The notes under the pieces are model-generated. The model saw only the letters and a list, made by a program, of their open reading frames with translations. It was not told the origin of the DNA and made no database searches. The position numbers and the translations under genes were made by a program. DNA of 64,000 bases from Gemmatimonadota bacterium (lineage in GTDB: Bacteria > Gemmatimonadota > Gemmatimonadetes > Gemmatimonadales > Gemmatimonadaceae): contig VHBO01000002.1 of NCBI GenBank assembly GCA_016871895.1, positions 62,001 through 126,000 of the forward strand, in the 5' to 3' direction. This document shows positions 1-64,000 of this stretch, one piece after another; position 1 is the first letter of the stretch, and each line of letters begins with the position of its first letter.

Positions 1-2
1 GT

Positions 3-1103
3 CAGGAGTGCCCGCCGGGGATGACCGAGGTCCGCCCCGGCACCTGCCAGGCGCCGACGCTCCCACCGCCCTCGATCCTCGACTATCGCCCACGGTCGAC
101 GCTCGTGACGACCGAGCATCTCGTGCCGAAGGCGAAGTTCCCGGCCATCGACTACCACGGGCATCCGACCACGCAGCTCAGCTCCGCGGAGGGACTCACC
201 CAGCTCGCCGACGACCTCGATCGCATCGGCGTCCGTGTGATCGTCGCGGCGAACAACGTGCGCGGCGAGGAGCTCCGTCGGCAGCTCGCGACGGCGCAGG
301 CGCATCCGCGGATGCGCGACCGCATCCGCTTCCTCACCGGGATCGACTTCACCGGCGTCGGCGCGCCCGGATGGGCCGAGCGTGAGATCGCCGCCCTCGA
401 GGCGGCCGCGGCGGCGGGCGCCGTCGGCATCGGGGAGATCGGGAAAGGGCTCGGCCTTACCTCACGGAAGGCGGATGGCACGCGCCTCCGCATCGACGAT
501 CCCGCGCTCGACCCCGTCTGGCAGGCGGCGGCGCGGCTTCGGTTCCCCGTCTTCATCCACACGGCGGACCCGCAGGAGTTCTGGCGGCCGATCGACAACA
601 CCAACGAGCGGTGGCTCGAGCTCGCGCTCTTCCCGTCGCGGCGGTATCCGGCGGAGCTGTTCCCGAGCTTCGAGCAGCTGATGGCCGAGCGCGATGCGAT
701 GCTCCGCCGGAACCGCGGGACGACTTTCGTCGTCGCGCATATGGGGTGGCACGCGAACGACCTCCCGCGGCTCGCGAAGATGATGGACGAGATGCCGAAC
801 ATCCTCGTCGAGGTCGGGGCGGTGCTCTACGATATCGGGCGCCAGCCGCGCGCCGCGCACGAATTCTTCGTGCGCTACCAGGACCGCATTCTCTTCGGGA
901 AGGACTCGTTCCAGCCGGCGGAATATCCGTATTACTGGCGCGTCTTCGAGACCCGCGACGATTACTTCGATTACTACCGCGACTACCACGCCACCTGGAA
1001 GCTCTACGGGATCGACCTCCCCGACGCCGTCCTCCAGAAGGTGTACTTCCGGAACGCGCTCCGGATCACGCCGGGGATCCCGCCACAGGGGTGGCCGCGC
1101 TAG
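3..1103 (+). CDS. Exported amidohydrolase-2 family protein (5' partial)
   Basis: The frame is open to the left edge of the window, so the start is missing. The visible N-terminus (proline-rich, then a DYRP.STLV segment) looks like the mature part of an exported protein, so a signal peptide probably lies upstream; an ATG at position 21 is unlikely to be the true start. The fold is a metal-dependent TIM-barrel hydrolase of the amidohydrolase-2 type: the metal-binding HGH motif follows DY at the end of strand 1, with HTAD, AHMGW and a late GKDSF segment that carries the usual catalytic Asp region. Family members act on small carboxylates or on ring amides, but nothing here fixes the substrate. 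It is followed by a convergent dehydratase/acetyltransferase pair. Confidence 0.75.
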   Translation, partial: QECPPGMTEVRPGTCQAPTLPPPSILDYRPRSTLVTTEHLVPKAKFPAIDYHGHPTTQLSSAEGLTQLADDLDRIGVRVIVAANNVRGEELRRQLATAQAHPRMRDRIRFLTGIDFTGVGAPGWAEREIAALEAAAAAGAVGIGEIGKGLGLTSRKADGTRLRIDDPALDPVWQAAARLRFPVFIHTADPQEFWRPIDNTNERWLELALFPSRRYPAELFPSFEQLMAERDAMLRRNRGTTFVVAHMGWHANDLPRLAKMMDEMPNILVEVGAVLYDIGRQPRAAHEFFVRYQDRILFGKDSFQPAEYPYYWRVFETRDDYFDYYRDYHATWKLYGIDLPDAVLQKVYFRNALRITPGIPPQGWPR

Positions 1104-1139
1104 GGGCGGAGCGGTCGCGCCTCGCCGGTGCGCAAGGCG

Positions 1140-1670
1140 TCAGAGCGCCGGCGTCAGAATTCGATCCGTCTGTGCGTCGGTCCCGAGCTGGAAGACGTGG
1201 GCGCCCACGTCGGTGAACCCCACCTTCCCGTAGAAGGCGATCGCGCGCGGGTTCCGCTCCCAGACGCCGAGCCAGAGGGTGCGCGCGCCACGCGCGCGCG
1301 CGGTGGTCATCACCTCCGCCATCAGCGCCGCCGCCACGCCCCGGCCGTGCCACCCGTGGTCCACATAGAAGCGCAGCAGTTCGATCGGCGCCGCTCCGGA
1401 CACGCACGCCGGCGCCGGCCCCGCACGGAGCTGCGCGAAGGCGACCAGCGTGTCATCCACCTCGGCGAGCACCGTCGCCATCCGCGGGTCTGCGATCTCC
1501 GCCCCCTGTTGCGCCGGGCCGTACGCCTCAGCGAGATGGAGCGCCATATCGCTCGCGGTGTTGTCAGAGGCGAACGTGGTCGCGAAGGTGCGCGCCGCGA
1601 ACGCGGCGAGCGCCTCGGCGTCCGCTGCCGCCGCGAACCGGATCCGCACCGCGGACGCCTCCGCGCTCAC
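1140..1670 (-). CDS. GNAT family N-acetyltransferase
   Basis: A single GNAT domain of 176 residues, expected to move an acetyl group from acetyl-CoA to an unknown amine. The acetyl-CoA pyrophosphate loop is seen as WHGRGVAAAL, followed by the typical FYGKVGF segment near the C-terminus. I chose a GTG start at 1670 because it overlaps the stop codon of the upstream dehydratase by four bases (GTGA), which points to coupled translation, and because the protein then starts just before the first GNAT strand. A longer open frame exists but reads back into the dehydratase gene. The substrate cannot be told from sequence; the pairing with the dehydratase is conserved spacing rather than proof of a shared pathway. 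Confidence 0.8.
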   Translation of the reverse strand: MSAEASAVRIRFAAAADAEALAAFAARTFATTFASDNTASDMALHLAEAYGPAQQGAEIADPRMATVLAEVDDTLVAFAQLRAGPAPACVSGAAPIELLRFYVDHGWHGRGVAAALMAEVMTTARARGARTLWLGVWERNPRAIAFYGKVGFTDVGAHVFQLGTDAQTDRILTPAL

Positions 1671-2644
1671 GGGGTGTCTCCTGCGACGATCGCCGCCCAC
1701 CGCGCCGCGTCGATGTTCGCGCCGCTCACGATCACCGCGACGGGGAACGCCGACGGCCGGACTCGCCCGTTGCGGAGCGCCGCCACCCCCACCGCCCCCG
1801 ATCCCTCCACGCGCACGCCGTGCGTCTGCTGGAGCCAGCGGATCGCCTCGGCGATCTCCGCCTCCGCCACCGTGACGATGCCGTCGAGCGCGGCCTGGCC
1901 CTGCGCGAGCATCTCCTCGTCCACGAGCCCCGCGAGCCCGTCGGCGAGCGTCGGGAGGTCGGGAATCTCCGTCGCCTGACCGGACGCGAGCGCCAGTGAC
2001 ATCGCGTTCGTGCGCACACTCTGCGCCCCGACAATCCGCACCGTTGGCGCGGCCTCGTGCAGGTACCCGCCCACCCCGCCGGCGAGCCCGCCTCCACCGA
2101 CGCAGACGAGGAGCGTCGCCACGTCGGGGCGCGCGGTCATCACCTCAAGCGCGACGGTCCCCGCGCCGGCGAGCAGCGTGCGCCCGGTGCACGGACTCAC
2201 GAAGGTCGCGCCGGTCTCCCGCGCGAACGCTCGTGCTGCGCGTTCGGCGTCGTCGTACGTCGGCTCCGTGGCGACGACCGTCGCGCCGCGCGCGGCGATC
2301 GTCTCGCGCTTCACCGCGGGCGCGCTCGCTGGTATGAAGACCGTCGCGGGGACGCCGAGCCGCTCCGCCGCCATCGCGATCCCGATGCCGTGATTCCCCG
2401 CCGAGGAGGCGACCACACCCCGCGCGCGGGCCGCGTCATCGAGCGCGAGCATCGCGTGCAGCGCACCGCGCACCTTGAACGACCCGCCGTCCTGCAGACA
2501 CTCGAGCTTGAGCAGCACCTCGCCGCCCGCGCGCGCCGAGAGCTCCGGCGAGGCGATGAGTGGCGTCTCACGCACGCGCCCGCTGAGCAACGCGGCGGCG
2601 GCGCGCACCTCGTCGGCGGTGGGGAGGATCGACGCGCGGGTCAT
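1667..2644 (-). CDS. PLP-dependent threonine/serine dehydratase
   Basis: Fold-type II pyridoxal-phosphate enzyme of 325 residues that should remove water and ammonia from threonine or serine to give a 2-oxo acid. The PLP lysine sits in SFKVRGA (about residue 57), the phosphate-binding SAGNHG loop is at about 81-86, a glycine-rich GGGGLAGG loop lies near residue 180, and the C-terminal VSGANID segment is typical. There is no C-terminal ACT-like regulatory domain, so it matches the short catabolic or racemase-type forms rather than biosynthetic IlvA. It is first in a two-gene unit with the acetyltransferase. A TAGATT -10 element lies 8 nt before the ATG and overlaps the -10 of the divergent DinB gene. 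A serine racemase role is possible. Confidence 0.85.
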   Translation of the reverse strand: MTRASILPTADEVRAAAALLSGRVRETPLIASPELSARAGGEVLLKLECLQDGGSFKVRGALHAMLALDDAARARGVVASSAGNHGIGIAMAAERLGVPATVFIPASAPAVKRETIAARGATVVATEPTYDDAERAARAFARETGATFVSPCTGRTLLAGAGTVALEVMTARPDVATLLVCVGGGGLAGGVGGYLHEAAPTVRIVGAQSVRTNAMSLALASGQATEIPDLPTLADGLAGLVDEEMLAQGQAALDGIVTVAEAEIAEAIRWLQQTHGVRVEGSGAVGVAALRNGRVRPSAFPVAVIVSGANIDAARWAAIVAGDTP

Positions 2645-2652
2645 CGGAGCGG

Positions 2653-2658
2653 AATCTA
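2653..2658 (-). promoter_or_regulatory. -10 element of the dehydratase gene
   Basis: TAGATT on the minus strand, 8 nt from the ATG at 2644. No clear -35 is visible. The very short distance suggests a leaderless or nearly leaderless transcript. Confidence 0.45.
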
Positions 2659-2662
2659 CATT
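2657..2662 (+). promoter_or_regulatory. -10 element of the DinB gene
   Basis: TACATT, 5 nt before the ATG at 2668. It shares two base pairs with the minus-strand -10 of the dehydratase, so the two divergent promoters can hardly be open at the same time. Confidence 0.45.
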
Positions 2663-2667
2663 TGAGG

Positions 2668-3213
2668 ATGGCCTTCGACCCCGCCGCCACCTTCCTCGCG
2701 CGCTCCCGCTACTACCTCGGCCTCGAGTACCCCGGGAAGATCCGGCTCGCGCTCACCGCGATGCCCGAGGACCGGCTCTGGTACCGGCCCAACGCGTCGT
2801 CCAACAGCGCCGGGAACCTCGTCCTTCACCTCGCTGGCAACGTGCGACAGTGGATCGTGAGCGGTGTCGGCGGCGAGCCGGACGTCCGGACTCGTGACGC
2901 CGAGTTCGCCGCGCGCGACGGTGACGGGCGCGACGGACTCCTCGGGCATCTCGAACGCGCCTGCGCCGATGCCGTCGCCGTGCTCGACCGCCTCGACTCC
3001 GCCGCCCTCGGCGAGGCCCGCCACATCCAGGGGCGCGAGACCAACGTGATGGCGGCGATCTATCACGTGGTCGAGCACTTCTCGACGCACACGGGGCAGC
3101 TCATCCTCCTCGCGAAGGCGAGCGCACCTGAGGGCGCTATCCGCTTCTACGATGACACCGGCGGGCTCGCGCGTCCGCTCTTCCTCCCGCCGGGCGTCAG
3201 TGACCCGCCCTGA
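2668..3213 (+). CDS. DinB-fold protein (DUF1572-like)
   Basis: A 181-residue four-helix-bundle protein of the DinB/YfiT superfamily. Typical features are the early SRYYLGLEYPGKIRLAL helix, NLVLHLAGNVRQW with the first metal-type histidine, and a later VEHFSTHTGQLILLAK helix with two more histidines, which together form the three-His site of this fold. Members act as metal-dependent thiol transferases or have no known function. The start is the ATG at 2668, the first one after the TACATT -10 element; a TTG two codons upstream is less likely. It is divergent from the dehydratase and followed by an amidohydrolase gene. Confidence 0.8.
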   Translation: MAFDPAATFLARSRYYLGLEYPGKIRLALTAMPEDRLWYRPNASSNSAGNLVLHLAGNVRQWIVSGVGGEPDVRTRDAEFAARDGDGRDGLLGHLERACADAVAVLDRLDSAALGEARHIQGRETNVMAAIYHVVEHFSTHTGQLILLAKASAPEGAIRFYDDTGGLARPLFLPPGVSDPP

Positions 3214-3244
3214 CTTGACCGATCTCACCTCCGCCCTGCGACCG

Positions 3245-4765
3245 ATGCGTCCCTGCCGCCCGTCCTTCGTCTCGTCGTGCCTCGCGCTCCTCCTGCTGCT
3301 CGGATGCCGCGCTCCCGACGGTCGCGAACGCGTCGATCTGCTCATCCGCGGCGGGACGGTCGTCACGATGGATTCCGGTCGGCGCGTGCTCGACGATGGC
3401 GCGGTGGCGGTCCGCGGGTCTCGCATCGTCGCGGTCGGTCCGACCGCCGAGGTCGAGGCGCGCTATGTCGCGGACGAGACCCTCGAGGCCGCGCGGCAGA
3501 TCGTGATGCCGGGCCTCATCGATGGCCACGGGCACGCGGGCCACGGGCTCGTGAAGTCGCTCGGGATGGATACTGACGCGTTCTATCCTGCGACCGAGGC
3601 GATCTACGCGCGCGGCTCGACGGTGGATTTCTGGCGCGCCGAGGCGTTCCTGACGGGGGCGGAGCGCGTGCGGTTCGGGGTGACGACGTCCCTCAGCTTC
3701 CTCGGCGGGGGCGATATGGTGATGCGCACCGACGACGCGAAGTATGGCGACGCCTACCTCCGGGCGATGGAGCAGGTGGGCCTGCGGTTCATCCTCGCCG
3801 TCGGGCCGCGGCGTCCCCCCTTCCCGCAGCGGTACGTGGAGTGGGTCGGCGATTCGGCCCGACCGGTGGAGGTGAGCTTCGACCGGCAGCTCGCGGTCTC
3901 GGAAGAACTGATCCGTGCGTGGCACCGGAAGGGGGATGGGCGCCTGCAGCTTGCGATGGCCTTCCCGACCCACCATCCCGAGCAGACCCCGCTCCACGGC
4001 GCCGCGCTGGATTCGCTCGTCGCGCAGGCGCGCGCCACCCGCGCGCTCTCGAAGACCCACGGCCTCCTCTTCACGCAGGACGGCCACTCCAAGTACAGCG
4101 TGACGTTCGCCGACGAGGTCTTCGGCATCTTGGGTCCTGATGTTCTGCTCTCGCACGCCACCGGGATGACCGACGAGGAGATCGCGATCGTCGCGCGGAC
4201 GGGGACCAAGGTCGTCCACAACCCGAGCGCCAACGCCGCGATGCGCGAACGGTTCCGGCTCGTCGAACTCCTTGATGCGGGGGTCACCGTGATGCTCGGC
4301 TCCGATGGCGTCGCGCCCGACCGGAGCTACGATATGTTCCGGCACGTCTTCCAGGCGATGCGCTATCACCGCGCGGCGTGGCAGGACACGAAGGTCCTTC
4401 CCGCGGGGAAGGCACTCGAGATGGTGACCGTCGACGCCGCCCGTGCGCTCGGGATGGCGGACGAGATCGGATCGCTCGAGGTCGGCAAGCGCGCGGATAT
4501 CATCCTCGTCGATGCCGCGCGCCCGCATATGATGCCGGCGCAGATGCCGCTGTATCGGCTCGCCTACTTCGCGAATGGGAACGACGTCACCACCACCATC
4601 GTCGACGGCCGCGTCCTGATGCGGGACCGCGTGCTCCAGACCGTCGACGAACGCCGCGTGGTGGATGACGCGCAGCGGGAGGCCGACCTCGCGATCCGAC
4701 GGACCGGCCTCGACTCGCTCCTGATGACGCCCGACGGATTCTGGGGGCGGAGTCGGCTCCCCTAG
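3245..4765 (+). CDS. Exported lipoprotein amidohydrolase (SsnA/TrzA-like)
   Basis: A 506-residue metal-dependent hydrolase of the cytosine deaminase/chlorohydrolase group. The frame opens further upstream, but the ATG at 3245 gives a clean lipoprotein signal (arginines, a leucine-rich core, then LLLGC), so I use it. The barrel starts after an imidazolonepropionase-like beta-sandwich (LLIRGGTVVTMDSG). Metal ligands are seen in GHGHAGHG, a His in TQDGHSKY, a His in LLSHATGM, and the catalytic Asp in LGSDGVAP. NPSANAAMR is also typical. These enzymes deaminate or dechlorinate heterocycles; the substrate is unknown. Anchored in a membrane, it would act in the periplasm, which is unusual for this branch. 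Confidence 0.82.
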   Translation: MRPCRPSFVSSCLALLLLLGCRAPDGRERVDLLIRGGTVVTMDSGRRVLDDGAVAVRGSRIVAVGPTAEVEARYVADETLEAARQIVMPGLIDGHGHAGHGLVKSLGMDTDAFYPATEAIYARGSTVDFWRAEAFLTGAERVRFGVTTSLSFLGGGDMVMRTDDAKYGDAYLRAMEQVGLRFILAVGPRRPPFPQRYVEWVGDSARPVEVSFDRQLAVSEELIRAWHRKGDGRLQLAMAFPTHHPEQTPLHGAALDSLVAQARATRALSKTHGLLFTQDGHSKYSVTFADEVFGILGPDVLLSHATGMTDEEIAIVARTGTKVVHNPSANAAMRERFRLVELLDAGVTVMLGSDGVAPDRSYDMFRHVFQAMRYHRAAWQDTKVLPAGKALEMVTVDAARALGMADEIGSLEVGKRADIILVDAARPHMMPAQMPLYRLAYFANGNDVTTTIVDGRVLMRDRVLQTVDERRVVDDAQREADLAIRRTGLDSLLMTPDGFWGRSRLP

Positions 4766-4780
4766 GGCGCGCCGTGCCGC

Positions 4781-4800
4781 CCCGCGCCACTCAGCGCGGG
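4781..4800. terminator. Short hairpin between convergent genes
   Basis: A 7-bp GC stem (CCCGCGC / GCGCGGG) with a six-base loop, covering the photolyase stop codon. It may end transcription of the amidohydrolase gene; there is no clear U-tract. Confidence 0.35.
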
Positions 4801-6215
4801 AACATCCGGATGTAGGCCTCGGCGTCGAACTTCTCGCGCGCGCGCGCGAGGCTCATCGGGCGGATCACGCCGAAGACCGGCTTGTCGAACCAGGGCCGGT
4901 CGAACTTCCCGAAGCACCACTGGATGCCGCCGTAGCTCGATGGGTCGCGCCCGTCGAGCGCCCACTTGTTGTTGAGGTGGATCAGGTGCTCGAGCGCGTG
5001 CTTGTAGCGCGCCGTCCAGAGCAACGTCGACTTGCCCCAGAGCATCCGGACCACGTTGTGCATATGGCCCGTGCGCACCATCTCGCGCTGCGCCGCGTTC
5101 CAGAGCTCGTCGTGCGTCTCGGCGCGTTCGAGCTGCTCCAGCGAGTAGATCGCCTCGCGCGGGTCGTCGGTGTGCGCCGCCATCGTGCGGTGCACCCAGT
5201 CCGGGAGCCCCTTCAGCTTCCCGAACTCCGGGTTCCGGAGGCAGAAGTTGAGCGCGAGCTCGCGCCAGGTGACGAGCTCGTCCTGGAACTTCGCCGCCGA
5301 CTCCGCGTACCCCGCGGCGCGCACGGTGCGCAGCACCTCGGCCGCCGAGATCTGGCCGAAGTGCAGGTAGGGGGAGAGGCGCGAGGAGCCGGCCGTGTCG
5401 GACGGCTCGTTGCGGCGCTCGGCGTAGTCGGCGAGCGCGTCGTCGCAGAAGGCGTGGAGCCGCGCGCGCGCGCCGTCGAGCCCGCTCGCGAAGGGGACCG
5501 GTGGGACCGTGTGGTCGATCTCGCATCGTGCGACCTCCGCCGCCACGTCGAGGCGGTCGAGATCGAGCCGGTCTACCTCGAGGGAGCGCCAGATGGCGTC
5601 GGGGAGCGCACGCGCCGCGGGGCGGTCCTCGACCGGTTCGAGCGCGAGGTCGAGGAGCTTGGCGATCTTCGGGCGGATGGTCCGGGCTGCGTACTCCTCC
5701 TTCACGAACGCCCCCGAGGGGACGATCCCGTGCGACTCCACCGCGTCCACGCGGCAGGGGGCGCGTTCGGCGAAGCGCGCTGTGCGCTCGGCGATGCCGG
5801 CGGTGGGGAAGCGGTCGGTGACCACGAGCGCCGCGCGGGCGGCGAGCCGGTCCACCACGCGGCGGTCGTCGTCACGGCGGCGGCGCAGCACGAACTGATA
5901 CGAGAGCCCGAGTGCGGCGGCGCGGGCGTGGAGCGCGCGCGCATTCTCGAGGATCACCGTGTGGATTCGGTCGCTCGCGTGCTCGTAGGTCGGGTCGAGC
6001 CCCTGGTGGATCAGGAGGGGCTTGTTGAGGCGGTCGGCGTGCAGGACGGCCTGCCGGAGCGCCCAGTTCTCCTCGAACCGGTGGGTGCTTTGCATCCAGT
6101 AGAGGACGTACTCCCCTTCCGGCTGCGTGCGGACCTCGTTCAGGGTGACCGCGCGGAGCGCGAGTTGGTCCCGGACGAAGTCGGACTCGAGGGGGTGGGG
6201 GCGCGCCTGGCTCAT
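4791..6215 (-). CDS. phr: Class II CPD photolyase
   Basis: Deoxyribodipyrimidine photolyase that uses FAD and blue light to split cyclobutane pyrimidine dimers. At 474 residues it has the usual length. The N-terminal Rossmann half begins with VLYWMQSTHRFEENWAL, which is typical of class II enzymes. The FAD-binding C-terminal half contains SSRLSPYLHFGQIS, KFQDELVTWRELALNFC, TGHMHNVVRMLWGK and the class II hallmark DPSSYGGIQWCFGKFDRPW close to the C-terminus. These segments exclude class I photolyases and cryptochromes. It stands alone on the minus strand and converges with the amidohydrolase gene. The start is the ATG at 6215; only a short CGAGG precedes it. Confidence 0.95.
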   Translation of the reverse strand: MSQARPHPLESDFVRDQLALRAVTLNEVRTQPEGEYVLYWMQSTHRFEENWALRQAVLHADRLNKPLLIHQGLDPTYEHASDRIHTVILENARALHARAAALGLSYQFVLRRRRDDDRRVVDRLAARAALVVTDRFPTAGIAERTARFAERAPCRVDAVESHGIVPSGAFVKEEYAARTIRPKIAKLLDLALEPVEDRPAARALPDAIWRSLEVDRLDLDRLDVAAEVARCEIDHTVPPVPFASGLDGARARLHAFCDDALADYAERRNEPSDTAGSSRLSPYLHFGQISAAEVLRTVRAAGYAESAAKFQDELVTWRELALNFCLRNPEFGKLKGLPDWVHRTMAAHTDDPREAIYSLEQLERAETHDELWNAAQREMVRTGHMHNVVRMLWGKSTLLWTARYKHALEHLIHLNNKWALDGRDPSSYGGIQWCFGKFDRPWFDKPVFGVIRPMSLARAREKFDAEAYIRMFPR

Positions 6216-6387
6216 CCTCGGCTAAGACCGCGGGGGTGGCGCCCGGTTCCCGCGGCCACTATGCTTCTCGCATCGGCGGCCCCGCCCAGACCCACCGGAC
6301 GGGGCCGTTGTCGTGACGGGAACCTTGACCGTTCGTCCGGGTATGTGTAGGCAGGGCGAGGGGTTACGCGGTGGACCGGCACGTTGC

Positions 6388-6460
6388 GGGGCTGTAGCTC
6401 AGCTGGGAGAGCGCTGCAATCGCACTGCAGAGGTCAGGGGTTCGATCCCCCTCAGCTCCA
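6388..6460 (+). tRNA. tRNA-Ala (anticodon CGC)
   Basis: A full 73-nt cloverleaf: 7-bp acceptor stem with one G-U pair, GCTC/GAGC D stem, CTGCA/TGCAG anticodon stem with loop ATCGCAC, and a TTCGATC T loop. The anticodon CGC reads GCG, which suits this GC-rich genome. No CCA is encoded; A at 6460 is the discriminator base. Confidence 0.96.
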
Positions 6461-6582
6461 TAGAGTTCTTCGAGTCGTCGCTGGTCCGCTCGACACAACT
6501 GAAGCCCGCCGCCGTTCGGTAGGACGGAGAGTTCCAATGACGGCGCGCGTGGCAGTGTCCGAGTGAGTCCAGCATCCCCAGG

Positions 6583-6608
6583 CGCCGCGCACCTTCGGGT
6601 TCGCGGCG
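6583..6608 (+). terminator. Hairpin downstream of tRNA-Ala
   Basis: A CGCCGCG/CGCGGCG stem extended by ACC/GGT around a TTCG tetraloop, followed by TTT. It probably ends the tRNA-Ala transcript. The 120 bases between the tRNA and this hairpin hold no gene that I can support. Confidence 0.5.
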
Positions 6609-6635
6609 TTTCGCGTGTTCCGGGGTCTCGCGCGC

Positions 6636-7160
6636 CTACCAGTGCTCCCGCGCCCGCAACCCCGTGATGTGCGCCGTGTGATGGCGCCCGTGCCAGGCGT
6701 ACATCGCGAGCAGCACGTCGAGGATCTGCGGCCCAGTCACCGGATGCACGTAGGGGCGTGCGAAGTCGTCGGGGGTCATCGCCTCGAAGAGGGTGACGAG
6801 CCGCGCGTGCGCCCCGTCGAGCATCTGCAGCGAGGGTTCGATCGGCAGCCGCGCGTCCACCAGTTCTGCGAACCCCTTCTCCTGGTAGGGGCGGATGGTC
6901 GGGTTCTCCTCGGTGAGCGCAATCTTGAGCCGCGTGAGTGCGTTGGTGTGGGAGTCGGCGAGGTGGTGGACCACCTGCCGGACCGTCCAGCCACCCGGAC
7001 GGTATGGGGTGTCGAGCTGTGGATCGGTGAGGCCGTGGACGGCGCCGCGGAGTTCGCTCGCGAGGTCGCGGATCCGGGCAATTCGCTCGGTCCGCTCCGC
7101 AGCCGTGGCGTTCGTGGGGCGCTCGAAGCGGCCCAGTGGGTAGGCAAGGTCGATGGTCAT
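6636..7160 (-). CDS. YfiT-type DinB-fold metal-dependent transferase
   Basis: A 174-residue protein of the YfiT (bacillithiol S-transferase-like) branch of the DinB superfamily. The key segments are WTVRQVVHHLADSHTNAL, which carries the first histidines, and MYAWHGRHHTAHI near the C-terminus, which carries the remaining metal-binding histidines. In Firmicutes such proteins attach bacillithiol to electrophiles; in other phyla the thiol partner is unknown, so the substrate is not assigned. The ATG at 7160 is preferred over an in-frame TTG two codons upstream, since a TAGCTT -10 lies exactly 6 nt before it. It sits between two tRNA genes and is transcribed against them. Confidence 0.82.
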   Translation of the reverse strand: MTIDLAYPLGRFERPTNATAAERTERIARIRDLASELRGAVHGLTDPQLDTPYRPGGWTVRQVVHHLADSHTNALTRLKIALTEENPTIRPYQEKGFAELVDARLPIEPSLQMLDGAHARLVTLFEAMTPDDFARPYVHPVTGPQILDVLLAMYAWHGRHHTAHITGLRAREHW

Positions 7161-7166
7161 CCGCAA

Positions 7167-7172
7167 AAGCTA
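7167..7172 (-). promoter_or_regulatory. -10 element of the YfiT-like gene
   Basis: TAGCTT on the minus strand, 6 nt before the ATG at 7160. The mRNA would start at or next to the start codon. Confidence 0.5.
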
Positions 7173-7249
7173 GCTTCGGAAGGGTTGCCCGGCGGGAGGG
7201 GTGGGTCTAGACTTCGGATTCCCACGGAGTTGCACGTCCGTCGGGTCGC

Positions 7250-7322
7250 TGCCCCTTGGTGTAACTGGCAACACGCCTGACTCTGGATCAGGAGAGTCCT
7301 GGTTCGATCCCAGGAGGGGCAA
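7250..7322 (+). tRNA. tRNA-Gln (anticodon CTG)
   Basis: A 73-nt cloverleaf with acceptor stem TGCCCCT/AGGGGCA, D stem GTGT/ACAC, anticodon stem CCTGA/TCAGG with loop CTCTGGA, and T stem CCTGG/CCAGG. The U-A first pair is typical of tRNA-Gln. The anticodon CTG reads CAG. The discriminator base is A at 7322 and CCA is not encoded. Confidence 0.96.
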
Positions 7323-7325
7323 TCC

Positions 7326-7363
7326 GCAGGGCCCGTTCATCTGACGTGATGAGCGGGCCCTGC
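7326..7363 (+). terminator. Rho-independent terminator of tRNA-Gln
   Basis: A 10-bp stem (GCAGGGCCCG / CGGGCCCTGC) with a second inner CATC/GATG stem, followed by GTGTTTC. It begins four bases after the tRNA end. Confidence 0.7.
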
Positions 7364-7387
7364 GTGTTTCGACGGGGCTTTCCCCCC

Positions 7388-7393
7388 TATCTT
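7388..7393 (+). promoter_or_regulatory. -10 element of the thioredoxin-fold gene
   Basis: TATCTT with CCCACC as the 6-nt spacer to the ATG at 7400. There is no Shine-Dalgarno sequence, which fits a leaderless mRNA. Confidence 0.5.
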
Positions 7394-7399
7394 CCCACC

Positions 7400-7903
7400 A
7401 TGCTCGCCACCCTCGCCCTCGCGATGACCCTCGCCGGGCCCGCCGACTCCCTCCGGTTCCCGACGGTCACCTCCGAGAACCTGGAGGGGCGCACCCTCAC
7501 CCTCCCGGCTGACTTCTCCGGCGACCGGAACGTCGTCTTCGTCGCCTTCCTGATGCAGCAGCAGAAGGACGTCGATACCTGGAGCCCTTGGCTGCGCCAG
7601 ACGTTGCCCCAGCATCCGGGCTCGGATTTCTACGAGATCCCTACCATCCAGCGGATGGTCGCGCCGATGCGGTGGGTGATCAACCGTGGGATGCGCGGTG
7701 GAATCCCCGATCGCGCGGTGCGCGAGCGCACCGTCACGCTCTACATCGATAAAGCGCCCTTCAAGGCGGCGCTCGGCATCACGTCCGAGTCGGCGATCCA
7801 CGTGCTCCTCGTCGATCGCGCCGGGCGTATCCTCTGGAGGACCACCGGCCCGTTCACCGCCGGGAAGGCGGCGGAACTCGACCGCGCCCTCGCCGCCCCA
7901 TGA
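7400..7903 (+). CDS. Exported thioredoxin-fold protein without catalytic cysteines (ATP10/redoxin-like)
   Basis: A 167-residue protein with a short signal peptide (about residues 1-18) and a redoxin-like body: FPTV.SENLEGRTLTLP, then NVVFVAFLMQQQKDVDTWSPWL where a thioredoxin would have its active site, and later SAIHVLLVDRAGRILWRTTGPF, a typical last-strand and hairpin pattern. No cysteine is present at the active-site loop, so it is not a classical oxidoreductase. The layout is reminiscent of the ATP10 assembly-factor family, known for lacking redox cysteines, but I cannot confirm membership. It lies directly behind tRNA-Gln and its terminator, and ahead of the diguanylate cyclase. Confidence 0.6.
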   Translation: MLATLALAMTLAGPADSLRFPTVTSENLEGRTLTLPADFSGDRNVVFVAFLMQQQKDVDTWSPWLRQTLPQHPGSDFYEIPTIQRMVAPMRWVINRGMRGGIPDRAVRERTVTLYIDKAPFKAALGITSESAIHVLLVDRAGRILWRTTGPFTAGKAAELDRALAAP

Positions 7904-7931
7904 CGGCTTCCCTCCACCCACGCGGTCACCA

Positions 7932-9212
7932 TTGACGTCGCCGACGCGCGACCCGGGCCTCTCGCGCCCACTTTCGCTCGGCGGGGCCGTTCGACCCGTT
8001 GGGGTCGGCGAGGGGGACTTCCCGGGCGACCTCGCCGCCGACCCCGCGCCTCCCCTCGGGCGTGGGTGGCCCCGCGGCATCGATGACGATGCGGTCCTCG
8101 ACACCCTCGCCCCCGATGAGGCGCGTGCGGTTCGTGAGCGGGTCGGCCGGGAGATGGCGACTGCCGTCTCGACGCTCGCTTGGCTCACGATCCCCGTGAG
8201 CCTGCTCCTCGCGTATCTCGACCTCGTGCGCTGGCGGTCGGGGTACTTCGATCCTGCGCGTGACCCCCTCGCCCCGTGGTGGGTCGCGACCGTGGTCGCG
8301 CACGTCGCCTTCGCCTGCTCGGTGGTTCCAGCGGTACTGATCTGGTGGCTACGGCGCCAGCACGGCGCGCGGTCGTTCCGACAGCTGCAGACGCTTCACG
8401 TGACACTGATGAGCATCGGGGTGCTCGGGATGGCGCTCCTCGCCGTCCGGACGCGCCCCACCTCGCACGATCTCACCGTGGCCGTGGTGATGGGGAACCT
8501 CCTCTACCATCTGCCACGTCGTGGTCGTCGGCTCTTCAACGCCGTCGTCGTCGCCGTGGGGGTAGCGATGGTCTGCCAGACCGCGCGGCGCGCCGGGGAC
8601 GCGGTGGAGCCGGCGGTGCGCCTCGTCGAGGTCGGCGGAATCGGGGTGCTCGCGCTCCTCGGCGGGTATGTGGTGCGGCGGCAGCGCATCCGGGCGCTGC
8701 TGATGGAGCATCGGCTGGGGCGTCTCGCGCTCGTCGACGGGCTGACCTCTGTCGCGACGCGTCGTCGGGTGGAGGAACTCGCGGCGATCGCGTTGGCGGC
8801 GGCGACGCCGACGTCGCCGCTCTCGGTGATTCTCATCGACATCGATGAGTTCAAGTCGATTAACGACACGCACGGGCACAACGTTGGTGACGAGGTGCTG
8901 CGTGGGGTCGCGCGAATCCTCCAGCAGCGCGGGCGGTTGAGCGACGTCGTGGGGCGGTGGGGCGGGGAGGAGTTCGTGATCCTCTGCCCCGACACACCGG
9001 TGACCGGAGCGCTGGGGCTCGCGGAGCAGCTTCGCGCGCGAATCGCGCGGCAGGAGTTCGCGGGGGTGGGGCGTCGGAGTGCGAGTTTCGGTGTGGCTGC
9101 GGCGGCGCCGGGGGAGTCGTTGCTCGCTGTCGTGGCGCGGGCAGATGCTGCACTCTACGAGGCGAAGCGGGCCGGGCGGAACCGGGTGCGAGAGGCGTCG
9201 CCGGCGACGTGA
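7932..9212 (+). CDS. Membrane-bound GGDEF diguanylate cyclase
   Basis: A 426-residue sensor that should make cyclic di-GMP from two GTP. The N-terminal part holds about six hydrophobic spans (for example the segments around TLAWLTIPVSLLLAYL and VGGIGVLALLGGYVV). The C-terminal domain is a complete GGDEF domain: DIDEFKSINDTHGHNVGDEVL, then GGEEF as the active site, and the product-inhibition I-site RLSD five residues before it. The ligand sensed by the membrane part is unknown. I chose a TTG start at 7932 because no ATG or GTG in frame precedes the membrane region except an ATG at 8154 that would remove a charged N-terminal segment. The start is therefore uncertain by up to 74 residues. Confidence 0.85.
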   Translation: MTSPTRDPGLSRPLSLGGAVRPVGVGEGDFPGDLAADPAPPLGRGWPRGIDDDAVLDTLAPDEARAVRERVGREMATAVSTLAWLTIPVSLLLAYLDLVRWRSGYFDPARDPLAPWWVATVVAHVAFACSVVPAVLIWWLRRQHGARSFRQLQTLHVTLMSIGVLGMALLAVRTRPTSHDLTVAVVMGNLLYHLPRRGRRLFNAVVVAVGVAMVCQTARRAGDAVEPAVRLVEVGGIGVLALLGGYVVRRQRIRALLMEHRLGRLALVDGLTSVATRRRVEELAAIALAAATPTSPLSVILIDIDEFKSINDTHGHNVGDEVLRGVARILQQRGRLSDVVGRWGGEEFVILCPDTPVTGALGLAEQLRARIARQEFAGVGRRSASFGVAAAAPGESLLAVVARADAALYEAKRAGRNRVREASPAT

Positions 9213-9358
9213 GCGGGTCGCGCGATTGACGCCGGAATGAGAGACACCTCCGTGCCACATCGCAAACGGGATGGAACGTGGTGTGACCCGTGTCAGGCTT
9301 GCAGAACGCGGCACGCCTCCATCCAGCATTGCACGCGCGTGCCGCCTGCACGACCGCA

Positions 9359-9847
9359 CTACGGTCGTTTATCGATCGTCGTCACCTCGATCACCCCGAA
9401 TTCGTGCCCAGGGCCATACATCTGCACCCCACGGTTCTGGTCCAGATACCGTAGCTCCATCAGCTTCGCCGCGGGGATCATTCGCAACACCTCCAGGTCG
9501 GGTTGCCGGATCCCGTCCACGTACAAGATGATCTCGGTCGCCCCGCCTCCGGATCCGCCGAAGACGTTCGACGACGCCACATCCCCCACCGGCGGCCGCA
9601 ACCACTGCGGCCGGAGCAGCCGGACGGCGTCCTGCGCGGTCACCATCGCGGACCCGGCCTCGTCCAGCTCGATCCGCGTCAGCTTGTTTCGGTCCCCACG
9701 CCGCCGCGTGGCCTGCCCCTCGGCCGATGCGGCCGTCACTCCCAGCAACACCGCGAGTAGGACCATCCGCCACCCCGGGCCACGGGCGAGTCGCCGCCCG
9801 TATCGGCGCGCGCGCCCGTGCCGCGCCTCTCTCCCTTCGGTCCGCAT
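9359..9847 (-). CDS. Small exported TonB-plug-like protein
   Basis: A 162-residue protein with an arginine-rich N-terminus, a signal peptide (VLLAVLLGVTAASA, about residues 26-45) and a short globular part. The end, from IILYVDGIRQPDLEVLRMIP through LMELRYLDQNRGVQMYG to FGVIEVTTI, has the order and spacing seen in the TonB-receptor plug domain (D-I-x-x-I-E-V-L-R-G ... YG ... G-V-I-x-I-T-T), yet no barrel follows. The ATG at 9847 has a strong GGAGGGGGTG Shine-Dalgarno and lies 14 bp after the DUF5916 gene, so the two form one unit. A role in outer-membrane signalling or receptor assembly is a guess. Confidence 0.65.
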   Translation of the reverse strand: MRTEGREARHGRARRYGRRLARGPGWRMVLLAVLLGVTAASAEGQATRRRGDRNKLTRIELDEAGSAMVTAQDAVRLLRPQWLRPPVGDVASSNVFGGSGGGATEIILYVDGIRQPDLEVLRMIPAAKLMELRYLDQNRGVQMYGPGHEFGVIEVTTIDKRP

Positions 9848-9861
9848 CACCCCCTCCCCGA

Positions 9862-12138
9862 TCAGCCGCCCGAGCCGATCTGCTTGGTGTACTTGATCGT
9901 CAACGACCGCGCGACGGGCTCCCGCCACCGCGTGAAGCTGTCCGCCTGCTCCCCATCATTAAAGACGATGAACAGTCCCGTCCCCGCGGTGTTCAACCAG
10001 GCGAACCGGAGGTTGGCCGTGAAGATCTCCGCCTGATTGTTGTACTGGGTGAGCGTCTGCACGAAGACGCGCGGCGTGAAGAAGTACGCGAACTTCACCC
10101 CGATCAGCTGCCGGATGAACGCCCCCTGCGGCAGGTCCACATCCTGATAGTCGAGTGTCAGCGCGGAGGAGATCGACGAGCCCCGACGCGCGGTGAAGGT
10201 CACGTTCCCCCCCGACCGGGTCCCGTTGTAGAACTCCCCGGACTCGAGACGCGCCAGGAACGAGAGCGGCGCGCTCGGGTCGGTCCCCCAGTCGATCCCA
10301 GGGAGCGCGAACCGGTACTGCCCCGCCGGGAGCACGACCCCGGGGGCGATGGTGAAGGGCGCCTGCAGCCCCTCTGTATAGATGTTGATCTCGGGCCCGA
10401 ACCGGCCACCGGTGTTGAACTCGGCCTCGGTCAGGTCGATGTGCGCCCACGACGACTGCAGAAAGCCATCGGTCCCCACGTACCGCCGGAGCGAGATGTG
10501 CGGGTTCCACTGCCGCACCCGCGTCCACTTGGGGCTGCGGACGAGCCGCATCAGCATCAGCTCGTCGAACCGGTACCCGGCGGGGCGCCCCATAAAACCG
10601 ACCTCGGGGTTGAACGCCTCCCCCACCTGCAGCACACGCGCCGAGTGGTTCCAGTCGCGCGTCTGGAACGCGACGCGGCTGCTCCACGACCAGGGATCCC
10701 CCGCGCGCCCCGGGGTCTCGGACCGCCCGACCCAGGCATCTGCCGTCCAGTCCTGCCCGATCCCGACCCGCGCATCCCCGCCGATCACCCGGTTGTAGTT
10801 CCCGCCATCCGATGTGCTCTGCCGCTGCACGGCGATCACCCCGACGCGCGAGCGCGCCGAGATCTCCTTCAATACCCGCGCCACGGAGTACGAATTCCCC
10901 GCGGTCGCGCCGACATCATCGGTGACCATCTGCAGGGCGCCGACGGTGAGCCCGCCGATCCGCCCGGTGAGGCGCCCGCCGCCGAGGATCGGCTGCGGCT
11001 GCCCGGTCGCGGCGTCGATCCCGATGCGCCGCGTGAAGAAGAGGTCCACGGCCTGCGGCGTGCCCGCCGAGAAGACGCCGGCGTTCTCGAGGAAGAAGGG
11101 ACGCTTCTCGGGGAAGAAGAGGGGGAAGCGCGTGAGGTTGGTGCGCTGCTCGTCGACCTCGACCTGCGCGAAGTCGGTGTTGTACGTGAGGTCGAGCGTG
11201 AGGCTCGGCGTGATCCCGTACTTGGCGTCGACGCCGATCTCCGCCGCCCCGCGGTACGCGCTCTGCGTCGCGAAGTTCCGTGACGTGCTCCCGAGGGTGT
11301 ACGGGGTGACGGTCGCGATCCGCTGCGCGGGGACGCTGAGCCCCTCGAGTGTCCCCGCCTGTGAGAGGCGGTTGATGCTGAACTGCCGCGAGACGCGACT
11401 CCAGAGCGCCTCTTCATTCCGGCGGCGGATGCCGCGCATGATGTTGAGCCCCCACGTCTGCACATCCCCGCCGCCGTAGCGGATGGTCGAGAAGGGGATG
11501 CGGAACTCGGCGTACCACCCGAGCGAGTCCTGCGAGGTGCGGACCGTCCAGCTCGCATCCCAGTTGACGTTGATGCCGCCGAGGGCGCCCGCCTGCGCGC
11601 GGTTCTGCCCGCCAGCGAAGACGCCGCCCCCTTCGCCCTCACGGATGATCTGTTCGTCGTGCTCGATCCCCGACGGCGTGGTGCCGAAGAGGAAGCCGTT
11701 CTGCCGATCGTGGTAGGTGTCGAGGATGAAGGCGAAGTAGTCGCTGTTGGTCAGCGTGACGTCGCGGATCTTCTCGCTCGGCACGATGAGCTGCGGCTCC
11801 CGGTCGTAGAGCCAGGCGCCCACATAGAGCGCCTCGCCGTCGGTGAGGATCCGCACCTCGGTGCGTTCGGTGACGGGGGTGCCTTCGCGGGGCTCGCGCT
11901 GGACGAAGTCGGTGAAGAGCGTTCCCTCGCGCCAGACGGGGTCGTCGAGTCGCCCGTCGAGGGTCGGTGCGGTGCGGACGACGGTGGCACGCCCGGTGCG
12001 GCCCGCGCCGCCGGTCGTGGTGACGTTCATCGACTGCGCGGAGAGCCCGGCGGCGCCGGCGAGCGTGAGGAACACCCCCAGCGCGACGGCGCGGCGGGAG
12101 GGACGGGACGGGGCAGCGACAGCGGTGGGAGCGGGCAC
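9862..12138 (-). CDS. DUF5916 outer-membrane protein with CBM9-like domain
   Basis: A 758-residue exported protein with a signal peptide ending at GLSAQS. Domain order: a carbohydrate-binding family 9-like beta-sandwich (about residues 45-230; APTLDGRLDDPVWREG, then ALYVGAWLYD), followed by a long DUF5916 barrel region with RNEEALWSRVSR, SLTLDLTYNTDFAQVEVDEQ and FFPEKRPFFLENAG, which are hallmarks of that family. The function of DUF5916 proteins is not established; they are common next to peptidases and transporters in Gemmatimonadota and Bacteroidota. A GTG start at 12138 is used; the open frame continues upstream but would overlap the divergent lipoprotein gene. The plug-like gene follows. 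Confidence 0.85.
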   Translation of the reverse strand: MPAPTAVAAPSRPSRRAVALGVFLTLAGAAGLSAQSMNVTTTGGAGRTGRATVVRTAPTLDGRLDDPVWREGTLFTDFVQREPREGTPVTERTEVRILTDGEALYVGAWLYDREPQLIVPSEKIRDVTLTNSDYFAFILDTYHDRQNGFLFGTTPSGIEHDEQIIREGEGGGVFAGGQNRAQAGALGGINVNWDASWTVRTSQDSLGWYAEFRIPFSTIRYGGGDVQTWGLNIMRGIRRRNEEALWSRVSRQFSINRLSQAGTLEGLSVPAQRIATVTPYTLGSTSRNFATQSAYRGAAEIGVDAKYGITPSLTLDLTYNTDFAQVEVDEQRTNLTRFPLFFPEKRPFFLENAGVFSAGTPQAVDLFFTRRIGIDAATGQPQPILGGGRLTGRIGGLTVGALQMVTDDVGATAGNSYSVARVLKEISARSRVGVIAVQRQSTSDGGNYNRVIGGDARVGIGQDWTADAWVGRSETPGRAGDPWSWSSRVAFQTRDWNHSARVLQVGEAFNPEVGFMGRPAGYRFDELMLMRLVRSPKWTRVRQWNPHISLRRYVGTDGFLQSSWAHIDLTEAEFNTGGRFGPEINIYTEGLQAPFTIAPGVVLPAGQYRFALPGIDWGTDPSAPLSFLARLESGEFYNGTRSGGNVTFTARRGSSISSALTLDYQDVDLPQGAFIRQLIGVKFAYFFTPRVFVQTLTQYNNQAEIFTANLRFAWLNTAGTGLFIVFNDGEQADSFTRWREPVARSLTIKYTKQIGSGG

Positions 12139-12271
12139 GAGCGGTGGGGCGCGGGTGGATGAACAGGGAGCGAACCGGGAAAGTGCGGTGTCCTGGGGAA
12201 ATACGCGACCCGAGACTGAATGCTGAAGGCGAAGCGGGCCTTCCCCGACTCCTCCACGCCCCCAGGGGTCA

Positions 12272-12277
12272 CACCTT
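12272..12277 (+). promoter_or_regulatory. -10-like element of the DUF4136 gene
   Basis: CACCTT with a 6-nt spacer (GCCCCT) to the ATG at 12284. Its first base departs from TANNNT, so this is a weaker case. Confidence 0.35.
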
Positions 12278-12283
12278 GCCCCT

Positions 12284-12847
12284 ATGCGCCCTCTCACCCT
12301 CCTCCTGCTCGCCGGCGGACTCGCTGCCTGCGGCCCCTCCATCCGCTACGAGCGTGCCCCGGATCGGGTCATCCCCGCCGACGCGCGGTGGGCCTGGAGC
12401 CCCCCCGACTCCGACGGCTACCCGGTGACCGCAGGCGGGACCGCGGTCCCGGACACCATCGACCGGGCGATCGCCGACGCCATCGAAAACGAACTCGTCG
12501 CGCGCCGCTTCCAGCGCACGACGCCGGAACTCGCCGAGTTCCGGGTGCACTATCATCTCGCCCGTCGTGCGCGGGTGGATACCCTCCCACCTCGCGACGA
12601 CACCTACTGCCCATCGGGATGCGCGCGGCGGTGGGACCCGTGGTGGTGGTACGGCACGCCCGAGGAGATCGAGTCCCGCACCGTCCGCTGGGACGAGGGG
12701 ACGCTCGTGATCGATGCGGTCACGCCGGACGGGAAGGTCGTCCTCTGGCGCGGGGTGATGTCCGCCGAGGTGAGCGAGCGGACGACGCGGGAGGCGGGTC
12801 CGGCGATCCGCGATGGGGTGAAGCGGGTGATGCGGGGGTTTCCGTAA
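12284..12847 (+). CDS. DUF4136 family lipoprotein
   Basis: A 187-residue lipoprotein: the signal is MRPLTLLLLAGGLAAC with the lipobox cysteine at residue 16. The body matches DUF4136, including the early RYERAPDRVIPADARWAW strand, an ENELVARRFQRT helix, FRVHYHLARRARVD, and the late TLVIDAVTPDGKVVLWRGV strand. Between the two halves it has an unusual WWWYGTP stretch that often replaces a glycine-rich loop in this family. The molecular role of DUF4136 is not known; members sit in the cell envelope. It is divergent from the DUF5916 gene, with 145 bp between the starts. Confidence 0.82.
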   Translation: MRPLTLLLLAGGLAACGPSIRYERAPDRVIPADARWAWSPPDSDGYPVTAGGTAVPDTIDRAIADAIENELVARRFQRTTPELAEFRVHYHLARRARVDTLPPRDDTYCPSGCARRWDPWWWYGTPEEIESRTVRWDEGTLVIDAVTPDGKVVLWRGVMSAEVSERTTREAGPAIRDGVKRVMRGFP

Positions 12848-12914
12848 AGGCAGAAGGCGTCGTAGGTTCTGGCGGTCACCCCGCTGGTCCTTCCCCCCTG
12901 CGTCGAGGTTTCGG

Positions 12915-13634
12915 ATGTCCGTTCCGACCCCGCCCGCCGCGCGCCGCTGTTCCCGATGGTCCGGCGTCGCCCTCCTCCTCGTCTCGACCGCGCTGACCGC
13001 CGGCGCCCAGCTCCCCGCCGGGGTCCGCGCCGGTGAGTGGCAGGATCTCCTCGCCGGTGGTGCCGCCCGGCACTGGCGGGAATACCGCCAAGCGACGCTC
13101 CCCGCCGGCTGGCAGTACGATGCTGCCACCAACACGCTGACCCGGCAGAGCGGGAAGGACATCGTCACTCGCGGCGAGTACGGCGACTTCGAGCTCGAAC
13201 TCGAATGGAAGGTCGGCCTGAAGGGGAACAGCGGGGTCTTCTACCGCGCGACCGAGTCGACTGACGTCATCTATGAGAACGCGACGGAGATGCAGGTCCT
13301 CGACAACGCGGGCCACCGCGACGGCGGGAGCCCGCTCACCTCCGCCGGCGCCAATTACGCCCTCTACGCCCCGGTCCGCGACGTTTCGCGGCCGGCCGGC
13401 GAGTGGAACCGCGTCCGCATCGTCGCCGTCGGCCCGCACGTGGAGCACTGGCTCAATGGCGTGAAGGTCGTCGAGTACGAGGCGTGGAGCCCCGAGTGGA
13501 CCGCCAAGGTGCAGGCCTCGAAGTTCAACCAGTGGCCGCCCTACGGCCTCGCACGGCGCGGGCACATCGGCCTGCAGGACCACGGTGACGTGGTCTCGTT
13601 CCGCCACATCCGCATCCGAGAGCTGACGCGATGA
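12915..13634 (+). CDS. DUF1080 protein, probable 3-keto-glycoside hydrolase
   Basis: A 239-residue exported protein with a signal peptide (core [15 protein letters not shown]) and a single LamG-like DUF1080 domain. Typical signs are [40 protein letters not shown] and a terminal [22 protein letters not shown]. Bacteroides members of this family cleave 3-keto-disaccharides and 3-keto-glycosides; that is family knowledge, not shown here. The stop overlaps the start of the MFS gene (ATGA), and the Gfo/Idh gene follows, so the three form an operon in which the hydrolase would act in the periplasm before uptake. A TAGGTT element lies about 50 bp upstream. Confidence 0.87.
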
Positions 13635-14842
13635 AGGCCAAGCTCGGTGCGATGATGTTCCTCCAGTACTTCATCTGGGGGGTCTGGTTCGTCACGATGG
13701 GGACCTACCTCGGGCAGACACTCGGCTTCGACGACCAGCAGATCGGCCTCGCCTACGGCGCCACCGCGATCGCGGCGCTTGTCTCCCCCTTCTTCATCGG
13801 CGCGGTCGCCGACCGCTACGTGCACAGCGAGAAGCTCCTCGCGGCGCTCCACCTGGCCGGCGCGGCGGTGATGTGGATGGTCTCGCGGCAGGCGTCATTC
13901 GACACCTTCTATCCGCTGTTGATCGTCTACGCGCTCTGCTTCATGCCGACGCTCTCCCTCACCAACGCGATCTCGTTCTACCACGTGAAGGACGCGACCA
14001 AGGAGTTCCCGCTCATCCGCGTCCTCGGCACCATCGGATGGATCGCGGCGGGGATCCTCGTCGGCAAGGTGCTGCAGGCGGACAAGACGGCGCTCCCGAT
14101 GCAACTCGCCGCCGGCGCCAGCGCGGTGATGGGCCTCTTCGCCCTCGCCCTCCCGCCGACGCCGCCGACCGCGGCGGGACGCGCCTTCTCGGTGCGGGAC
14201 GCCCTCGGGCTCGACGCCCTGCAGCTCCTGAGGCACCGCGACTTCCTCGTCTTCACGCTGGGAAGCTTCCTCCTCTGCATCCCGCTCCAGTTCTACTACA
14301 CCTTCACGAACCCGTTCCTCAATGAGATCGGGGCGCCGGAGCCGGCGTTCATCCAGACCTTCGGGCAGATGAGCGAGATCGGCTTCATGGTCGTCCTCCC
14401 CGTCCTGATGTCGCGGTTCGGGATCAAGGGGATCATGCTCGGCGGGATGGCGGCGTGGGCGCTGCGCTACTTCGCCTTCGGCGCCGGCGATGCGGGCGCG
14501 GGGATGTGGCTCATCTACGCCGGGATCCTGCTGCACGGCGTCTGCTACGACTTCTTCTTCGTCGGCGGGCAGATCTACACCGACCAGCGTGCCGGCGCCG
14601 CGATCCGCGGCGCGGCACAGGGTTTCATCAACTTCGTCACCAACGGCCTCGGCTACTTCGTCGGCGCCTTCGTCTCGGGGCGCGTCGTGAACCAGTACGC
14701 GAGCGTCGACCCCGCCACCGGGATGACGGTCCACGACTGGGCCCGCATCTGGCCGATCCCCGCCTACGGCGCCCTCGCCGTCCTCCTGTTGTTCGCGCTC
14801 ACCTTCTCGGCCAAGGACGCGTCCGCGTCCGCGGCCCGCTGA
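13631..14842 (+). CDS. NupG-like MFS permease
   Basis: A 403-residue inner-membrane transporter with twelve predicted spans, starting with [18 protein letters not shown], the usual first helix of the nucleoside:H+ symporter (NupG) branch. Other features are the A-motif-like [12 protein letters not shown] loop, [20 protein letters not shown], and [12 protein letters not shown] in helix 10. In Bacteroidota and Planctomycetota such permeases are commonly placed beside DUF1080 and Gfo/Idh genes, so here a sugar or keto-sugar is a better guess than a nucleoside. The start overlaps the DUF1080 stop by four bases. Confidence 0.85.
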
Positions 14843-14855
14843 CCCGGAGCCTCTG

Positions 14856-16193
14856 ATGACCCCCCTCGATCGTCGTCGTTTCGTCGGCGGGATGGCCGCC
14901 GCCGGTGCCGTGGCCGCGATGCCGCGCGCCCTCCACGCCCTGGCCGATGTGCCGGTGCAACCCAACCAGAAGCTCCGCGTCGCCTGCATCGGCGTCGGCG
15001 GGATGGGCTTCAACGACGTACGCGGGATGGCCGACGAGCAGCTCGTCGCCTTCGCCGACGTCGACTGGCGCTCCGCGGAGCGCGCCTTCCGCACCTGGCC
15101 GACGGTCCGGCGCTACAAGGATTTCCGCGAGATGCTGGAGAAAGAGGCCAACAACATCGACGCGGTGACCGTCTCGACCCCTGACCACGTGCACGGGGCG
15201 GCGGCGATGATGGCGCTCAAGATGGGGAAGCACGTTTACTGTCAGAAGCCGCTCGCCCGCACCATCGGTGAGGTGCGTGCGCTCAAGGCCGAGGCGGCGC
15301 GCCGTCCGCGGCAGGCGACACAGATGGGGAATCAGGGCCACACCGCCGAGGGAATCCGGCTCATCCGCGAGTGGGTGGAGGCGGGGCTCATCGGGCCGGT
15401 GCGGCGCGTGGAGTATTGGACCAACCGGCCAATCTGGCCGCAGGCGGTGAACCGCAGCACGCAGGCGCACAACGTGCCGGAGACGATGGACTGGAACCTC
15501 TGGCTCGGCCCCGCCGCGATGCGACCGTACAACCCGTCGTACGCCCCGTTCAACTGGCGCGGGTGGCTCGACTTCGGTACCGGCGCGATGGGCGATATGG
15601 CCTGCCACCTGATGGACGCGGCCTATTGGACCCTCGGGCTCAAGTATCCGTCGAAGATCATCCCGGAGAGCACGCTCCTCTACAGCGAGAGCTTCCCGGC
15701 GGCGGAGCGGATCACGTACGAGTTCCCGGCGATCGGGAATCGGCCCGCGGTGACGCTCGTCTGGCGTGACGGCTCGATCTTCCCGCCGGCGCCTGAGGGG
15801 TGGCCCGCGGATCAGGATTGGCCGTTCGACCGCGAGGGGGGACAGGTCTGGATCGGCGATAAGGGGATGATCCTCGCCGGCACGTACGGCGAGAACCCGC
15901 GCCTCCTCGACCCGAAGGTCGCCACCGAGGTCGCGGCGCGTCCGGTGCCGCCGAAGTACGCGCGCACGCGCGGCGTCTATCAGGAGTTCATCACCGCCTG
16001 CAAGACGGGTGGGCAGGGTGGGAGTGACTTCGCCGGCTACGCGGGCCCGATGACGGAGATGATCCTGATCGGCGTGCTCGCGGTCCGGATGGGGCGCACC
16101 CTCGAGATGAACCCCGACACCGGTGCGATCATGAACGCGACGCCGCCGAGCGAGTGGGTGAATCCGACGTTCCGGAGTGGGTGGTCGCTCTGA
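14856..16193 (+). CDS. Tat-exported Gfo/Idh/MocA oxidoreductase
   Basis: A 445-residue NAD(P)-dependent sugar oxidoreductase with a twin-arginine-type leader (DRRRFVGGMAAAGAVAAM). The Rossmann domain follows: RVACIGVGGMGFNDVRGM as the nucleotide loop, then VSTPDHVH and KHVYCQKPLARTI, where the CQKP lysine is the catalytic one of this family. The C-terminal half holds WLDFGTGAMGDMACHLMD with the active-site histidine. In the 3-keto-glycoside scheme this class of enzyme oxidises or reduces the C3 position of a sugar. It lies 13 bp after the MFS gene. Folded export with bound NAD(P) is known for this group. Confidence 0.87.
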   Translation: MTPLDRRRFVGGMAAAGAVAAMPRALHALADVPVQPNQKLRVACIGVGGMGFNDVRGMADEQLVAFADVDWRSAERAFRTWPTVRRYKDFREMLEKEANNIDAVTVSTPDHVHGAAAMMALKMGKHVYCQKPLARTIGEVRALKAEAARRPRQATQMGNQGHTAEGIRLIREWVEAGLIGPVRRVEYWTNRPIWPQAVNRSTQAHNVPETMDWNLWLGPAAMRPYNPSYAPFNWRGWLDFGTGAMGDMACHLMDAAYWTLGLKYPSKIIPESTLLYSESFPAAERITYEFPAIGNRPAVTLVWRDGSIFPPAPEGWPADQDWPFDREGGQVWIGDKGMILAGTYGENPRLLDPKVATEVAARPVPPKYARTRGVYQEFITACKTGGQGGSDFAGYAGPMTEMILIGVLAVRMGRTLEMNPDTGAIMNATPPSEWVNPTFRSGWSL

Positions 16194-16837
16194 TCGTCGA
16201 AGCGTATGTGGATCAGCTCGAGACGGCCCGCGCCGCAACGACGAACGGCGCGGGGCGGCTCGAGCTCTGCGGGCCGGGGGAGGGGGGGCTCACGCCGTCC
16301 CAAGAGCTCCTCGCCTCGGTGCTGGGGGCGGTCACGATCCCCGTGCACGTGATGATCCGGCCGCGCATCGGGGACTTTGTGTACACCGACGCGGAATTCG
16401 AGCAGATGCGCGCCGAGGTCGCGGTGGCGAAGGCGGCGGGCGCGGCGGGAATCGTCTTCGGCATTTCGCACCCGGACGGCACATTGGACGTCCCCCGGAT
16501 GGCGCGGCTGATTGCCGAGGCGCGCCCGCTGCGTATCGGCATCCATCGGGCGTTTGACGGCACCCCCGACCCCTACGTCGCGCTCGACCAGCTCATCGCG
16601 CTCGGCGCCGATGTGATCCTTGCCGCCGGCCACGCGCCGACGGCGGAGGAAGGGATGTCCTGCCTGGCGCGGCTCCACGTGCAGGCCGCGGGGCGCACGG
16701 TCATCATGCCGGGCGGGAGCGTGCGCGCCCACAACGTGCGGCGCATCATACACGAGACGGGCGTGCACGAAGTGCACGCCCGTGCGTCGGATCCCGAGGT
16801 ATTCGCCGAGCTGGTACGCGCCACACAGGGCGCGTGA
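16181..16837 (+). CDS. cutC: CutC family protein
   Basis: A 218-residue TIM-barrel protein of the CutC family, historically linked to copper homeostasis although its biochemical activity is unclear. The family signature is present: VEAYVDQLETA, GAGRLELCGP.EGGLTPS, VHVMIRPRIGDFVYTDAEF, GIVFGISHPDG and IGIHRAFD, with IMPGGSVRAHNV and EVHA near the end. I used the GTG at 16181, which overlaps the end of the oxidoreductase gene by 13 bases; an ATG further upstream would add residues not seen in the family. It ends the plus-strand operon, just before a strong convergent terminator. Confidence 0.9.
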   Translation: MVALIVEAYVDQLETARAATTNGAGRLELCGPGEGGLTPSQELLASVLGAVTIPVHVMIRPRIGDFVYTDAEFEQMRAEVAVAKAAGAAGIVFGISHPDGTLDVPRMARLIAEARPLRIGIHRAFDGTPDPYVALDQLIALGADVILAAGHAPTAEEGMSCLARLHVQAAGRTVIMPGGSVRAHNVRRIIHETGVHEVHARASDPEVFAELVRATQGA

Positions 16838-16891
16838 GACCGCTGTCCACGACGACGCGGCCCGACAGGGCGGGAGCGGTCGTCCTCACCT

Positions 16892-16921
16892 GACGGGGGC
16901 GCGGCGTGCCGCGCCCCCGTC
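16892..16921. terminator. Bidirectional terminator
   Basis: A perfect 14-bp stem (GACGGGGGCGCGGC and its complement) with a 2-base loop between the convergent cutC and Gfo/Idh genes. Confidence 0.65.
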
Positions 16922-16926
16922 GTCGC

Positions 16927-18153
16927 TCACGGCTTCCAGGTTCCCTTCGCCACGGCGGGCACGAACTTGTCGATCCCCTTCCCGGGGTACGCCACCGTGC
17001 GGCCGGACTCGGCGCTCTGGTACGCCGTCATCAGCATCTTCACGACTTCGACACCATCGTCGAAGGTGAGCATCGGCCGCTCCTTCCCGAGGAAGGCGCG
17101 CACGAAGTGGCGGTCCTCGCCGGTGTAGCCGTAGGCGAGGTACTCCTCCGGGACGACCGGCATCACCCCCTGCTCAGCGTTCTGCTTCTCCACGAGATCC
17201 TCCCCCGCGCGGCCGGTCACCTCGCGCGAGAAGAAGAGCTGCAGCCCGCTGTCGAGGGAGTTCCACTTCATCGAGTACTCGGGCCCGAGGAGCTCCGCCG
17301 AGAGGCGTAGCCCCGCGCCGACGAAGCTCCAGCTCGTCGTCGCCTCACCGATGACGGTCTGCCCATCGGGCGTCTCGAACTCGATCATCACACTCGCGAA
17401 GTCTTCGCTTGGCCGCTTGGTGTAGTCGGCCTGCATCGTCGCCTTGAGCTTCTTGGCGTAGGCCGGGCGCGACCACTTGAGCGAGGCGATGTGCCCGGTG
17501 ATGCGCACCGGCTTCACGGTGCTGAGCGGCTTGCCGGGCTCGGTGAGCAGGTGCCGCACGAGGAGCGCCGAATGGCACATCATATCGTTGAGGACGCCGC
17601 CGCCCTGGAGGGCGCCGTTCCAGAACCAGGGCATATGCGGGCCCGAGTGCTCCTCACCCGCGCGCGCGAGGTAGGGCCTGCCGGTGGTCGCCGCGCCGCG
17701 CGCCCAGAGGAGCTTCTTTCCCGCTTCGACGTGCGGCGCGAAGAGCTGGTTCTCGAGGTAGCCGGTCATCAGGCCGACGCTCTTCGCGAGCCGGGCGACC
17801 TCCTTGGCCTCGGCGACGTTCCGCGCGAGCGGCTTCTCGCAGGCGATCCCGCGCAGGGTGCCGCGGCCCTTCTTGATGGCGCGGACGATCTCCTCGACGT
17901 TCTCGATTCGCGCCTGGTTCGGGCCGCAGAGCCAGAGGGCGTCGATGGCGGGGTCGGCGACCATATCGCCGATGCTCTTGTAGGCCTTGGCCGCACCGAC
18001 GTCGAGCGAGCGGGCGAGCTGCGCCGCGGAGGCGGCGTTCTTGGGGTTCGGGGACCAGACACCGAGGACATCCGCGTCCCGGACGCCCTGCCAGGCCTGG
18101 ATGTGGAATCGGGTGTTGAAGCCGGAACCGATGAAGGCGACGCCGAGGCGCAT
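16927..18153 (-). CDS. Gfo/Idh/MocA family oxidoreductase
   Basis: A 408-residue NAD(P)-dependent sugar oxidoreductase without a signal peptide, so it should be cytoplasmic, unlike its Tat-exported neighbour. The nucleotide loop is VAFIGSGFNTRFHIQAW, followed by DALWLCGPNQ and GIACEKPLARNVAEA with the catalytic EKP lysine. The ATG at 18153 is clearly the start: a longer frame reads upstream only through a 7-bp repeat array, which would give a repetitive SFQLPAS peptide. It could work as the cytoplasmic partner of the periplasmic oxidoreductase in keto-sugar conversion; the exact substrate is unknown. Confidence 0.86.
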   Translation of the reverse strand: MRLGVAFIGSGFNTRFHIQAWQGVRDADVLGVWSPNPKNAASAAQLARSLDVGAAKAYKSIGDMVADPAIDALWLCGPNQARIENVEEIVRAIKKGRGTLRGIACEKPLARNVAEAKEVARLAKSVGLMTGYLENQLFAPHVEAGKKLLWARGAATTGRPYLARAGEEHSGPHMPWFWNGALQGGGVLNDMMCHSALLVRHLLTEPGKPLSTVKPVRITGHIASLKWSRPAYAKKLKATMQADYTKRPSEDFASVMIEFETPDGQTVIGEATTSWSFVGAGLRLSAELLGPEYSMKWNSLDSGLQLFFSREVTGRAGEDLVEKQNAEQGVMPVVPEEYLAYGYTGEDRHFVRAFLGKERPMLTFDDGVEVVKMLMTAYQSAESGRTVAYPGKGIDKFVPAVAKGTWKP

Positions 18154-18165
18154 GGGGGGATGAAG

Positions 18166-18242
18166 GCTGGAGGCTGGAGGCCGGAAGCTAGAAGCTGGAA
18201 GCTGGAAGCTGGAAGCTGGAAGCTGGAAGCTGGAAGCTGAAT
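18166..18242 (+). repeat. Heptamer array, 11 units (left arm)
   Basis: Eleven consecutive 7-bp units with consensus GCTGGAA. The six middle ones are identical; those at the left edge vary (GCTGGAG, GCCGGAA, GCTAGAA). It begins 12 bp before the start of the minus-strand oxidoreductase. Confidence 0.9.
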
Positions 18243-18345
18243 GGATGACGCAGAAAAGTGCAGCCAATCACCGCCAGCGGCGAGGGCAGCCTCCCCTTAC
18301 CCCGGGGCGACCGCCCTGTCGTGGCCGTTCAGCGTCCCGCTCCCG

Positions 18346-18389
18346 GTATCGAGCTTTCAGCTTTCAGCATTGAGCATTGAGCATTGAGC
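18346..18389 (-). repeat. Heptamer array, 6 units (right arm, inverted)
   Basis: Units read GCTTTCA (two) and GCATTGA (three) on the plus strand, that is TGAAAGC and TCAATGC on the minus strand, so the array is inverted relative to the GCTGGAA array at 18166. The 103 bases between the two arms show no gene. Confidence 0.85.
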
Positions 18390-18403
18390 CCCGATCCGTC
18401 AGC

Positions 18404-19864
18404 CTAGAAGAAGAAGAAGGAGAACCGTCCCCCGCTCGACCCGAGCGAGCTGAAGCGCTGGTTCACGATGGTGTTGTAGATCGATCCGAAGGTGTACCGG
18501 ATCCCGATATTCGTCGTGATTCGGAAGCCGGTCTGCAGCGCCTGCCGCTGCAGGAGGATCTCCTCCTCGGTGTTCCCAGCGACCGGGAGGTAGATCTGGT
18601 CGCGGACGCGGGCGGCGGACCCGTTGATGTTCAGCGAGAAGCCGCGGCCGAGCCGAAGGTCAGCGTTGCTGGTGAAGGTCAGCGCGTGGCGGTCGAAGTC
18701 GTGGAGGTAATTCAGCCAGTCGAGGGAGAGGTTGAGCGTCCCCCACTGCTGTCGTGAGACGAACGAGGCGGTGAGCTGCTGCGAGAAGCGGAGCTCCGAC
18801 GTCTCGCCGAAGACGGTCTCGCGCTGGTAGTCGTAGTAGTTCGGGCCGACGTTGTAGAGGAAGGTCAGCTGGCGCCGGGTCTGTTCCGTCCACGGGAAGA
18901 CGTTGTACTCGACGGCGGGCTGGAGACGGATCGCCGCATCCTGATTCAGGAAGTCCGAGTATCCCGCGCCGACCTTGAGCCCCGCCGACCAGTGGTCGGA
19001 GAGCGAGCGCACCGTCAGCGAGTTGATGTTGTATGTCCGCTGCTCGTTGGTGACCGTGAACGCCGGGCGCGTCGCGGTGGCAGGGATGTTGAAGCGCGAG
19101 GAGTTGACGTTGCCGCTGACGGAGAAGTTGAGCTTCCATTCGGCGGTGCTGCGATTGGCGGAGAACGAGAGGGAACCGTTCACCTGCTGCTGCCGGTCCT
19201 CGGCGCGCACGAACGTGTTCAGGTTGGTGGAGTACGTCCAGAGATTCCACGGATCCCGCAGGTTCGCCGCACCGACCTGCGGCTGGCGCTGGGCGCCGAA
19301 GGGCGCGGCATACGCGACCTGCATCCGCGTGGCGATCGGCGAGCGCGCGACGTACCGGGTGAGCCCGAGCTTGGAGATCCGGGCGAGCTCCCGTCGCACC
19401 TTGTCGTCGGCGTCGTTCGGCAGGGTGTTGAGGGTGAGGGTATCCGCCATCCCCTGAAAGCGCTTGAGGCCGATGAAGGTGACGGTGTACTCGCTCCCGC
19501 CGCCGCCGTTCGTGAGTGCCTGTGCGAGGATCTGCACGTCGGCATCGAAGCGATCGCGCATCCAGTTCACGAAGTTGATCTCCGTGACGAAGAAGTCGCG
19601 GTCACAGCCGCGCGCGCGCCCTTGGCAGTCGAGGAAGACGCGGATGGCCTGCGACTGCAGCGTGACGGAGTCAGGGCCCGCGGCGGCCATCCCGCCGGGA
19701 CCGGCCGCCCCACCGGCGCCGGTGGCGACCCCCGGGGGCGGCCCGCTCGGCCGGCCGGGCGCCTGAGCACCCAGCACCGTGGCGAAGGTCACGGGCGTGA
19801 CGAGTGTGGTGAGCGTCGCGATGGCGACGAGAAGGGGGCGGGCAGGGCGGCGTGTGACGGGCAT
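18404..19864 (-). CDS. Outer-membrane beta-barrel protein of unknown function
   Basis: A 486-residue exported protein. The ATG at 19864 gives a good signal peptide ending near VLGAQA; earlier codons belong to a longer chance frame. After a Gly/Pro-rich linker comes a small alpha/beta domain (about residues 75-190: CQGRARGCDRDFF, FVNWMRDRFDADVQILAQAL, YTVTFIGLKRFQG), then about 300 residues of alternating aromatic and polar strands ending in FSFFFF, the C-terminal phenylalanine signal for BAM insertion. The N-terminal domain recalls TolB-N/FlgO-like or CsgG-like modules, without a clear match. It is upstream of the minus-strand oxidoreductase, separated by the heptamer element. Confidence 0.7.
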   Translation of the reverse strand: MPVTRRPARPLLVAIATLTTLVTPVTFATVLGAQAPGRPSGPPPGVATGAGGAAGPGGMAAAGPDSVTLQSQAIRVFLDCQGRARGCDRDFFVTEINFVNWMRDRFDADVQILAQALTNGGGGSEYTVTFIGLKRFQGMADTLTLNTLPNDADDKVRRELARISKLGLTRYVARSPIATRMQVAYAAPFGAQRQPQVGAANLRDPWNLWTYSTNLNTFVRAEDRQQQVNGSLSFSANRSTAEWKLNFSVSGNVNSSRFNIPATATRPAFTVTNEQRTYNINSLTVRSLSDHWSAGLKVGAGYSDFLNQDAAIRLQPAVEYNVFPWTEQTRRQLTFLYNVGPNYYDYQRETVFGETSELRFSQQLTASFVSRQQWGTLNLSLDWLNYLHDFDRHALTFTSNADLRLGRGFSLNINGSAARVRDQIYLPVAGNTEEEILLQRQALQTGFRITTNIGIRYTFGSIYNTIVNQRFSSLGSSGGRFSFFFF

Positions 19865-19984
19865 CGGCGGGTCGGGAGAGGGCGACGCGGGCAGACACCC
19901 CGCAGCCTTTATCAACGCCGGACCTTGGGAAGTGGTGCCATCGAGGCGTTATCGGCCGCGGACTCCCTCTCACCACCGTGCGGG

Positions 19985-20012
19985 GCTTTCAGCTTTCAGC
20001 TTTCAGCCTCAA
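19985..20012 (-). repeat. Heptamer array, 4 units
   Basis: Three GCTTTCA units and one GCCTCAA on the plus strand, same orientation as the right arm at 18346. It lies 11 bp beyond the stop of the M20 peptidase. No opposite arm is visible within 120 bp. Confidence 0.8.
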
Positions 20013-20023
20013 GCCTTTCGCGT

Positions 20024-21538
20024 TTACCGCCCCAGCCGCTCCACCAGCCGCCGGGTGAAATCCACCAACCCCTCGTACGCCGCCACCGGCACCCGCTCAT
20101 CCGTCGCGTGCGCAGTCCCGATCAGCTCCTCCGTCACGAAGAGTCCGATCACCCCGAACACCGGCACCCCGATGTTCCGCAGGTACACGCCGTCGGTCGC
20201 ACCCATCTCCATATACGGGATCACCGGGACGGCGCCCACCTGCTCGCGGACCGTCTCCTCGAGGACGCGTAACAGCGTCGGCGTCAGCACCGACGGCGGG
20301 CTCGGCGTGGCCGGCGTGCGGACACTCACCTCGACGCCGTAAGGCGCGACGAGTCGGCGCAGCGTCGCCACGACGGAATCAGCCGGCTCGCCGGGGACGA
20401 TGCGGCAGTTCACATTCGCCTCGGCCGCCGAGGGGATCGCGTTCGGCGCCGTCCCCCCGCGGAGGAGGGTGGAGATGCAGGTGGTGCGGAGGATCGCATT
20501 CCCCTGCGGGCTGCGCGAGACGATCGCTGCGGCGGCCGCATCGCGTGGGTTCCGTGCCAGCGCGCCCATCGCCGTCCCGAGCGCCCCCCCGGCGAGCGAT
20601 GCCCGTCGGCGGAGATATTCGCGCGAGACGGGGGTGAGGCGCATCGGAAAGCGATGACGTCCCACGCGGTCGAGCGCACCGGCAAGCCGATCGATCGGTG
20701 ACGCCCCATCGGGCAGGGAGCTGTGTCCGCCGGGGCCACGCGCCGTGAGCGTGACGTCGAGGTAGACCTTCTCCGCCGCTTGCACGTTGAACGCGACCGG
20801 GCGCCCGTTCACGACCTCGCCCGAGCCGCCGTCGGCGTTGATGACGAACTCCGCGCGGACGAGCTCCGGTCGGTTCGCGACGAGCCACTGCACCCCGTTG
20901 TCGCCACCCCCTTCTTCGCCGGCGGTGAGCGCGAGGAGGAGATCGCGCTCAGGGGTCACCGGCCGTCGCACGAGGTCGAGGAACGCGGCGGCGAGCGCCG
21001 CGGCTGGCCCCTTATCGTCCTGCACGCCGCGGCCGTAGAGCATCCCGTCGCGCTCGGTGAGCACCCAGGGATTCGTCTGCCACGCGGCGGAGTCGACCTC
21101 GACCACATCGAGATGCGCGAGGAAGAGGCGCGGGGCCGCGGTCCGGTCGCGCCCGCGGAGTCGCACGACGAGGTTGCGGTTCCGCTCCCCCGCGCCGAGG
21201 ACCATCACATCAGCTGCGGGTACGCCGGCGGCACGGAAGCGTGCGGCGAGCGCCTCGGCGAGCGGCGTGGTGTTGCCGTCGGCGGTGGTGCGCGCGGCGA
21301 TCATCTGCGCGAGGATCGTACGCGCCTCGGCCCGGACGGTCGGGGCATCGGCGATTCGGGCGGGGGCGGGTTGTGCGCCGAGGACGGCGGCGGCGCTCAC
21401 GAGCACGAGCGTGGCGACCGATCCGATGACACGTGCGGCGCAGTGTCTCCGCCCCTTCTCTCGGAGGCGCCGTTCGACGCGCAGGCGCCCCGGGGCCTCG
21501 CCGTCGGCTTTCAGCTTCCAGCCTCCATCCTTCAGCAC
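20024..21538 (-). CDS. Exported M20 family metallopeptidase
   Basis: A 504-residue zinc peptidase of the M20 (ArgE/DapE/carboxypeptidase) family. Motifs: LAHLDVVEVD with the first metal ligand, GRGVQDDKGP with the bridging Asp, LTAGEEGGG with the catalytic and metal Glu, and GPGGHSSLP in the dimerisation domain, then a late GTAHATDERV with the last histidine. The signal peptide (ATLVLVSAAAVLGAQP) is preceded by about 40 residues if the GTG at 21538 is used. That GTG lies two bases after the stop of the upstream gene and within a heptamer array; no better start is seen. The substrate is probably a small peptide or acyl-amino acid. Confidence 0.85.
   Translation of the reverse strand: MLKDGGWKLKADGEAPGRLRVERRLREKGRRHCAARVIGSVATLVLVSAAAVLGAQPAPARIADAPTVRAEARTILAQMIAARTTADGNTTPLAEALAARFRAAGVPAADVMVLGAGERNRNLVVRLRGRDRTAAPRLFLAHLDVVEVDSAAWQTNPWVLTERDGMLYGRGVQDDKGPAAALAAAFLDLVRRPVTPERDLLLALTAGEEGGGDNGVQWLVANRPELVRAEFVINADGGSGEVVNGRPVAFNVQAAEKVYLDVTLTARGPGGHSSLPDGASPIDRLAGALDRVGRHRFPMRLTPVSREYLRRRASLAGGALGTAMGALARNPRDAAAAAIVSRSPQGNAILRTTCISTLLRGGTAPNAIPSAAEANVNCRIVPGEPADSVVATLRRLVAPYGVEVSVRTPATPSPPSVLTPTLLRVLEETVREQVGAVPVIPYMEMGATDGVYLRNIGVPVFGVIGLFVTEELIGTAHATDERVPVAAYEGLVDFTRRLVERLGR
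21507..21536 (-). repeat. Heptamer array, 4 units
   Basis: GCTTTCA, GCTTCCA, GCCTCCA, TCCTTCA on the plus strand. It covers the first codons of the M20 gene if the GTG start at 21538 is right. Confidence 0.7.
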
Positions 21539-21540
21539 CC

Positions 21541-22161
21541 TTACAACCCCAACTTCCGCATCACCTCCGGCGGCGTCCCCTTCCACTCCGCCACCGGCCG
21601 GTTCCCGATGTAGCCGAGGTCGGCGATCCCGATGCGGCTTGAGTAGAAGCCGCTCGCCGTGAGGTTCCGGAGGTTGTTGAAGAACTCCACCCCCGCCTTC
21701 ACGTCCGCCGCCGCCCGCTTGGGGAAGGCGATCGCGTCGAGGATCTCCCGCCGCTGCGCCTCGCTCGCACTGACGAACGATGTCCCGAAGCGCTTCCGGC
21801 TCTCGGCGTGCATCCAGCCCAAGCCGTTGCGCATCCAGGTGCGCATCGAGGCGTACTCGCCGAGCATGAAGTCCATGAACTCGGGGACGCCAGCGTCGGT
21901 CGCGCTCCCGGAGCGTGCGTCACGTGGGATGAGGTAGTCGACGAGCATCCGCACGAGGCGCCACTCATCGGGCGTGAACTGCTTCGGCACATACGGACGC
22001 GGCCGTGCCGGCTGTGCCGTGCCCGCCTGGGTGGCGCCCTGCGGGTCGAGCGCGGCGTGCACGTGGTCGGCGGCGCGCTCGAGCGCGTCGGGGGCGATGG
22101 CGATCCCCGCCGGGACGGCGAGGAGGTGCTGGAGCGCATCGCGCCGGTTCATCTCGCTCAT
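21541..22161 (-). CDS. Gluconate 2-dehydrogenase subunit 3-like protein
   Basis: A 206-residue small subunit of a membrane- or periplasm-located GMC dehydrogenase. The N-terminus (MNRRDALQHLLAVPAGIAIA) is a twin-arginine-type leader, which carries the large subunit across the membrane in related complexes. The body holds FTPDEWRLVRMLVDYLIPRDA, GVPEFMDFML and a late RIGIADLGYIGN segment that are family hallmarks. Its start overlaps the stop of the GMC gene (ATGA), so expression is coupled. No cytochrome c subunit gene lies beside it. Confidence 0.87.
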   Translation of the reverse strand: MSEMNRRDALQHLLAVPAGIAIAPDALERAADHVHAALDPQGATQAGTAQPARPRPYVPKQFTPDEWRLVRMLVDYLIPRDARSGSATDAGVPEFMDFMLGEYASMRTWMRNGLGWMHAESRKRFGTSFVSASEAQRREILDAIAFPKRAAADVKAGVEFFNNLRNLTASGFYSSRIGIADLGYIGNRPVAEWKGTPPEVMRKLGL

Positions 22162-23852
22162 CAGAGGGCCCCCGCGCGGCGCTGCCGCGTGATGTAGTCG
22201 CTGACGCGCATCGAGAGCGCCAGGATCGTCCAGGTGGGGTTCTTGTCGGCCTGCGAGACGAATGACCCGCCGTCGGCGACGAAGAGATTGTCGCAGTCCC
22301 ACGCCTGGCACTGCGCGTTGAGTGCGGAGTCGCGCTCCGAGGCCCCCATCCGCACGCAGCCGAGCTCGTGGATGATCGCCCCGCCGTTCGCGATGCCATA
22401 TCCCTGTTCGCGCGTCGGCATCGGGCTCCAGACCTCGCCCCCCATCTCGCCGATGAGGGCGCGGAAGGTCTCCTGCATATGCTTCACCTGCTTGTACTCG
22501 GTGTCGCGCCACTCCCAGTGGAAGCGGAGTACGGGGATCCCCCACTTGTCCTTCACCTCGGGGTCGAGCTCGCAGTACGACTTCTCGTTGGGGATCATCT
22601 CACCGCGGCCCGAGAAGCCGACCGTCGCGCCCCAATAGCGCCGGTACTGTGCCTTGAGGTCGGCGCCGTAGCCGCCCCCCTCGGGATAGCTCTGGATCCC
22701 GCCCATGAAGCCGTACGACGGCATCCCGAGCCCGCCCCACACCTCGATGTGATAGCCGCGCGGGAAGTCGAGCTTGGCGTTGTCGAGCCACCACGGCATG
22801 TAGATGTGGCCGCCCCCCACGCCGTCGGCGTTGTGCGGCGGCACATCGACGAGTCGCGGGATGAACCCCGCGACGTCGGTGCCGGTGGTGTCGGTGAGGT
22901 ACTTCCCGACGACGCCGCTCGCGTTCGCGAGGCCGTTCGGATGCCGCGTCGACTTCGAGTTGAGCAGGATGCGCGCCGATTCGCAGGCGCTCGCCGCGAG
23001 CACGACGATCCGCGCGCGCACCTCGCGGTCCTCGGCGGTCCGCTTGTCGATGTATGAGACGCCGGTGGCGCGGCCGTCGGGGCCGGTCATCACCTCGCGC
23101 ACCATCGCGTCGGTGAGGAGGGTGAGTCGGCCGGTGCGCATCGCCGGGAAGATCAGGACGTTCGGCGACGAGAAGTTCGAGTTCGTCATACAACCGCGGT
23201 TGCACTGCCCGCAGTAGTGGCAGGGCGCGCGGCCGTTGAGCGGCTTGGTGATGACCGAGAGACGGGCCGGGATACAGGTGATCCCCATCCGGTCGCTGGT
23301 TCGCTTCACGAGATGCTCGTAGTAGCGGGGCGCCGGCGCGGGATGGAAGAGCCCATCGGGATGGTTCGGGAGGTTCTCGACGCTCCCGAAAATCCCGATG
23401 AGCCGGTCGACCTCGTCGTACCACGGCTTGAGCTCGTCGTAGGAGATCGGCCAGTCGTCACCGAGTCCGTCGATCGATTTCCGCTTGAAGTCGTCGGGGC
23501 CGAAGCGGAGCGAGATGCGCCCCCAGTGATTCGTGCGCCCACCGAGCATCCGGCCGCGCCACCAATCGAACTTCGTCCCCTCGGCCTTCGTGTACGGCTC
23601 GCCCGGGATGCTCCAGCCGCCGATGCAGGCGTCCCACTCGCCGAAGGGCCGGTCGGAGGTCGACGCGCCACGTCGCGGTGAGTCGTACGGCATCTTGAGC
23701 ATCGCCGAGTCCTTCGTGTTGTCCCACATCCCGCCGGCCTCGAGGAGCACCACGCGGGCGCCCGCCTTGGTCAGCTGGTAGGCGGCCATACCGCCGCCGG
23801 CACCGGAGCCGACGATGGCGACGTCATAGAGGTCGTTGCGGGGCTGGGACAT
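22161..23852 (-). CDS. GMC family FAD-dependent dehydrogenase (large subunit)
   Basis: A 563-residue flavoprotein of the GMC family that oxidises a sugar or alcohol hydroxyl. The FAD-binding loop is VAIVGSGAGGGMAAYQLTKAG, followed by LLEAG, a GGRTNHWGRISLRF segment, a cysteine pair in CHYCGQCNRGCM, and the C-terminal NPTWTILALS.R motif. It has no leader of its own; together with the Tat-leader small subunit it should be exported as a complex. In Sphingobacterium, Agrobacterium and related bacteria such pairs are glucoside 3-dehydrogenases; here this is inferred from the DUF1080 and Gfo/Idh neighbours. The ATG at 23852 has a GAGG site. Confidence 0.87.
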   Translation of the reverse strand: MSQPRNDLYDVAIVGSGAGGGMAAYQLTKAGARVVLLEAGGMWDNTKDSAMLKMPYDSPRRGASTSDRPFGEWDACIGGWSIPGEPYTKAEGTKFDWWRGRMLGGRTNHWGRISLRFGPDDFKRKSIDGLGDDWPISYDELKPWYDEVDRLIGIFGSVENLPNHPDGLFHPAPAPRYYEHLVKRTSDRMGITCIPARLSVITKPLNGRAPCHYCGQCNRGCMTNSNFSSPNVLIFPAMRTGRLTLLTDAMVREVMTGPDGRATGVSYIDKRTAEDREVRARIVVLAASACESARILLNSKSTRHPNGLANASGVVGKYLTDTTGTDVAGFIPRLVDVPPHNADGVGGGHIYMPWWLDNAKLDFPRGYHIEVWGGLGMPSYGFMGGIQSYPEGGGYGADLKAQYRRYWGATVGFSGRGEMIPNEKSYCELDPEVKDKWGIPVLRFHWEWRDTEYKQVKHMQETFRALIGEMGGEVWSPMPTREQGYGIANGGAIIHELGCVRMGASERDSALNAQCQAWDCDNLFVADGGSFVSQADKNPTWTILALSMRVSDYITRQRRAGAL

Positions 23853-23989
23853 CGATCCTCGGGGGGGAGGGGACGGGAACGACGGGCAGACTCGGCAGGA
23901 GAATCTACCACCCGCGCACGGCATCGGCCCGACTGTGCCGGCGGGGCGTCGTGGGCACCCTTCGGCTCACCCTCTCACCGGAGCCCCAT

Positions 23990-24472
23990 ATGGCCCTGAC
24001 CAAGACCCCGACCTCCCCCATCTCCCGCGACATCACCCGGATGCGGAACCGTATCCAGCGGTTCCTCGAGGAGCCGTTCGGCTTCGACCTCCCGTTCCCC
24101 TCCGTCGAGGAGCGGCGGTGGGAGCGGACGATGTGGTCTCCGGCGGTCGAAGCCACCGAGACGCCGTCCGACTACATCGTCACCGCCGAGCTCCCTGGCA
24201 TCGAGCCGACCGAGGTCGATGTGGAGATGGCGAACGGGATGCTCACCCTCAAGGGAAAGAAGGCGGAGGAGCGCCGCGAGGAGGATAAGGACCGCTCGTG
24301 GCATCTCTGGGAGCGGAGCTACGGCAGCTTCGAGCGCAGCTTCCGGTTCCCGAACGACGTCAACGAGTCGAAGGTGCACGCCGAGTTCGCGAACGGCGTG
24401 CTCACGGTGAAGGTCCCGAAGAGCGAGATCAGCCACCCGGCAGGGCGGAAGATCCCCGTGATGAAGAAATAG
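23990..24472 (+). CDS. Hsp20/alpha-crystallin small heat-shock protein
   Basis: A 160-residue holdase chaperone. The alpha-crystallin domain spans about residues 50-150: VEATETPSDYIVTAELPG, VDVEMANGMLTLKGKK, then SFERSFRFPNDVN and the signature ANGVLTVKVPK, and IPV as the C-terminal I-x-V motif that binds neighbouring subunits. The start is the ATG at 23990; a longer in-frame leader from 23951 is not typical. Downstream a sugar isomerase gene converges with only 6 bp between the stops. Confidence 0.93.
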   Translation: MALTKTPTSPISRDITRMRNRIQRFLEEPFGFDLPFPSVEERRWERTMWSPAVEATETPSDYIVTAELPGIEPTEVDVEMANGMLTLKGKKAEERREEDKDRSWHLWERSYGSFERSFRFPNDVNESKVHAEFANGVLTVKVPKSEISHPAGRKIPVMKK

Positions 24473-24478
24473 CGGGGC

Positions 24479-25342
24479 CTACAGCCCGAGCGTCCGCAGG
24501 TGCGCGCGTCCGGCGGCCGCCGTGGCCCAGGCATCCGCCGGACTGTCGTGCTCCACATAGACGTTCGTGACGCGCCCCGCACGCGCGGCCGCGAGCACGG
24601 CGCGCCAGTCCATCACGCCGGCCCCCACATCGCGCTGCTCGTGCGCCGGTCCGCCGGCGGAGTCCTTGAGATGGAGCATCGTGATGCGCGTCGCGTGCCG
24701 ACGGAGCAGGGCGACGGGATCCTTCCCCGCCTTGAACGCCCAGTAGCAGTCCAGCTCGAAGTCGACCACCGCCGGGTCGGTCTCCGCGAGGAAGAGCTCG
24801 ACGCGATCGCTCCCGGCGATGGGATGGAACTCGAAGTCGTGGTTGTGATAGCTCGTGCGGATCCCCGCGCTCCGGCCCGCGCGGCCGGCGTCGCTGATCA
24901 CGGCCGCGGTGCGCTTCCAGGCGTCGAGCGTACCGTTCTCGGCGGTCGTCGTCGACGCGACGATCAGTGTGCCGTGGCCCATCGCGGCCGCCGCCTCGAG
25001 CGTGCGACCGAGGCGATCGGGCTGCAGCGCATCGAGCGCGTAGTGCGCGGAGGGGGCACGGAGGCCGTTGGCCTGGAGCGCCGCCCGGAGCTGCGCCGGG
25101 GTGCGGCCCCACTCGCCCCACCACTCGATCTCGGTGAAGCCGAGTTCCGCGATGCGCGCGAGCGTGCGCTCCGGGTCCTGTCGCATCTGGTTGCGCAGCA
25201 TATAGAGCTGCACCCCGACCCCCTGGAGCGGGGCGGCACCCGCGGCGTCACCGCGGTCGAAGGCCTGCGTCATACGCGAGGCGAGGGACGGGCCGAGCGC
25301 CATCGCGCCCGAGGCCAAGAGGAAGTCGCGGCGGGAGGGCAT
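24479..25342 (-). CDS. Tat-exported TIM-barrel sugar isomerase/epimerase
   Basis: A 287-residue xylose-isomerase-like/AP-endonuclease-2-fold protein. The leader (PSRRDFLLASGAMALG) is a Tat signal. The barrel includes MLRNQMRQDPERTLARIAELGFTEIE split over strand 1, HYALDALQPDRLG, YHNHDFEF (metal-type His and Glu), DFELDCYWAFKAG, and ITMLHLKDSAGG. Members next to DUF1080 and Gfo/Idh genes take part in 3-keto-glycoside conversion; the exact step is uncertain (epimerisation or C-glycoside cleavage). A CATCTT -10 lies 6 nt before the ATG. Confidence 0.83.
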   Translation of the reverse strand: MPSRRDFLLASGAMALGPSLASRMTQAFDRGDAAGAAPLQGVGVQLYMLRNQMRQDPERTLARIAELGFTEIEWWGEWGRTPAQLRAALQANGLRAPSAHYALDALQPDRLGRTLEAAAAMGHGTLIVASTTTAENGTLDAWKRTAAVISDAGRAGRSAGIRTSYHNHDFEFHPIAGSDRVELFLAETDPAVVDFELDCYWAFKAGKDPVALLRRHATRITMLHLKDSAGGPAHEQRDVGAGVMDWRAVLAAARAGRVTNVYVEHDSPADAWATAAAGRAHLRTLGL

Positions 25343-25348
25343 AGGGGG

Positions 25349-25354
25349 AAGATG
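25349..25354 (-). promoter_or_regulatory. -10 element of the TIM-barrel gene
   Basis: CATCTT on the minus strand with a CCCCCT spacer of 6 nt to the ATG at 25342. It lies directly beside the heptamer array, which would occupy the -35 region. Confidence 0.4.
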
Positions 25355-25356
25355 CA

Positions 25357-25406
25357 GGTGTCAGGTATCAGGGGGCAGGGGTCAGGGGGCAGGGGTCAGG
25401 TTACCA
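25357..25406 (+). repeat. Heptamer array, 7 units (left arm)
   Basis: Units GGTGTCA, GGTATCA, GGGGGCA, GGGGTCA, GGGGGCA, GGGGTCA and an 8-bp GGTTACCA. Confidence 0.88.
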
Positions 25407-25418
25407 GCGCGGTCACGC

Positions 25419-25464
25419 TGACCTCTGATCCCTGACCCCTGACACCTCATTCCTGTCCCCTGCC
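25419..25464 (-). repeat. Heptamer array, 6 units (right arm, inverted)
   Basis: Units TGACCTC, TGATCCC, TGACCCC, TGACACC, TCATTCC, TGTCCCC on the plus strand, the reverse complement type of the left arm at 25357. Only 12 bases separate the arms, so single strands could fold into an imperfect hairpin. The last units lie inside the 3' end of the acyltransferase gene. Confidence 0.85.
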
Positions 25465-26085
25465 TTCATCATACTTCCCCGGATCCCTCGCCATCTCCGC
25501 GCGGTACAACCGCCGCAGCGCCGTTATATCGCGCTCCATTTCGCCCGTGACCGTGAAGAGCGGATGGAAGACGATCGTCTTCCGCGGGAAGTCGAACCCG
25601 ACCGGGAAGATGGGGATCTGCGCCCGCTCAGCGATCCGATAGAACCCGGACTTCCAACGCGTCGTCCGACTCCGCGTCCCCTCGGGGGAGAGCACGATCA
25701 GCGTCGCGGGGTGGGTCTGCACGTGGCGGACGGTCTCCCCGACCACATCGCCGGCGGCGGCGCGGTCGACGGGGACGCCACCGAGGAATCGCATCAGCAC
25801 GCCGAGCGGGAACCGGAAGAGCGTGTGCTTCCCGAGGAAGGTCCCGCGGATACCGAGCGCGTACATCGCCATCACCCCGGTCGGGAAATCCCAGTTCGAC
25901 GTGTGCGGCGCGACGATCAGCACGCAATGAGGGACGTCGGGGAATGCCCCCTCGAACCGCCAGCCGGTGAGGCGCATCAGCGTGGTGGCGAGCCAGGTGC
26001 TGAACGCGTTGCCGCGACGCGGGACCTGCGCGCCGATCGCGGGAACGTTCACGCGCCCGCCGTGGGCCGGGGTGGCAGGGGTCAT
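25447..26085 (-). CDS. Lysophospholipid acyltransferase family protein
   Basis: A 212-residue membrane-associated acyltransferase of the PlsC type. Motif I is HTSNWD (H-x4-D), with VILSPEGTRS-like LSPEGTRSR as motif III (substrate binding) and FPVGFDF as motif IV. GGVPVDR carries motif II. It should move an acyl chain to a lysophospholipid or a similar acceptor. The ATG at 26085 overlaps the MFS stop (ATGA); a GTG one codon upstream is also possible. The last five or so residues (GRGQE) are encoded by heptamer repeat DNA, so the original C-terminus may have been replaced or extended. Confidence 0.85.
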   Translation of the reverse strand: MTPATPAHGGRVNVPAIGAQVPRRGNAFSTWLATTLMRLTGWRFEGAFPDVPHCVLIVAPHTSNWDFPTGVMAMYALGIRGTFLGKHTLFRFPLGVLMRFLGGVPVDRAAAGDVVGETVRHVQTHPATLIVLSPEGTRSRTTRWKSGFYRIAERAQIPIFPVGFDFPRKTIVFHPLFTVTGEMERDITALRRLYRAEMARDPGKYDEGRGQE

Positions 26086-27305
26086 CACGCCGGCTCCCGA
26101 CGCCAGCGCGCGTCGAGGGCACGCAGGATGCGCGCACTTACGAGCCCGAGCACGACGAGCGTGATCCCGACCGAGGCGAAGATCATCGCCCAGCGCGGGG
26201 CGCCGGCCGGATCCCGCAGCGTCTCGACGAGGAGGCCACCGACCACCGGCCCGGCGAGGAAGCCGAACGAGCCCGCCACCTGGAACGCGCCGAAGAGTCC
26301 GTCACCCGCGCCGCGCCGCGCGAACTCGCTCACGAGCACGAGGCTCGGCGAGAACATCAGCGCGCTCAGCGTCCCCGAGAGCACCATCGCCACCGGGAGC
26401 CAGGGGAGCGGGAGGAGCCCGTACGTCGCGTAGACGAGCCCGAAGCCGACGTTGCCGATGATGATCAGGCGGAACCAGCCGAAGCGGTCGGCGAGTCGCC
26501 CGGCCGGCCAGTTGAGCAGCGCGAAGGGGAGCAGGAAGAGGCCCATCAGCATTCCGCGCTCGCGCACCCCGACCCCGTGCTGCTCCGCGAGGAAGATGGT
26601 GAAGGAGGAGGAGAAGACGCCGATGAGGAACCGGTCAGCGAAGCCGTAAGCGAGGGGCATCCAGCTCGCGAGGTCTGAGCGATCCCAGCGGTAGCGGCTC
26701 GCCGGCGGCGCGTCCTCTGGCACTCGACCCGCCGCCGCGAGGGCGGCAGCAGTGCTCGGCACCCCGATGGCCGCGAGCGCGGCGACGCCGAGGAGGACCA
26801 TCCCGACCGGATAGACGAGGAGCGGGTCACGGGCGGCGAGGATCCCGCCCGTCGGCAGCCCGACGCCGACGCCGAACATCAGGGCGGTCGCGACGAGGCC
26901 GAGGGAGGCCCCGCGCCGCGCGCCGCCGGCTCGGTTCGCCGCAATCATCAAGAAGGTGAGGGCCGGGAGATGCGCGAGGCCGTCGAGGGCGCGCCAGGCG
27001 AAGAGCGCCCCGAGGGACTCGGCGCGCCACATCCCGAGGAAGGCGAGGGCGTCGAAGGCGAGGAGGGCGATGACCCACCCGCGGGTCGTGCCGAGCCGTC
27101 GGTGCCAGCGCATCGCGAGGGGGACCGCGACGATCCCCGCCAACTGATTGAGGGCGACGAAGAGGTGCGCGTGGAACCGGGTCCCCCCGTGACGGTCGAC
27201 GACCAGCTCCGTCAGCGCCGGGACGAGCAGCGTCAGCGGGACCAGGGTCAGGAAGGTCGCGATGGCGATCGGGGCCAGAGCGGCCGGCCGTGGGGGGACG
27301 GGCAT
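26085..27305 (-). CDS. MFS transporter
   Basis: A 406-residue inner-membrane protein with about twelve hydrophobic spans. The cytoplasmic loop between helices 2 and 3 has RWHRRLGTTRGW, a weak form of the MFS A-motif, and the second half repeats it as GRLADRFGWFR. The long central loop (ALAAAGRVPEDAPPASRYRWDRS) is normal. It resembles drug/sugar efflux permeases, but the substrate cannot be named. It heads a two-gene unit with the acyltransferase. A TACATT -10 with a 6-nt spacer precedes the ATG at 27305. Confidence 0.83.
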   Translation of the reverse strand: MPVPPRPAALAPIAIATFLTLVPLTLLVPALTELVVDRHGGTRFHAHLFVALNQLAGIVAVPLAMRWHRRLGTTRGWVIALLAFDALAFLGMWRAESLGALFAWRALDGLAHLPALTFLMIAANRAGGARRGASLGLVATALMFGVGVGLPTGGILAARDPLLVYPVGMVLLGVAALAAIGVPSTAAALAAAGRVPEDAPPASRYRWDRSDLASWMPLAYGFADRFLIGVFSSSFTIFLAEQHGVGVRERGMLMGLFLLPFALLNWPAGRLADRFGWFRLIIIGNVGFGLVYATYGLLPLPWLPVAMVLSGTLSALMFSPSLVLVSEFARRGAGDGLFGAFQVAGSFGFLAGPVVGGLLVETLRDPAGAPRWAMIFASVGITLVVLGLVSARILRALDARWRREPA

Positions 27306-27311
27306 GGGAGG

Positions 27312-27317
27312 AATGTA
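27312..27317 (-). promoter_or_regulatory. -10 element of the MFS gene
   Basis: TACATT on the minus strand, then CCTCCC, then the ATG at 27305. No Shine-Dalgarno fits in between. Confidence 0.5.
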
Positions 27318-27324
27318 GTGGGCA

Positions 27325-27373
27325 CGAATCAGGGAACAGGTATCAGGTACCAGGTACCCGGGGTCAGGTAGGG
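27325..27373 (+). repeat. Heptamer array, 7 units (left arm)
   Basis: CGAATCA, GGGAACA, GGTATCA, GGTACCA, GGTACCC, GGGGTCA, GGTAGGG. Same family as the arrays at 25.4 kb. The following 80 bases (27374-27453) hold no gene. Confidence 0.82.
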
Positions 27374-27453
27374 CGGCCAGCGGTCGAGTTGCCGCCGATG
27401 GGGACGGCGTGGCAGGTTGTACGCGAAGCTCCGGGCGTCAGCTGGTTCTCCTC

Positions 27454-27481
27454 TGGCCCCTCATCCCTGACCCCTGACCCC
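27454..27481 (-). repeat. Heptamer array, 4 units (right arm, inverted)
   Basis: TGGCCCC, TCATCCC, TGACCCC, TGACCCC on the plus strand. It ends 5 bp before the lipoprotein start codon and leaves no room for a ribosome binding site. Confidence 0.8.
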
Positions 27482-27486
27482 TCCTC

Positions 27487-27936
27487 ATGCGCTCCCTCCT
27501 CCCGATCGTCCTCCTCCTGACCGCCTGCCAGACGTCGCGTTCCACTTCCGCGACCATCACCGGCACCCCGGAGTTGCGGCCCGCCCCCGCGCCGGCGGCG
27601 ACGACCATCCCGGCGACCCCGGCGGCTGCGGCACCCGCCGCGGTCCAGCCCGCCGGGAAGTGGCTCATCACTCTCTCGGCGCAGGGGAGCCCGATGGATG
27701 TGCAGGTCGAGCTGATCCGCCTCGAAGACGGGTCGTGGACGGGCACCGTGACGAGCGCGGCCTTTCCGCCCTTTCCGGTCTCCAAGGCCGTCCTAACAGG
27801 GAACAAGATGGTCGCGACCCTCGCGATCCCCACCGGCGACACGGCGACGATGACCCTCGAGTTCGACGGGGACACCGTCACCGGCGAGTGGGCGATGCCG
27901 GGCGACGGCTCGCGCCTCAGCGGGAAGCGCCGCTAA
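27487..27936 (+). CDS. Small lipoprotein of unknown function
   Basis: A 149-residue lipoprotein: MRSLLPIVLLLTAC gives the signal with the lipobox cysteine at residue 14. A low-complexity Pro/Ala/Thr linker (about residues 28-56) leads to a single beta-rich domain with GKWLITLSAQGSPMDVQVEL, GSWTGTVTSA and TMTLEFDGDTVTGEW. Repeated strand-turn patterns with Asp-Gly turns resemble small lipocalin-like domains seen in other exported proteins of this group. The 5' side is a heptamer array with no purine-rich site. It ends at a strong bidirectional terminator. Confidence 0.68.
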   Translation: MRSLLPIVLLLTACQTSRSTSATITGTPELRPAPAPAATTIPATPAAAAPAAVQPAGKWLITLSAQGSPMDVQVELIRLEDGSWTGTVTSAAFPPFPVSKAVLTGNKMVATLAIPTGDTATMTLEFDGDTVTGEWAMPGDGSRLSGKRR

Positions 27937-27983
27937 GCTGAGCCACGGGGTGCCGCGCCGGCCGGTGGGCCGGGTGCGGCACC

Positions 27984-27988
<5 letters not shown>
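27937..27988. terminator. Bidirectional terminator
   Basis: A long hairpin: GCTGAG/CTCAGC outer stem, GGTGCCGC/GCGGCACC and GCCGGCC/GGGCCGG-type inner stem, between the convergent lipoprotein and ABC exporter genes. Confidence 0.7.
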
Positions 27989-29816
<1,828 letters not shown>

Positions 29817-29868
29817 TGCGGGGCGGAGGGCCGGGAGGGGCGGTCAGCGGGTCGACTGGAACATAAAC

Positions 29869-29902
29869 GAAGCGGGGTGGGCCATTCGGCCCACCCCGCT
29901 TC
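29869..29902 (-). terminator. Rho-independent terminator of the TonB receptor
   Basis: A perfect 15-bp stem (GAAGCGGGGTGGGCC and complement) with a 4-base loop, followed on the minus strand by GTTTATGTT. Confidence 0.85.
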
Positions 29903-29922
29903 GCCTGCGGTCCGAGGACCGA

Positions 29923-32799
29923 TCAGAAGGTGTACGAGAGCCGCGTCGTCACGAGGCGCCCGACCTCCGGGACGCCGATGAAGGAGTTCACGCGGTTGTC
30001 GAGCAGGTTCTGGGCGTTGACGGCCCAGCGGGTGTTCTGGAGCCACGGCACCGCCACCGAGAAGCCGGCGTCGATGAAGAGGTTCTCCGGCACCGTCTGG
30101 TAGGGGATCGGGGTGCTCTGATTGTACGAGTTGTACACGCCCGAGTTCACCGGGAAGCCGCCGGTGTAGCGGGTGCGGAGCTCACCGGTGACGCCCTTCG
30201 CGACGTTGTCGTAGCGGAGGGTGACGGTGCCACGGTTCTTCGCGGCGTTGGCGGTGAGCGGGTTCGCCGGCGTCGCGTTGACCGCGTTCGTCCAGACGTT
30301 CCGGTTCAGGTTGGAGTAGGTCGCCGAGATCGAGTAGACGTCGTTGAAGAGGTAATCGACGGCGACGTCGATGCCGCGGACGTCGATCTGCCCGATCGCG
30401 TTCTGGTACGTGAAGACCAGGTAGTTCTTGTCGTAGAGCGGGCTGTCGAAGTTCAGCAGGCCGCCCGGGATCTGGGCGAGCGAGGTGACCCAGTTCGTCA
30501 CGACGGTGCTCACCGCGGCCGCCGGGACGCCGTTGGCGACGAGGGTCGGCCCCATCGCGGCGCCGAGGTAGGAGCCGAGGGTGGTCGGGTCGAGGAAGAC
30601 CGCGTCATCGAGGTTCACGATCTGGATGGCCGGATCCGCCGGGCGGATCTGGTACCAGAAGTCGACGGCGACGCGGAGGTTGTTCTTGAAGACGCCCTTG
30701 TAGCCGAGCTCCCAGGTGTTCGAGAAGTTCGCGGAGAGCGCGGCGAGGTTGGCCGGGTTGGTCCACGGCACGATTGGGTTGCCCGGGGCGCCGAGGTTCC
30801 GGAGCACACCCTTGACCTGCGTGGAGGTCGGGGCGAGGGCACGGAGCGCGGTAGCGACGTTGGCCACCTGCGCGGCCGGGAGGCCGAGGGCGGCGAGGCC
30901 GCCGGCGAGCGAGCCGGCATACGCGGCCATGATTCCCGGCACCATCACGTGACCCGAGGCCGAGACCGGGGCCGCACCACCGAAGGGCGAGCGCATGCAG
31001 AGGCCGCCGTTCACGGTGGCGTCGCAGCTCCGGTCATAGTTCCACCCGCGCTTGGACGGGTTGCCGAAGATCTGGGCGTCGACGTTGCCGAGTGCCGGGC
31101 CGAGGTTCACGCGCTGGCCCGAGAACTGGTCGAGGGCGAAGGCGAACGAGGCCGGCGACCCGAAGGCGCGGTTGTAGGTGAAGCGGAAGTTCTGCGTCGG
31201 CGTGGCCTTGTAGACCAAGGCCGCGCGCGGCGAGAACTGCTGGCCCTCGAGGCGCGAGTTCTGGTCGCCGCGGGCCGCGAGGGTGAAGTCGAGGCGGTCG
31301 GTGAGGGGGTGCGTCATCTGGAGGTAGGCGCCCACCTCGGTGATGGCGTCATCCTCTTCGTTGCGCCCCATGATCGTGCCCTCGGTCACGGGGTTGGTCG
31401 CGATGTAGTCCGCGCCGGCCGTGAACTTCGTCGCGCCGAGGTTGAAGCCCTGCTGCAGCTGCCCGACGAGCACGGTCGAGTTGTCGACGACCGGGAGGCC
31501 CGTGCGGAGGTAGAAGGTGCCGTTGTCGTCCGTCGCGCTCGCGTTGCCGGCGTTCGACGCGTTGTAGAACACCTGCGCGAAGAACTTCTTGTGCCGGAAG
31601 CGCTGCTGGATGTTGGTGTAGCTCCAGTTCTTCACCTGCGCGGCGCCGAAGGTGCCGGTGATCTCAAGGGCGCTGCCGACGTTCGAGTAGCCGACCGTCG
31701 TGATCGCCTCGGTCTCCGCGCTCGGGCGCCAGTCGAGGCGCGCCTCGCCGGAGTACTTCTCGAGGTCGTAGTTGCGGAACTTGTTCTGGCCGAGGCGCGA
31801 GGCCGGGACGCGGGGATCGAGCGTCCCGGTCGGGCCGACGCCCCAGAGGCCGTAGTACGCGCGGGCCTGCGGGTTCGCGTTCGGGCCGAGGTCGACTTCG
31901 TTCGGGTCGACGTAGGTGAAGTCGCGGGCGGTGAAGTACTCACCCGACACCTTGAAGCCGATGGTGTTGCTGATCGTGCCGGCGTGGCGCATGCCGACGC
32001 GGGCGAACGAGCGCTCGCCGCCGTCCAGGGTGATCGAGGTCCCCTGCGAGTTGAACGGCGACTTCGTGATCACGTGGAGCACGCCGGCGCCGGAGTTCGG
32101 GCCGTAGAGCGCCGAAGCCGGACCCTGCAGCACTTCGATGCGGTCGATGTCGTCGCCGGTCCCCGTGAAGAGGAAGGGGACGTTGACGCGGAGCGACGGG
32201 ACACCCGCGAAGCGGTAGTCCTGCAGCATCAGCATCGAGGTCGAGAAGGCGTTGTTGAAGCCGCGCGAGACGATGTTCGCCTGCACGATGCCGCCGTTCG
32301 AGATCGAGAGGCCCGGGGCCGCCTTGATGTGGTCGGTCACGGTGGCCGAGGGACGCTCGGCGATCCGGTCCGCGGTGACGACGGAGATGGCGTTCGGGGA
32401 GTCGAGGATCTTCTCCGGCTCGGCGCCACGGGTCGCGGTGGTGACGACCTGGTTCAGCTGCGCGGCGAGCTCCGACATCTCGGCGTTCACCGTCGCGGTG
32501 CCGCCGGCGGTCACCCGCACGCCGTCCACACGCTTCGCGGAGAAGCCGATGCGGGTGATGACGACGGCATAGGTTCCGGCCGGCACGTTGCCGATCCGAT
32601 AGTTGCCGTCCTCGCCGGACTGGCCGACGGCGATCCGGGCGGTGCCGGCCACGACCGCGACCTGGGCGCCGGCGACCGGATTGGCCGTCCCAGACTGCGT
32701 GACGCGTCCCGCGACCGAGCCGGCCTGGGCCTGTGCTGCCGTCGCCGAAGCGACGAGCCCGAGCAGGGCCAGGGCCGAGCTGAGGAAACGAATGCGCAT
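29923..32799 (-). CDS. TonB-dependent receptor with N-terminal carboxypeptidase-regulatory domain
   Basis: A 958-residue outer-membrane receptor. Signal peptide to about residue 24 (ending QAQA); CarboxypepD-regulatory-like beta-sandwich about 26-110 (GSVAGRVTQSGTANPVAGA, then GNYRIGNVPAGTY); plug about 120-230 with SPNAISVVTADRI, DIDRIEVLQGPASALYGPNSGAG; then a 22-strand barrel that ends in LVTTRLSYTF. It should import a bulky ligand with TonB energy. An unusual Ala/Gly/Pro-rich stretch near residues 610-690 may be a long outer loop. A TTGACT-N17-GACATT promoter and a GAGGTG site precede the ATG. The ligand is not predictable. Confidence 0.92.
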   Translation of the reverse strand: MRIRFLSSALALLGLVASATAAQAQAGSVAGRVTQSGTANPVAGAQVAVVAGTARIAVGQSGEDGNYRIGNVPAGTYAVVITRIGFSAKRVDGVRVTAGGTATVNAEMSELAAQLNQVVTTATRGAEPEKILDSPNAISVVTADRIAERPSATVTDHIKAAPGLSISNGGIVQANIVSRGFNNAFSTSMLMLQDYRFAGVPSLRVNVPFLFTGTGDDIDRIEVLQGPASALYGPNSGAGVLHVITKSPFNSQGTSITLDGGERSFARVGMRHAGTISNTIGFKVSGEYFTARDFTYVDPNEVDLGPNANPQARAYYGLWGVGPTGTLDPRVPASRLGQNKFRNYDLEKYSGEARLDWRPSAETEAITTVGYSNVGSALEITGTFGAAQVKNWSYTNIQQRFRHKKFFAQVFYNASNAGNASATDDNGTFYLRTGLPVVDNSTVLVGQLQQGFNLGATKFTAGADYIATNPVTEGTIMGRNEEDDAITEVGAYLQMTHPLTDRLDFTLAARGDQNSRLEGQQFSPRAALVYKATPTQNFRFTYNRAFGSPASFAFALDQFSGQRVNLGPALGNVDAQIFGNPSKRGWNYDRSCDATVNGGLCMRSPFGGAAPVSASGHVMVPGIMAAYAGSLAGGLAALGLPAAQVANVATALRALAPTSTQVKGVLRNLGAPGNPIVPWTNPANLAALSANFSNTWELGYKGVFKNNLRVAVDFWYQIRPADPAIQIVNLDDAVFLDPTTLGSYLGAAMGPTLVANGVPAAAVSTVVTNWVTSLAQIPGGLLNFDSPLYDKNYLVFTYQNAIGQIDVRGIDVAVDYLFNDVYSISATYSNLNRNVWTNAVNATPANPLTANAAKNRGTVTLRYDNVAKGVTGELRTRYTGGFPVNSGVYNSYNQSTPIPYQTVPENLFIDAGFSVAVPWLQNTRWAVNAQNLLDNRVNSFIGVPEVGRLVTTRLSYTF

Positions 32800-32896
32800 A
32801 CGGAGAACACCTCGGGGTGCTTGGGGTATGATCGGCCGCCCTGTCGGACGGCACGGTCCGAACTCCCCCTACACGCGCGCGGGAGTTCGACCCTCA

Positions 32897-32925
32897 AATG
32901 TCCCCCGGGCGCTCCCGCCAGTCAA
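32897..32925 (-). promoter_or_regulatory. Sigma70-type promoter of the TonB receptor gene
   Basis: TTGACT, 17-bp spacer, GACATT on the minus strand, about 100 bp before the ATG at 32799. The leader is long, unlike the leaderless type seen at other genes in this window. Confidence 0.5.
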
Positions 32926-32948
32926 TATCCGAGACGGGGGTGGGGAAG

Positions 32949-32972
32949 GCGCGCCCTGACGACCGGGCGCGC
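32949..32972 (-). terminator. Terminator-like hairpin after queE
   Basis: An 8-bp GCGCGCCC/GGGCGCGC stem a few bases after the queE stop. No U-tract. Confidence 0.4.
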
Positions 32973-32978
32973 GCCACG

Positions 32979-33608
32979 TCACCGCACGCCCGTCACCTTG
33001 TGCGTCTGGACCGAGAGCCGCCAGCGGGGATCGGCGAGACAGTAGGCGACCGCCGCCTCGGTGTTGGCCGCCAACCGGGGCCCATCCATCGGCTGCAGGA
33101 GGAAGTGCGAGAACCCGAGCCCGGTGAACCGTTCTGGTGGAGCTAACTCCTGTGGATACACCAACTTGAGCTCATCTCCGCCGGTCACCACGAGCGGGGC
33201 ATCGGCCTTCGGACTGACACAGACCCAGTCGATCCCGGCCGGGACGGGCTGGGTCCCGTTGGTCTCCACCGCCACCTCGAACCCCCGCGCGTGGAGGGCG
33301 GCCACCGCCGGCGCATCCAGCTGGAGGAGCGGCTCCCCGCCGGTGCACACCACATAGGGCCGTCCACCGGCCCCGGTCGGCCAACGCGAGGCCACCGCCT
33401 CCGCGAGCGTCTCCGGGGTCGCGAACTTCCCGCCGTCCGGCCCGACCCCCACGAAGTCCGTGTCGCAGAAGGTGCAGGTGGCCGTGGTCCGATCCGCTTC
33501 GCGGCCGCTCCAGAGATTGCACCCGCTGAAGCGGCAGAAGACCGCCGGCCGACCCGCCTGCACGCCCTCGCCTTGCAGCGTGTAGAAGATCTCCTTGACC
33601 GTGTACAT
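32979..33608 (-). CDS. queE: 7-carboxy-7-deazaguanine synthase
   Basis: A 209-residue radical SAM enzyme of the queuosine and archaeosine pathway that turns 6-carboxytetrahydropterin into 7-carboxy-7-deazaguanine. The FeS cysteines are at about residues 30, 45 and 48, a C-x14-C-x2-C pattern that is specific to QueE, in the context FSGCNLW and CTFCDTDF. The SAM-binding CTGGEPLLQ and the VETNGTQP segment follow. It directly follows queC, with no spacer. The partner enzyme QueD and a QueF or queuosine-uptake gene are not in this window. Confidence 0.93.
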   Translation of the reverse strand: MYTVKEIFYTLQGEGVQAGRPAVFCRFSGCNLWSGREADRTTATCTFCDTDFVGVGPDGGKFATPETLAEAVASRWPTGAGGRPYVVCTGGEPLLQLDAPAVAALHARGFEVAVETNGTQPVPAGIDWVCVSPKADAPLVVTGGDELKLVYPQELAPPERFTGLGFSHFLLQPMDGPRLAANTEAAVAYCLADPRWRLSVQTHKVTGVR

Positions 33609-34307
33609 CTACGCTACCCCCGCCTCAGCGAAGCCCTTCGCCCGCAACGCGCAGGCGTCGCAGCGATCGCAGGCGGTGCCGTCGGGAGACGGGTCGTAGC
33701 AGGAGAGCGTCTGCGCGTAGTCCACGCCGAGCGTGAGCCCCGTGCGGATGATGTCGGCTTTGGAGCAATCGATGAGCGGCGTCAGGATCCGCGTCCGGCT
33801 CGTCCCCTCGACGCCGGCCTTCGTCGCCAGGTTGGCCATCGCCTCGTAGGCGGCGATGTACGCGGGCCGGCAGTCGGGGTAGCCGCTGTAGTCGAGCGCG
33901 TTCACGCCGATGAGCAGGTCGGTGGCGCCGAGGACCTCGGCCCACGCGAGCGCGAATGAGAGGAAGATCGTGTTGCGCGCGGGCACGTACGTGACCGGGA
34001 TCCCCTCGGCCATCGCCGCCGCGTCCCGATCCTTCGGGACCTCGACGTCCGCCGTGAGCGCCGACCCGCCGAACTGCCGGAGGTTGATGTCCGCTACGAC
34101 GTGCCGTGCCACACGGTACCGCTCGGCGATCGCCCGCGCGCGATCGATCTCGACGCCGTGCCGCTGCCCGTACCGGAAGGTGAGCGCGTTCACGGCGTAG
34201 CCGGCCTCGGTGGCGAGGGCGAGCACGGTGGTGGAGTCGAGCCCCCCGCTGAGCAGGAGGACGGCCGGCGTGCCGACGGGCACGGGGGCCAGGGTCGCCA
34301 GCGCCAT
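33609..34307 (-). CDS. queC: 7-cyano-7-deazaguanine synthase
   Basis: A 232-residue ATP-dependent enzyme that makes preQ0 from the QueE product and ammonia. The PP-loop is [11 protein letters not shown] (about residues 18-28), and the C-terminal zinc site has four cysteines at about 203, 213, 216 and 219 ([17 protein letters not shown]). [18 protein letters not shown] and [17 protein letters not shown] are also diagnostic. The ATG at 34307 overlaps the aguA stop (ATGA), and a longer upstream frame is rejected. Confidence 0.94.
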
Positions 34308-35392
34308 CAGCGCGTGGCGGCCGCGGGCTGCTGCTGCGTGAGGCAGTGCAGCGTGCCGAGGCCCCAGACGAGGTCGACCGCGTGGATTCCCACGACCTGC
34401 CGGTCCGGGAAGCACTCGGCGAGGGTGTTGAGCGCGATGCGGTCGTTCGCGTCGTTGAAGGTCGGGACGATCACGACGCCGTTGGCGATGTAGAAGTTGG
34501 CGTAGCTCGCCGGGAGCCGCGTGCCGTCCATCACGACGGGGCGCGGGTAGGGGAGCGTGATGGTGCGGATCGGGGCGCCGGTCGCGTCGGTCGCGCCCTG
34601 CAGGCGGCGCAGGTTGTCTGCCGAGCGCGCGTGGTTCTCGTCGGTGGGGTCGGGCTCGTGCGCGAGCACCACCACCCCCGGCGCCACGAATCGCGCGATG
34701 TCATCGACGTGCCCGTGCGTGTCGTCGCCGACGCACCCCTCACCGAGCCACAGGGTCTTGGTGATCCCGAGCGTCTCCGCGAAACACCGCTCGTAATCGG
34801 CGCGGGTGAAGCCGGGGTTCCGGACCTGCACGTCGGAGAGGAGCCACTCCTCGGTGACGAGCATCGTGCCGCGGCCGTCGGTCTCGATGCCGCCCCCCTC
34901 GAGGATCACGCGCCCGCGGCCGTCGTGGCGCGCCGGCTGCGCACACGGGAGCCCAGTGCGGTCCGCGATGAACGTGCCGATCCGCTCGTCGGCGGCGTGA
35001 TTGTCGTACTTGGCCCACGCGTTGAAGCCCCAGTGCCGCCATTCCATCGAGCCATCGGCACGGTGGATGCCGGTGGGGCCGGAGTCACGGAGCCAGACGC
35101 GGTCGGTGGGACAGCGGTGCAGATGCACACGCGTCTCGGGGACCTCGTGCATCGTGAGGCAGTGCTGCGCCTCCGCCTCCGTGGCCTCGTCGTGGACGAG
35201 GATGTGCACGGGCTCGTGTGCCGCGAGCGCGCGGGCGATCTCGGCGTAGACCCAGGGGATGGGGCCGAACTTCCCTGGCCAATCGGGCTCGTGGTGGGGC
35301 CAGGCGATCCAGGTGGCGTCGTGCCGCTCCCACTCCGCCGGCCAGCGTACCGCCGGGGTTCCCGCGCCCGACGCGGTCGCCGACGCGGTCAC
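34307..35392 (-). CDS. aguA: Agmatine deiminase
   Basis: A 361-residue enzyme of the PPAD/guanidine-group-modifying family that hydrolyses agmatine to N-carbamoylputrescine. [17 protein letters not shown] at the N-terminus, [11 protein letters not shown] with the substrate-binding Asp, [18 protein letters not shown], and [18 protein letters not shown] are typical, and the catalytic Cys is at about residue 350 in [12 protein letters not shown]. The GTG at 35392 overlaps the aguB stop by four bases (GTGA). With aguB it forms the two-step path from agmatine to putrescine, presumably starting from arginine decarboxylation elsewhere. Confidence 0.94.
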
Positions 35393-36327
35393 GACCCCAG
35401 CCACCGGCTGAGGATCGGCTCGTAGGCGTCGACGCGGCGGTCGCGGAGGAAGGGCCAGTTGCGCCGCGTGTACTCGATCAGGGACGGGTCGCAGGTGGCG
35501 ATCAATGTCGTCTCCCCGGTCTCGGCCTGCGCCACATAGCGGCCGTACGGGTCGCAGATGAACGAGTGGCCGAAGAACTCGAGCCCGTCGGTGCCGGCCT
35601 CGGGCTCGAAGCCGGTACGATTCGGTGCCGCGACATACACGCCGTTCGCAATCGCGTGTGCGCGCTGCGCGGTGCGCCAGGCGTCGACCTGCGCCGCGCC
35701 CCACTCCGCCTTCTCCGCGGGATGCCAGCCGATCGCGGTGGGATAGATCAGGAGGTCGGCGCCGAGGAGCGCGGTGATGCGCGCCGCCTCGGGGTACCAC
35801 TGGTCCCAGCAGATGAGCACGCCGATCGTCGCGTGTCGCGTCTTCCACACCATGAAGCCGCCGGCCTCGCCGTCGGGCCCAGGGGCGCCGGCGGGCTGCA
35901 CCGGTCGGTCCGACTCCCCGGGGGCGAAGTAGTACTTCTCCTCGAAGAGCGGGTCGTGCGGGATGTGCATCTTCCGATACACGCCGAGCAGCGCACCATC
36001 GGCGTCGATTACGGCGGCGCTGTTCCGGTAGACCCCCGCGGCCTGCCGTTCATAGAACGGGACCACGAGGACGACGGCGAGCTCCTGCGCCACCGCCTGC
36101 AGGCGCGCGATCGTCGGGCCATCGACCGGCTCGGCAAAATCGAAGCGTGACGCGTCGAGTCGCTTGCAGAAGTAGGGGGCGTTGAAGAGTTCCTTCAGGC
36201 AGATCACCTGCGCGCCCTTCGCGTGGGCGGCGCGGATGCGCGCCTCGGTCGCGACGAGGGTCTCGGCGGCGGTGGCCTCGACGCCGTCCTGGATGACGGC
36301 GAGGGTGAACGGGGCGCGAGCGGTCAT
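35389..36327 (-). CDS. aguB: N-carbamoylputrescine amidase
   Basis: A 312-residue nitrilase-superfamily amidase that releases putrescine, CO2 and ammonia from N-carbamoylputrescine. The catalytic triad is visible: Glu46 in LKELFNAPYF, Lys in YRKMHIPHDP, and Cys in LICWDQWYPEAAR. The pattern FEEKYYFAPGES is a hallmark of this branch. The partner gene aguA overlaps it. A GAGATT sequence lies 6 nt before the ATG at 36327, so it might have its own weak leaderless promoter besides read-through from the kinase gene 18 bp upstream. Confidence 0.93.
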   Translation of the reverse strand: MTARAPFTLAVIQDGVEATAAETLVATEARIRAAHAKGAQVICLKELFNAPYFCKRLDASRFDFAEPVDGPTIARLQAVAQELAVVLVVPFYERQAAGVYRNSAAVIDADGALLGVYRKMHIPHDPLFEEKYYFAPGESDRPVQPAGAPGPDGEAGGFMVWKTRHATIGVLICWDQWYPEAARITALLGADLLIYPTAIGWHPAEKAEWGAAQVDAWRTAQRAHAIANGVYVAAPNRTGFEPEAGTDGLEFFGHSFICDPYGRYVAQAETGETTLIATCDPSLIEYTRRNWPFLRDRRVDAYEPILSRWLGS

Positions 36328-36333
36328 CCGCGA

Positions 36334-36339
36334 AATCTC
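36334..36339 (-). promoter_or_regulatory. Possible -10 element of aguB
   Basis: GAGATT on the minus strand, spacer TCGCGG, ATG at 36327. It matches the fixed 6-nt spacing of other genes here, but the hexamer itself is weak. Confidence 0.3.
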
Positions 36340-36345
36340 ACGGGG

Positions 36346-37641
36346 TCAGGAGCGGATCGCCACCACGAGATCCATCACATTGGTGCCCGTCACGCGCGCG
36401 GGCAGCAGCGCCCCGGCGGCGGCGAGCACGGGATGGGCGTCGCATCGGCGGAGGGCGTCCCGGCGCGTCGTCGGCGTGAGGGGCGTGCCCTCGTCGACGA
36501 TCGCCCCCGCCGCGTCGGTGGGTCCATCACGTCCGTCGGTGCCCGCCGCCAACAACGTCACCGGGACCTTCCACTCGGCGAACTCCTCTGCCGCTGCGAG
36601 GGCGAGGTGTTGGCAGCGTCCACCGAGGCCGTGCGGCTCGGGGAGCCGGACGGACGTCTCCCCGCCCCAGAGGAGGACCGTCCCCGGAGCCGCCCGCCGG
36701 GCGAGGTGCGCCACCAGATGGCCCGCCGACGCGGCGTCGCCGTGCAACGGCGCGGGTGCGGCGATGACGTCCCAGCCTCGCTCGCGCGCGGCGGCCGCCG
36801 CGCCGGCCAGCGCGAGCGCGTTGCCGCGGACCACCGGCTCCGCCACGGCGCTGAAGGCGGGATCGTCGGGCTTCGGGGTCTCACGGGCGGCGTCGGCGCG
36901 CATCGCGCCGAGGGTCGAGGCGATCGAGAGCGGGAGCCGCGTCGCGATCCCCGCCTCACGGAGCACGCGTTCGATCTGCGCCGCGGTGAGCGGGTCGGGG
37001 GAGATGGGGCCCGAGCCGATCATCGCCGGATCCTCGTTGGGGACGTCGGCGAGGAGGATGGGGATGACCTGCGCGTGTCGGAGCGCGACGCCGAGTCGCC
37101 CGGCGCCCCAGCGGGAGAAGCGCTTCCGCACCGCGTTGATGCGGCCGATGGGGACGCCGGCCCCGAGGAGGAGCGCGTGCAGCGCGGCGAGGTCGACGGC
37201 GCGGATGCCTTCGATCGGCGCGCCGATGAGCGCGGAGGTGCCGCCGGAGATCAGGACGAGGACGACGTCGTCCGGGGCGATGCGCTGCGTGAGACGGTCG
37301 AGCGCCGCGGCCGCCGCGAGGGAACGGGGCCCCGGGACGGGGTGATCGCCGGCGAGGTGATGCATCGGCTCGACGCGATCACCGACGTTGGGATCGGCCC
37401 CGATCACGAGCCCGCCCGCGAGTGGGCGTCGCTCGTCCGCGCACCAGTCGCGTGCGGCCTCCGCCATCGCCGGCGCCGCTTTGCCGACGGCGATGATCCA
37501 GTGGGGTCGGGTCGCGAGGGTCTCGAGGGTCGCGGCGTGCGCCGCGAGTCCCTCGAGGACGACCTGCGCGGGGTCAGCGGCGGCGACGGCCGCTTCGTAG
37601 AGCGCGAGCGCGAGGGCTCGGCGCTCCGCGCGGTCCGTCAC
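36346..37641 (-). CDS. Glycerate 2-kinase (DUF4147/MOFRL family)
   Basis: A 431-residue protein of the glycerate kinase type II family. The N-terminal DUF4147 domain shows WIIAVGKAAPAMAEAA, DHPVPGPRSLAAA, LVLISGGTSALI and IGRINAVRKRFSRWGAGRL; the C-terminal MOFRL domain has LLWGGETSVRLP, GGRCQHLALAAA and LAAGTDGRDGPTDAAGA. It should phosphorylate glycerate at C2, linking serine or glyoxylate breakdown to glycolysis. The GTG at 37641 overlaps the peroxiredoxin stop by four bases. Longer starts upstream would overlap the peroxiredoxin frame. Confidence 0.9.
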   Translation of the reverse strand: MTDRAERRALALALYEAAVAAADPAQVVLEGLAAHAATLETLATRPHWIIAVGKAAPAMAEAARDWCADERRPLAGGLVIGADPNVGDRVEPMHHLAGDHPVPGPRSLAAAAALDRLTQRIAPDDVVLVLISGGTSALIGAPIEGIRAVDLAALHALLLGAGVPIGRINAVRKRFSRWGAGRLGVALRHAQVIPILLADVPNEDPAMIGSGPISPDPLTAAQIERVLREAGIATRLPLSIASTLGAMRADAARETPKPDDPAFSAVAEPVVRGNALALAGAAAAARERGWDVIAAPAPLHGDAASAGHLVAHLARRAAPGTVLLWGGETSVRLPEPHGLGGRCQHLALAAAEEFAEWKVPVTLLAAGTDGRDGPTDAAGAIVDEGTPLTPTTRRDALRRCDAHPVLAAAGALLPARVTGTNVMDLVVAIRS

Positions 37642-38201
37642 CGCCCGGAGGCCCGCCGCACCGCCGTTCCGAGTTCCGTGTACGCTTCGGCGGAGAGCTC
37701 GCGGAACGGTCGCATGATGTGCGCGATCCGCCCGTCCGGCCCGACGACGAAGACGACGCGCCGGTAGAGGTTGAGCGCGGGGAACTTCACGTCGTACGCC
37801 GAGGCGAGGGAGCCGGCGGTGTCGCTGACGAAGGTGACGGGGAAGTTCTTCTCCGCTGCCCACGACTGCTGGTCTGCGGTGCCGTCGGTGCTGATCGCGA
37901 GAACGGTGACGCCGGAGCCGTTGTTGAAGAGCGTGGCGTACTGATCACGGTACGCCTCCATTTGCGCCGTTCAGCCACCGGTCCTCACCTTCGGGAAGAA
38001 GGCGAGGACGACGGTCTGGCCGCGCAGGGCGCGGAGGTTCACGGGGGTGGGGCGGATCCCGTTCTTCGTGGAGGCCGGCAGCGTGAAGTCGGGGGCGAGA
38101 TCACCGACCTTGGGGCCACCGTCGGTCGCGCCCTGTGCACGCACCGCCGCCGGCAAGGCGAGGAGCGCGAGGGCGCTGACGAGGGAGAGTGGACGTCGCA
38201 T
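37638..38201 (-). CDS. Candidate selenocysteine-containing peroxiredoxin (in-frame TGA)
   Basis: Exported AhpC/TSA-type peroxiredoxin of 187 residues if the TGA at 37971-37973 is read as selenocysteine (residue 77). Signal peptide: residues 1-22, ending VRA. Fold landmarks: PKVGDLAPDFTLP, VVLAFFPKVRTGG, then the TGA codon, then TAQMEAYRDQY, LAISTDG, FVSDTAGSLASAYDV and VFVVGPDGRIAHI. In the family the codon after RTGG or RTPG is the peroxidatic cysteine, so the TGA sits exactly at the catalytic residue. There is no other cysteine in the mature part, so no resolving thiol. The same frame continues without break. A hairpin of the SECIS type follows. A nonsense mutation (TGC to TGA) or sequencing error is the alternative. 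It leads the operon with the kinase, aguBA and queCE. Confidence 0.72.
37935..37956 (-). promoter_or_regulatory. Candidate bacterial SECIS hairpin
   Basis: In the mRNA a perfect 7-bp stem (GGCGUAC/GUACGCC) closes an 8-base loop, CGUGAUCA. The stem starts 14 nt after the UGA, and the apical loop starts 21 nt after it, with a G in its first two bases. These values fall within the published ranges for bacterial SECIS elements (loop 16-37 nt from the UGA). A bulged U like that of E. coli fdhF is not seen. Confidence 0.55.
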
Positions 38202-38208
38202 AGGCGGA

Positions 38209-38214
38209 AGTGTG
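38209..38214 (-). promoter_or_regulatory. -10-like element of the peroxiredoxin operon
   Basis: CACACT on the minus strand, 7 nt before the ATG at 38201. It fits the NANNNT pattern at leaderless spacing. Confidence 0.35.
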
Positions 38215-38267
38215 GGGCGGGGCAGGACGCCTCGCAATCGGTGAACCCCGGGGGCCGGTGATTCGTG

Positions 38268-38296
38268 CCCGGCCGGCGCGTGGCCCGTCGGCCGGG
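38268..38296 (-). terminator. Hairpin after the lipid kinase gene
   Basis: CCCGGCCG/CGGCCGGG stem with a 13-base loop between the lipid kinase stop and the peroxiredoxin operon. It has no U-tract, so the operon boundary is only moderately supported. Confidence 0.35.
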
Positions 38297-38339
38297 TCGT
38301 TCGTGGCAGGCCGCTCGGCGATGGGCGCCGGCGCGCAGG

Positions 38340-39216
38340 TCAGTCCGCGACGAGTCGGAGCGCCGCCGGCACGGATGCGACCTCGACCGTCGCCGACGTG
38401 GCCTGCCGGAGTTCCCCGTCCGCCTCGATGAGCGGCGGCGCAGGGAAGGTCAGGGTGACGCGTGCGGCGCGCTGATGCGTCACCGCCGAGTGGGTGAGGT
38501 GCGTCCCGCGCAGCGCCCGCAGCAGCACCCGGAGGCGCGCGAGGCTGGAAAGATCCTCAACGACGACGACATCGAGGGCCGCATCGTCGATGCGGGCGTC
38601 GGGGGCGATCCGGAACGCGCCGCCGAAGTGTGCGCCGTTCGCCGCGACCGCGAGGAGGCGCCGCCGCATCGGTGCACTCTTCACGCCGATCAGGAGCCCC
38701 TCGTAGCGGAAGAGCTCCGAGAGCGCCGCTGCCACATAGCGCGGGGCGACGGGAAGGGGCCGGAGGCGTTCGGCGGCGGCGTTGCAGGCGACGTCGAACC
38801 CCATCCCCGCGACGTTGAGGAACCAGATGTCATCGACACGACCCATATCGACGCGGCGTTCCGTGACCCCGCCGTCGGCGAGGCGTTCCGCGAGGGTGCG
38901 CGCGTCACGGGGGTGCGTGCCGAGGTTCTTCGCGAAGTCGTTCCCTGTGCCAGCGGCGAGGATCGCGAGGCGCGCCGGGCTCCCCGCGCGGGCGAGCGGG
39001 ACGGCGCAGTTGGACCAGGTGCCGTCCCCTCCGGCGACCACGAGCGTCTCGATGCCGTCGGCGATCGCCTCGGCGACCAACCGCGCCTCGTCGCCGGCGT
39101 GACGCGTGGCACGGACATCGGTGAAACCACACCGGGCGAACGCGGCACGGATGCCGACGATCGCCCGGGCGCCGCGTCCGGAGCCGGACGCGGGATTGTA
39201 CAGGACGCGGACGGCC

Positions 39217-39227
<11 letters not shown>
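38340..39227 (-). CDS. Diacylglycerol kinase-like lipid kinase (YegS/DagK family)
   Basis: A 295-residue cytoplasmic lipid kinase. LYNPASGSGRGAR opens the ATP-binding domain, GGDGTWSN is the catalytic glycine-rich loop, and LAAGTGNDFAKNLG is the following signature; the C-terminal beta-sandwich ends with IEADGELR. It should phosphorylate diacylglycerol, sphingosine-like or other lipids; which one is unknown. The GTG start at 39227 lies inside the last codons of the aconitase gene, so both are probably on one mRNA. Confidence 0.88.
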
Positions 39228-41946
<2,719 letters not shown>

Positions 41947-42007
41947 TGGGGGGAAAGGCGGCGAAATGAGGCGGCATCCCCGTCAGCGCGGCGTCGACGG
42001 GCGACGT

Positions 42008-42013
42008 TAACTT
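42008..42013 (+). promoter_or_regulatory. -10 element before the small exported protein
   Basis: TAACTT, 7 nt before the ATG at 42021. It would drive the small gene and psuG. Confidence 0.4.
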
Positions 42014-42020
42014 CTGCGAG

Positions 42021-42227
42021 ATGAAGCTAACACGTGGTGCGGTCTCCTGGCTCTGCGGGCTCGCGCTCCTCGACGTCGGATCGGTGGGCGCGCAGGCGCG
42101 GACGCTCACCCTCGACGACGCGGTGCGTCGCGCGTACCGCGCACTGACGCGCTGGGAGACGGCGCGCGCGGCGCGGCTCGCGGCCGCGGATGCCGCGATC
42201 GAGGCGGCGTGGGAGGCCGGGCGGTGA
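42021..42227 (+). CDS. Small exported protein, TolC-N-terminus-like
   Basis: A 68-residue protein with a signal peptide (core WLCGLALLDVGSVGAQA). The remaining 45 residues, LTLDDAVRRAYRALTRWETARAARL, look like the first helix of TolC-type outer-membrane efflux proteins (LTLxEAVxxAL), but the rest of such a protein is absent. It may be the remnant of a TolC gene or a true small protein. Its TGA overlaps the psuG start by four bases, which is why a real, translated gene is more likely than a chance frame. Confidence 0.5.
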   Translation: MKLTRGAVSWLCGLALLDVGSVGAQARTLTLDDAVRRAYRALTRWETARAARLAAADAAIEAAWEAGR

Positions 42228-43129
42228 GCGTCGTCGCGTACGCCGCCGAGGTCGCCGCCGCGCGCGCGGCGGGTCGGCCGATCGTCGCGCTCGAGAGTTC
42301 GGTGCTCGCGCAGGGGCTCCCCATCCCCGCGAACCGCGAGGCAGACCGACGGATGCGCGACGCCGTGGTCGCGGGGGGCGCGGTCCCCGCCGTCACCGCG
42401 GTGGTCCGCGGCGTCCCCACCCTCGGCCTCACCGGCGAGCCGCTCGAGCGCTTTCTCGCGCGCGATGGGGTCGCCAAGGTCTCGGCGCGCGACCTCCCCG
42501 TGGTGATGGTGCAGGGACGCGACGGCGCGACCACCGTCGCCGGAGCGCTCACCCTCGCCGCATCGGCCGGCATCGATGTGTTCGCGACGGGCGGGATCGG
42601 TGGGGTCCATCGCGAGGCGCCGTTCGACGAGTCAGCAGATCTCGCGGAACTCGCACGGAGCTCCGTGGTCACCGTCTGCGCGGGGGCGAAGTCGATCCTC
42701 GATCTCCCTGCGACCCTCGAGCGGCTCGAGACGCTCGGCGTCACCGTGGTGGGGTACGGCACGGACGAGTTCCCGGGCTTCTTCACGGCGCGCACCGGGC
42801 TTCGCGTCCCCGCGTGGGTGGAAACTCCCGGGGCGGTCGCCCAGATGCTGCGGGCGGTGCGCGCGCTCGGACGACCGGGGGGGATCCTCGTGGTTCAGCC
42901 GCCGCCGGCCGCCGCCGCCCTCGAGCCCGCGCTGGTGGACGACGCCGTCCGCGAGGCGCTTCGCGCCGCCGCGGCCGACGGGGTCCGTGGTCCTGCGGTG
43001 ACCCCCTACCTCCTCGCGGCCGTCGAGCGGGCGACCGGGGGCCGCTCCCTCGCGGCGAACCTCGCCCTGCTCGAGGCGAACGCGGGGCTCGCGGCGCGGA
43101 TCGCCGTGGCGCTCGCGACGACCGCCTGA
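42224..43129 (+). CDS. psuG: Pseudouridine-5'-phosphate glycosidase
   Basis: A 301-residue enzyme that splits pseudouridine 5'-phosphate into uracil and ribose 5-phosphate. Family blocks: PIVALESSVLAQGLP, READRRMRDAVVAGGAVPA, VKVSARDLP, GATTVAGAL, GIDVFATGGIGGVHR, VCAGAKSILDLPATLE, VVGYGTDEFPGFFTA and a late NLALLEANA. The kinase PsuK that feeds it is not next to it. I chose the GTG at 42224, which overlaps the stop of the preceding small gene; a GTG at 42209 is an alternative. The 133 bp after it hold no gene. Confidence 0.93.
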   Translation: MSVVAYAAEVAAARAAGRPIVALESSVLAQGLPIPANREADRRMRDAVVAGGAVPAVTAVVRGVPTLGLTGEPLERFLARDGVAKVSARDLPVVMVQGRDGATTVAGALTLAASAGIDVFATGGIGGVHREAPFDESADLAELARSSVVTVCAGAKSILDLPATLERLETLGVTVVGYGTDEFPGFFTARTGLRVPAWVETPGAVAQMLRAVRALGRPGGILVVQPPPAAAALEPALVDDAVREALRAAAADGVRGPAVTPYLLAAVERATGGRSLAANLALLEANAGLAARIAVALATTA

Positions 43130-43262
43130 AGGACACCGGCCCGACGGCCATCGCGCCCGGTGCCTGTGCAGCCGGTCGCGTTAGGCGCGCCCCGGCTGTC
43201 GCGCGCCGCACGGCGATGATAGGTTCCCGACAACCCCTCTCGCGCCGGAGGTCGGATCCCCT

Positions 43263-44372
43263 ATGCCCTCTCCGTTTCTGAGTTCCGAGGAGTACGACGA
43301 GCGCGCGCATCAGCTCTACAACGAAGGGGAGTACGAGGCCGCGCTCACGACGCTGCGCGAGGGCCTCGGCCTCTATCCGAACGCCGTGGAGCTGCACGTC
43401 GGTGTCGGGTACGCTCGCCTCGCCCGTGACGAGTACGCCTGGGCGCGCCGTGCCTTCGAAGAGGCCCTCCTCCTCGACGCCGAGCACGAGGATGCGCTCG
43501 CCGGCCTCGGAGAGACGCTGCTGAAGTTCGGGCAGACGCCGCAGGCGCTGAAGGCGTTCCGTCGCATCCTCGACCTCGGGTACGGGGACGACGTCGAGTT
43601 GATGCTGCAGGTGGGGCGCACCTGTTTCCGCGAGGGGCTCGCCGCCGAGGCGAAGGAGTTCTTCGAGGTCGCGCTCCGACAGGCGCCCGACCACGCCGAG
43701 GCCGTCGCGATGGTCGGGTACGCCGAGCATCGCCTCGGCCAGGACGAGGCGGCGGTGGAGACGCTGAAGCGGGCGCTGCAGCTCGACCCCGCGCTCGCCG
43801 AGGCGCGCATCTACCTCGGCAATCTCCTGTACGACCGCGAGGAGTTCGAGGCGGCGCTCTTCCATCTCGAGCAGACGAAGCCCGACGAGCACTGGGATGA
43901 GCTCGGGATCTGGCGCCTCCTCGAGTTGAAGAAGTCGCACTGCCGGATGCAGGACGGCGATCCGGCGTTCCGCCCGTGGGAGGCCCGACTTGAGGAGCTC
44001 GCCCCGCCCGCGGACTCGATCGACGAGCTCCTCGCCGAGCTGGAGGCGCGGGCGGTGGAGCGCGAGGAGGTCGAGGCGCGGCAGCAGCTCGAGCTCTTCG
44101 GCGCGCTCCTCGCCGGTGCGGCGGAGGCGAAGCAGGCGCCGCCCGAGGCGCATCGCGTCGTCGCCCGCGACGGTCGCCGCTACGAGGGGTCGTGGGAGGA
44201 GATCGTCGCGGCGATGCGCGACGCGGCGGGAGGCGCGCGGCCGCTCGACGAGTTCATGCAGGCGGAGGCCCGGCGCGGCTTCGCCCTTACCGGGCACCTG
44301 ATCCCCACGAAGGACGCCGAGAGCTTCCTGCGGGCCAGCGCCGACGCGGGCCTGCTCCGCATCGTCTCCTGA
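43263..44372 (+). CDS. Tetratricopeptide-repeat protein
   Basis: A 369-residue cytoplasmic protein. Residues 8-215 hold about six TPR units (EYDERAHQLYNEGEYEAAL, AVELHVGVGYARLARDEYAWARRAFEEAL, and so on), a scaffold for protein binding. After that comes an acidic, partly coiled-coil region (SIDELLAELEARAVEREEVEA) and a C-terminal helical domain without a clear match. A GGAGG site lies 12 nt before the ATG. The M16 peptidase gene starts within its stop codon, so the two products may work together. Confidence 0.83.
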   Translation: MPSPFLSSEEYDERAHQLYNEGEYEAALTTLREGLGLYPNAVELHVGVGYARLARDEYAWARRAFEEALLLDAEHEDALAGLGETLLKFGQTPQALKAFRRILDLGYGDDVELMLQVGRTCFREGLAAEAKEFFEVALRQAPDHAEAVAMVGYAEHRLGQDEAAVETLKRALQLDPALAEARIYLGNLLYDREEFEAALFHLEQTKPDEHWDELGIWRLLELKKSHCRMQDGDPAFRPWEARLEELAPPADSIDELLAELEARAVEREEVEARQQLELFGALLAGAAEAKQAPPEAHRVVARDGRRYEGSWEEIVAAMRDAAGGARPLDEFMQAEARRGFALTGHLIPTKDAESFLRASADAGLLRIVS

Positions 44373-46990
44373 GCGCGCTCGACTCGACCCTCCCGCCGGC
44401 CTCCGTTCATCGTGCACGGCTGCCGAACGGCCTGACCGTCCTTTCGCGCCGCGATACGTCGGCGTCCGTCGTCGCGATCGTCACCTGGGTGCGCGCCGGC
44501 TACTTCGATGAGCCCGACGACCAGGTCGGGATCGCGCACGTCCTCGAGCATATGTACTTCAAGGGGACGCCGACGCGGGCGGCGGGGGAGATCGCGCGCG
44601 CGACGAAGGCCGCTGGCGGGTATCTGAACGCCGCGACGATCTACGATCACACGCACTACTACACCGTGCTCCCCGCCGCGGGCTTCGCGTCGGGGCTCGC
44701 GGTGCAGGCCGACGCCTTCGCGAACTCGGTCATCGACGCCGACGAGCTCGCGCGCGAGCTCGAGGTGATCATCGAGGAGACGAAGCGGAAGGCGGATACC
44801 CCCGCCGCGCTCGCGGTCGAGACGCTCTTCGAGGTGTTGCACGACCGGCATCGCATCCGGCGGTGGCGGATGGGGCGCGAGGCGGGACTCCGCGCGCTCA
44901 CGCGTGACCAACTGCTCGCCTTCTATCGCCGACTCTATCGGCCGGCGAACACGGTGCTCGCCATCGTCGGGGACGTCGATCCCGACGAGGCGATCGCCCT
45001 CGCGGCGCGGCACTACGGGGCACTCCCCGGCGCCGACGTCGGCCGCTCGCTCAGTCCGGCGGAGGTCGCTCCGCCGGGCGTGCGCGTCCGCGAGTGGGAG
45101 GGGGACATCGCGCAGGCGGAGCTCGTCTTCGGCTGGCGCACGCCCCCGCTGCTCGATCCCGCCGCGCCCGCGCTTGACGTGCTCGCGACGGTGCTCGCCG
45201 GCGGACGCGCGTCGCGGCTCTCCCGCGCCGTCCGCGACCGCCGCTTGGCGGCGAGCGTCTCCGCCTACAACTACACGCCGACCGAACTCGGCGTCTTCGT
45301 CGTGCACGCGGGCCCCTCGGGGGCGCGGATGGCGGACGCGGCTGCCGCGATCTGGGATCAGGTGCGGCGGGTGCGCGCGGGCGAGGTCACTGCGGCGGAG
45401 ATCGACCGCGCGCGGCGCGTGGTGGAGGCGCAGGCGTTGCGGCGATTCGAGTCGCCGGAGGGGCAGGCGAACTTCCTCGGGGCGTGGGAGCTACAGGGGG
45501 ACTGGCAGCGGGGCGTGGCGTATCACGACGCGCTCCTCGCCGTCGACGCCGCACAGGTGACCGCGACCGCGCGCCGGTGGCTCGACCCCGAGCAGGTGTC
45601 GATCGTCGCGTACCGGCCGCGCGGCACGGCGCCGCTCGGCGCGGATCCCGCGGCGGTGCGCGCGTGGCTCGAGGCGGCACGCCCCGCGCCGCTCGAACCG
45701 ACGGCCCCGCCCCTCGCGGCCCCGGCGCTCGTCGGGCGCAGCGCGCTGCTTGAACGCGTCGTCGACGGCGTCCACGTCTTCCGCACCGCCGAGGATGTGC
45801 CGATCCTCGTCCGCCGGCGTCCTGGGGCCGCACTCGTGCATCTCGGTTGCTTCCTGAGCGGCGGCGTGGTCGAGGAGCGCGATGATGAGGGCGGGCTCGC
45901 CTCCCTCGCGGGACGCGCGATGCTGCGTGGGACGGCACGGCGCACTGCGGCGCGGCTCGCGGAGGACGCCGAACAGGCTGGCGGGTCACCCGCTGCGCGT
46001 GTCGGGGCGGAGGCGATGCAGTGGACGATCGGCGTCCCTGCACGGGCCACCGCCGACGCGGTCGAGCTCCTCGCCGACATCGTCCTCGCGCCGACCTTCC
46101 CCGCCGACGGCGTGGAGGCGGAACGGGCCGCGATGATCGCGGCGATGGGGGCGCTCCGCGACGATATGTACCGTCAGCCGATGCGACTCGCCGCCGAGGC
46201 CGCGTGGCCAAGCCATCCTTACGGCCGCCCCACCCTCGGCACGGAGGCGTCGCTCGCGCGACACACCCCCGAGGCGCTCGCCGCCTGGCACGTGGCACGG
46301 GTCGCTGGGGCGTCGGCGGTCCTCGTCGCCGTCGGGGATGTGGAGCCGCAGGTGATGGCTGACCTGATCGCCGCGCGCTTCGCCTCGCTGCGCGGCGCGC
46401 CCACGGCGTTGGTGCACCCGGCCCCGTGGCCGCTCGCCTCGACGGAGCGGGTCGAGGCGCGCGAGAAGGCGCAGTCCGCGATCGCGCTCCTCTTCCCCGG
46501 CCCCGCCCGCGACGATGTCACGCGATACGATCTCGCGATGCTCGCCGGCGTCGCGAGCGGACTCGGCGGCCGGCTCTTCGAGGAGCTGCGCTCACGGCGT
46601 TCGCTCGCCTATACCGTCCTCACCCGGCCCTTCGTACGCCGGCGCGGCGGGGCGTTCGCGGCGTATATCGCGACGTCGGCGGAGAAGGAGGCCGAGGCAC
46701 GGGCGGGGCTGCTCGAGCAGGTGATGCTGCTGACTGAGGCCCCGGTCTCCGACGAGGAACTGACCCGGGCGCGACAGGCCGCGCTCGGTGCGTGGCAGAT
46801 GCGACAGGCGTCGGGAGCCTCCGTGCTCGGCGACCTCGCGGACGCGTGGTTGCACGGCACGCTCGGGGAACTGACCGACTACCCGTCGACCCTGGCGGCG
46901 GTGACGCCGGCGCGCATCCTCGACGCCGCGCGTCGTTGGCTCGACCCCGCGCGACGCGTCGAAGGGATCGTCCGCGGCCGCGTCGGCTGA
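44369..46990 (+). CDS. M16 family zinc peptidase, two-domain, CTG start
   Basis: An 873-residue pitrilysin-type protease made of two M16 halves. The first half carries the inverted zinc site HVLEH (about residues 57-61) with the third ligand Glu in the VIIEETKRKAD helix about 75 residues later; the second half (from about 450) lacks the site and would be the inactive partner domain. No signal peptide is seen. There is no ATG, GTG or TTG in the right place: the family N-terminus (LPNGLTVLSRRD) begins about 15 residues after a CTG at 44369 that overlaps the TPR stop as CTGA, so I take CTG as the start. A terminator follows the gene. Confidence 0.85.
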   Translation: MSALDSTLPPASVHRARLPNGLTVLSRRDTSASVVAIVTWVRAGYFDEPDDQVGIAHVLEHMYFKGTPTRAAGEIARATKAAGGYLNAATIYDHTHYYTVLPAAGFASGLAVQADAFANSVIDADELARELEVIIEETKRKADTPAALAVETLFEVLHDRHRIRRWRMGREAGLRALTRDQLLAFYRRLYRPANTVLAIVGDVDPDEAIALAARHYGALPGADVGRSLSPAEVAPPGVRVREWEGDIAQAELVFGWRTPPLLDPAAPALDVLATVLAGGRASRLSRAVRDRRLAASVSAYNYTPTELGVFVVHAGPSGARMADAAAAIWDQVRRVRAGEVTAAEIDRARRVVEAQALRRFESPEGQANFLGAWELQGDWQRGVAYHDALLAVDAAQVTATARRWLDPEQVSIVAYRPRGTAPLGADPAAVRAWLEAARPAPLEPTAPPLAAPALVGRSALLERVVDGVHVFRTAEDVPILVRRRPGAALVHLGCFLSGGVVEERDDEGGLASLAGRAMLRGTARRTAARLAEDAEQAGGSPAARVGAEAMQWTIGVPARATADAVELLADIVLAPTFPADGVEAERAAMIAAMGALRDDMYRQPMRLAAEAAWPSHPYGRPTLGTEASLARHTPEALAAWHVARVAGASAVLVAVGDVEPQVMADLIAARFASLRGAPTALVHPAPWPLASTERVEAREKAQSAIALLFPGPARDDVTRYDLAMLAGVASGLGGRLFEELRSRRSLAYTVLTRPFVRRRGGAFAAYIATSAEKEAEARAGLLEQVMLLTEAPVSDEELTRARQAALGAWQMRQASGASVLGDLADAWLHGTLGELTDYPSTLAAVTPARILDAARRWLDPARRVEGIVRGRVG

Positions 46991-46993
46991 CCG

Positions 46994-47022
46994 CGCGCGC
47001 TCCGCTTCACGCGGAGCGCGCG
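46994..47022. terminator. Bidirectional terminator
   Basis: A 12-bp stem (CGCGCGCTCCGC and complement) with a 5-base loop between the convergent M16 and M28 genes. Confidence 0.65.
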
Positions 47023-47023
47023 G

Positions 47024-47056
47024 GACCGGCCTCAGCGCGTGACCGGCCTCAGCGCG
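47024..47056. repeat. 17-bp tandem duplication at the M28 stop
   Basis: GACCGGCCTCAGCGCG occurs twice, with one base between. The second copy includes the TGA of the M28 gene (on the minus strand). Confidence 0.85.
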
Positions 47057-48383
47057 GGCGGGTCGCCGCCGCGGGCGCGAGGCGCGCGCCGCCCGGGGCG
47101 CCCACGACCGTCGTGAGCGAGCGGTGCCCGTCCGCCCCCACGGCGCGGACGCCGACCCAGACATCGTCGAGCTGCTCGTCGAGGAGGTATGAGGTCTCCG
47201 TCCCTGTATCGACGATGCGCGTGTACGTCGGGTCGGTCGTCCGTCGCACGAGGAGTTCGTAGCGCGACGCCCCCGGCACGGCGGACCAGCGGATCTGGAA
47301 GGCCTGGCCGCCGGAGGCGCGGTCGCGAGCATACGCCGTCTGCGCCGGACGGTCGGGGGCCGCGGCGAGTGCGGCGACCGAGGCCAGGTTCAAACGCGCC
47401 ACGTCGGCGACGTAGGCGAAGTCCACGTCCGCGAGGGAGTCGGTGGGGAGGTGCTGTCGCTTGTAGTTCTCCAGCCGCTCGCTGAAGCGGAGGCCGGGGA
47501 TCCCGCGCTCGACGAAGGGACGATGGTCACCGCCGCGGCCCAGCCGGTCGAGGCGGAGCACCGGGAGTACTTCGAATCGAGGTTGGTACCGCGCCCCGAC
47601 GGCCCAGACGTAGCGGGCGAGCTCCCCGCCGCCGACGGCGAGGGAGTCGATGGCGAAGACCCGGACCGAGCGGTCGTTCCGGCGCCCGTCGTCAGCGACG
47701 ACGTTGCCGATGATGTCGTCGGTGAAGGCGGCGACGACGCGCCGGCCCTCACGCGCGAGTCGCTCGGCGAACTGCGTCGACCCCAGAAGGCCTTGCTCCT
47801 CCCCCGTGTAGAGGACGAAGGCGATCGTCGCGTCGAAGCCCCCCGGGAACCGTCGTGCCATCACGCGGGCCAGCTCCATCACCGCCGCCGTCCCCGATCC
47901 ATCGTCGTCCGCGCCGGGGGCGTCGCTCACGGCATCCATCGCGTTCGTGGAGCAGATGCAGGAGTCGTAGTGCGCGCCCATCACCACCACACGGCTCGTG
48001 TCGCGGCCCGGGAGCCAGGCGACGACGTTCCAGAGCGCCACGGTCGGCCGGTCGGGGCTTCGCCCGACGACGGCGCGTCCGGTGTCGTACTCGACGCGCA
48101 GGCAGCCGCCGCAGGCGGCGCTCGCCGCGGTCAGCTCCGCGTGGATCCACCGCCGCGCCGCTCCGACGCCCCGGGTCGGCGACACGGTGTCGCTCATCGT
48201 GTGGCGTGTGCCGAACGCCACGAGGGTGGAGTCGATGCGTCGCAGCGCTGCCGGCGAGAGGTCGCGCATCGCCTCGACGATCCGGCCGTCGCGGACGAGC
48301 CCGAGGGTGCTCGGTCGGCCGCGCTGGGCCCCGACGAGCGCTGGGACGAGGAGGAGCAGGAGGACGCGAAGAGTCATGCGCAT
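47049..48383 (-). CDS. Exported M28 family aminopeptidase
   Basis: A 444-residue zinc peptidase with a signal peptide (core LRVLLLLLVPALVGAQ). The M28 core has VVVMGAHYDSC (first ligand), PGADDDGSGTAAVMEL (bridging Asp), LYTGEEQGLLGS (catalytic Glu) and the late GGDHRPFVERGIP with the last histidine. A C-terminal fibronectin-III-like domain (about 355-440: FQIRWSAVPGASRYELLVRR) may anchor it or bind substrate. ATG at 48383 or 48377 could be the start. It is a single-gene unit that probably releases amino acids in the periplasm or outside the cell. Confidence 0.88.
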   Translation of the reverse strand: MRMTLRVLLLLLVPALVGAQRGRPSTLGLVRDGRIVEAMRDLSPAALRRIDSTLVAFGTRHTMSDTVSPTRGVGAARRWIHAELTAASAACGGCLRVEYDTGRAVVGRSPDRPTVALWNVVAWLPGRDTSRVVVMGAHYDSCICSTNAMDAVSDAPGADDDGSGTAAVMELARVMARRFPGGFDATIAFVLYTGEEQGLLGSTQFAERLAREGRRVVAAFTDDIIGNVVADDGRRNDRSVRVFAIDSLAVGGGELARYVWAVGARYQPRFEVLPVLRLDRLGRGGDHRPFVERGIPGLRFSERLENYKRQHLPTDSLADVDFAYVADVARLNLASVAALAAAPDRPAQTAYARDRASGGQAFQIRWSAVPGASRYELLVRRTTDPTYTRIVDTGTETSYLLDEQLDDVWVGVRAVGADGHRSLTTVVGAPGGARLAPAAATRPR

Positions 48384-48470
48384 AGGGCAAGGGCGACGAG
48401 GAGATGAGGGGTCGGCGGACGGCGGGGGTGGTCGCGGCGGCGATCGGTGGCCACCACCGCCGCGCCGTGA

Positions 48471-48499
48471 TTGAGGCGATCGACTCCCGATTCTAGCTT
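48471..48499 (+). promoter_or_regulatory. Leaderless promoter, -35 and -10
   Basis: TTGAGG, 17-bp spacer, TAGCTT, then 6 nt (CCCGGG) to the ATG at 48506. This is the best example in the window of a complete promoter whose start point would fall on the start codon. Confidence 0.65.
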
Positions 48500-48505
48500 C
48501 CCGGG

Positions 48506-49042
48506 ATGTCCACCGCCTCCATCTCCCGCACGGCCGCGCTCGCCGCGGTGGTCGCCAAGCTGCTCGCCCTGTCCGCCGGCGTGTCGCTCGCGTCACCGCT
48601 CGTGTCGCCGCTCGGGGCGCAGGCCCCGGTGCGTGCGATGCCGCAGCGCGAAGCACGGCTCGATGCCGTCGTGACACCGGGGGGCGGCGTGCTCGCGGGG
48701 GTGGGGGTGAACCGACGCTTCGGTTGGTACGCCCGCGGCGGCGCCACGCTGAGCGTCGGCCCGGTGCGCAACGGTGAGGGATGGGCGGCGATGCAGCGCC
48801 TCGAGCTGGTCTCGCGATTCCTCTTCGACCCCTTCGGCGAACACCGCCGTGGGGTCTATGGTGGGGCAGGGGTCGCGGTCCGTCATCTGGCCGGGGATGT
48901 CACCCGGCCGGAGTTGGTGTTGGTGGCGGGGGTGGAAGGGCCGCGCGTCGGCAATGCGCCAATTCCCAGCGTGGAGGTCGCGCTCGGCGGTGGGCTGCGG
49001 ATCGGGATCGTCTGGCGGAAGCGACGTCCTGTCGGGCGCTGA
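48506..49042 (+). CDS. Exported small beta-barrel-like protein
   Basis: A 178-residue protein with a signal peptide (core AALAAVVAKLLALSAGVSLA). The mature part has alternating beta patterns, such as GVNRRFGWYARGGATLSVGP, RLELVSRFLFDPF, RGVYGGAGVAVRH and VEVALGGGLRIGIVWR, which look like an eight-stranded outer-membrane barrel with short turns. No family can be named. It is followed by a terminator hairpin at 49092. The leaderless promoter in front of it is strong. Confidence 0.62.
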   Translation: MSTASISRTAALAAVVAKLLALSAGVSLASPLVSPLGAQAPVRAMPQREARLDAVVTPGGGVLAGVGVNRRFGWYARGGATLSVGPVRNGEGWAAMQRLELVSRFLFDPFGEHRRGVYGGAGVAVRHLAGDVTRPELVLVAGVEGPRVGNAPIPSVEVALGGGLRIGIVWRKRRPVGR

Positions 49043-49091
49043 CCCCAACTCGAAGCGCCCCACCTCGCACGCCGGTCTCGGGTGGAATGCA

Positions 49092-49121
49092 GAAGGGCCC
49101 CGCGGATCCGCGGGGCCCTTC
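49092..49121. terminator. Bidirectional terminator
   Basis: A perfect palindrome of 30 bases (13-bp stem GAAGGGCCCCGCG with GATC at the centre) between convergent genes. Confidence 0.75.
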
Positions 49122-49148
49122 GAGCATCGCTGTGACCGCTGACCGAGG

Positions 49149-49412
49149 TCAGGCGCTCATCGGCTCCGGGCGCTTGGCCGGAGTGGCGAAGCGCTCACCC
49201 AGGGTGCGGAGGTCGGCGATGTCGCGCGCGCCGAGCTCGTGGTACCGGTCCGCCATGTACTTCATCGTCTCATCGAACCACTCGCGCACATGCTCGGGGT
49301 CGGCCCCGACCACACCACAACGCATCACGTGCTGGAACAGCTCGTCGCGCGCCTGATCGAACGGCGACGGGGCGGCGGGCGTCGAGCCACCGCGGGGTTT
49401 CTGTCGGCTCAT
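49149..49412 (-). CDS. Small hypothetical protein
   Basis: An 87-residue acidic helical protein starting at the ATG at 49412. The core reads FDQARDELFQHVMRCGV, HVREWFDETMKYMADRYHELG, DIADLRTLGERF. It has no signal peptide or membrane span. I do not recognise a family. The gene is more convincing than a shadow frame because it stands opposite the DsbA gene with a shared upstream region and ends at a strong terminator. Confidence 0.55.
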   Translation of the reverse strand: MSRQKPRGGSTPAAPSPFDQARDELFQHVMRCGVVGADPEHVREWFDETMKYMADRYHELGARDIADLRTLGERFATPAKRPEPMSA

Positions 49413-49571
49413 CTCATCCGGATTGAAGTCAGCGAGATCGGCGGGCGCCACGCGGGCGCCGCATCCGTGAGGGAAAGATAACCCGGCTTCGGGCGAACTC
49501 CTACCCCACACCGGGGGCGCGATGCCAGATTTCGCGCGTCGCTCCCCCACCCTGCTGCGCTGAGGTCTTTC

Positions 49572-50270
49572 GTGGCCCCGACCGTGCGTTCGTCCAACAA
49601 GTCCTTCGGTACCCTCCTCGTCGCCGTCGCCGTCATCGGCGTCGTCGTCCTCGGCTACGTGGTGTCGCGCCCTGCGAAGGTCATCACCCTCGATCCCGCC
49701 TCCGCGGCCGGTCTCACCGCCGCCGGGATCGTGATCGGCAGCCCCGACGCCCCCGTCGAGGTCACCGAGTACGCTGACTTCGAGTGCCCGGCCTGCGGCA
49801 ACTTCGCCGTGCTCCAGGAGCCCGACGTGCGGGTGCGGCTCGTCGAGACGGGGCAGATGCGCTTCCGCTTCGTCGACTTCCCGCTCGCGATGCACGCCAA
49901 CGCGGTCGCCGCGCACAATGCGGCGCACTGCGCCAATGAGCAGGGGAAGTTCTGGGAGATGCACGACGCGATCTTCGCGAACCAGGGGAACTGGAACACG
50001 CAGGCGACGCGGGACCCGCGGAAGGTGCTGCGGGAGGTCGCGCGCGGCGTCGGGCTCGACGACGCGAAGTGGGTCGACTGCTTCGACTCCGGGCGGATGC
50101 TCCCGCAGATCGCGGCGAACCGCGCCGAGGCGGAGCGGCTCCGCGTGAGTTCGACGCCGTCGTTCCGGATCGGCGACCGGATCAGCGCCGGCGCGCTGAC
50201 CTTCGATCAGATGAAGGAGGCGGTCCAGCAGGAGACCGCCCGGCTCGCCGGGGACAGCGCCGCGCGCTGA
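49572..50270 (+). CDS. DsbA-like periplasmic thiol-disulfide protein
   Basis: A 232-residue membrane-anchored protein: one N-terminal span (FGTLLVAVAVIGVVVLGYVV) and then a thioredoxin_4/DsbA domain in the periplasm. The active site is CPAC in YADFECPACGNF, the second landmark RFVDFPLAMHANA includes the usual helix start, and the cis-proline segment is VSSTPSFRIGDR. It should oxidise or isomerise disulfides. The GTG at 49572 is the start since no ATG lies in the leader. It lies just upstream of acs, convergent, and a few kb before the cytochrome c maturation genes, which need thiol handling. Confidence 0.86.
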   Translation: MAPTVRSSNKSFGTLLVAVAVIGVVVLGYVVSRPAKVITLDPASAAGLTAAGIVIGSPDAPVEVTEYADFECPACGNFAVLQEPDVRVRLVETGQMRFRFVDFPLAMHANAVAAHNAAHCANEQGKFWEMHDAIFANQGNWNTQATRDPRKVLREVARGVGLDDAKWVDCFDSGRMLPQIAANRAEAERLRVSSTPSFRIGDRISAGALTFDQMKEAVQQETARLAGDSAAR

Positions 50271-50309
50271 GCCGCTCGGGAGGCGTCGGCCCGCGGGTCG
50301 ACGCCCCCC

Positions 50310-52274
<1,965 letters not shown>

Positions 52275-52280
52275 CGCACG

Positions 52281-52310
52281 ATGCTACCACGCTCACCGAG
52301 CCCGCCGCAA
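52281..52310 (-). promoter_or_regulatory. Leaderless promoter of acs
   Basis: TTGCGG, 18-bp spacer, TAGCAT on the minus strand, then CGTGCG (6 nt) to the ATG at 52274. Confidence 0.5.
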
Positions 52311-52315
52311 CGCGT

Positions 52316-52321
52316 TAGAAT
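52316..52321 (+). promoter_or_regulatory. -10 element of the ccm operon
   Basis: TAGAAT, 6 nt (CCGGCG) before the ATG of ccmA at 52328. A clear -35 is not visible; its place overlaps the acs promoter, so the two may compete. Confidence 0.5.
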
Positions 52322-52327
52322 CCGGCG

Positions 52328-53032
52328 ATGTCATTCGCGCCCGTCGTCTCGGCCACCGGCTTGCGGCGTACCTTCGGCGCCCAGCGCGCCGTGGATGGCG
52401 TCGACCTCGCCCTCGGGGCGGGGGAATGCCTCGCGCTCTTCGGGCCGAACGGGGCGGGGAAGACGACGCTGCTCCGGCTCCTCGCGGGGCTCGCCCGTCC
52501 GACCGCTGGCCACGCCCGCATCGGTGATGTCGCGCTCCCTGAGGCGGCGGCACGGGCGCGGGTGGGGCTCATCTCGCATAAGACGATGCTGTACGAGGCG
52601 CTGACCGCGCGCGAGAACGTCCGGTTCGCCGCCGATCTCCACGGCCTCGCTGATCCCACGCACGCGACGGCGGCGGTCCTCGAGGCGCTCGCGGTGGCGG
52701 GTCGCGCGGATGTGCCGGTGCGCGCGCTCTCCCGCGGGATGCGCCAGCGCGTGGCGGTCGCCCGCGCCGTGGTGCACGCCCCCGATGTGATCCTTTGCGA
52801 TGAGCCCTACACCGGGCTTGATGAGGTCGGTGCGGCGGCGCTCACCGCCCTGCTGCGCGCACGCCAGGCCGCCGGCGCCGCACTCGTGCTCGTCACCCAT
52901 CATCTGCAGGAGGGGCTCGCCCTCGCCACGCAGGTCGCGGTGATGCGTGGGGGGCGGTTCGTGCACACCGCGCCGGGGCGCGCGGTGGATCCGGCCACCT
53001 TCGCCGCCACCTATCGGAGCCTCGTCGCGTGA
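52328..53032 (+). CDS. ccmA: Heme exporter ATP-binding protein
   Basis: A 234-residue ABC ATPase for the CcmABCD complex that powers release of holo-CcmE in cytochrome c maturation. Walker A is GPNGAGKTTLL, the signature LSRGMRQRVAVAR is the CcmA form with LSRGM instead of LSGGQ, Walker B is VILCDEPYTGLDE, and the switch histidine is in VTHHLQEG. It leads an operon with ccmB, ccmC and a small ccmD, coupled by 4-base or 8-base overlaps. Confidence 0.93.
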   Translation: MSFAPVVSATGLRRTFGAQRAVDGVDLALGAGECLALFGPNGAGKTTLLRLLAGLARPTAGHARIGDVALPEAAARARVGLISHKTMLYEALTARENVRFAADLHGLADPTHATAAVLEALAVAGRADVPVRALSRGMRQRVAVARAVVHAPDVILCDEPYTGLDEVGAAALTALLRARQAAGAALVLVTHHLQEGLALATQVAVMRGGRFVHTAPGRAVDPATFAATYRSLVA

Positions 53033-53715
53033 GCGCCCCAGGCCTCGTCGCCACCGCGCTCCGCATCGCGCGGAAGGATCTCGCGATCGAGTTCCGGACG
53101 CGCAGCGCCTTCCTGTCCGCGCTCGTCCTCTCCCTCCTCGCGATCGTCATCTTCTACTTCGCGTGGGACCCCACCGCGGTCGGGCCGGCGGTGCTCGCCC
53201 CCGGCGTGCTCTGGGTGACCTTCACCTTCTCGGGACTCCTCGGGCTCCATCGGTCGTTCGGGGTCGAGGCCGAGGACGGGGCGATGGATGCCCTCCTCGT
53301 CGCGCCGGTGCCGCGCGAGGCGATCTTCCTCGGGAAGGCGCTCGCGAACCTCGCCTTCGTTCTGGGCGTTCAAGCGGTATCCCTCCCGGCGCTCGCGCTC
53401 TTCTACAACCTGCCGGTCGGGTCGGCCGCCGTGCCGCTGGCGGCGGTGCTGGTCCTCGCGGCCGTCGGCCTGGTGGCAATCGGGACGCTCTTCGCGGGCG
53501 TCGCGGCCAACACCCGGCTCGCCGAACTGCTCCTCCCGGTGCTCGCGCTCCCGTTCTTCGTCCCCGTCGTGATGCCGGCGGCGCAGGCTACCGCCCGGCT
53601 CCTCGCGGGGCGGCCCCTCGCGGAGACGATGGACTGGCTCCGTGTCCTGATCGCGTTCGACCTCGTCTTCTGTTGGGCCTGTATGGTCGTCTTCCCCCAC
53701 ACACTCGATGACTGA
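53029..53715 (+). CDS. ccmB: Heme exporter membrane protein CcmB
   Basis: A 228-residue inner-membrane protein with six predicted helices. RIARKDLAIEFRTRSAF before helix 1, LWVTFTFSGLLGLHRSF, and the short cytoplasmic DALLVAPVPREAIFLGK loop are typical of CcmB. It is the membrane partner of the CcmA ATPase. A GTG start overlaps the ccmA stop as GTGA; ccmC overlaps its end by 8 bases. Confidence 0.93.
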   Translation: MSAPGLVATALRIARKDLAIEFRTRSAFLSALVLSLLAIVIFYFAWDPTAVGPAVLAPGVLWVTFTFSGLLGLHRSFGVEAEDGAMDALLVAPVPREAIFLGKALANLAFVLGVQAVSLPALALFYNLPVGSAAVPLAAVLVLAAVGLVAIGTLFAGVAANTRLAELLLPVLALPFFVPVVMPAAQATARLLAGRPLAETMDWLRVLIAFDLVFCWACMVVFPHTLDD

Positions 53716-54403
53716 TTCACCGTCCACCGCCGCATCGTCCCGTCGCCTCGACCCTGTCGCCATCCTCGCGGCACTCGCGGTGGTCGCCGCGTACGCACGG
53801 GCCATCTGGTTCACGCCGCCCGAGCGCGTCCAAGGGTTCGCGCAGAAGATCCTCTACGTCCACGCCCCCGCGGCGTGGGTCGCCTTCCTCGCCTTCGGCC
53901 TCACCGCCCTCGCCGGGGCGGGATGGCTCTTCCTCAAGGACGAGCGCCTCGACCGCTTCGCTGAGAGCTCGGCGGAAGTGGGCGTCGTCTTCACCACCGC
54001 GGTGCTCGTCACCGGCCCGCTCTGGGGCCGGCCGATCTGGGGCACCTGGTGGACCTGGGACGCGCGCCTCACGCTGACGCTCTTCCTCTGGTTCGTCTAT
54101 GTGGGGTATCTCGTGTTGCGCGGCGCTATCGACGGTCGTGAGTCGCGCGCCCGCGCCTCGGCCGTGCTCGGGATCCTCGGGGCGCTGCTCATCCCGTTCA
54201 TCCACCTCAGCGTCTATCTCTTCCGCACGCTGCACCCGATGCCGGTGGTGGCGCGCCCCGAAGGGCCGACGATGCCGCCGGTGATGCTCAAGACCTTCTT
54301 CCTCTGCTTCTTCGCTTTCACTCTGCTCTACGTCGCCCTCGTGCGCGCCCGGGTGGCCTATGCCGCCGACCGGGACGCCGTCGAAGATGCGGCGCGGGGC
54401 TGA
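53708..54403 (+). CDS. ccmC: Heme exporter membrane protein CcmC
   Basis: A 231-residue inner-membrane protein of the heme-handling superfamily. The periplasmic tryptophan-rich heme motif is WGTWWTWDARLT, flanked by histidines in YVHAPAAWVAF and IHLSVYLFRTLHP that ligate heme and deliver it to CcmE. Six membrane helices fit the sequence. It overlaps the end of ccmB; a stretch of 18 bp separates it from the ccmD start. Confidence 0.95.
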   Translation: MTDSPSTAASSRRLDPVAILAALAVVAAYARAIWFTPPERVQGFAQKILYVHAPAAWVAFLAFGLTALAGAGWLFLKDERLDRFAESSAEVGVVFTTAVLVTGPLWGRPIWGTWWTWDARLTLTLFLWFVYVGYLVLRGAIDGRESRARASAVLGILGALLIPFIHLSVYLFRTLHPMPVVARPEGPTMPPVMLKTFFLCFFAFTLLYVALVRARVAYAADRDAVEDAARG

Positions 54404-54421
54404 CCGCGCGAGCGCCGACCG

Positions 54422-54547
54422 ATGCCTGACAACGCGATCTACTACCGCCTCGCCTACGCCGCGACGCTCCTCCTCTACGCGGGATACGCGCTCTCGCTCG
54501 CCTGGCGTCGCGCCCGGCTCGCGCGTCGGCGCGCGGGGCACGCGTGA
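54422..54547 (+). CDS. ccmD: Small heme exporter protein CcmD
   Basis: A 41-residue protein with one membrane helix (AYAATLLLYAGYALSLAW) followed by a basic tail rich in arginine (RRARLARRRAGHA), the layout of CcmD, which joins the CcmABC complex to CcmE. It lies in the expected position, right after ccmC, and its TGA overlaps the ppa start (GTGA). The sequence is too short for firm homology; the position and topology carry the call. Confidence 0.75.
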   Translation: MPDNAIYYRLAYAATLLLYAGYALSLAWRRARLARRRAGHA

Positions 54548-55086
54548 TCCATCCGTGGAGGGATCTCACCCCGGGCCCAAATCCCCCGGAGATCGTCACC
54601 GCGGTCATCGAGATCCCGCAGGGGGCACGGAACAAGTACGAGTTGGACAAGGAGTCGGGACTCTTCCGTCTCGACCGCGTCCTCTACTCCGCGGTGCATT
54701 ACCCCGGCGATTACGGGCTCATCCCGCGCACGCTCCACGAAGACAACGATCCGCTCGACGTCTTGGTGATGATCAAGGAGCCGACCTTCACCGGGTGCCT
54801 CATCGACGTGCGGCCGATCGGCGTGCTGACGATGCTCGACAAGGGGGAGCCCGACGACAAGATCCTCGCGGTCCCCTGCGACGATCCCGCCCACGGCGAG
54901 TACTTCGACATCGCCGACATCCCGCAGCACACCCTGCGCGAGATCGAGCACTTCTTCGCGGTCTACAAGGACCTCGAGGGGAAGCGGGTCGAACTGCGCG
55001 GGTGGGAGAAGTCCGATGTGGCGATGCGGATCATCCGGGAGAGCATCGACCGCTACGCGGCGCACTACCTCTCGGAAGGCCCCTGA
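54544..55086 (+). CDS. ppa: Inorganic pyrophosphatase (family I)
   Basis: A 180-residue Mg-dependent enzyme that splits pyrophosphate and so pulls biosynthetic reactions forward. The family signature DNDPLDVLV is present, with KYELDKESGLFRLDRVLYS, YPGDYGLIPRTL and DDPAHGEYFDIADIP in the expected order. The GTG start overlaps the ccmD stop by four bases. Coupling to the ccm genes is unusual in function but clear in layout. Confidence 0.96.
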   Translation: MIHPWRDLTPGPNPPEIVTAVIEIPQGARNKYELDKESGLFRLDRVLYSAVHYPGDYGLIPRTLHEDNDPLDVLVMIKEPTFTGCLIDVRPIGVLTMLDKGEPDDKILAVPCDDPAHGEYFDIADIPQHTLREIEHFFAVYKDLEGKRVELRGWEKSDVAMRIIRESIDRYAAHYLSEGP

Positions 55087-55089
55087 GCG

Positions 55090-55587
55090 TCAGCCCGCGG
55101 TCGGCGTGAGCCGCCGGTATCCCCCGCGGAAATAGAGGAGCGGCGCCTCCTCCCCCAGCGTCGCCTCGTGCACTTCGCCGACGACAATGAGGTGGTCTCC
55201 GCCCGGATACGTCGCGGTGACGCGGCACTCGAGCCGCGCGAGCACACCGTCGAGCAGCGGCACCCCGTCGATGCCCCGCGCGATCGGGAGCTCAGCGAAG
55301 CGGTCCGCCTCGCTCGATGCGAAGCGGCGTGAGAGCGCCGTCTGCGACTCGGCGAGGATGTGGACCGCGAAGGCCGCGCCGGTCGTGAGGGCCGACGCCG
55401 CCGACGCATCGACGTCCACGCAGGCGAGCACGAGCGGGGGCGTGAGGGAGACGGAGCTGAAGGCGGTGGCCGTCATCCCGAGGTCGGTGCCGTCGGCCGC
55501 GCGGGTGCTGAGGACGGTGACGCCGGAGGCGAATCGGCCGAGGGCCGCGCGGAAGGTCGTGGGGTCGATCGGGGCCATCGTGGTCAT
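55090..55587 (-). CDS. Flavin reductase-like FMN-binding protein
   Basis: A 165-residue split-barrel flavoprotein of the flavin reductase family, which supplies reduced FMN or FAD to partner monooxygenases. ALGRFASGVTVLST, LGMTATAFSSVSLTPPLVLACVD, SALTTGAAFAVHIL and HLIVVGEVHEA are typical. The ATG at 55587 overlaps the stop of the DUF92 gene (ATGA). No partner oxygenase gene is close by. Confidence 0.87.
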   Translation of the reverse strand: MTTMAPIDPTTFRAALGRFASGVTVLSTRAADGTDLGMTATAFSSVSLTPPLVLACVDVDASAASALTTGAAFAVHILAESQTALSRRFASSEADRFAELPIARGIDGVPLLDGVLARLECRVTATYPGGDHLIVVGEVHEATLGEEAPLLYFRGGYRRLTPTAG

Positions 55588-56372
55588 ATGGGTCGGAAGA
55601 GCGCAACACCGGCGGCGAGGGTCGCACCGCCCGCCGTCGCACCGAGGTTCACGAGATCGTTGGTCATCCAACGCCACCCGGCGGCGTGTTCGGTGAATGA
55701 GTCGCAGTGGCGCGTCCGTTCCCCGATCGTGCCGCACCGGGGGCACCGCCGTCGGCCCTGCACGGTCGCACCGAGTGCGCTGTCCAGCAGGGCACCGAGG
55801 AATCCGGCGGTGGCGACGAAGCACAGACCGGCCAGGCCGGCGGAGGGGACGAGCCAGGGCGCAGCGAGTGCGGTCACGAAGCCACCGGCGAGCGCCGCCG
55901 CGGTCCCGGCGACGGTCACGCCGCCGGAGAGCCCCGGCGGGAGCGGCACGCCGGAGAAGAGGTGGCGTGGCGTGCCGCCGTGTCGGGTCCCGACCTCGGT
56001 CGCCCAGGTGTCGGCGGCCGCGGTCGCGAGGGCGCCGAGCGCGGCCAGTCGGAGCGCGGGGTGTGCGCCGACGGTCAGCAGCGCGGCGAAGAGGCCGCCG
56101 TTCGCGAGCACCTGCTGCGCCGTGCGTCGCCCGCCGTCGGGGAGGATGTCACCGGTGCGGTGCGCCTTCTCCGCGCGCCCCCATCGACTGAGTGCGGCCG
56201 CGAGGACGAAATAGATCACGAGGACGGCACCCCATCCCCAGCCCGCCCGGACCGCGAGTGCCCCGACGACGACGGCGGCCCCCTGACCGGAGATCGAGAG
56301 GCTCCCGGCGCGGCCGGCCGCGAGCGCGATCGCGGCGGCGATCGCCGTGCCCCACCAGAGGCGGTCGATCAC
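55584..56372 (-). CDS. DUF92 family membrane protein
   Basis: A 262-residue inner-membrane protein with about seven hydrophobic segments. The DUF92 pattern is present: GGRRTAQQVLANGG, ATAAADTWATEVG, GTPRHLFSGVPLPPGLSGGVT, and LDSALGATVQGRRRCPRCG with a short cysteine pair. A plant homologue (VTE6) phosphorylates phytyl phosphate, so a CTP-dependent prenyl-phosphate kinase role is possible; bacterial members are uncharacterised. The GTG at 56372 overlaps the zinc-finger gene's stop. Confidence 0.82.
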   Translation of the reverse strand: MIDRLWWGTAIAAAIALAAGRAGSLSISGQGAAVVVGALAVRAGWGWGAVLVIYFVLAAALSRWGRAEKAHRTGDILPDGGRRTAQQVLANGGLFAALLTVGAHPALRLAALGALATAAADTWATEVGTRHGGTPRHLFSGVPLPPGLSGGVTVAGTAAALAGGFVTALAAPWLVPSAGLAGLCFVATAGFLGALLDSALGATVQGRRRCPRCGTIGERTRHCDSFTEHAAGWRWMTNDLVNLGATAGGATLAAGVALFRPI

Positions 56373-56632
56373 TGGGGGCGTGCCGTCCGGTCGGTCTCGA
56401 GGAGCGCGGTCATCCGCGCACGGAGCGTCTCGGGGGCGCGGAGGGCGTCGCCGATGGCGCGGAGCCGCTCGCGGTACGCGGCGAAGGTGCGGAGCCACGC
56501 GGCGCAGGCCGCGCAGTCGCGCGCGTGCGTCACGTCGGTGCGGCGCTGCGCGGACCTCGGGTCGGCCAGCGCGGCGTCGGCCGCGAGCCGGAAGGTCTGA
56601 CAGGCCGCGGGGGGATCCTGCGGAATGGGCAT
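56369..56632 (-). CDS. Small zinc-finger (anti-sigma-like) protein
   Basis: An 87-residue soluble protein with an HARDCAACAAW motif (H-x3-C-x2-C), the heart of the zinc-binding anti-sigma (ZAS) fold, here between two helices. It has no membrane segment, and no sigma-factor gene lies nearby, so an anti-sigma role is only a possibility. It is first in a three-gene minus-strand chain with the DUF92 and flavin reductase genes. Confidence 0.55.
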   Translation of the reverse strand: MPIPQDPPAACQTFRLAADAALADPRSAQRRTDVTHARDCAACAAWLRTFAAYRERLRAIGDALRAPETLRARMTALLETDRTARPQ

Positions 56633-56749
56633 CGCGTCTGCGGAAGGGGGGGGATCCGACGCGCGGGACCGCTGAGACGGATTGCCTCGGTCACGGGGCC
56701 CACGATCGGTCCTTCCGTCATCTCCAACGCACGGCGGTCCGGTTTCGTG

Positions 56750-56774
56750 CCGTCCCGTCGGGGGCCCGGGACGG
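56750..56774 (+). other. Hairpin in the divergent spacer
   Basis: CCGTCCCG/CGGGACGG stem with a 9-base loop, about 40 bp before the ATG at 56815 and followed by TTAGCTT, a -10-like hexamer. The 182-bp spacer holds no gene. Confidence 0.35.
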
Positions 56775-56814
56775 TTAGCTTGCCCGCCAGTCCCTCTCCA
56801 CCGATTTCCCAGTT

Positions 56815-57435
56815 ATGGCTGACCTCGTCGATCCTGCCGTGCCGCTGATGCTCCTCGAGGCCGTCCGGGCCGTCGATACCCCCGACGACGACTTCGAGAT
56901 CGAGTTCGTCGAGGAACTCCGGTCCAAGCGGCTCGGCCTCAGCGTCACCGTCCGGAACCAGATCCGCCGGTACGAGGAGGCGGTGCGCCGAGGGCAGGGG
57001 GTCAGCTTCGATGAGGCGAGCGGGATCGCCCGCCTCATCGGCCGGCGCCCCGACGCGGAGGCGGTCTTCCGCGAGGCCGGGCGCCGACTCGCGCGGGTCG
57101 CCTACGGTCGCATCAGCGCCCCGGCCCGTTGGTTCCTGCGGCTGATGCCCGGCCTCCTCGCCCGTCCGCTCGCCCTCCGCCAAGTCCGACGGATGGCGCT
57201 CCGCTACCTCGGCGACGGTGTGCGCCGGGTGGGCGCGACGATCTCCGCCGAGGCGAGCCGGTCCATCAGCTTCGACGTGGCCCCGCGGAGCGGCGGCTGT
57301 GCCTTCCACGAATCGGTGCTCCGGGAGTTCATCCAGCAGTGCCTCGGCGCCGTCGGTGCCGTCGAGCACGTCCGCTGTCGCGGCCGTCAGGAGGGCGCGT
57401 GCGAATGGCGCGCCGAATGGCGCGCGATCCGGTGA
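56815..57435 (+). CDS. Hypothetical protein with V4R-like C-terminus
   Basis: A 206-residue cytoplasmic protein. The N-terminal helical part (EIEFVEELRSKRLGLSVTVRNQIRRYEEAVRRG split in two helices) resembles no family I know. The C-terminal half, with SFDVAPRSGGCAFHESVLREF, an EHVRCRGRQEGACEWRAEW stretch and spaced cysteines, has the look of the V4R/4-vinyl-reductase small-molecule-binding fold. That fold binds hydrocarbon or heme-like ligands in other proteins. Function unassigned. It precedes the M24 gene by 44 bp, on the same strand. Confidence 0.5.
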   Translation: MADLVDPAVPLMLLEAVRAVDTPDDDFEIEFVEELRSKRLGLSVTVRNQIRRYEEAVRRGQGVSFDEASGIARLIGRRPDAEAVFREAGRRLARVAYGRISAPARWFLRLMPGLLARPLALRQVRRMALRYLGDGVRRVGATISAEASRSISFDVAPRSGGCAFHESVLREFIQQCLGAVGAVEHVRCRGRQEGACEWRAEWRAIR

Positions 57436-57479
57436 TCCCGATCCGCTGATCCACGAATCCTCCCGCCCGAGATGACCCG

Positions 57480-58670
57480 ATGATCCTCTCCCCCGAGACC
57501 CTCCCGGCGATCCAGGGCGCGCTCCGCGACGCGGGGCTCGACGGTTGGCTCCTCTACGATTTCCGTGGCGCGAATCCCGTCGCCGCCTCCCTCCTCGGCT
57601 TCGAAGGGATGGTGACGCGCCGCGTCTTCGCGTGGATCCCGGCCACCGGCGATCCCGTCGCCGTGACCCACGCCATCGAGCAGGGGCCGTGGCGCCATTG
57701 GCCGGCGGCGTGGGAGAAGATCGTCTACAGCGCCTGGGGGGAGTTCGAAGCGACGCTCCCCCCGCTCGTCGGTGGTCGTCGCATCGCGATGGAGTACTCG
57801 CCGGGTGATGCCGTCCCTGTGGTCGATCGCGTGCCGGCCGGTGTCCTCGACCTCGTCCGGGCGAGCGGCGCCGAGGTCGTGACGAGCGCCGAACTGGTGA
57901 CGCGCTTCTTCGCCGTCTGGAGCGACGCGGAGATTGCTTCGCACCATCGCAACGCGGAGGCGCTCCGCGAGGTCGCGCACGCGGCCTTCGCACGGATCGG
58001 CGCGGCGGTGCGCGCGGGCATCCCGATCCACGAGCACGAGGTGGCCGCCTGGATCCGCGAGGAGTTCGGTCGTCGCGGCCTCGAGGTCGATCACGGTCCG
58101 ATCGTCGCCGCGACGGAGCACGCCGCCGACCCGCACTACGAGCCGTCCGCCGAATGGCCGCGGGCGTTCCGGGCGGGCGATGTCGTGCTGATCGACCTCT
58201 TCGCGACGACGGCGGGCGCACCGGGGATGTGGGCCGACCAGACCTGGATGGCGAGCGTGGGCGCGCCGAGTGCGCGAGCGATGGCGGTCTGGACGGCGAT
58301 CCGCGACGCGCGCGACGCCGCGATCGCCACGCTCCGGAAACGGCTCACCGCAGGGACGCCGGTGCGCGGGGGCGAGGCCGATGAGGCCGCGCGGGCGGTC
58401 ATCGTCGGGCGCGGGTTCGGGGCGGCCTTCACGCATCGCACCGGGCACTCAATCGACGCCCGCGGTCTGCACGGGATGGGACCGAACATCGACAACCTCG
58501 AGACGCGCGAGACGCGGACTCTCCTCCCTGGCGTCGGCTTCTCCATCGAGCCCGGGATCTACCTGCGCGGTGAGATCGGGATGCGGACCGAGGTGAACGC
58601 GTACGTGAATCGCGATGGGGCGCTCGTCGTGACGCCCGCGCAGATCCAACACGACCTCATCCTGCTCTGA
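57480..58670 (+). CDS. M24 family Xaa-Pro-type aminopeptidase
   Basis: A 396-residue metal-dependent peptidase of the pita-bread fold. The N-terminal creatinase-like half is typical (GLDGWLLYDFRGANPVAASLL). Metal ligands appear in order: Asp in VLIDLFAT, Asp in MWADQTWM, His in RTGHSIDARGLHG, Glu in FSIEPGIYL and Glu in MRTEVNAYV. It should cut N-terminal residues before proline, or act on a related dipeptide. The ATG at 57480 follows the hypothetical gene on the same strand. Confidence 0.9.
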   Translation: MILSPETLPAIQGALRDAGLDGWLLYDFRGANPVAASLLGFEGMVTRRVFAWIPATGDPVAVTHAIEQGPWRHWPAAWEKIVYSAWGEFEATLPPLVGGRRIAMEYSPGDAVPVVDRVPAGVLDLVRASGAEVVTSAELVTRFFAVWSDAEIASHHRNAEALREVAHAAFARIGAAVRAGIPIHEHEVAAWIREEFGRRGLEVDHGPIVAATEHAADPHYEPSAEWPRAFRAGDVVLIDLFATTAGAPGMWADQTWMASVGAPSARAMAVWTAIRDARDAAIATLRKRLTAGTPVRGGEADEAARAVIVGRGFGAAFTHRTGHSIDARGLHGMGPNIDNLETRETRTLLPGVGFSIEPGIYLRGEIGMRTEVNAYVNRDGALVVTPAQIQHDLILL

Positions 58671-58716
58671 GGCACCCGGCGCGGCGCGGCGCCGGCACGG
58701 ACGCCCGCCCCGTCGA

Positions 58717-59613
58717 TCAGGCGCCGCCGAGCGGGACGAAGCGGTCGAGGACCATTGCCGCGAAGAGGAGGGCGAGGTAGAGCAGGGAGTAGCCGTAGAC
58801 CCACCACGCTGGCTTTGCGAAGTCGACCGCGCGACGCACGCGCCAGACGCCGTGGAGGAGGACGCCGCCGAGCACGAGCGCGAGCGCTAGGTAGACCGGA
58901 CCGAAGGCGCCGAACGCGACCGGCAGGATCGTCAGCGCGACGAGGAGGATGGTGTACCACCACATCTGCTCCTTCGTCTCCGCCTCCCCCCAGACGAGCG
59001 GGGCCATTGGGACCTTCGCATTCCCGTAGTCCCGCTGCTTGTTGAGTGCGAGCGCCCAGAAGTGCGGCGGCGTCCAGTAGAACACGATGAGGAAGAGGAA
59101 CCAGGCGGTCAGGTCGAGCCGGTTCGTCACCGCGGCCCACCCGACGAGCGGCGGGAAGGCGCCGGCCGCGCCGCCGATCACGATGTTCTGCGGCGAACTC
59201 CGCTTGAGCCACCGCGTGTAGATGAAGACGTAGAAGTAGAAGCCGGCGAGGGCGAGCGCGGCGGTGAGGACGTTCACGAAGGTCGCGAGCATCCAGGTCG
59301 CTGCGGAGGCGATGCCGACGCCGAACGCGATCACCGCGGTCGCGTGCATCCGGCCGCTCGGGATGGGGCGGAGCCGCGTCCGCGTCATCACGTCGTCGAT
59401 GTCGCGATCGAGGTACATGTTGACCGCGTTCGCCCCACCGGCCATCAGGTAGCCGCCGAGCATCACGAGGAACACGGTGGCGAATCGCGGCGTGCCGGCC
59501 ACGTACATCGGCGCGACGGTCGTGACGAGCAGGAGCGAGATGATCCGCGGCTTGGTGAGCGAGACGAGGTCGCTCCAGAGGGTGCGCGGCGCCTCGGTGG
59601 CGGGGGCGGTCAC
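58717..59613 (-). CDS. ctaB: Protoheme IX farnesyltransferase (heme O synthase)
   Basis: A 298-residue membrane prenyltransferase that adds farnesyl to heme b to give heme O for cytochrome oxidase. The first Asp-rich motif is NMYLDRDIDDVMTRT, the second is in NKQRDYGNAKVPM, and YWTPPHFWALAL lies between; nine membrane helices fit. The GTG at 59613 overlaps the stop of the small upstream gene (GTGA). The heme A synthase and oxidase genes are not in this window. Confidence 0.94.
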   Translation of the reverse strand: MTAPATEAPRTLWSDLVSLTKPRIISLLLVTTVAPMYVAGTPRFATVFLVMLGGYLMAGGANAVNMYLDRDIDDVMTRTRLRPIPSGRMHATAVIAFGVGIASAATWMLATFVNVLTAALALAGFYFYVFIYTRWLKRSSPQNIVIGGAAGAFPPLVGWAAVTNRLDLTAWFLFLIVFYWTPPHFWALALNKQRDYGNAKVPMAPLVWGEAETKEQMWWYTILLVALTILPVAFGAFGPVYLALALVLGGVLLHGVWRVRRAVDFAKPAWWVYGYSLLYLALLFAAMVLDRFVPLGGA

Positions 59614-59861
59614 GAGCGGACCTCGCCGGGCGCGGCGGGGAGGTCGACCTCGATCACCGGCGGCCGGACCGCGGCACGCCAGGCGAGGACGAGGGTGAGG
59701 ACGAGCGCCACGGCGGGGACGAGCGCGAAGCCCCACTCGCGCGCGGAGCGGGCCGACGCGGCGGCGAGCACGCGGCGCGTCGACTGCAGGATGCGGAGCT
59801 GCGCGACGAGGGCGGCGAGGATCGCGGCCCAGAAGAGGACGGTGACGACGAGCTGGAGCAT
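59610..59861 (-). CDS. Small membrane protein upstream of ctaB
   Basis: An 83-residue protein with two hydrophobic spans (LQLVVTVLFWAAILAALVAQL and FALVPAVALVLTLVLAW) linked by a basic loop (STRRVLAAASARSARE). I do not recognise a family. Tight coupling with ctaB suggests a link to terminal oxidase assembly. The ATG at 59861 is preceded 6 nt upstream by GATACT. Confidence 0.6.
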   Translation of the reverse strand: MLQLVVTVLFWAAILAALVAQLRILQSTRRVLAAASARSAREWGFALVPAVALVLTLVLAWRAAVRPPVIEVDLPAAPGEVRS

Positions 59862-59867
59862 CGATGA

Positions 59868-59873
59868 AGTATC
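59868..59873 (-). promoter_or_regulatory. -10 element of the small membrane protein and ctaB
   Basis: GATACT on the minus strand with a 6-nt spacer to the ATG at 59861. Confidence 0.4.
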
Positions 59874-59907
59874 ACCGATGGCCCTCCCCCGAGGGAGCCC
59901 CGCGTCG

Positions 59908-59913
59908 TACCTT
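59908..59913 (+). promoter_or_regulatory. -10 element of the permease gene
   Basis: TACCTT, spacer CGCGGG (6 nt), ATG at 59920. The GCGGG could also be a weak ribosome site, but it is too close to serve both. Confidence 0.45.
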
Positions 59914-59919
59914 CGCGGG

Positions 59920-61266
59920 ATGACCTCCCCCTCGACCCCCGGCCTCGAGCGTCGCCTCGGCCTCTGGAGCGCCATCGCCGTCGTCATCGGCGTGACCATC
60001 GGCTCCGGGATCTTCCGGTCCCCCGCCGGAATCGCCGACAAGCTCCCCGGTCCGCTGCCGATGCTCTCGGCGTGGATCGTTGGCGGGATCCTCGCCATCT
60101 GCGGCGCGCTGACGTTGGCCGAGATTGCGAGCGCGCTCCCTGCGACCGGCGGGATCTACGTGTTCCTGCGCGAAGGGTGGGGGCGCGCCACCGCCTTCGT
60201 CTTCGGGTGGGGACAGTTCGCGATGATCCGCGCCGCCTCCCTCGGCGCGATCTCGATCACCTGCGCCGAGTACTTCTGGCGCGTGCGCACCGGGGCATCG
60301 CCGACGGATGCCGACGCGATGACCGTCCGGTACCTCGCCGCCGGCGCGATCCTCATCACCGGTGTCTTCAACGTCGTCGGGGTCCGCGTCGGCTCGGCGT
60401 TCACTAACCTGACCGTGCTCGCCAAGTACGGGGGGCTGCTCTTCATCGTGCTGGTGGCCTTCGCGATGGGGCTCCCCGCGACGGGGGGGCATTACCTGCC
60501 GGCCGCGCCGGCGGGGAGCTTCCAGTGGTCGGCGTTCGGGCTGGCGATGGTGAGCACCCTCTGGGCCTTCGACGGCTGGGCGGATGTCGCCTACAACGGT
60601 GGGGAGGTGCGGGACCCGCAGCGGAACCTGCCGCGCGCGCTGATCGGCGGCACCCTGCTGGTCATCGCCATCTATCTGCTCGCCAACCTCGCCTACCTCG
60701 CGGTGCTGCCGATCGAGGAGATCCGGGTCTCGAAGCTCGTCGCGGCGGACGTGGCGCAGCGGGTGATCGGGCCGGCGGGGGTGGGATTCGTCGCGGTCAC
60801 GGTGATGGTCTCCACCTTCGGGTCGCTCAACACCGTGCTGCTGACGAGCCCGCGGATCTTCTTCGCGATGGCGGAGGACGGGCTCTTTTTCCGGTCCGTC
60901 GCGGCAGTCCACCCCCGGTTCGGGACGCCGTGGGTGGCGATCCTGATGACGGCGATGCTCGGCGCCGTCTTCGTCCTGCTGCGGAGCTTCGAGCAGCTCG
61001 CGGATGCCTTCGTGACCGCGTTCCTGCCGTTCTACTTCCTTGCGGTGGCGGCGATCTTCCGGTTGCGGGGCCGTCCCGACTACCGGCCGACCTTCCGCTG
61101 TCCGGGGTATCCGGTGGTGCCGCTGCTGTTCATGGCGTCAGTGCTGTATCTCCTGGGGAACGCCGTGGTGCAGGAATCGAGTCGGTGGTCGACCCTGGCG
61201 GTCTTCGGGGTCTGTTTGGCCGGCATCCCGCTGTATTACCTCACGGTGGGACGACGTCGGGGGTGA
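59920..61266 (+). CDS. APC family amino-acid permease
   Basis: A 448-residue inner-membrane transporter with twelve predicted helices. The first helix carries the substrate-binding GVTIGSGIFRSPAGIA, followed by LTLAEIASALPATGGIYVFLREGWG and a central WAFDGWADVAYNGGEVRDPQRNLPRAL pattern (in separate blocks) typical of the LAT-like branch. Substrate is probably an amino acid, not resolved further. The ATG at 59920 is used; a long open frame upstream is a shadow of ctaB. Confidence 0.9.
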   Translation: MTSPSTPGLERRLGLWSAIAVVIGVTIGSGIFRSPAGIADKLPGPLPMLSAWIVGGILAICGALTLAEIASALPATGGIYVFLREGWGRATAFVFGWGQFAMIRAASLGAISITCAEYFWRVRTGASPTDADAMTVRYLAAGAILITGVFNVVGVRVGSAFTNLTVLAKYGGLLFIVLVAFAMGLPATGGHYLPAAPAGSFQWSAFGLAMVSTLWAFDGWADVAYNGGEVRDPQRNLPRALIGGTLLVIAIYLLANLAYLAVLPIEEIRVSKLVAADVAQRVIGPAGVGFVAVTVMVSTFGSLNTVLLTSPRIFFAMAEDGLFFRSVAAVHPRFGTPWVAILMTAMLGAVFVLLRSFEQLADAFVTAFLPFYFLAVAAIFRLRGRPDYRPTFRCPGYPVVPLLFMASVLYLLGNAVVQESSRWSTLAVFGVCLAGIPLYYLTVGRRRG

Positions 61267-61336
61267 GCGGGTGCCTCGGGCGACCGGGCCTCGTGTCACG
61301 AGGGGGTCGCGGTCCAGCCTCGGAGCGCTCAAGGCG

Positions 61337-61366
61337 TTGGACTCCCGACTGGCTGGCGGCTACATT
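61337..61366 (+). promoter_or_regulatory. Promoter of the TonB receptor gene
   Basis: TTGGAC, 18-bp spacer, TACATT, 45 bp before the ATG at 61412. The leader contains a direct repeat of CCCCTAG. Confidence 0.4.
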
Positions 61367-61411
61367 AAAAATGCTGGACCCCCTAGTCGAAACCCCTAGT
61401 GAGGACCTCCC

Positions 61412-64000
61412 ATGTTCCGTAGTCTCCGCTCACTGACCTTGGTCGGGGCAATCGCCCTGCTCGGGTCGCTCTGGTCCACCGACGCGGCAGCGCAGGTGAC
61501 CACGGGCTCCATGCGCGGGTCGGTCGCCGATTCGTCGGGCAACGCCCTCGAGGGCGTGCGCGTCACCGCGACCCACCGTCCGTCCGGGACCGTGTACCAG
61601 GGGACGACCCGTGCCGATGGCCGGTTCATCCTCCCCGGCCTCCGCGTCGGCGGCCCTTACACCGTCGAGGCGACCCGCATCGGCTTCGCGAAGCAGTCGC
61701 GCGACGGGCTCTCGGTGGGCCTTGGCGTGTCGACCGACGTCCAGTTCAAGCTTGGCGCGATCGCGACGCAGCTCTCGTCGGTCACCGTGACCTCGACGGG
61801 CGGCGAGATCAGCGCCACCCGCACCGGGGCGGCGACCACCGTCCCGCAGGTCGCGCTCCAGCAGCTGCCGACCATCTCGCGCCGCATCGACGACTTCACG
61901 CGGCTCACCCCGCAGGCGAGCGGCTCGTCGTTCGCGGGCGTCGACAACCGTCTGAACAACATCATGGTTGACGGTGCGTACTTCAACAACTCGTTCGGTC
62001 TCGGCGGCCAGCCCGGTGACCGCACCGGTGTCGCGCCGATTTCGATCGACGCGATCGAGGCGATCCAGGTCAGCATCGCGCCGTTCGACGTCCGGCAGGG
62101 CAACTTCGTCGGCGCGGCGGTCAATACCGTCACGAAGTCGGGGACCAACGACCTCTCGGGGTCGCTCTACTACATCGCCCGTGACCAGGACCTCGTGGGC
62201 ACGCGGCTCGGCGGGGCGAAGTTCAACCCCGGCGTCTTCCAGTTCAGCCAGATCGGTGGCCGCCTCGGCGGCGCCATCATCCCGAACAAGCTCTTCTACT
62301 TCGTCTCGTACGAGACCGACGGCCTCACCGAGCCGGGCACCACGTTCCGCGCGGCCGAGCCGGGCGAGGCGTCGGCGGGGCAGGTGACCCGCGTCCGCCG
62401 CACGGCGCTGGACTCGCTGAGCACATTCCTGCAGGACCGGTTCGGCTACGCGACCGGCCCCTACCAGGGCTACGACCACGAGACGCCGTCGACCCGCCTC
62501 ACCGCGAAGCTCGACTACGCTCTGAGCGACCGGAACAAGTTCTCGCTCCGCTATACCGTCCTCGACTCGAAGACGGATGTCCTCCTCTCGAGCTCGTCGT
62601 CCCTCGGCTTCGGCGGCAGCCGGCGGTCGAGCCTGACGGCGCTCAACTTCCAGAACTCGAACTATCAGATTCTGGAGAACCGGCGGTCGATCGTGGGCGA
62701 GTGGAACTCGGTCATCAACGACCGGATGTCGAACAACATGATCATCGGCTACGACTACAGCGATGAGAGCCGCGCCTCCCGCGGCGAGGTGTTCCCCTTC
62801 GTCGACATCCTCGACGCGGGCACCGTCTACACCTCGTTCGGCTTCGAGCTCTTCACGCCGAACAACGAGCTCCGCTACAAGAGCTTCCAGTTCCAGGACA
62901 ACTTCACGATCTACGGCAACCGCCACGACCAGACCTTCGGCGTGAGCGTCGAGAAGTACACCTCTGAGAACGTCTTCTTCCCGGGGTCGCAGAGCGTGTA
63001 CGTGTATAACTCGCTCGCGGATTGGTACACCGACGCGAATGACTACGTCGCGAACCCGACCCGCACGACGTCGCCGGTCAGCCTCCGACGCTTCCAGGTC
63101 CGGTATGCGAACCAGCCCGGGATGGAGAAGCCGATCCAGCCGCTCGAGGTGGTCTTCGCGGGTGTCTACGCGCAGGACGAGTGGCGCGCCTCGCGCAACC
63201 TCACGATGACCTTCGGCCTCCGCGTCGAGGTACCGAAGTTCGGCGAGACGGGGTTCACGAACGCCCAGGCGAACAGCTACATCTTCCGTGACGAGACCGG
63301 GGCGGCGGTGCAGTACGAGACCCAGAAGCTCCCGGACCCGAATCTTCTCTACTCGCCGCGCTTCGGCTTCAACTGGGACGTCGACGGCAACGGCGTGACG
63401 CAGATCCGCGGCGGTAGCGGCATCTTCACCGGTCGTCCCGCCTACGTCTGGATCTCGAACCAGATCGGCAACAACGGTGTGCTCACCGGCTTCCAGCAGT
63501 TCGACAACGTGACCACCCGTCCCTTCAACCCGGATCCGAACGCGTACAAGCCGACCGGCATCACGGGGGCGCCGGCGGCGTCGTACGAGCTCGCGCTCAC
63601 CGACCCGAACTTCAAGTTCCCGCAGATCTGGCGCACCAATCTCGCCGTCGACCGGAAGCTCCCGTACGGGATGGTCGGCACCGTGGAGTGGATGATGGGC
63701 CAGGACGTCAACGGCGTGTACTACATCGACGCCAACCTGTCGAACCCGGATGGCAACTTCACCGGTCCGGATCGCCGTCCGCGCTGGTCCGTCGACGATT
63801 GCCCGACCGTCTCCGGCACGCAGCAGCGCATCAATTGCAACGTCACGAGCGCGGTCGTCCTGAAGAACCAGGATGTCGGCCGCTCCTACAACTTCGCGGC
63901 GTCGCTCGAGAAGGCGTTCGCGAACGGGCTCTTCGCGAAGGCCGCGTACGCCTACGGCATCTCGCGGAACACCGTTGACGCCGGCTCGATCGCCTTCGGC
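61412..64000 (+). CDS. Oar-like TonB-dependent receptor (3' partial)
   Basis: At least 863 residues; the gene runs off the window. Signal peptide to about residue 28 (ending AAAQV); carboxypeptidase-regulatory domain about 30-115 (MRGSVADSSGNALEGVRV, DGRFILPGLRVGGPY); plug domain about 120-240 with NIMVDGAYFNNSFGLGG, IDAIEAIQVSIAPFDVRQGNF and VNTVTKSGTND; then the start of a long barrel (SGSLYYIARDQ, FFYFVSYE-like LFYFVSYET). The plug and barrel pattern is that of Oar/OMP_RagA-type receptors that carry peptides or sugars. A GAGGACC site precedes the ATG. The partner gene is expected beyond the edge. Confidence 0.92.
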   Translation, partial: MFRSLRSLTLVGAIALLGSLWSTDAAAQVTTGSMRGSVADSSGNALEGVRVTATHRPSGTVYQGTTRADGRFILPGLRVGGPYTVEATRIGFAKQSRDGLSVGLGVSTDVQFKLGAIATQLSSVTVTSTGGEISATRTGAATTVPQVALQQLPTISRRIDDFTRLTPQASGSSFAGVDNRLNNIMVDGAYFNNSFGLGGQPGDRTGVAPISIDAIEAIQVSIAPFDVRQGNFVGAAVNTVTKSGTNDLSGSLYYIARDQDLVGTRLGGAKFNPGVFQFSQIGGRLGGAIIPNKLFYFVSYETDGLTEPGTTFRAAEPGEASAGQVTRVRRTALDSLSTFLQDRFGYATGPYQGYDHETPSTRLTAKLDYALSDRNKFSLRYTVLDSKTDVLLSSSSSLGFGGSRRSSLTALNFQNSNYQILENRRSIVGEWNSVINDRMSNNMIIGYDYSDESRASRGEVFPFVDILDAGTVYTSFGFELFTPNNELRYKSFQFQDNFTIYGNRHDQTFGVSVEKYTSENVFFPGSQSVYVYNSLADWYTDANDYVANPTRTTSPVSLRRFQVRYANQPGMEKPIQPLEVVFAGVYAQDEWRASRNLTMTFGLRVEVPKFGETGFTNAQANSYIFRDETGAAVQYETQKLPDPNLLYSPRFGFNWDVDGNGVTQIRGGSGIFTGRPAYVWISNQIGNNGVLTGFQQFDNVTTRPFNPDPNAYKPTGITGAPAASYELALTDPNFKFPQIWRTNLAVDRKLPYGMVGTVEWMMGQDVNGVYYIDANLSNPDGNFTGPDRRPRWSVDDCPTVSGTQQRINCNVTSAVVLKNQDVGRSYNFAASLEKAFANGLFAKAAYAYGISRNTVDAGSIAFG

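Follow-up and report, generated by a model that had tools for sequence, protein, structure and literature searches.

Closest described peroxiredoxins

Selenocysteine (Sec) peroxiredoxins of the TxxU type are listed as a bacterial selenoprotein family in two reviews (PMC9312934, PMC13188914) and for the Sargasso Sea (PMC1088965); in bacteria the SECIS element that accompanies such genes is described as a stem-loop directly downstream of the UGA with a small apical loop containing a G (PMC1088965). The main text of the two reviews leaves Gemmatimonadota unmentioned, a literature search by title and abstract for selenoprotein or selenocysteine together with Gemmatimonad returned nothing on topic, and no mention of a Gemmatimonadota Sec-peroxiredoxin group was found in NCBIfam.

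The gene considered here lies in a window of 64,000 nucleotides, the whole stretch of DNA that was analysed, from a Gemmatimonadota bacterium. Its product shares with the TxxU proteins (COG1225 Bcp / PF00578) an AhpC-TSA domain, Sec within a PxxxTxxU motif, and a bacterial SECIS hairpin just after the UGA; it differs from the listed members in its predicted export, in its 1-Sec form and in its phylum. It is a new member of the TxxU peroxiredoxin family. An earlier interpretation made from the letters of the window, the sequence-only reading, thought that the exported Gemmatimonadota form looked undescribed; this holds for the phylum and the subfamily, however the TxxU family itself was already listed.

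PrxU (NF040737), known from Eubacterium acidaminophilum (Sohling 2001), belongs to the same superfamily and also has a Sec active site, however its cut-off is 270 bits and the window protein, which reaches 47.8, is not a member. None of the NCBIfam models scores above its cut-off with the window protein; the model closest in kind, Bcp/PrxQ (NF006960), gives 61 bits against an equivalog cut-off of 140. The best sequence matches are PrxQ/Bcp proteins and AhpE of M. tuberculosis (Rv2238c), at about 25% identity. The structure model (pLDDT 90) has a peroxiredoxin fold of the Bcp/PrxQ-like kind, and Foldseek finds Bcp4 and related structures closest, with a probability of 1.00 to Bcp4. Bcp/PrxQ and AhpE have Cys where the window protein has Sec; AhpE is a 1-Cys peroxiredoxin, and neither protein is known to carry an export signal.

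The gene and its in-frame TGA

The Sec-peroxiredoxin (Sec-Prx) coding sequence occupies 37638-38201 on the minus strand, with its ATG at 38201-38199 and its TGA stop at 37640-37638, and specifies 187 residues including Sec77. The sequence-only reading had given these coordinates correctly and left the strand unstated. It had also joined two apparently separate open frames into one gene through a single TGA at 37971-37973, which is codon 77 on the minus strand and appears as TCA on the plus strand; the domain matches bear this out, as Pfam AhpC-TSA scores 97.1 bits (cut-off 26) over residues 32-161, on both sides of the TGA, and Pfam Redoxin likewise matches across both halves. The peptides that flank the codon, ...FFPKVRTGG before and TAQMEAYRDQY... 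after, are exactly as claimed. The alignment of homologues defines the active-site motif as PKVRTGGU (37971-37994, minus strand), the U being that of P70-x-x-x-T74-x-x-U77; codon 77 is the peroxidatic position of PxxxTxxC, where the TGA had been placed from the outset. With R148 the window protein has the complete PxxxTxxU motif and the invariant Arg. The mature protein had been said to contain no other Cys; a second Cys was sought in the whole window protein and none is present. A signal peptide is predicted at about residues 1-22 (MRRPLSLVSALALLALPAAVRA; 38136-38201, minus strand) from the hydrophobic N-terminus, with a cleavage site placed by eye, and this stretch has low pLDDT in the structure model.

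The downstream gene (36346-37641, minus strand) is glycerate 2-kinase-like, a name given by resemblance, and is a conserved neighbour in 21 loci; its GTG start overlaps the Sec-Prx stop (GTGA), and this overlap suggests that the two genes form one transcript. The upstream gene (38340-39227, minus strand), diacylglycerol/lipid kinase-like by resemblance, lies outside the selenoprotein and serves as a marker of conserved synteny. Between 34300 and 41946 of the window the order, again by resemblance, is aconitase, lipid kinase, Sec-Prx, glycerate kinase, N-carbamoylputrescine amidase and agmatine deiminase; parts of this order are found again around Sec-Prx in about 20 further loci.

Codon 77 across the Gemmatimonadota

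A scan of 84,980 species yielded 80 loci. Apart from one distant Bcp of cyanobacterial origin, all of these are titled as Gemmatimonadota groups or as unnamed bacteria. The scan loci and genomes from the same phylum together provide 108 distinct Gemmatimonadota homologues, of which 87 have TGA at codon 77 and 21 a Cys codon; a 22nd Cys match is the cyanobacterial outgroup and stands outside the 21. The Cys/TGA exchange anticipated at residue 77 is thus present in the phylum, however the supposed change from TGC to TGA is too simple a description, since TGA is the common form. Scattered further stops in relatives, which would have spoken for decay, are absent: no internal stop other than the TGA of codon 77 was found in the 108 homologues. 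A homologue in another species (L024) is 91% identical, full-length and has the same TGA.

The TGA might be no more than a nonsense codon, produced by sequencing or assembly error or belonging to a decaying pseudogene: the window's genome is a draft of 129 contigs, and a truncated product would be without the catalytic residue. However, the 87 distinct homologues that share the TGA reach down to 42% identity, the protein after it is conserved, and the TGA form is linked to Sec machinery (see below). Because the codon is shared by so many homologues, many from independent assemblies, chance is excluded and a fault in the assembly is most improbable; error or decay as a whole retains a very small probability. 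The gene almost certainly encodes a selenoprotein, which from its sequence would be an exported peroxiredoxin with a single Sec; each refuting test that was run came out in favour of a selenoprotein over a decaying gene, as had been argued from the window itself.

The mature part contains no further Cys in 84 of the 87 Sec forms and in all Cys forms, and a clearly hydrophobic N-terminus is seen in 74 of the 87 Sec homologues. Along with the single Sec and the predicted signal peptide of the window protein, this survey upholds the proposed 1-Sec, putatively exported form. Some genomes carry both kinds of the peroxiredoxin, Sec-form and Cys-form, in tandem (L116, L118, L119, L120, L124, L125, L127 in genus g8, and L110 in G183).

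When the Sec and Cys labels are placed on a tree built with the SECIS-coded columns removed, six changes are counted, by a quick method and with many weak branches. Two Cys groups of the window's genus are placed among Sec forms, and three genomes of that genus (G129, a single-contig assembly, G087 and G073) have the Cys form and are without selA; the Cys forms in this genus look like losses tied to the loss of selA/selC. The tree reads most naturally as a loss of Sec decoding after which Cys took the place of Sec, though the tree alone does not fix the direction; species that lose the Sec machinery would then retain the enzyme with Cys in place of Sec.

SECIS hairpin

The hairpin GGCGUAC-CGUGAUCA-GUACGCC (37935-37956, minus strand) consists of a 7-bp stem and an 8-nt loop whose second position is G. 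Counted from the UGA, pairing begins at nt 15 and the loop at nt 22. In lying directly after the UGA and having a small apical loop with a G it agrees with the description of bacterial SECIS elements. Single-sequence folding is unremarkable, being no better than shuffles (z -0.27 and -0.68), and was dropped as proof of a SECIS as not significant, codon and covariation tests being used instead. The SECIS-like hairpin that had been noticed behind the TGA is present, and support for it is comparative.

Synonymous sites in the hairpin region are nearly invariant and the element is not kept in Cys homologues. Among the 87 Sec genes, Gln+3 is CAA in 77 and Asp+9 GAT in 86, against frequencies of 10% and 34% in the rest of those genes; Arg+8 is CGT in 82, compared with 9% in the rest of those genes and 4 of 21 Cys genes. 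Over 67 distinct sequences the stem is paired in 96.4% of cells, with compensatory changes on both sides in three of the seven stem pairs (GC to CG, GC to AU); the pairing score is reached by 0 of 500 shuffles and is lost when the partner is slid. In 17 of the 67 sequences the outermost pair does not form. Measured against synonymous recodings, the hairpin region is more stable in Sec genes, with a mean z of -1.8 as opposed to -0.4 in Cys genes. In one subgroup (L043, L129, L131, L132, L133) a change from Met to His at +4 occurs together with a loop change from U to G (CGU to CGG).

Selenocysteine machinery

The source genome is a draft of 2.28 Mb, 96% complete. It contains tRNA-Sec (selC; 77 bits, anticodon tca) and protein matches to SelA (513 bits), SelB (322 bits) and SelD (337 bits), so that all four sel genes whose presence the sequence-only reading had made decisive were found. 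The selD gene is split by a contig break, and its tail lies directly before selC. It shows an in-frame TGA near the N-terminal active site (...CAG-U-ASKMGPG...; C38:3-752, L018 at about 719-725, and C58:6-164, L001 and L021); because of this TGA of its own, SelD is probably a selenoprotein as well.

Co-occurrence was scored by hand-compiled table across 298 sampled Gemmatimonadota genomes, the scored genomes being those among the best matches listed. At the threshold used tRNA-Sec is detected in 224 of the 298, a few of these being weak matches to other tRNAs. Among the matches listed, 102 scored genomes have the TGA form: 94 have tRNA-Sec, and selA is present in all of the remaining 8, the TGA-form genomes in which it was searched for in this tally. 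The Cys form alone occurs in 30 genomes among the matches listed, with neither tRNA-Sec nor selA in 28 and both in 2. The association of the TGA form with Sec machinery has a Fisher p of about 1e-26, a value that ignores relatedness. Weak Rfam matches to tRNA-Sec in five Cys-only genomes were rejected, as ARAGORN identifies them as tRNA-Ser or tRNA-Leu. A point against the selenoprotein reading is that tRNA-Sec goes undetected in the 8 TGA-form genomes scored by selA, namely G175, G031, G237, G168, G158 (a single contig), G160, G260 and G123; a relaxed rescan and a search with the window's selC as DNA query found no tRNA-Sec in any of them, nor did ARAGORN and Rfam near selA in four of them. 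The tRNA-Sec of these eight genomes may be unusual.

Reassignment of UGA occurs in some bacteria, and codon 77 could by that precedent be read as another amino acid through a code changed genome-wide, or as Trp or Arg by ordinary readthrough. The window gene and 45 of the 108 homologues terminate in TGA, however, Cys is the only alternative at codon 77 and never Trp, Arg or Gly, and a hairpin of the Sec type is present with the machinery; either kind of decoding is hardly credible here. Genome content and covariation instead support Sec decoding, in which the UGA would be read by SelB and tRNA-Sec under the direction of the hairpin within the following codons.

Predicted function and candidate reductant

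The predicted signal peptide would export the chain to the envelope. By analogy with the family, Sec77, which sits where the active-site helix begins, in a pocket with P70, T74 and the invariant R148, would attack hydroperoxides and form a selenenic acid; a role as peroxidase is quite probable. Other main roles for the selenoprotein would be those of a thiol oxidoreductase, a sensor, or an enzyme for organic/lipid hydroperoxides only. Such roles gain some footing from the catalytic Pro of PxxxTxxC: all 21 Cys homologues retain it, but 51 of the 87 Sec homologues have Tyr, Phe or another residue there, so that their pocket is not the usual peroxidase one; however, the window protein retains the full PxxxTxxU and the invariant Arg, and for it they are unlikely. 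The replacements (position -7 from Sec; P70 of the window, 37992-37994) fall mostly in one large clade, hence represent few independent events.

As an enzyme with no second Cys, the proposed peroxidase could form no internal bond, and an outside thiol would therefore have to reduce Sec77. In Caulobacter an envelope peroxide pathway is composed of ScsB, TlpA and PprX (Cho 2012, as summarised in PMC5403849). The arrangement suggested here resembles it in combining an envelope peroxiredoxin, a TlpA-like thioredoxin and a DsbD/CcdA-type membrane electron carrier; it differs in that the peroxidase contains Sec, the membrane protein is short and CcdA-like, and the link is one of gene neighbourhood and presence. 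In 17 of 54 Sec loci with enough flank, two genes follow the Sec gene, one for a TlpA-like thioredoxin that bears a signal peptide and one for a CcdA/DsbD_TM protein; being convergent, they form no operon with it. In L053, L061, L066, L073, L086, L098 and others the pair lies some 350-1700 nt beyond the Sec codon. In the window's genome a homologous TlpA/CcdA pair lies on contig C5 (G000:C5, L150:1495-2752), not adjacent to Sec-Prx. The leading candidate for the reductant, with about an even chance on this genomic evidence, is a periplasmic TlpA-like thioredoxin, which would be fed with electrons by a CcdA/DsbD-like membrane protein.

Significance

Throughout the phylum the gene is found again with its UGA and its RNA signal where the selenium machinery is present, which places selenium use in the large and poorly cultured Gemmatimonadota. 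Annotation that takes UGA as a stop likely splits or truncates genes of this kind. A broader reading, tentative and slightly less probable than its opposite, is that these proteins form a phylum-wide undescribed subfamily of envelope 1-Sec peroxiredoxins with dedicated CcdA-TlpA reduction, in which one large branch is without the catalytic Pro, a loss affordable only by Sec enzymes, and in which Sec decoding has repeatedly been lost and Sec replaced by Cys. Natural Sec/Cys switches are numerous in the family, tandem copies within one genome included, and in them the gains from Sec and the costs of its loss in an envelope peroxidase can be tested.
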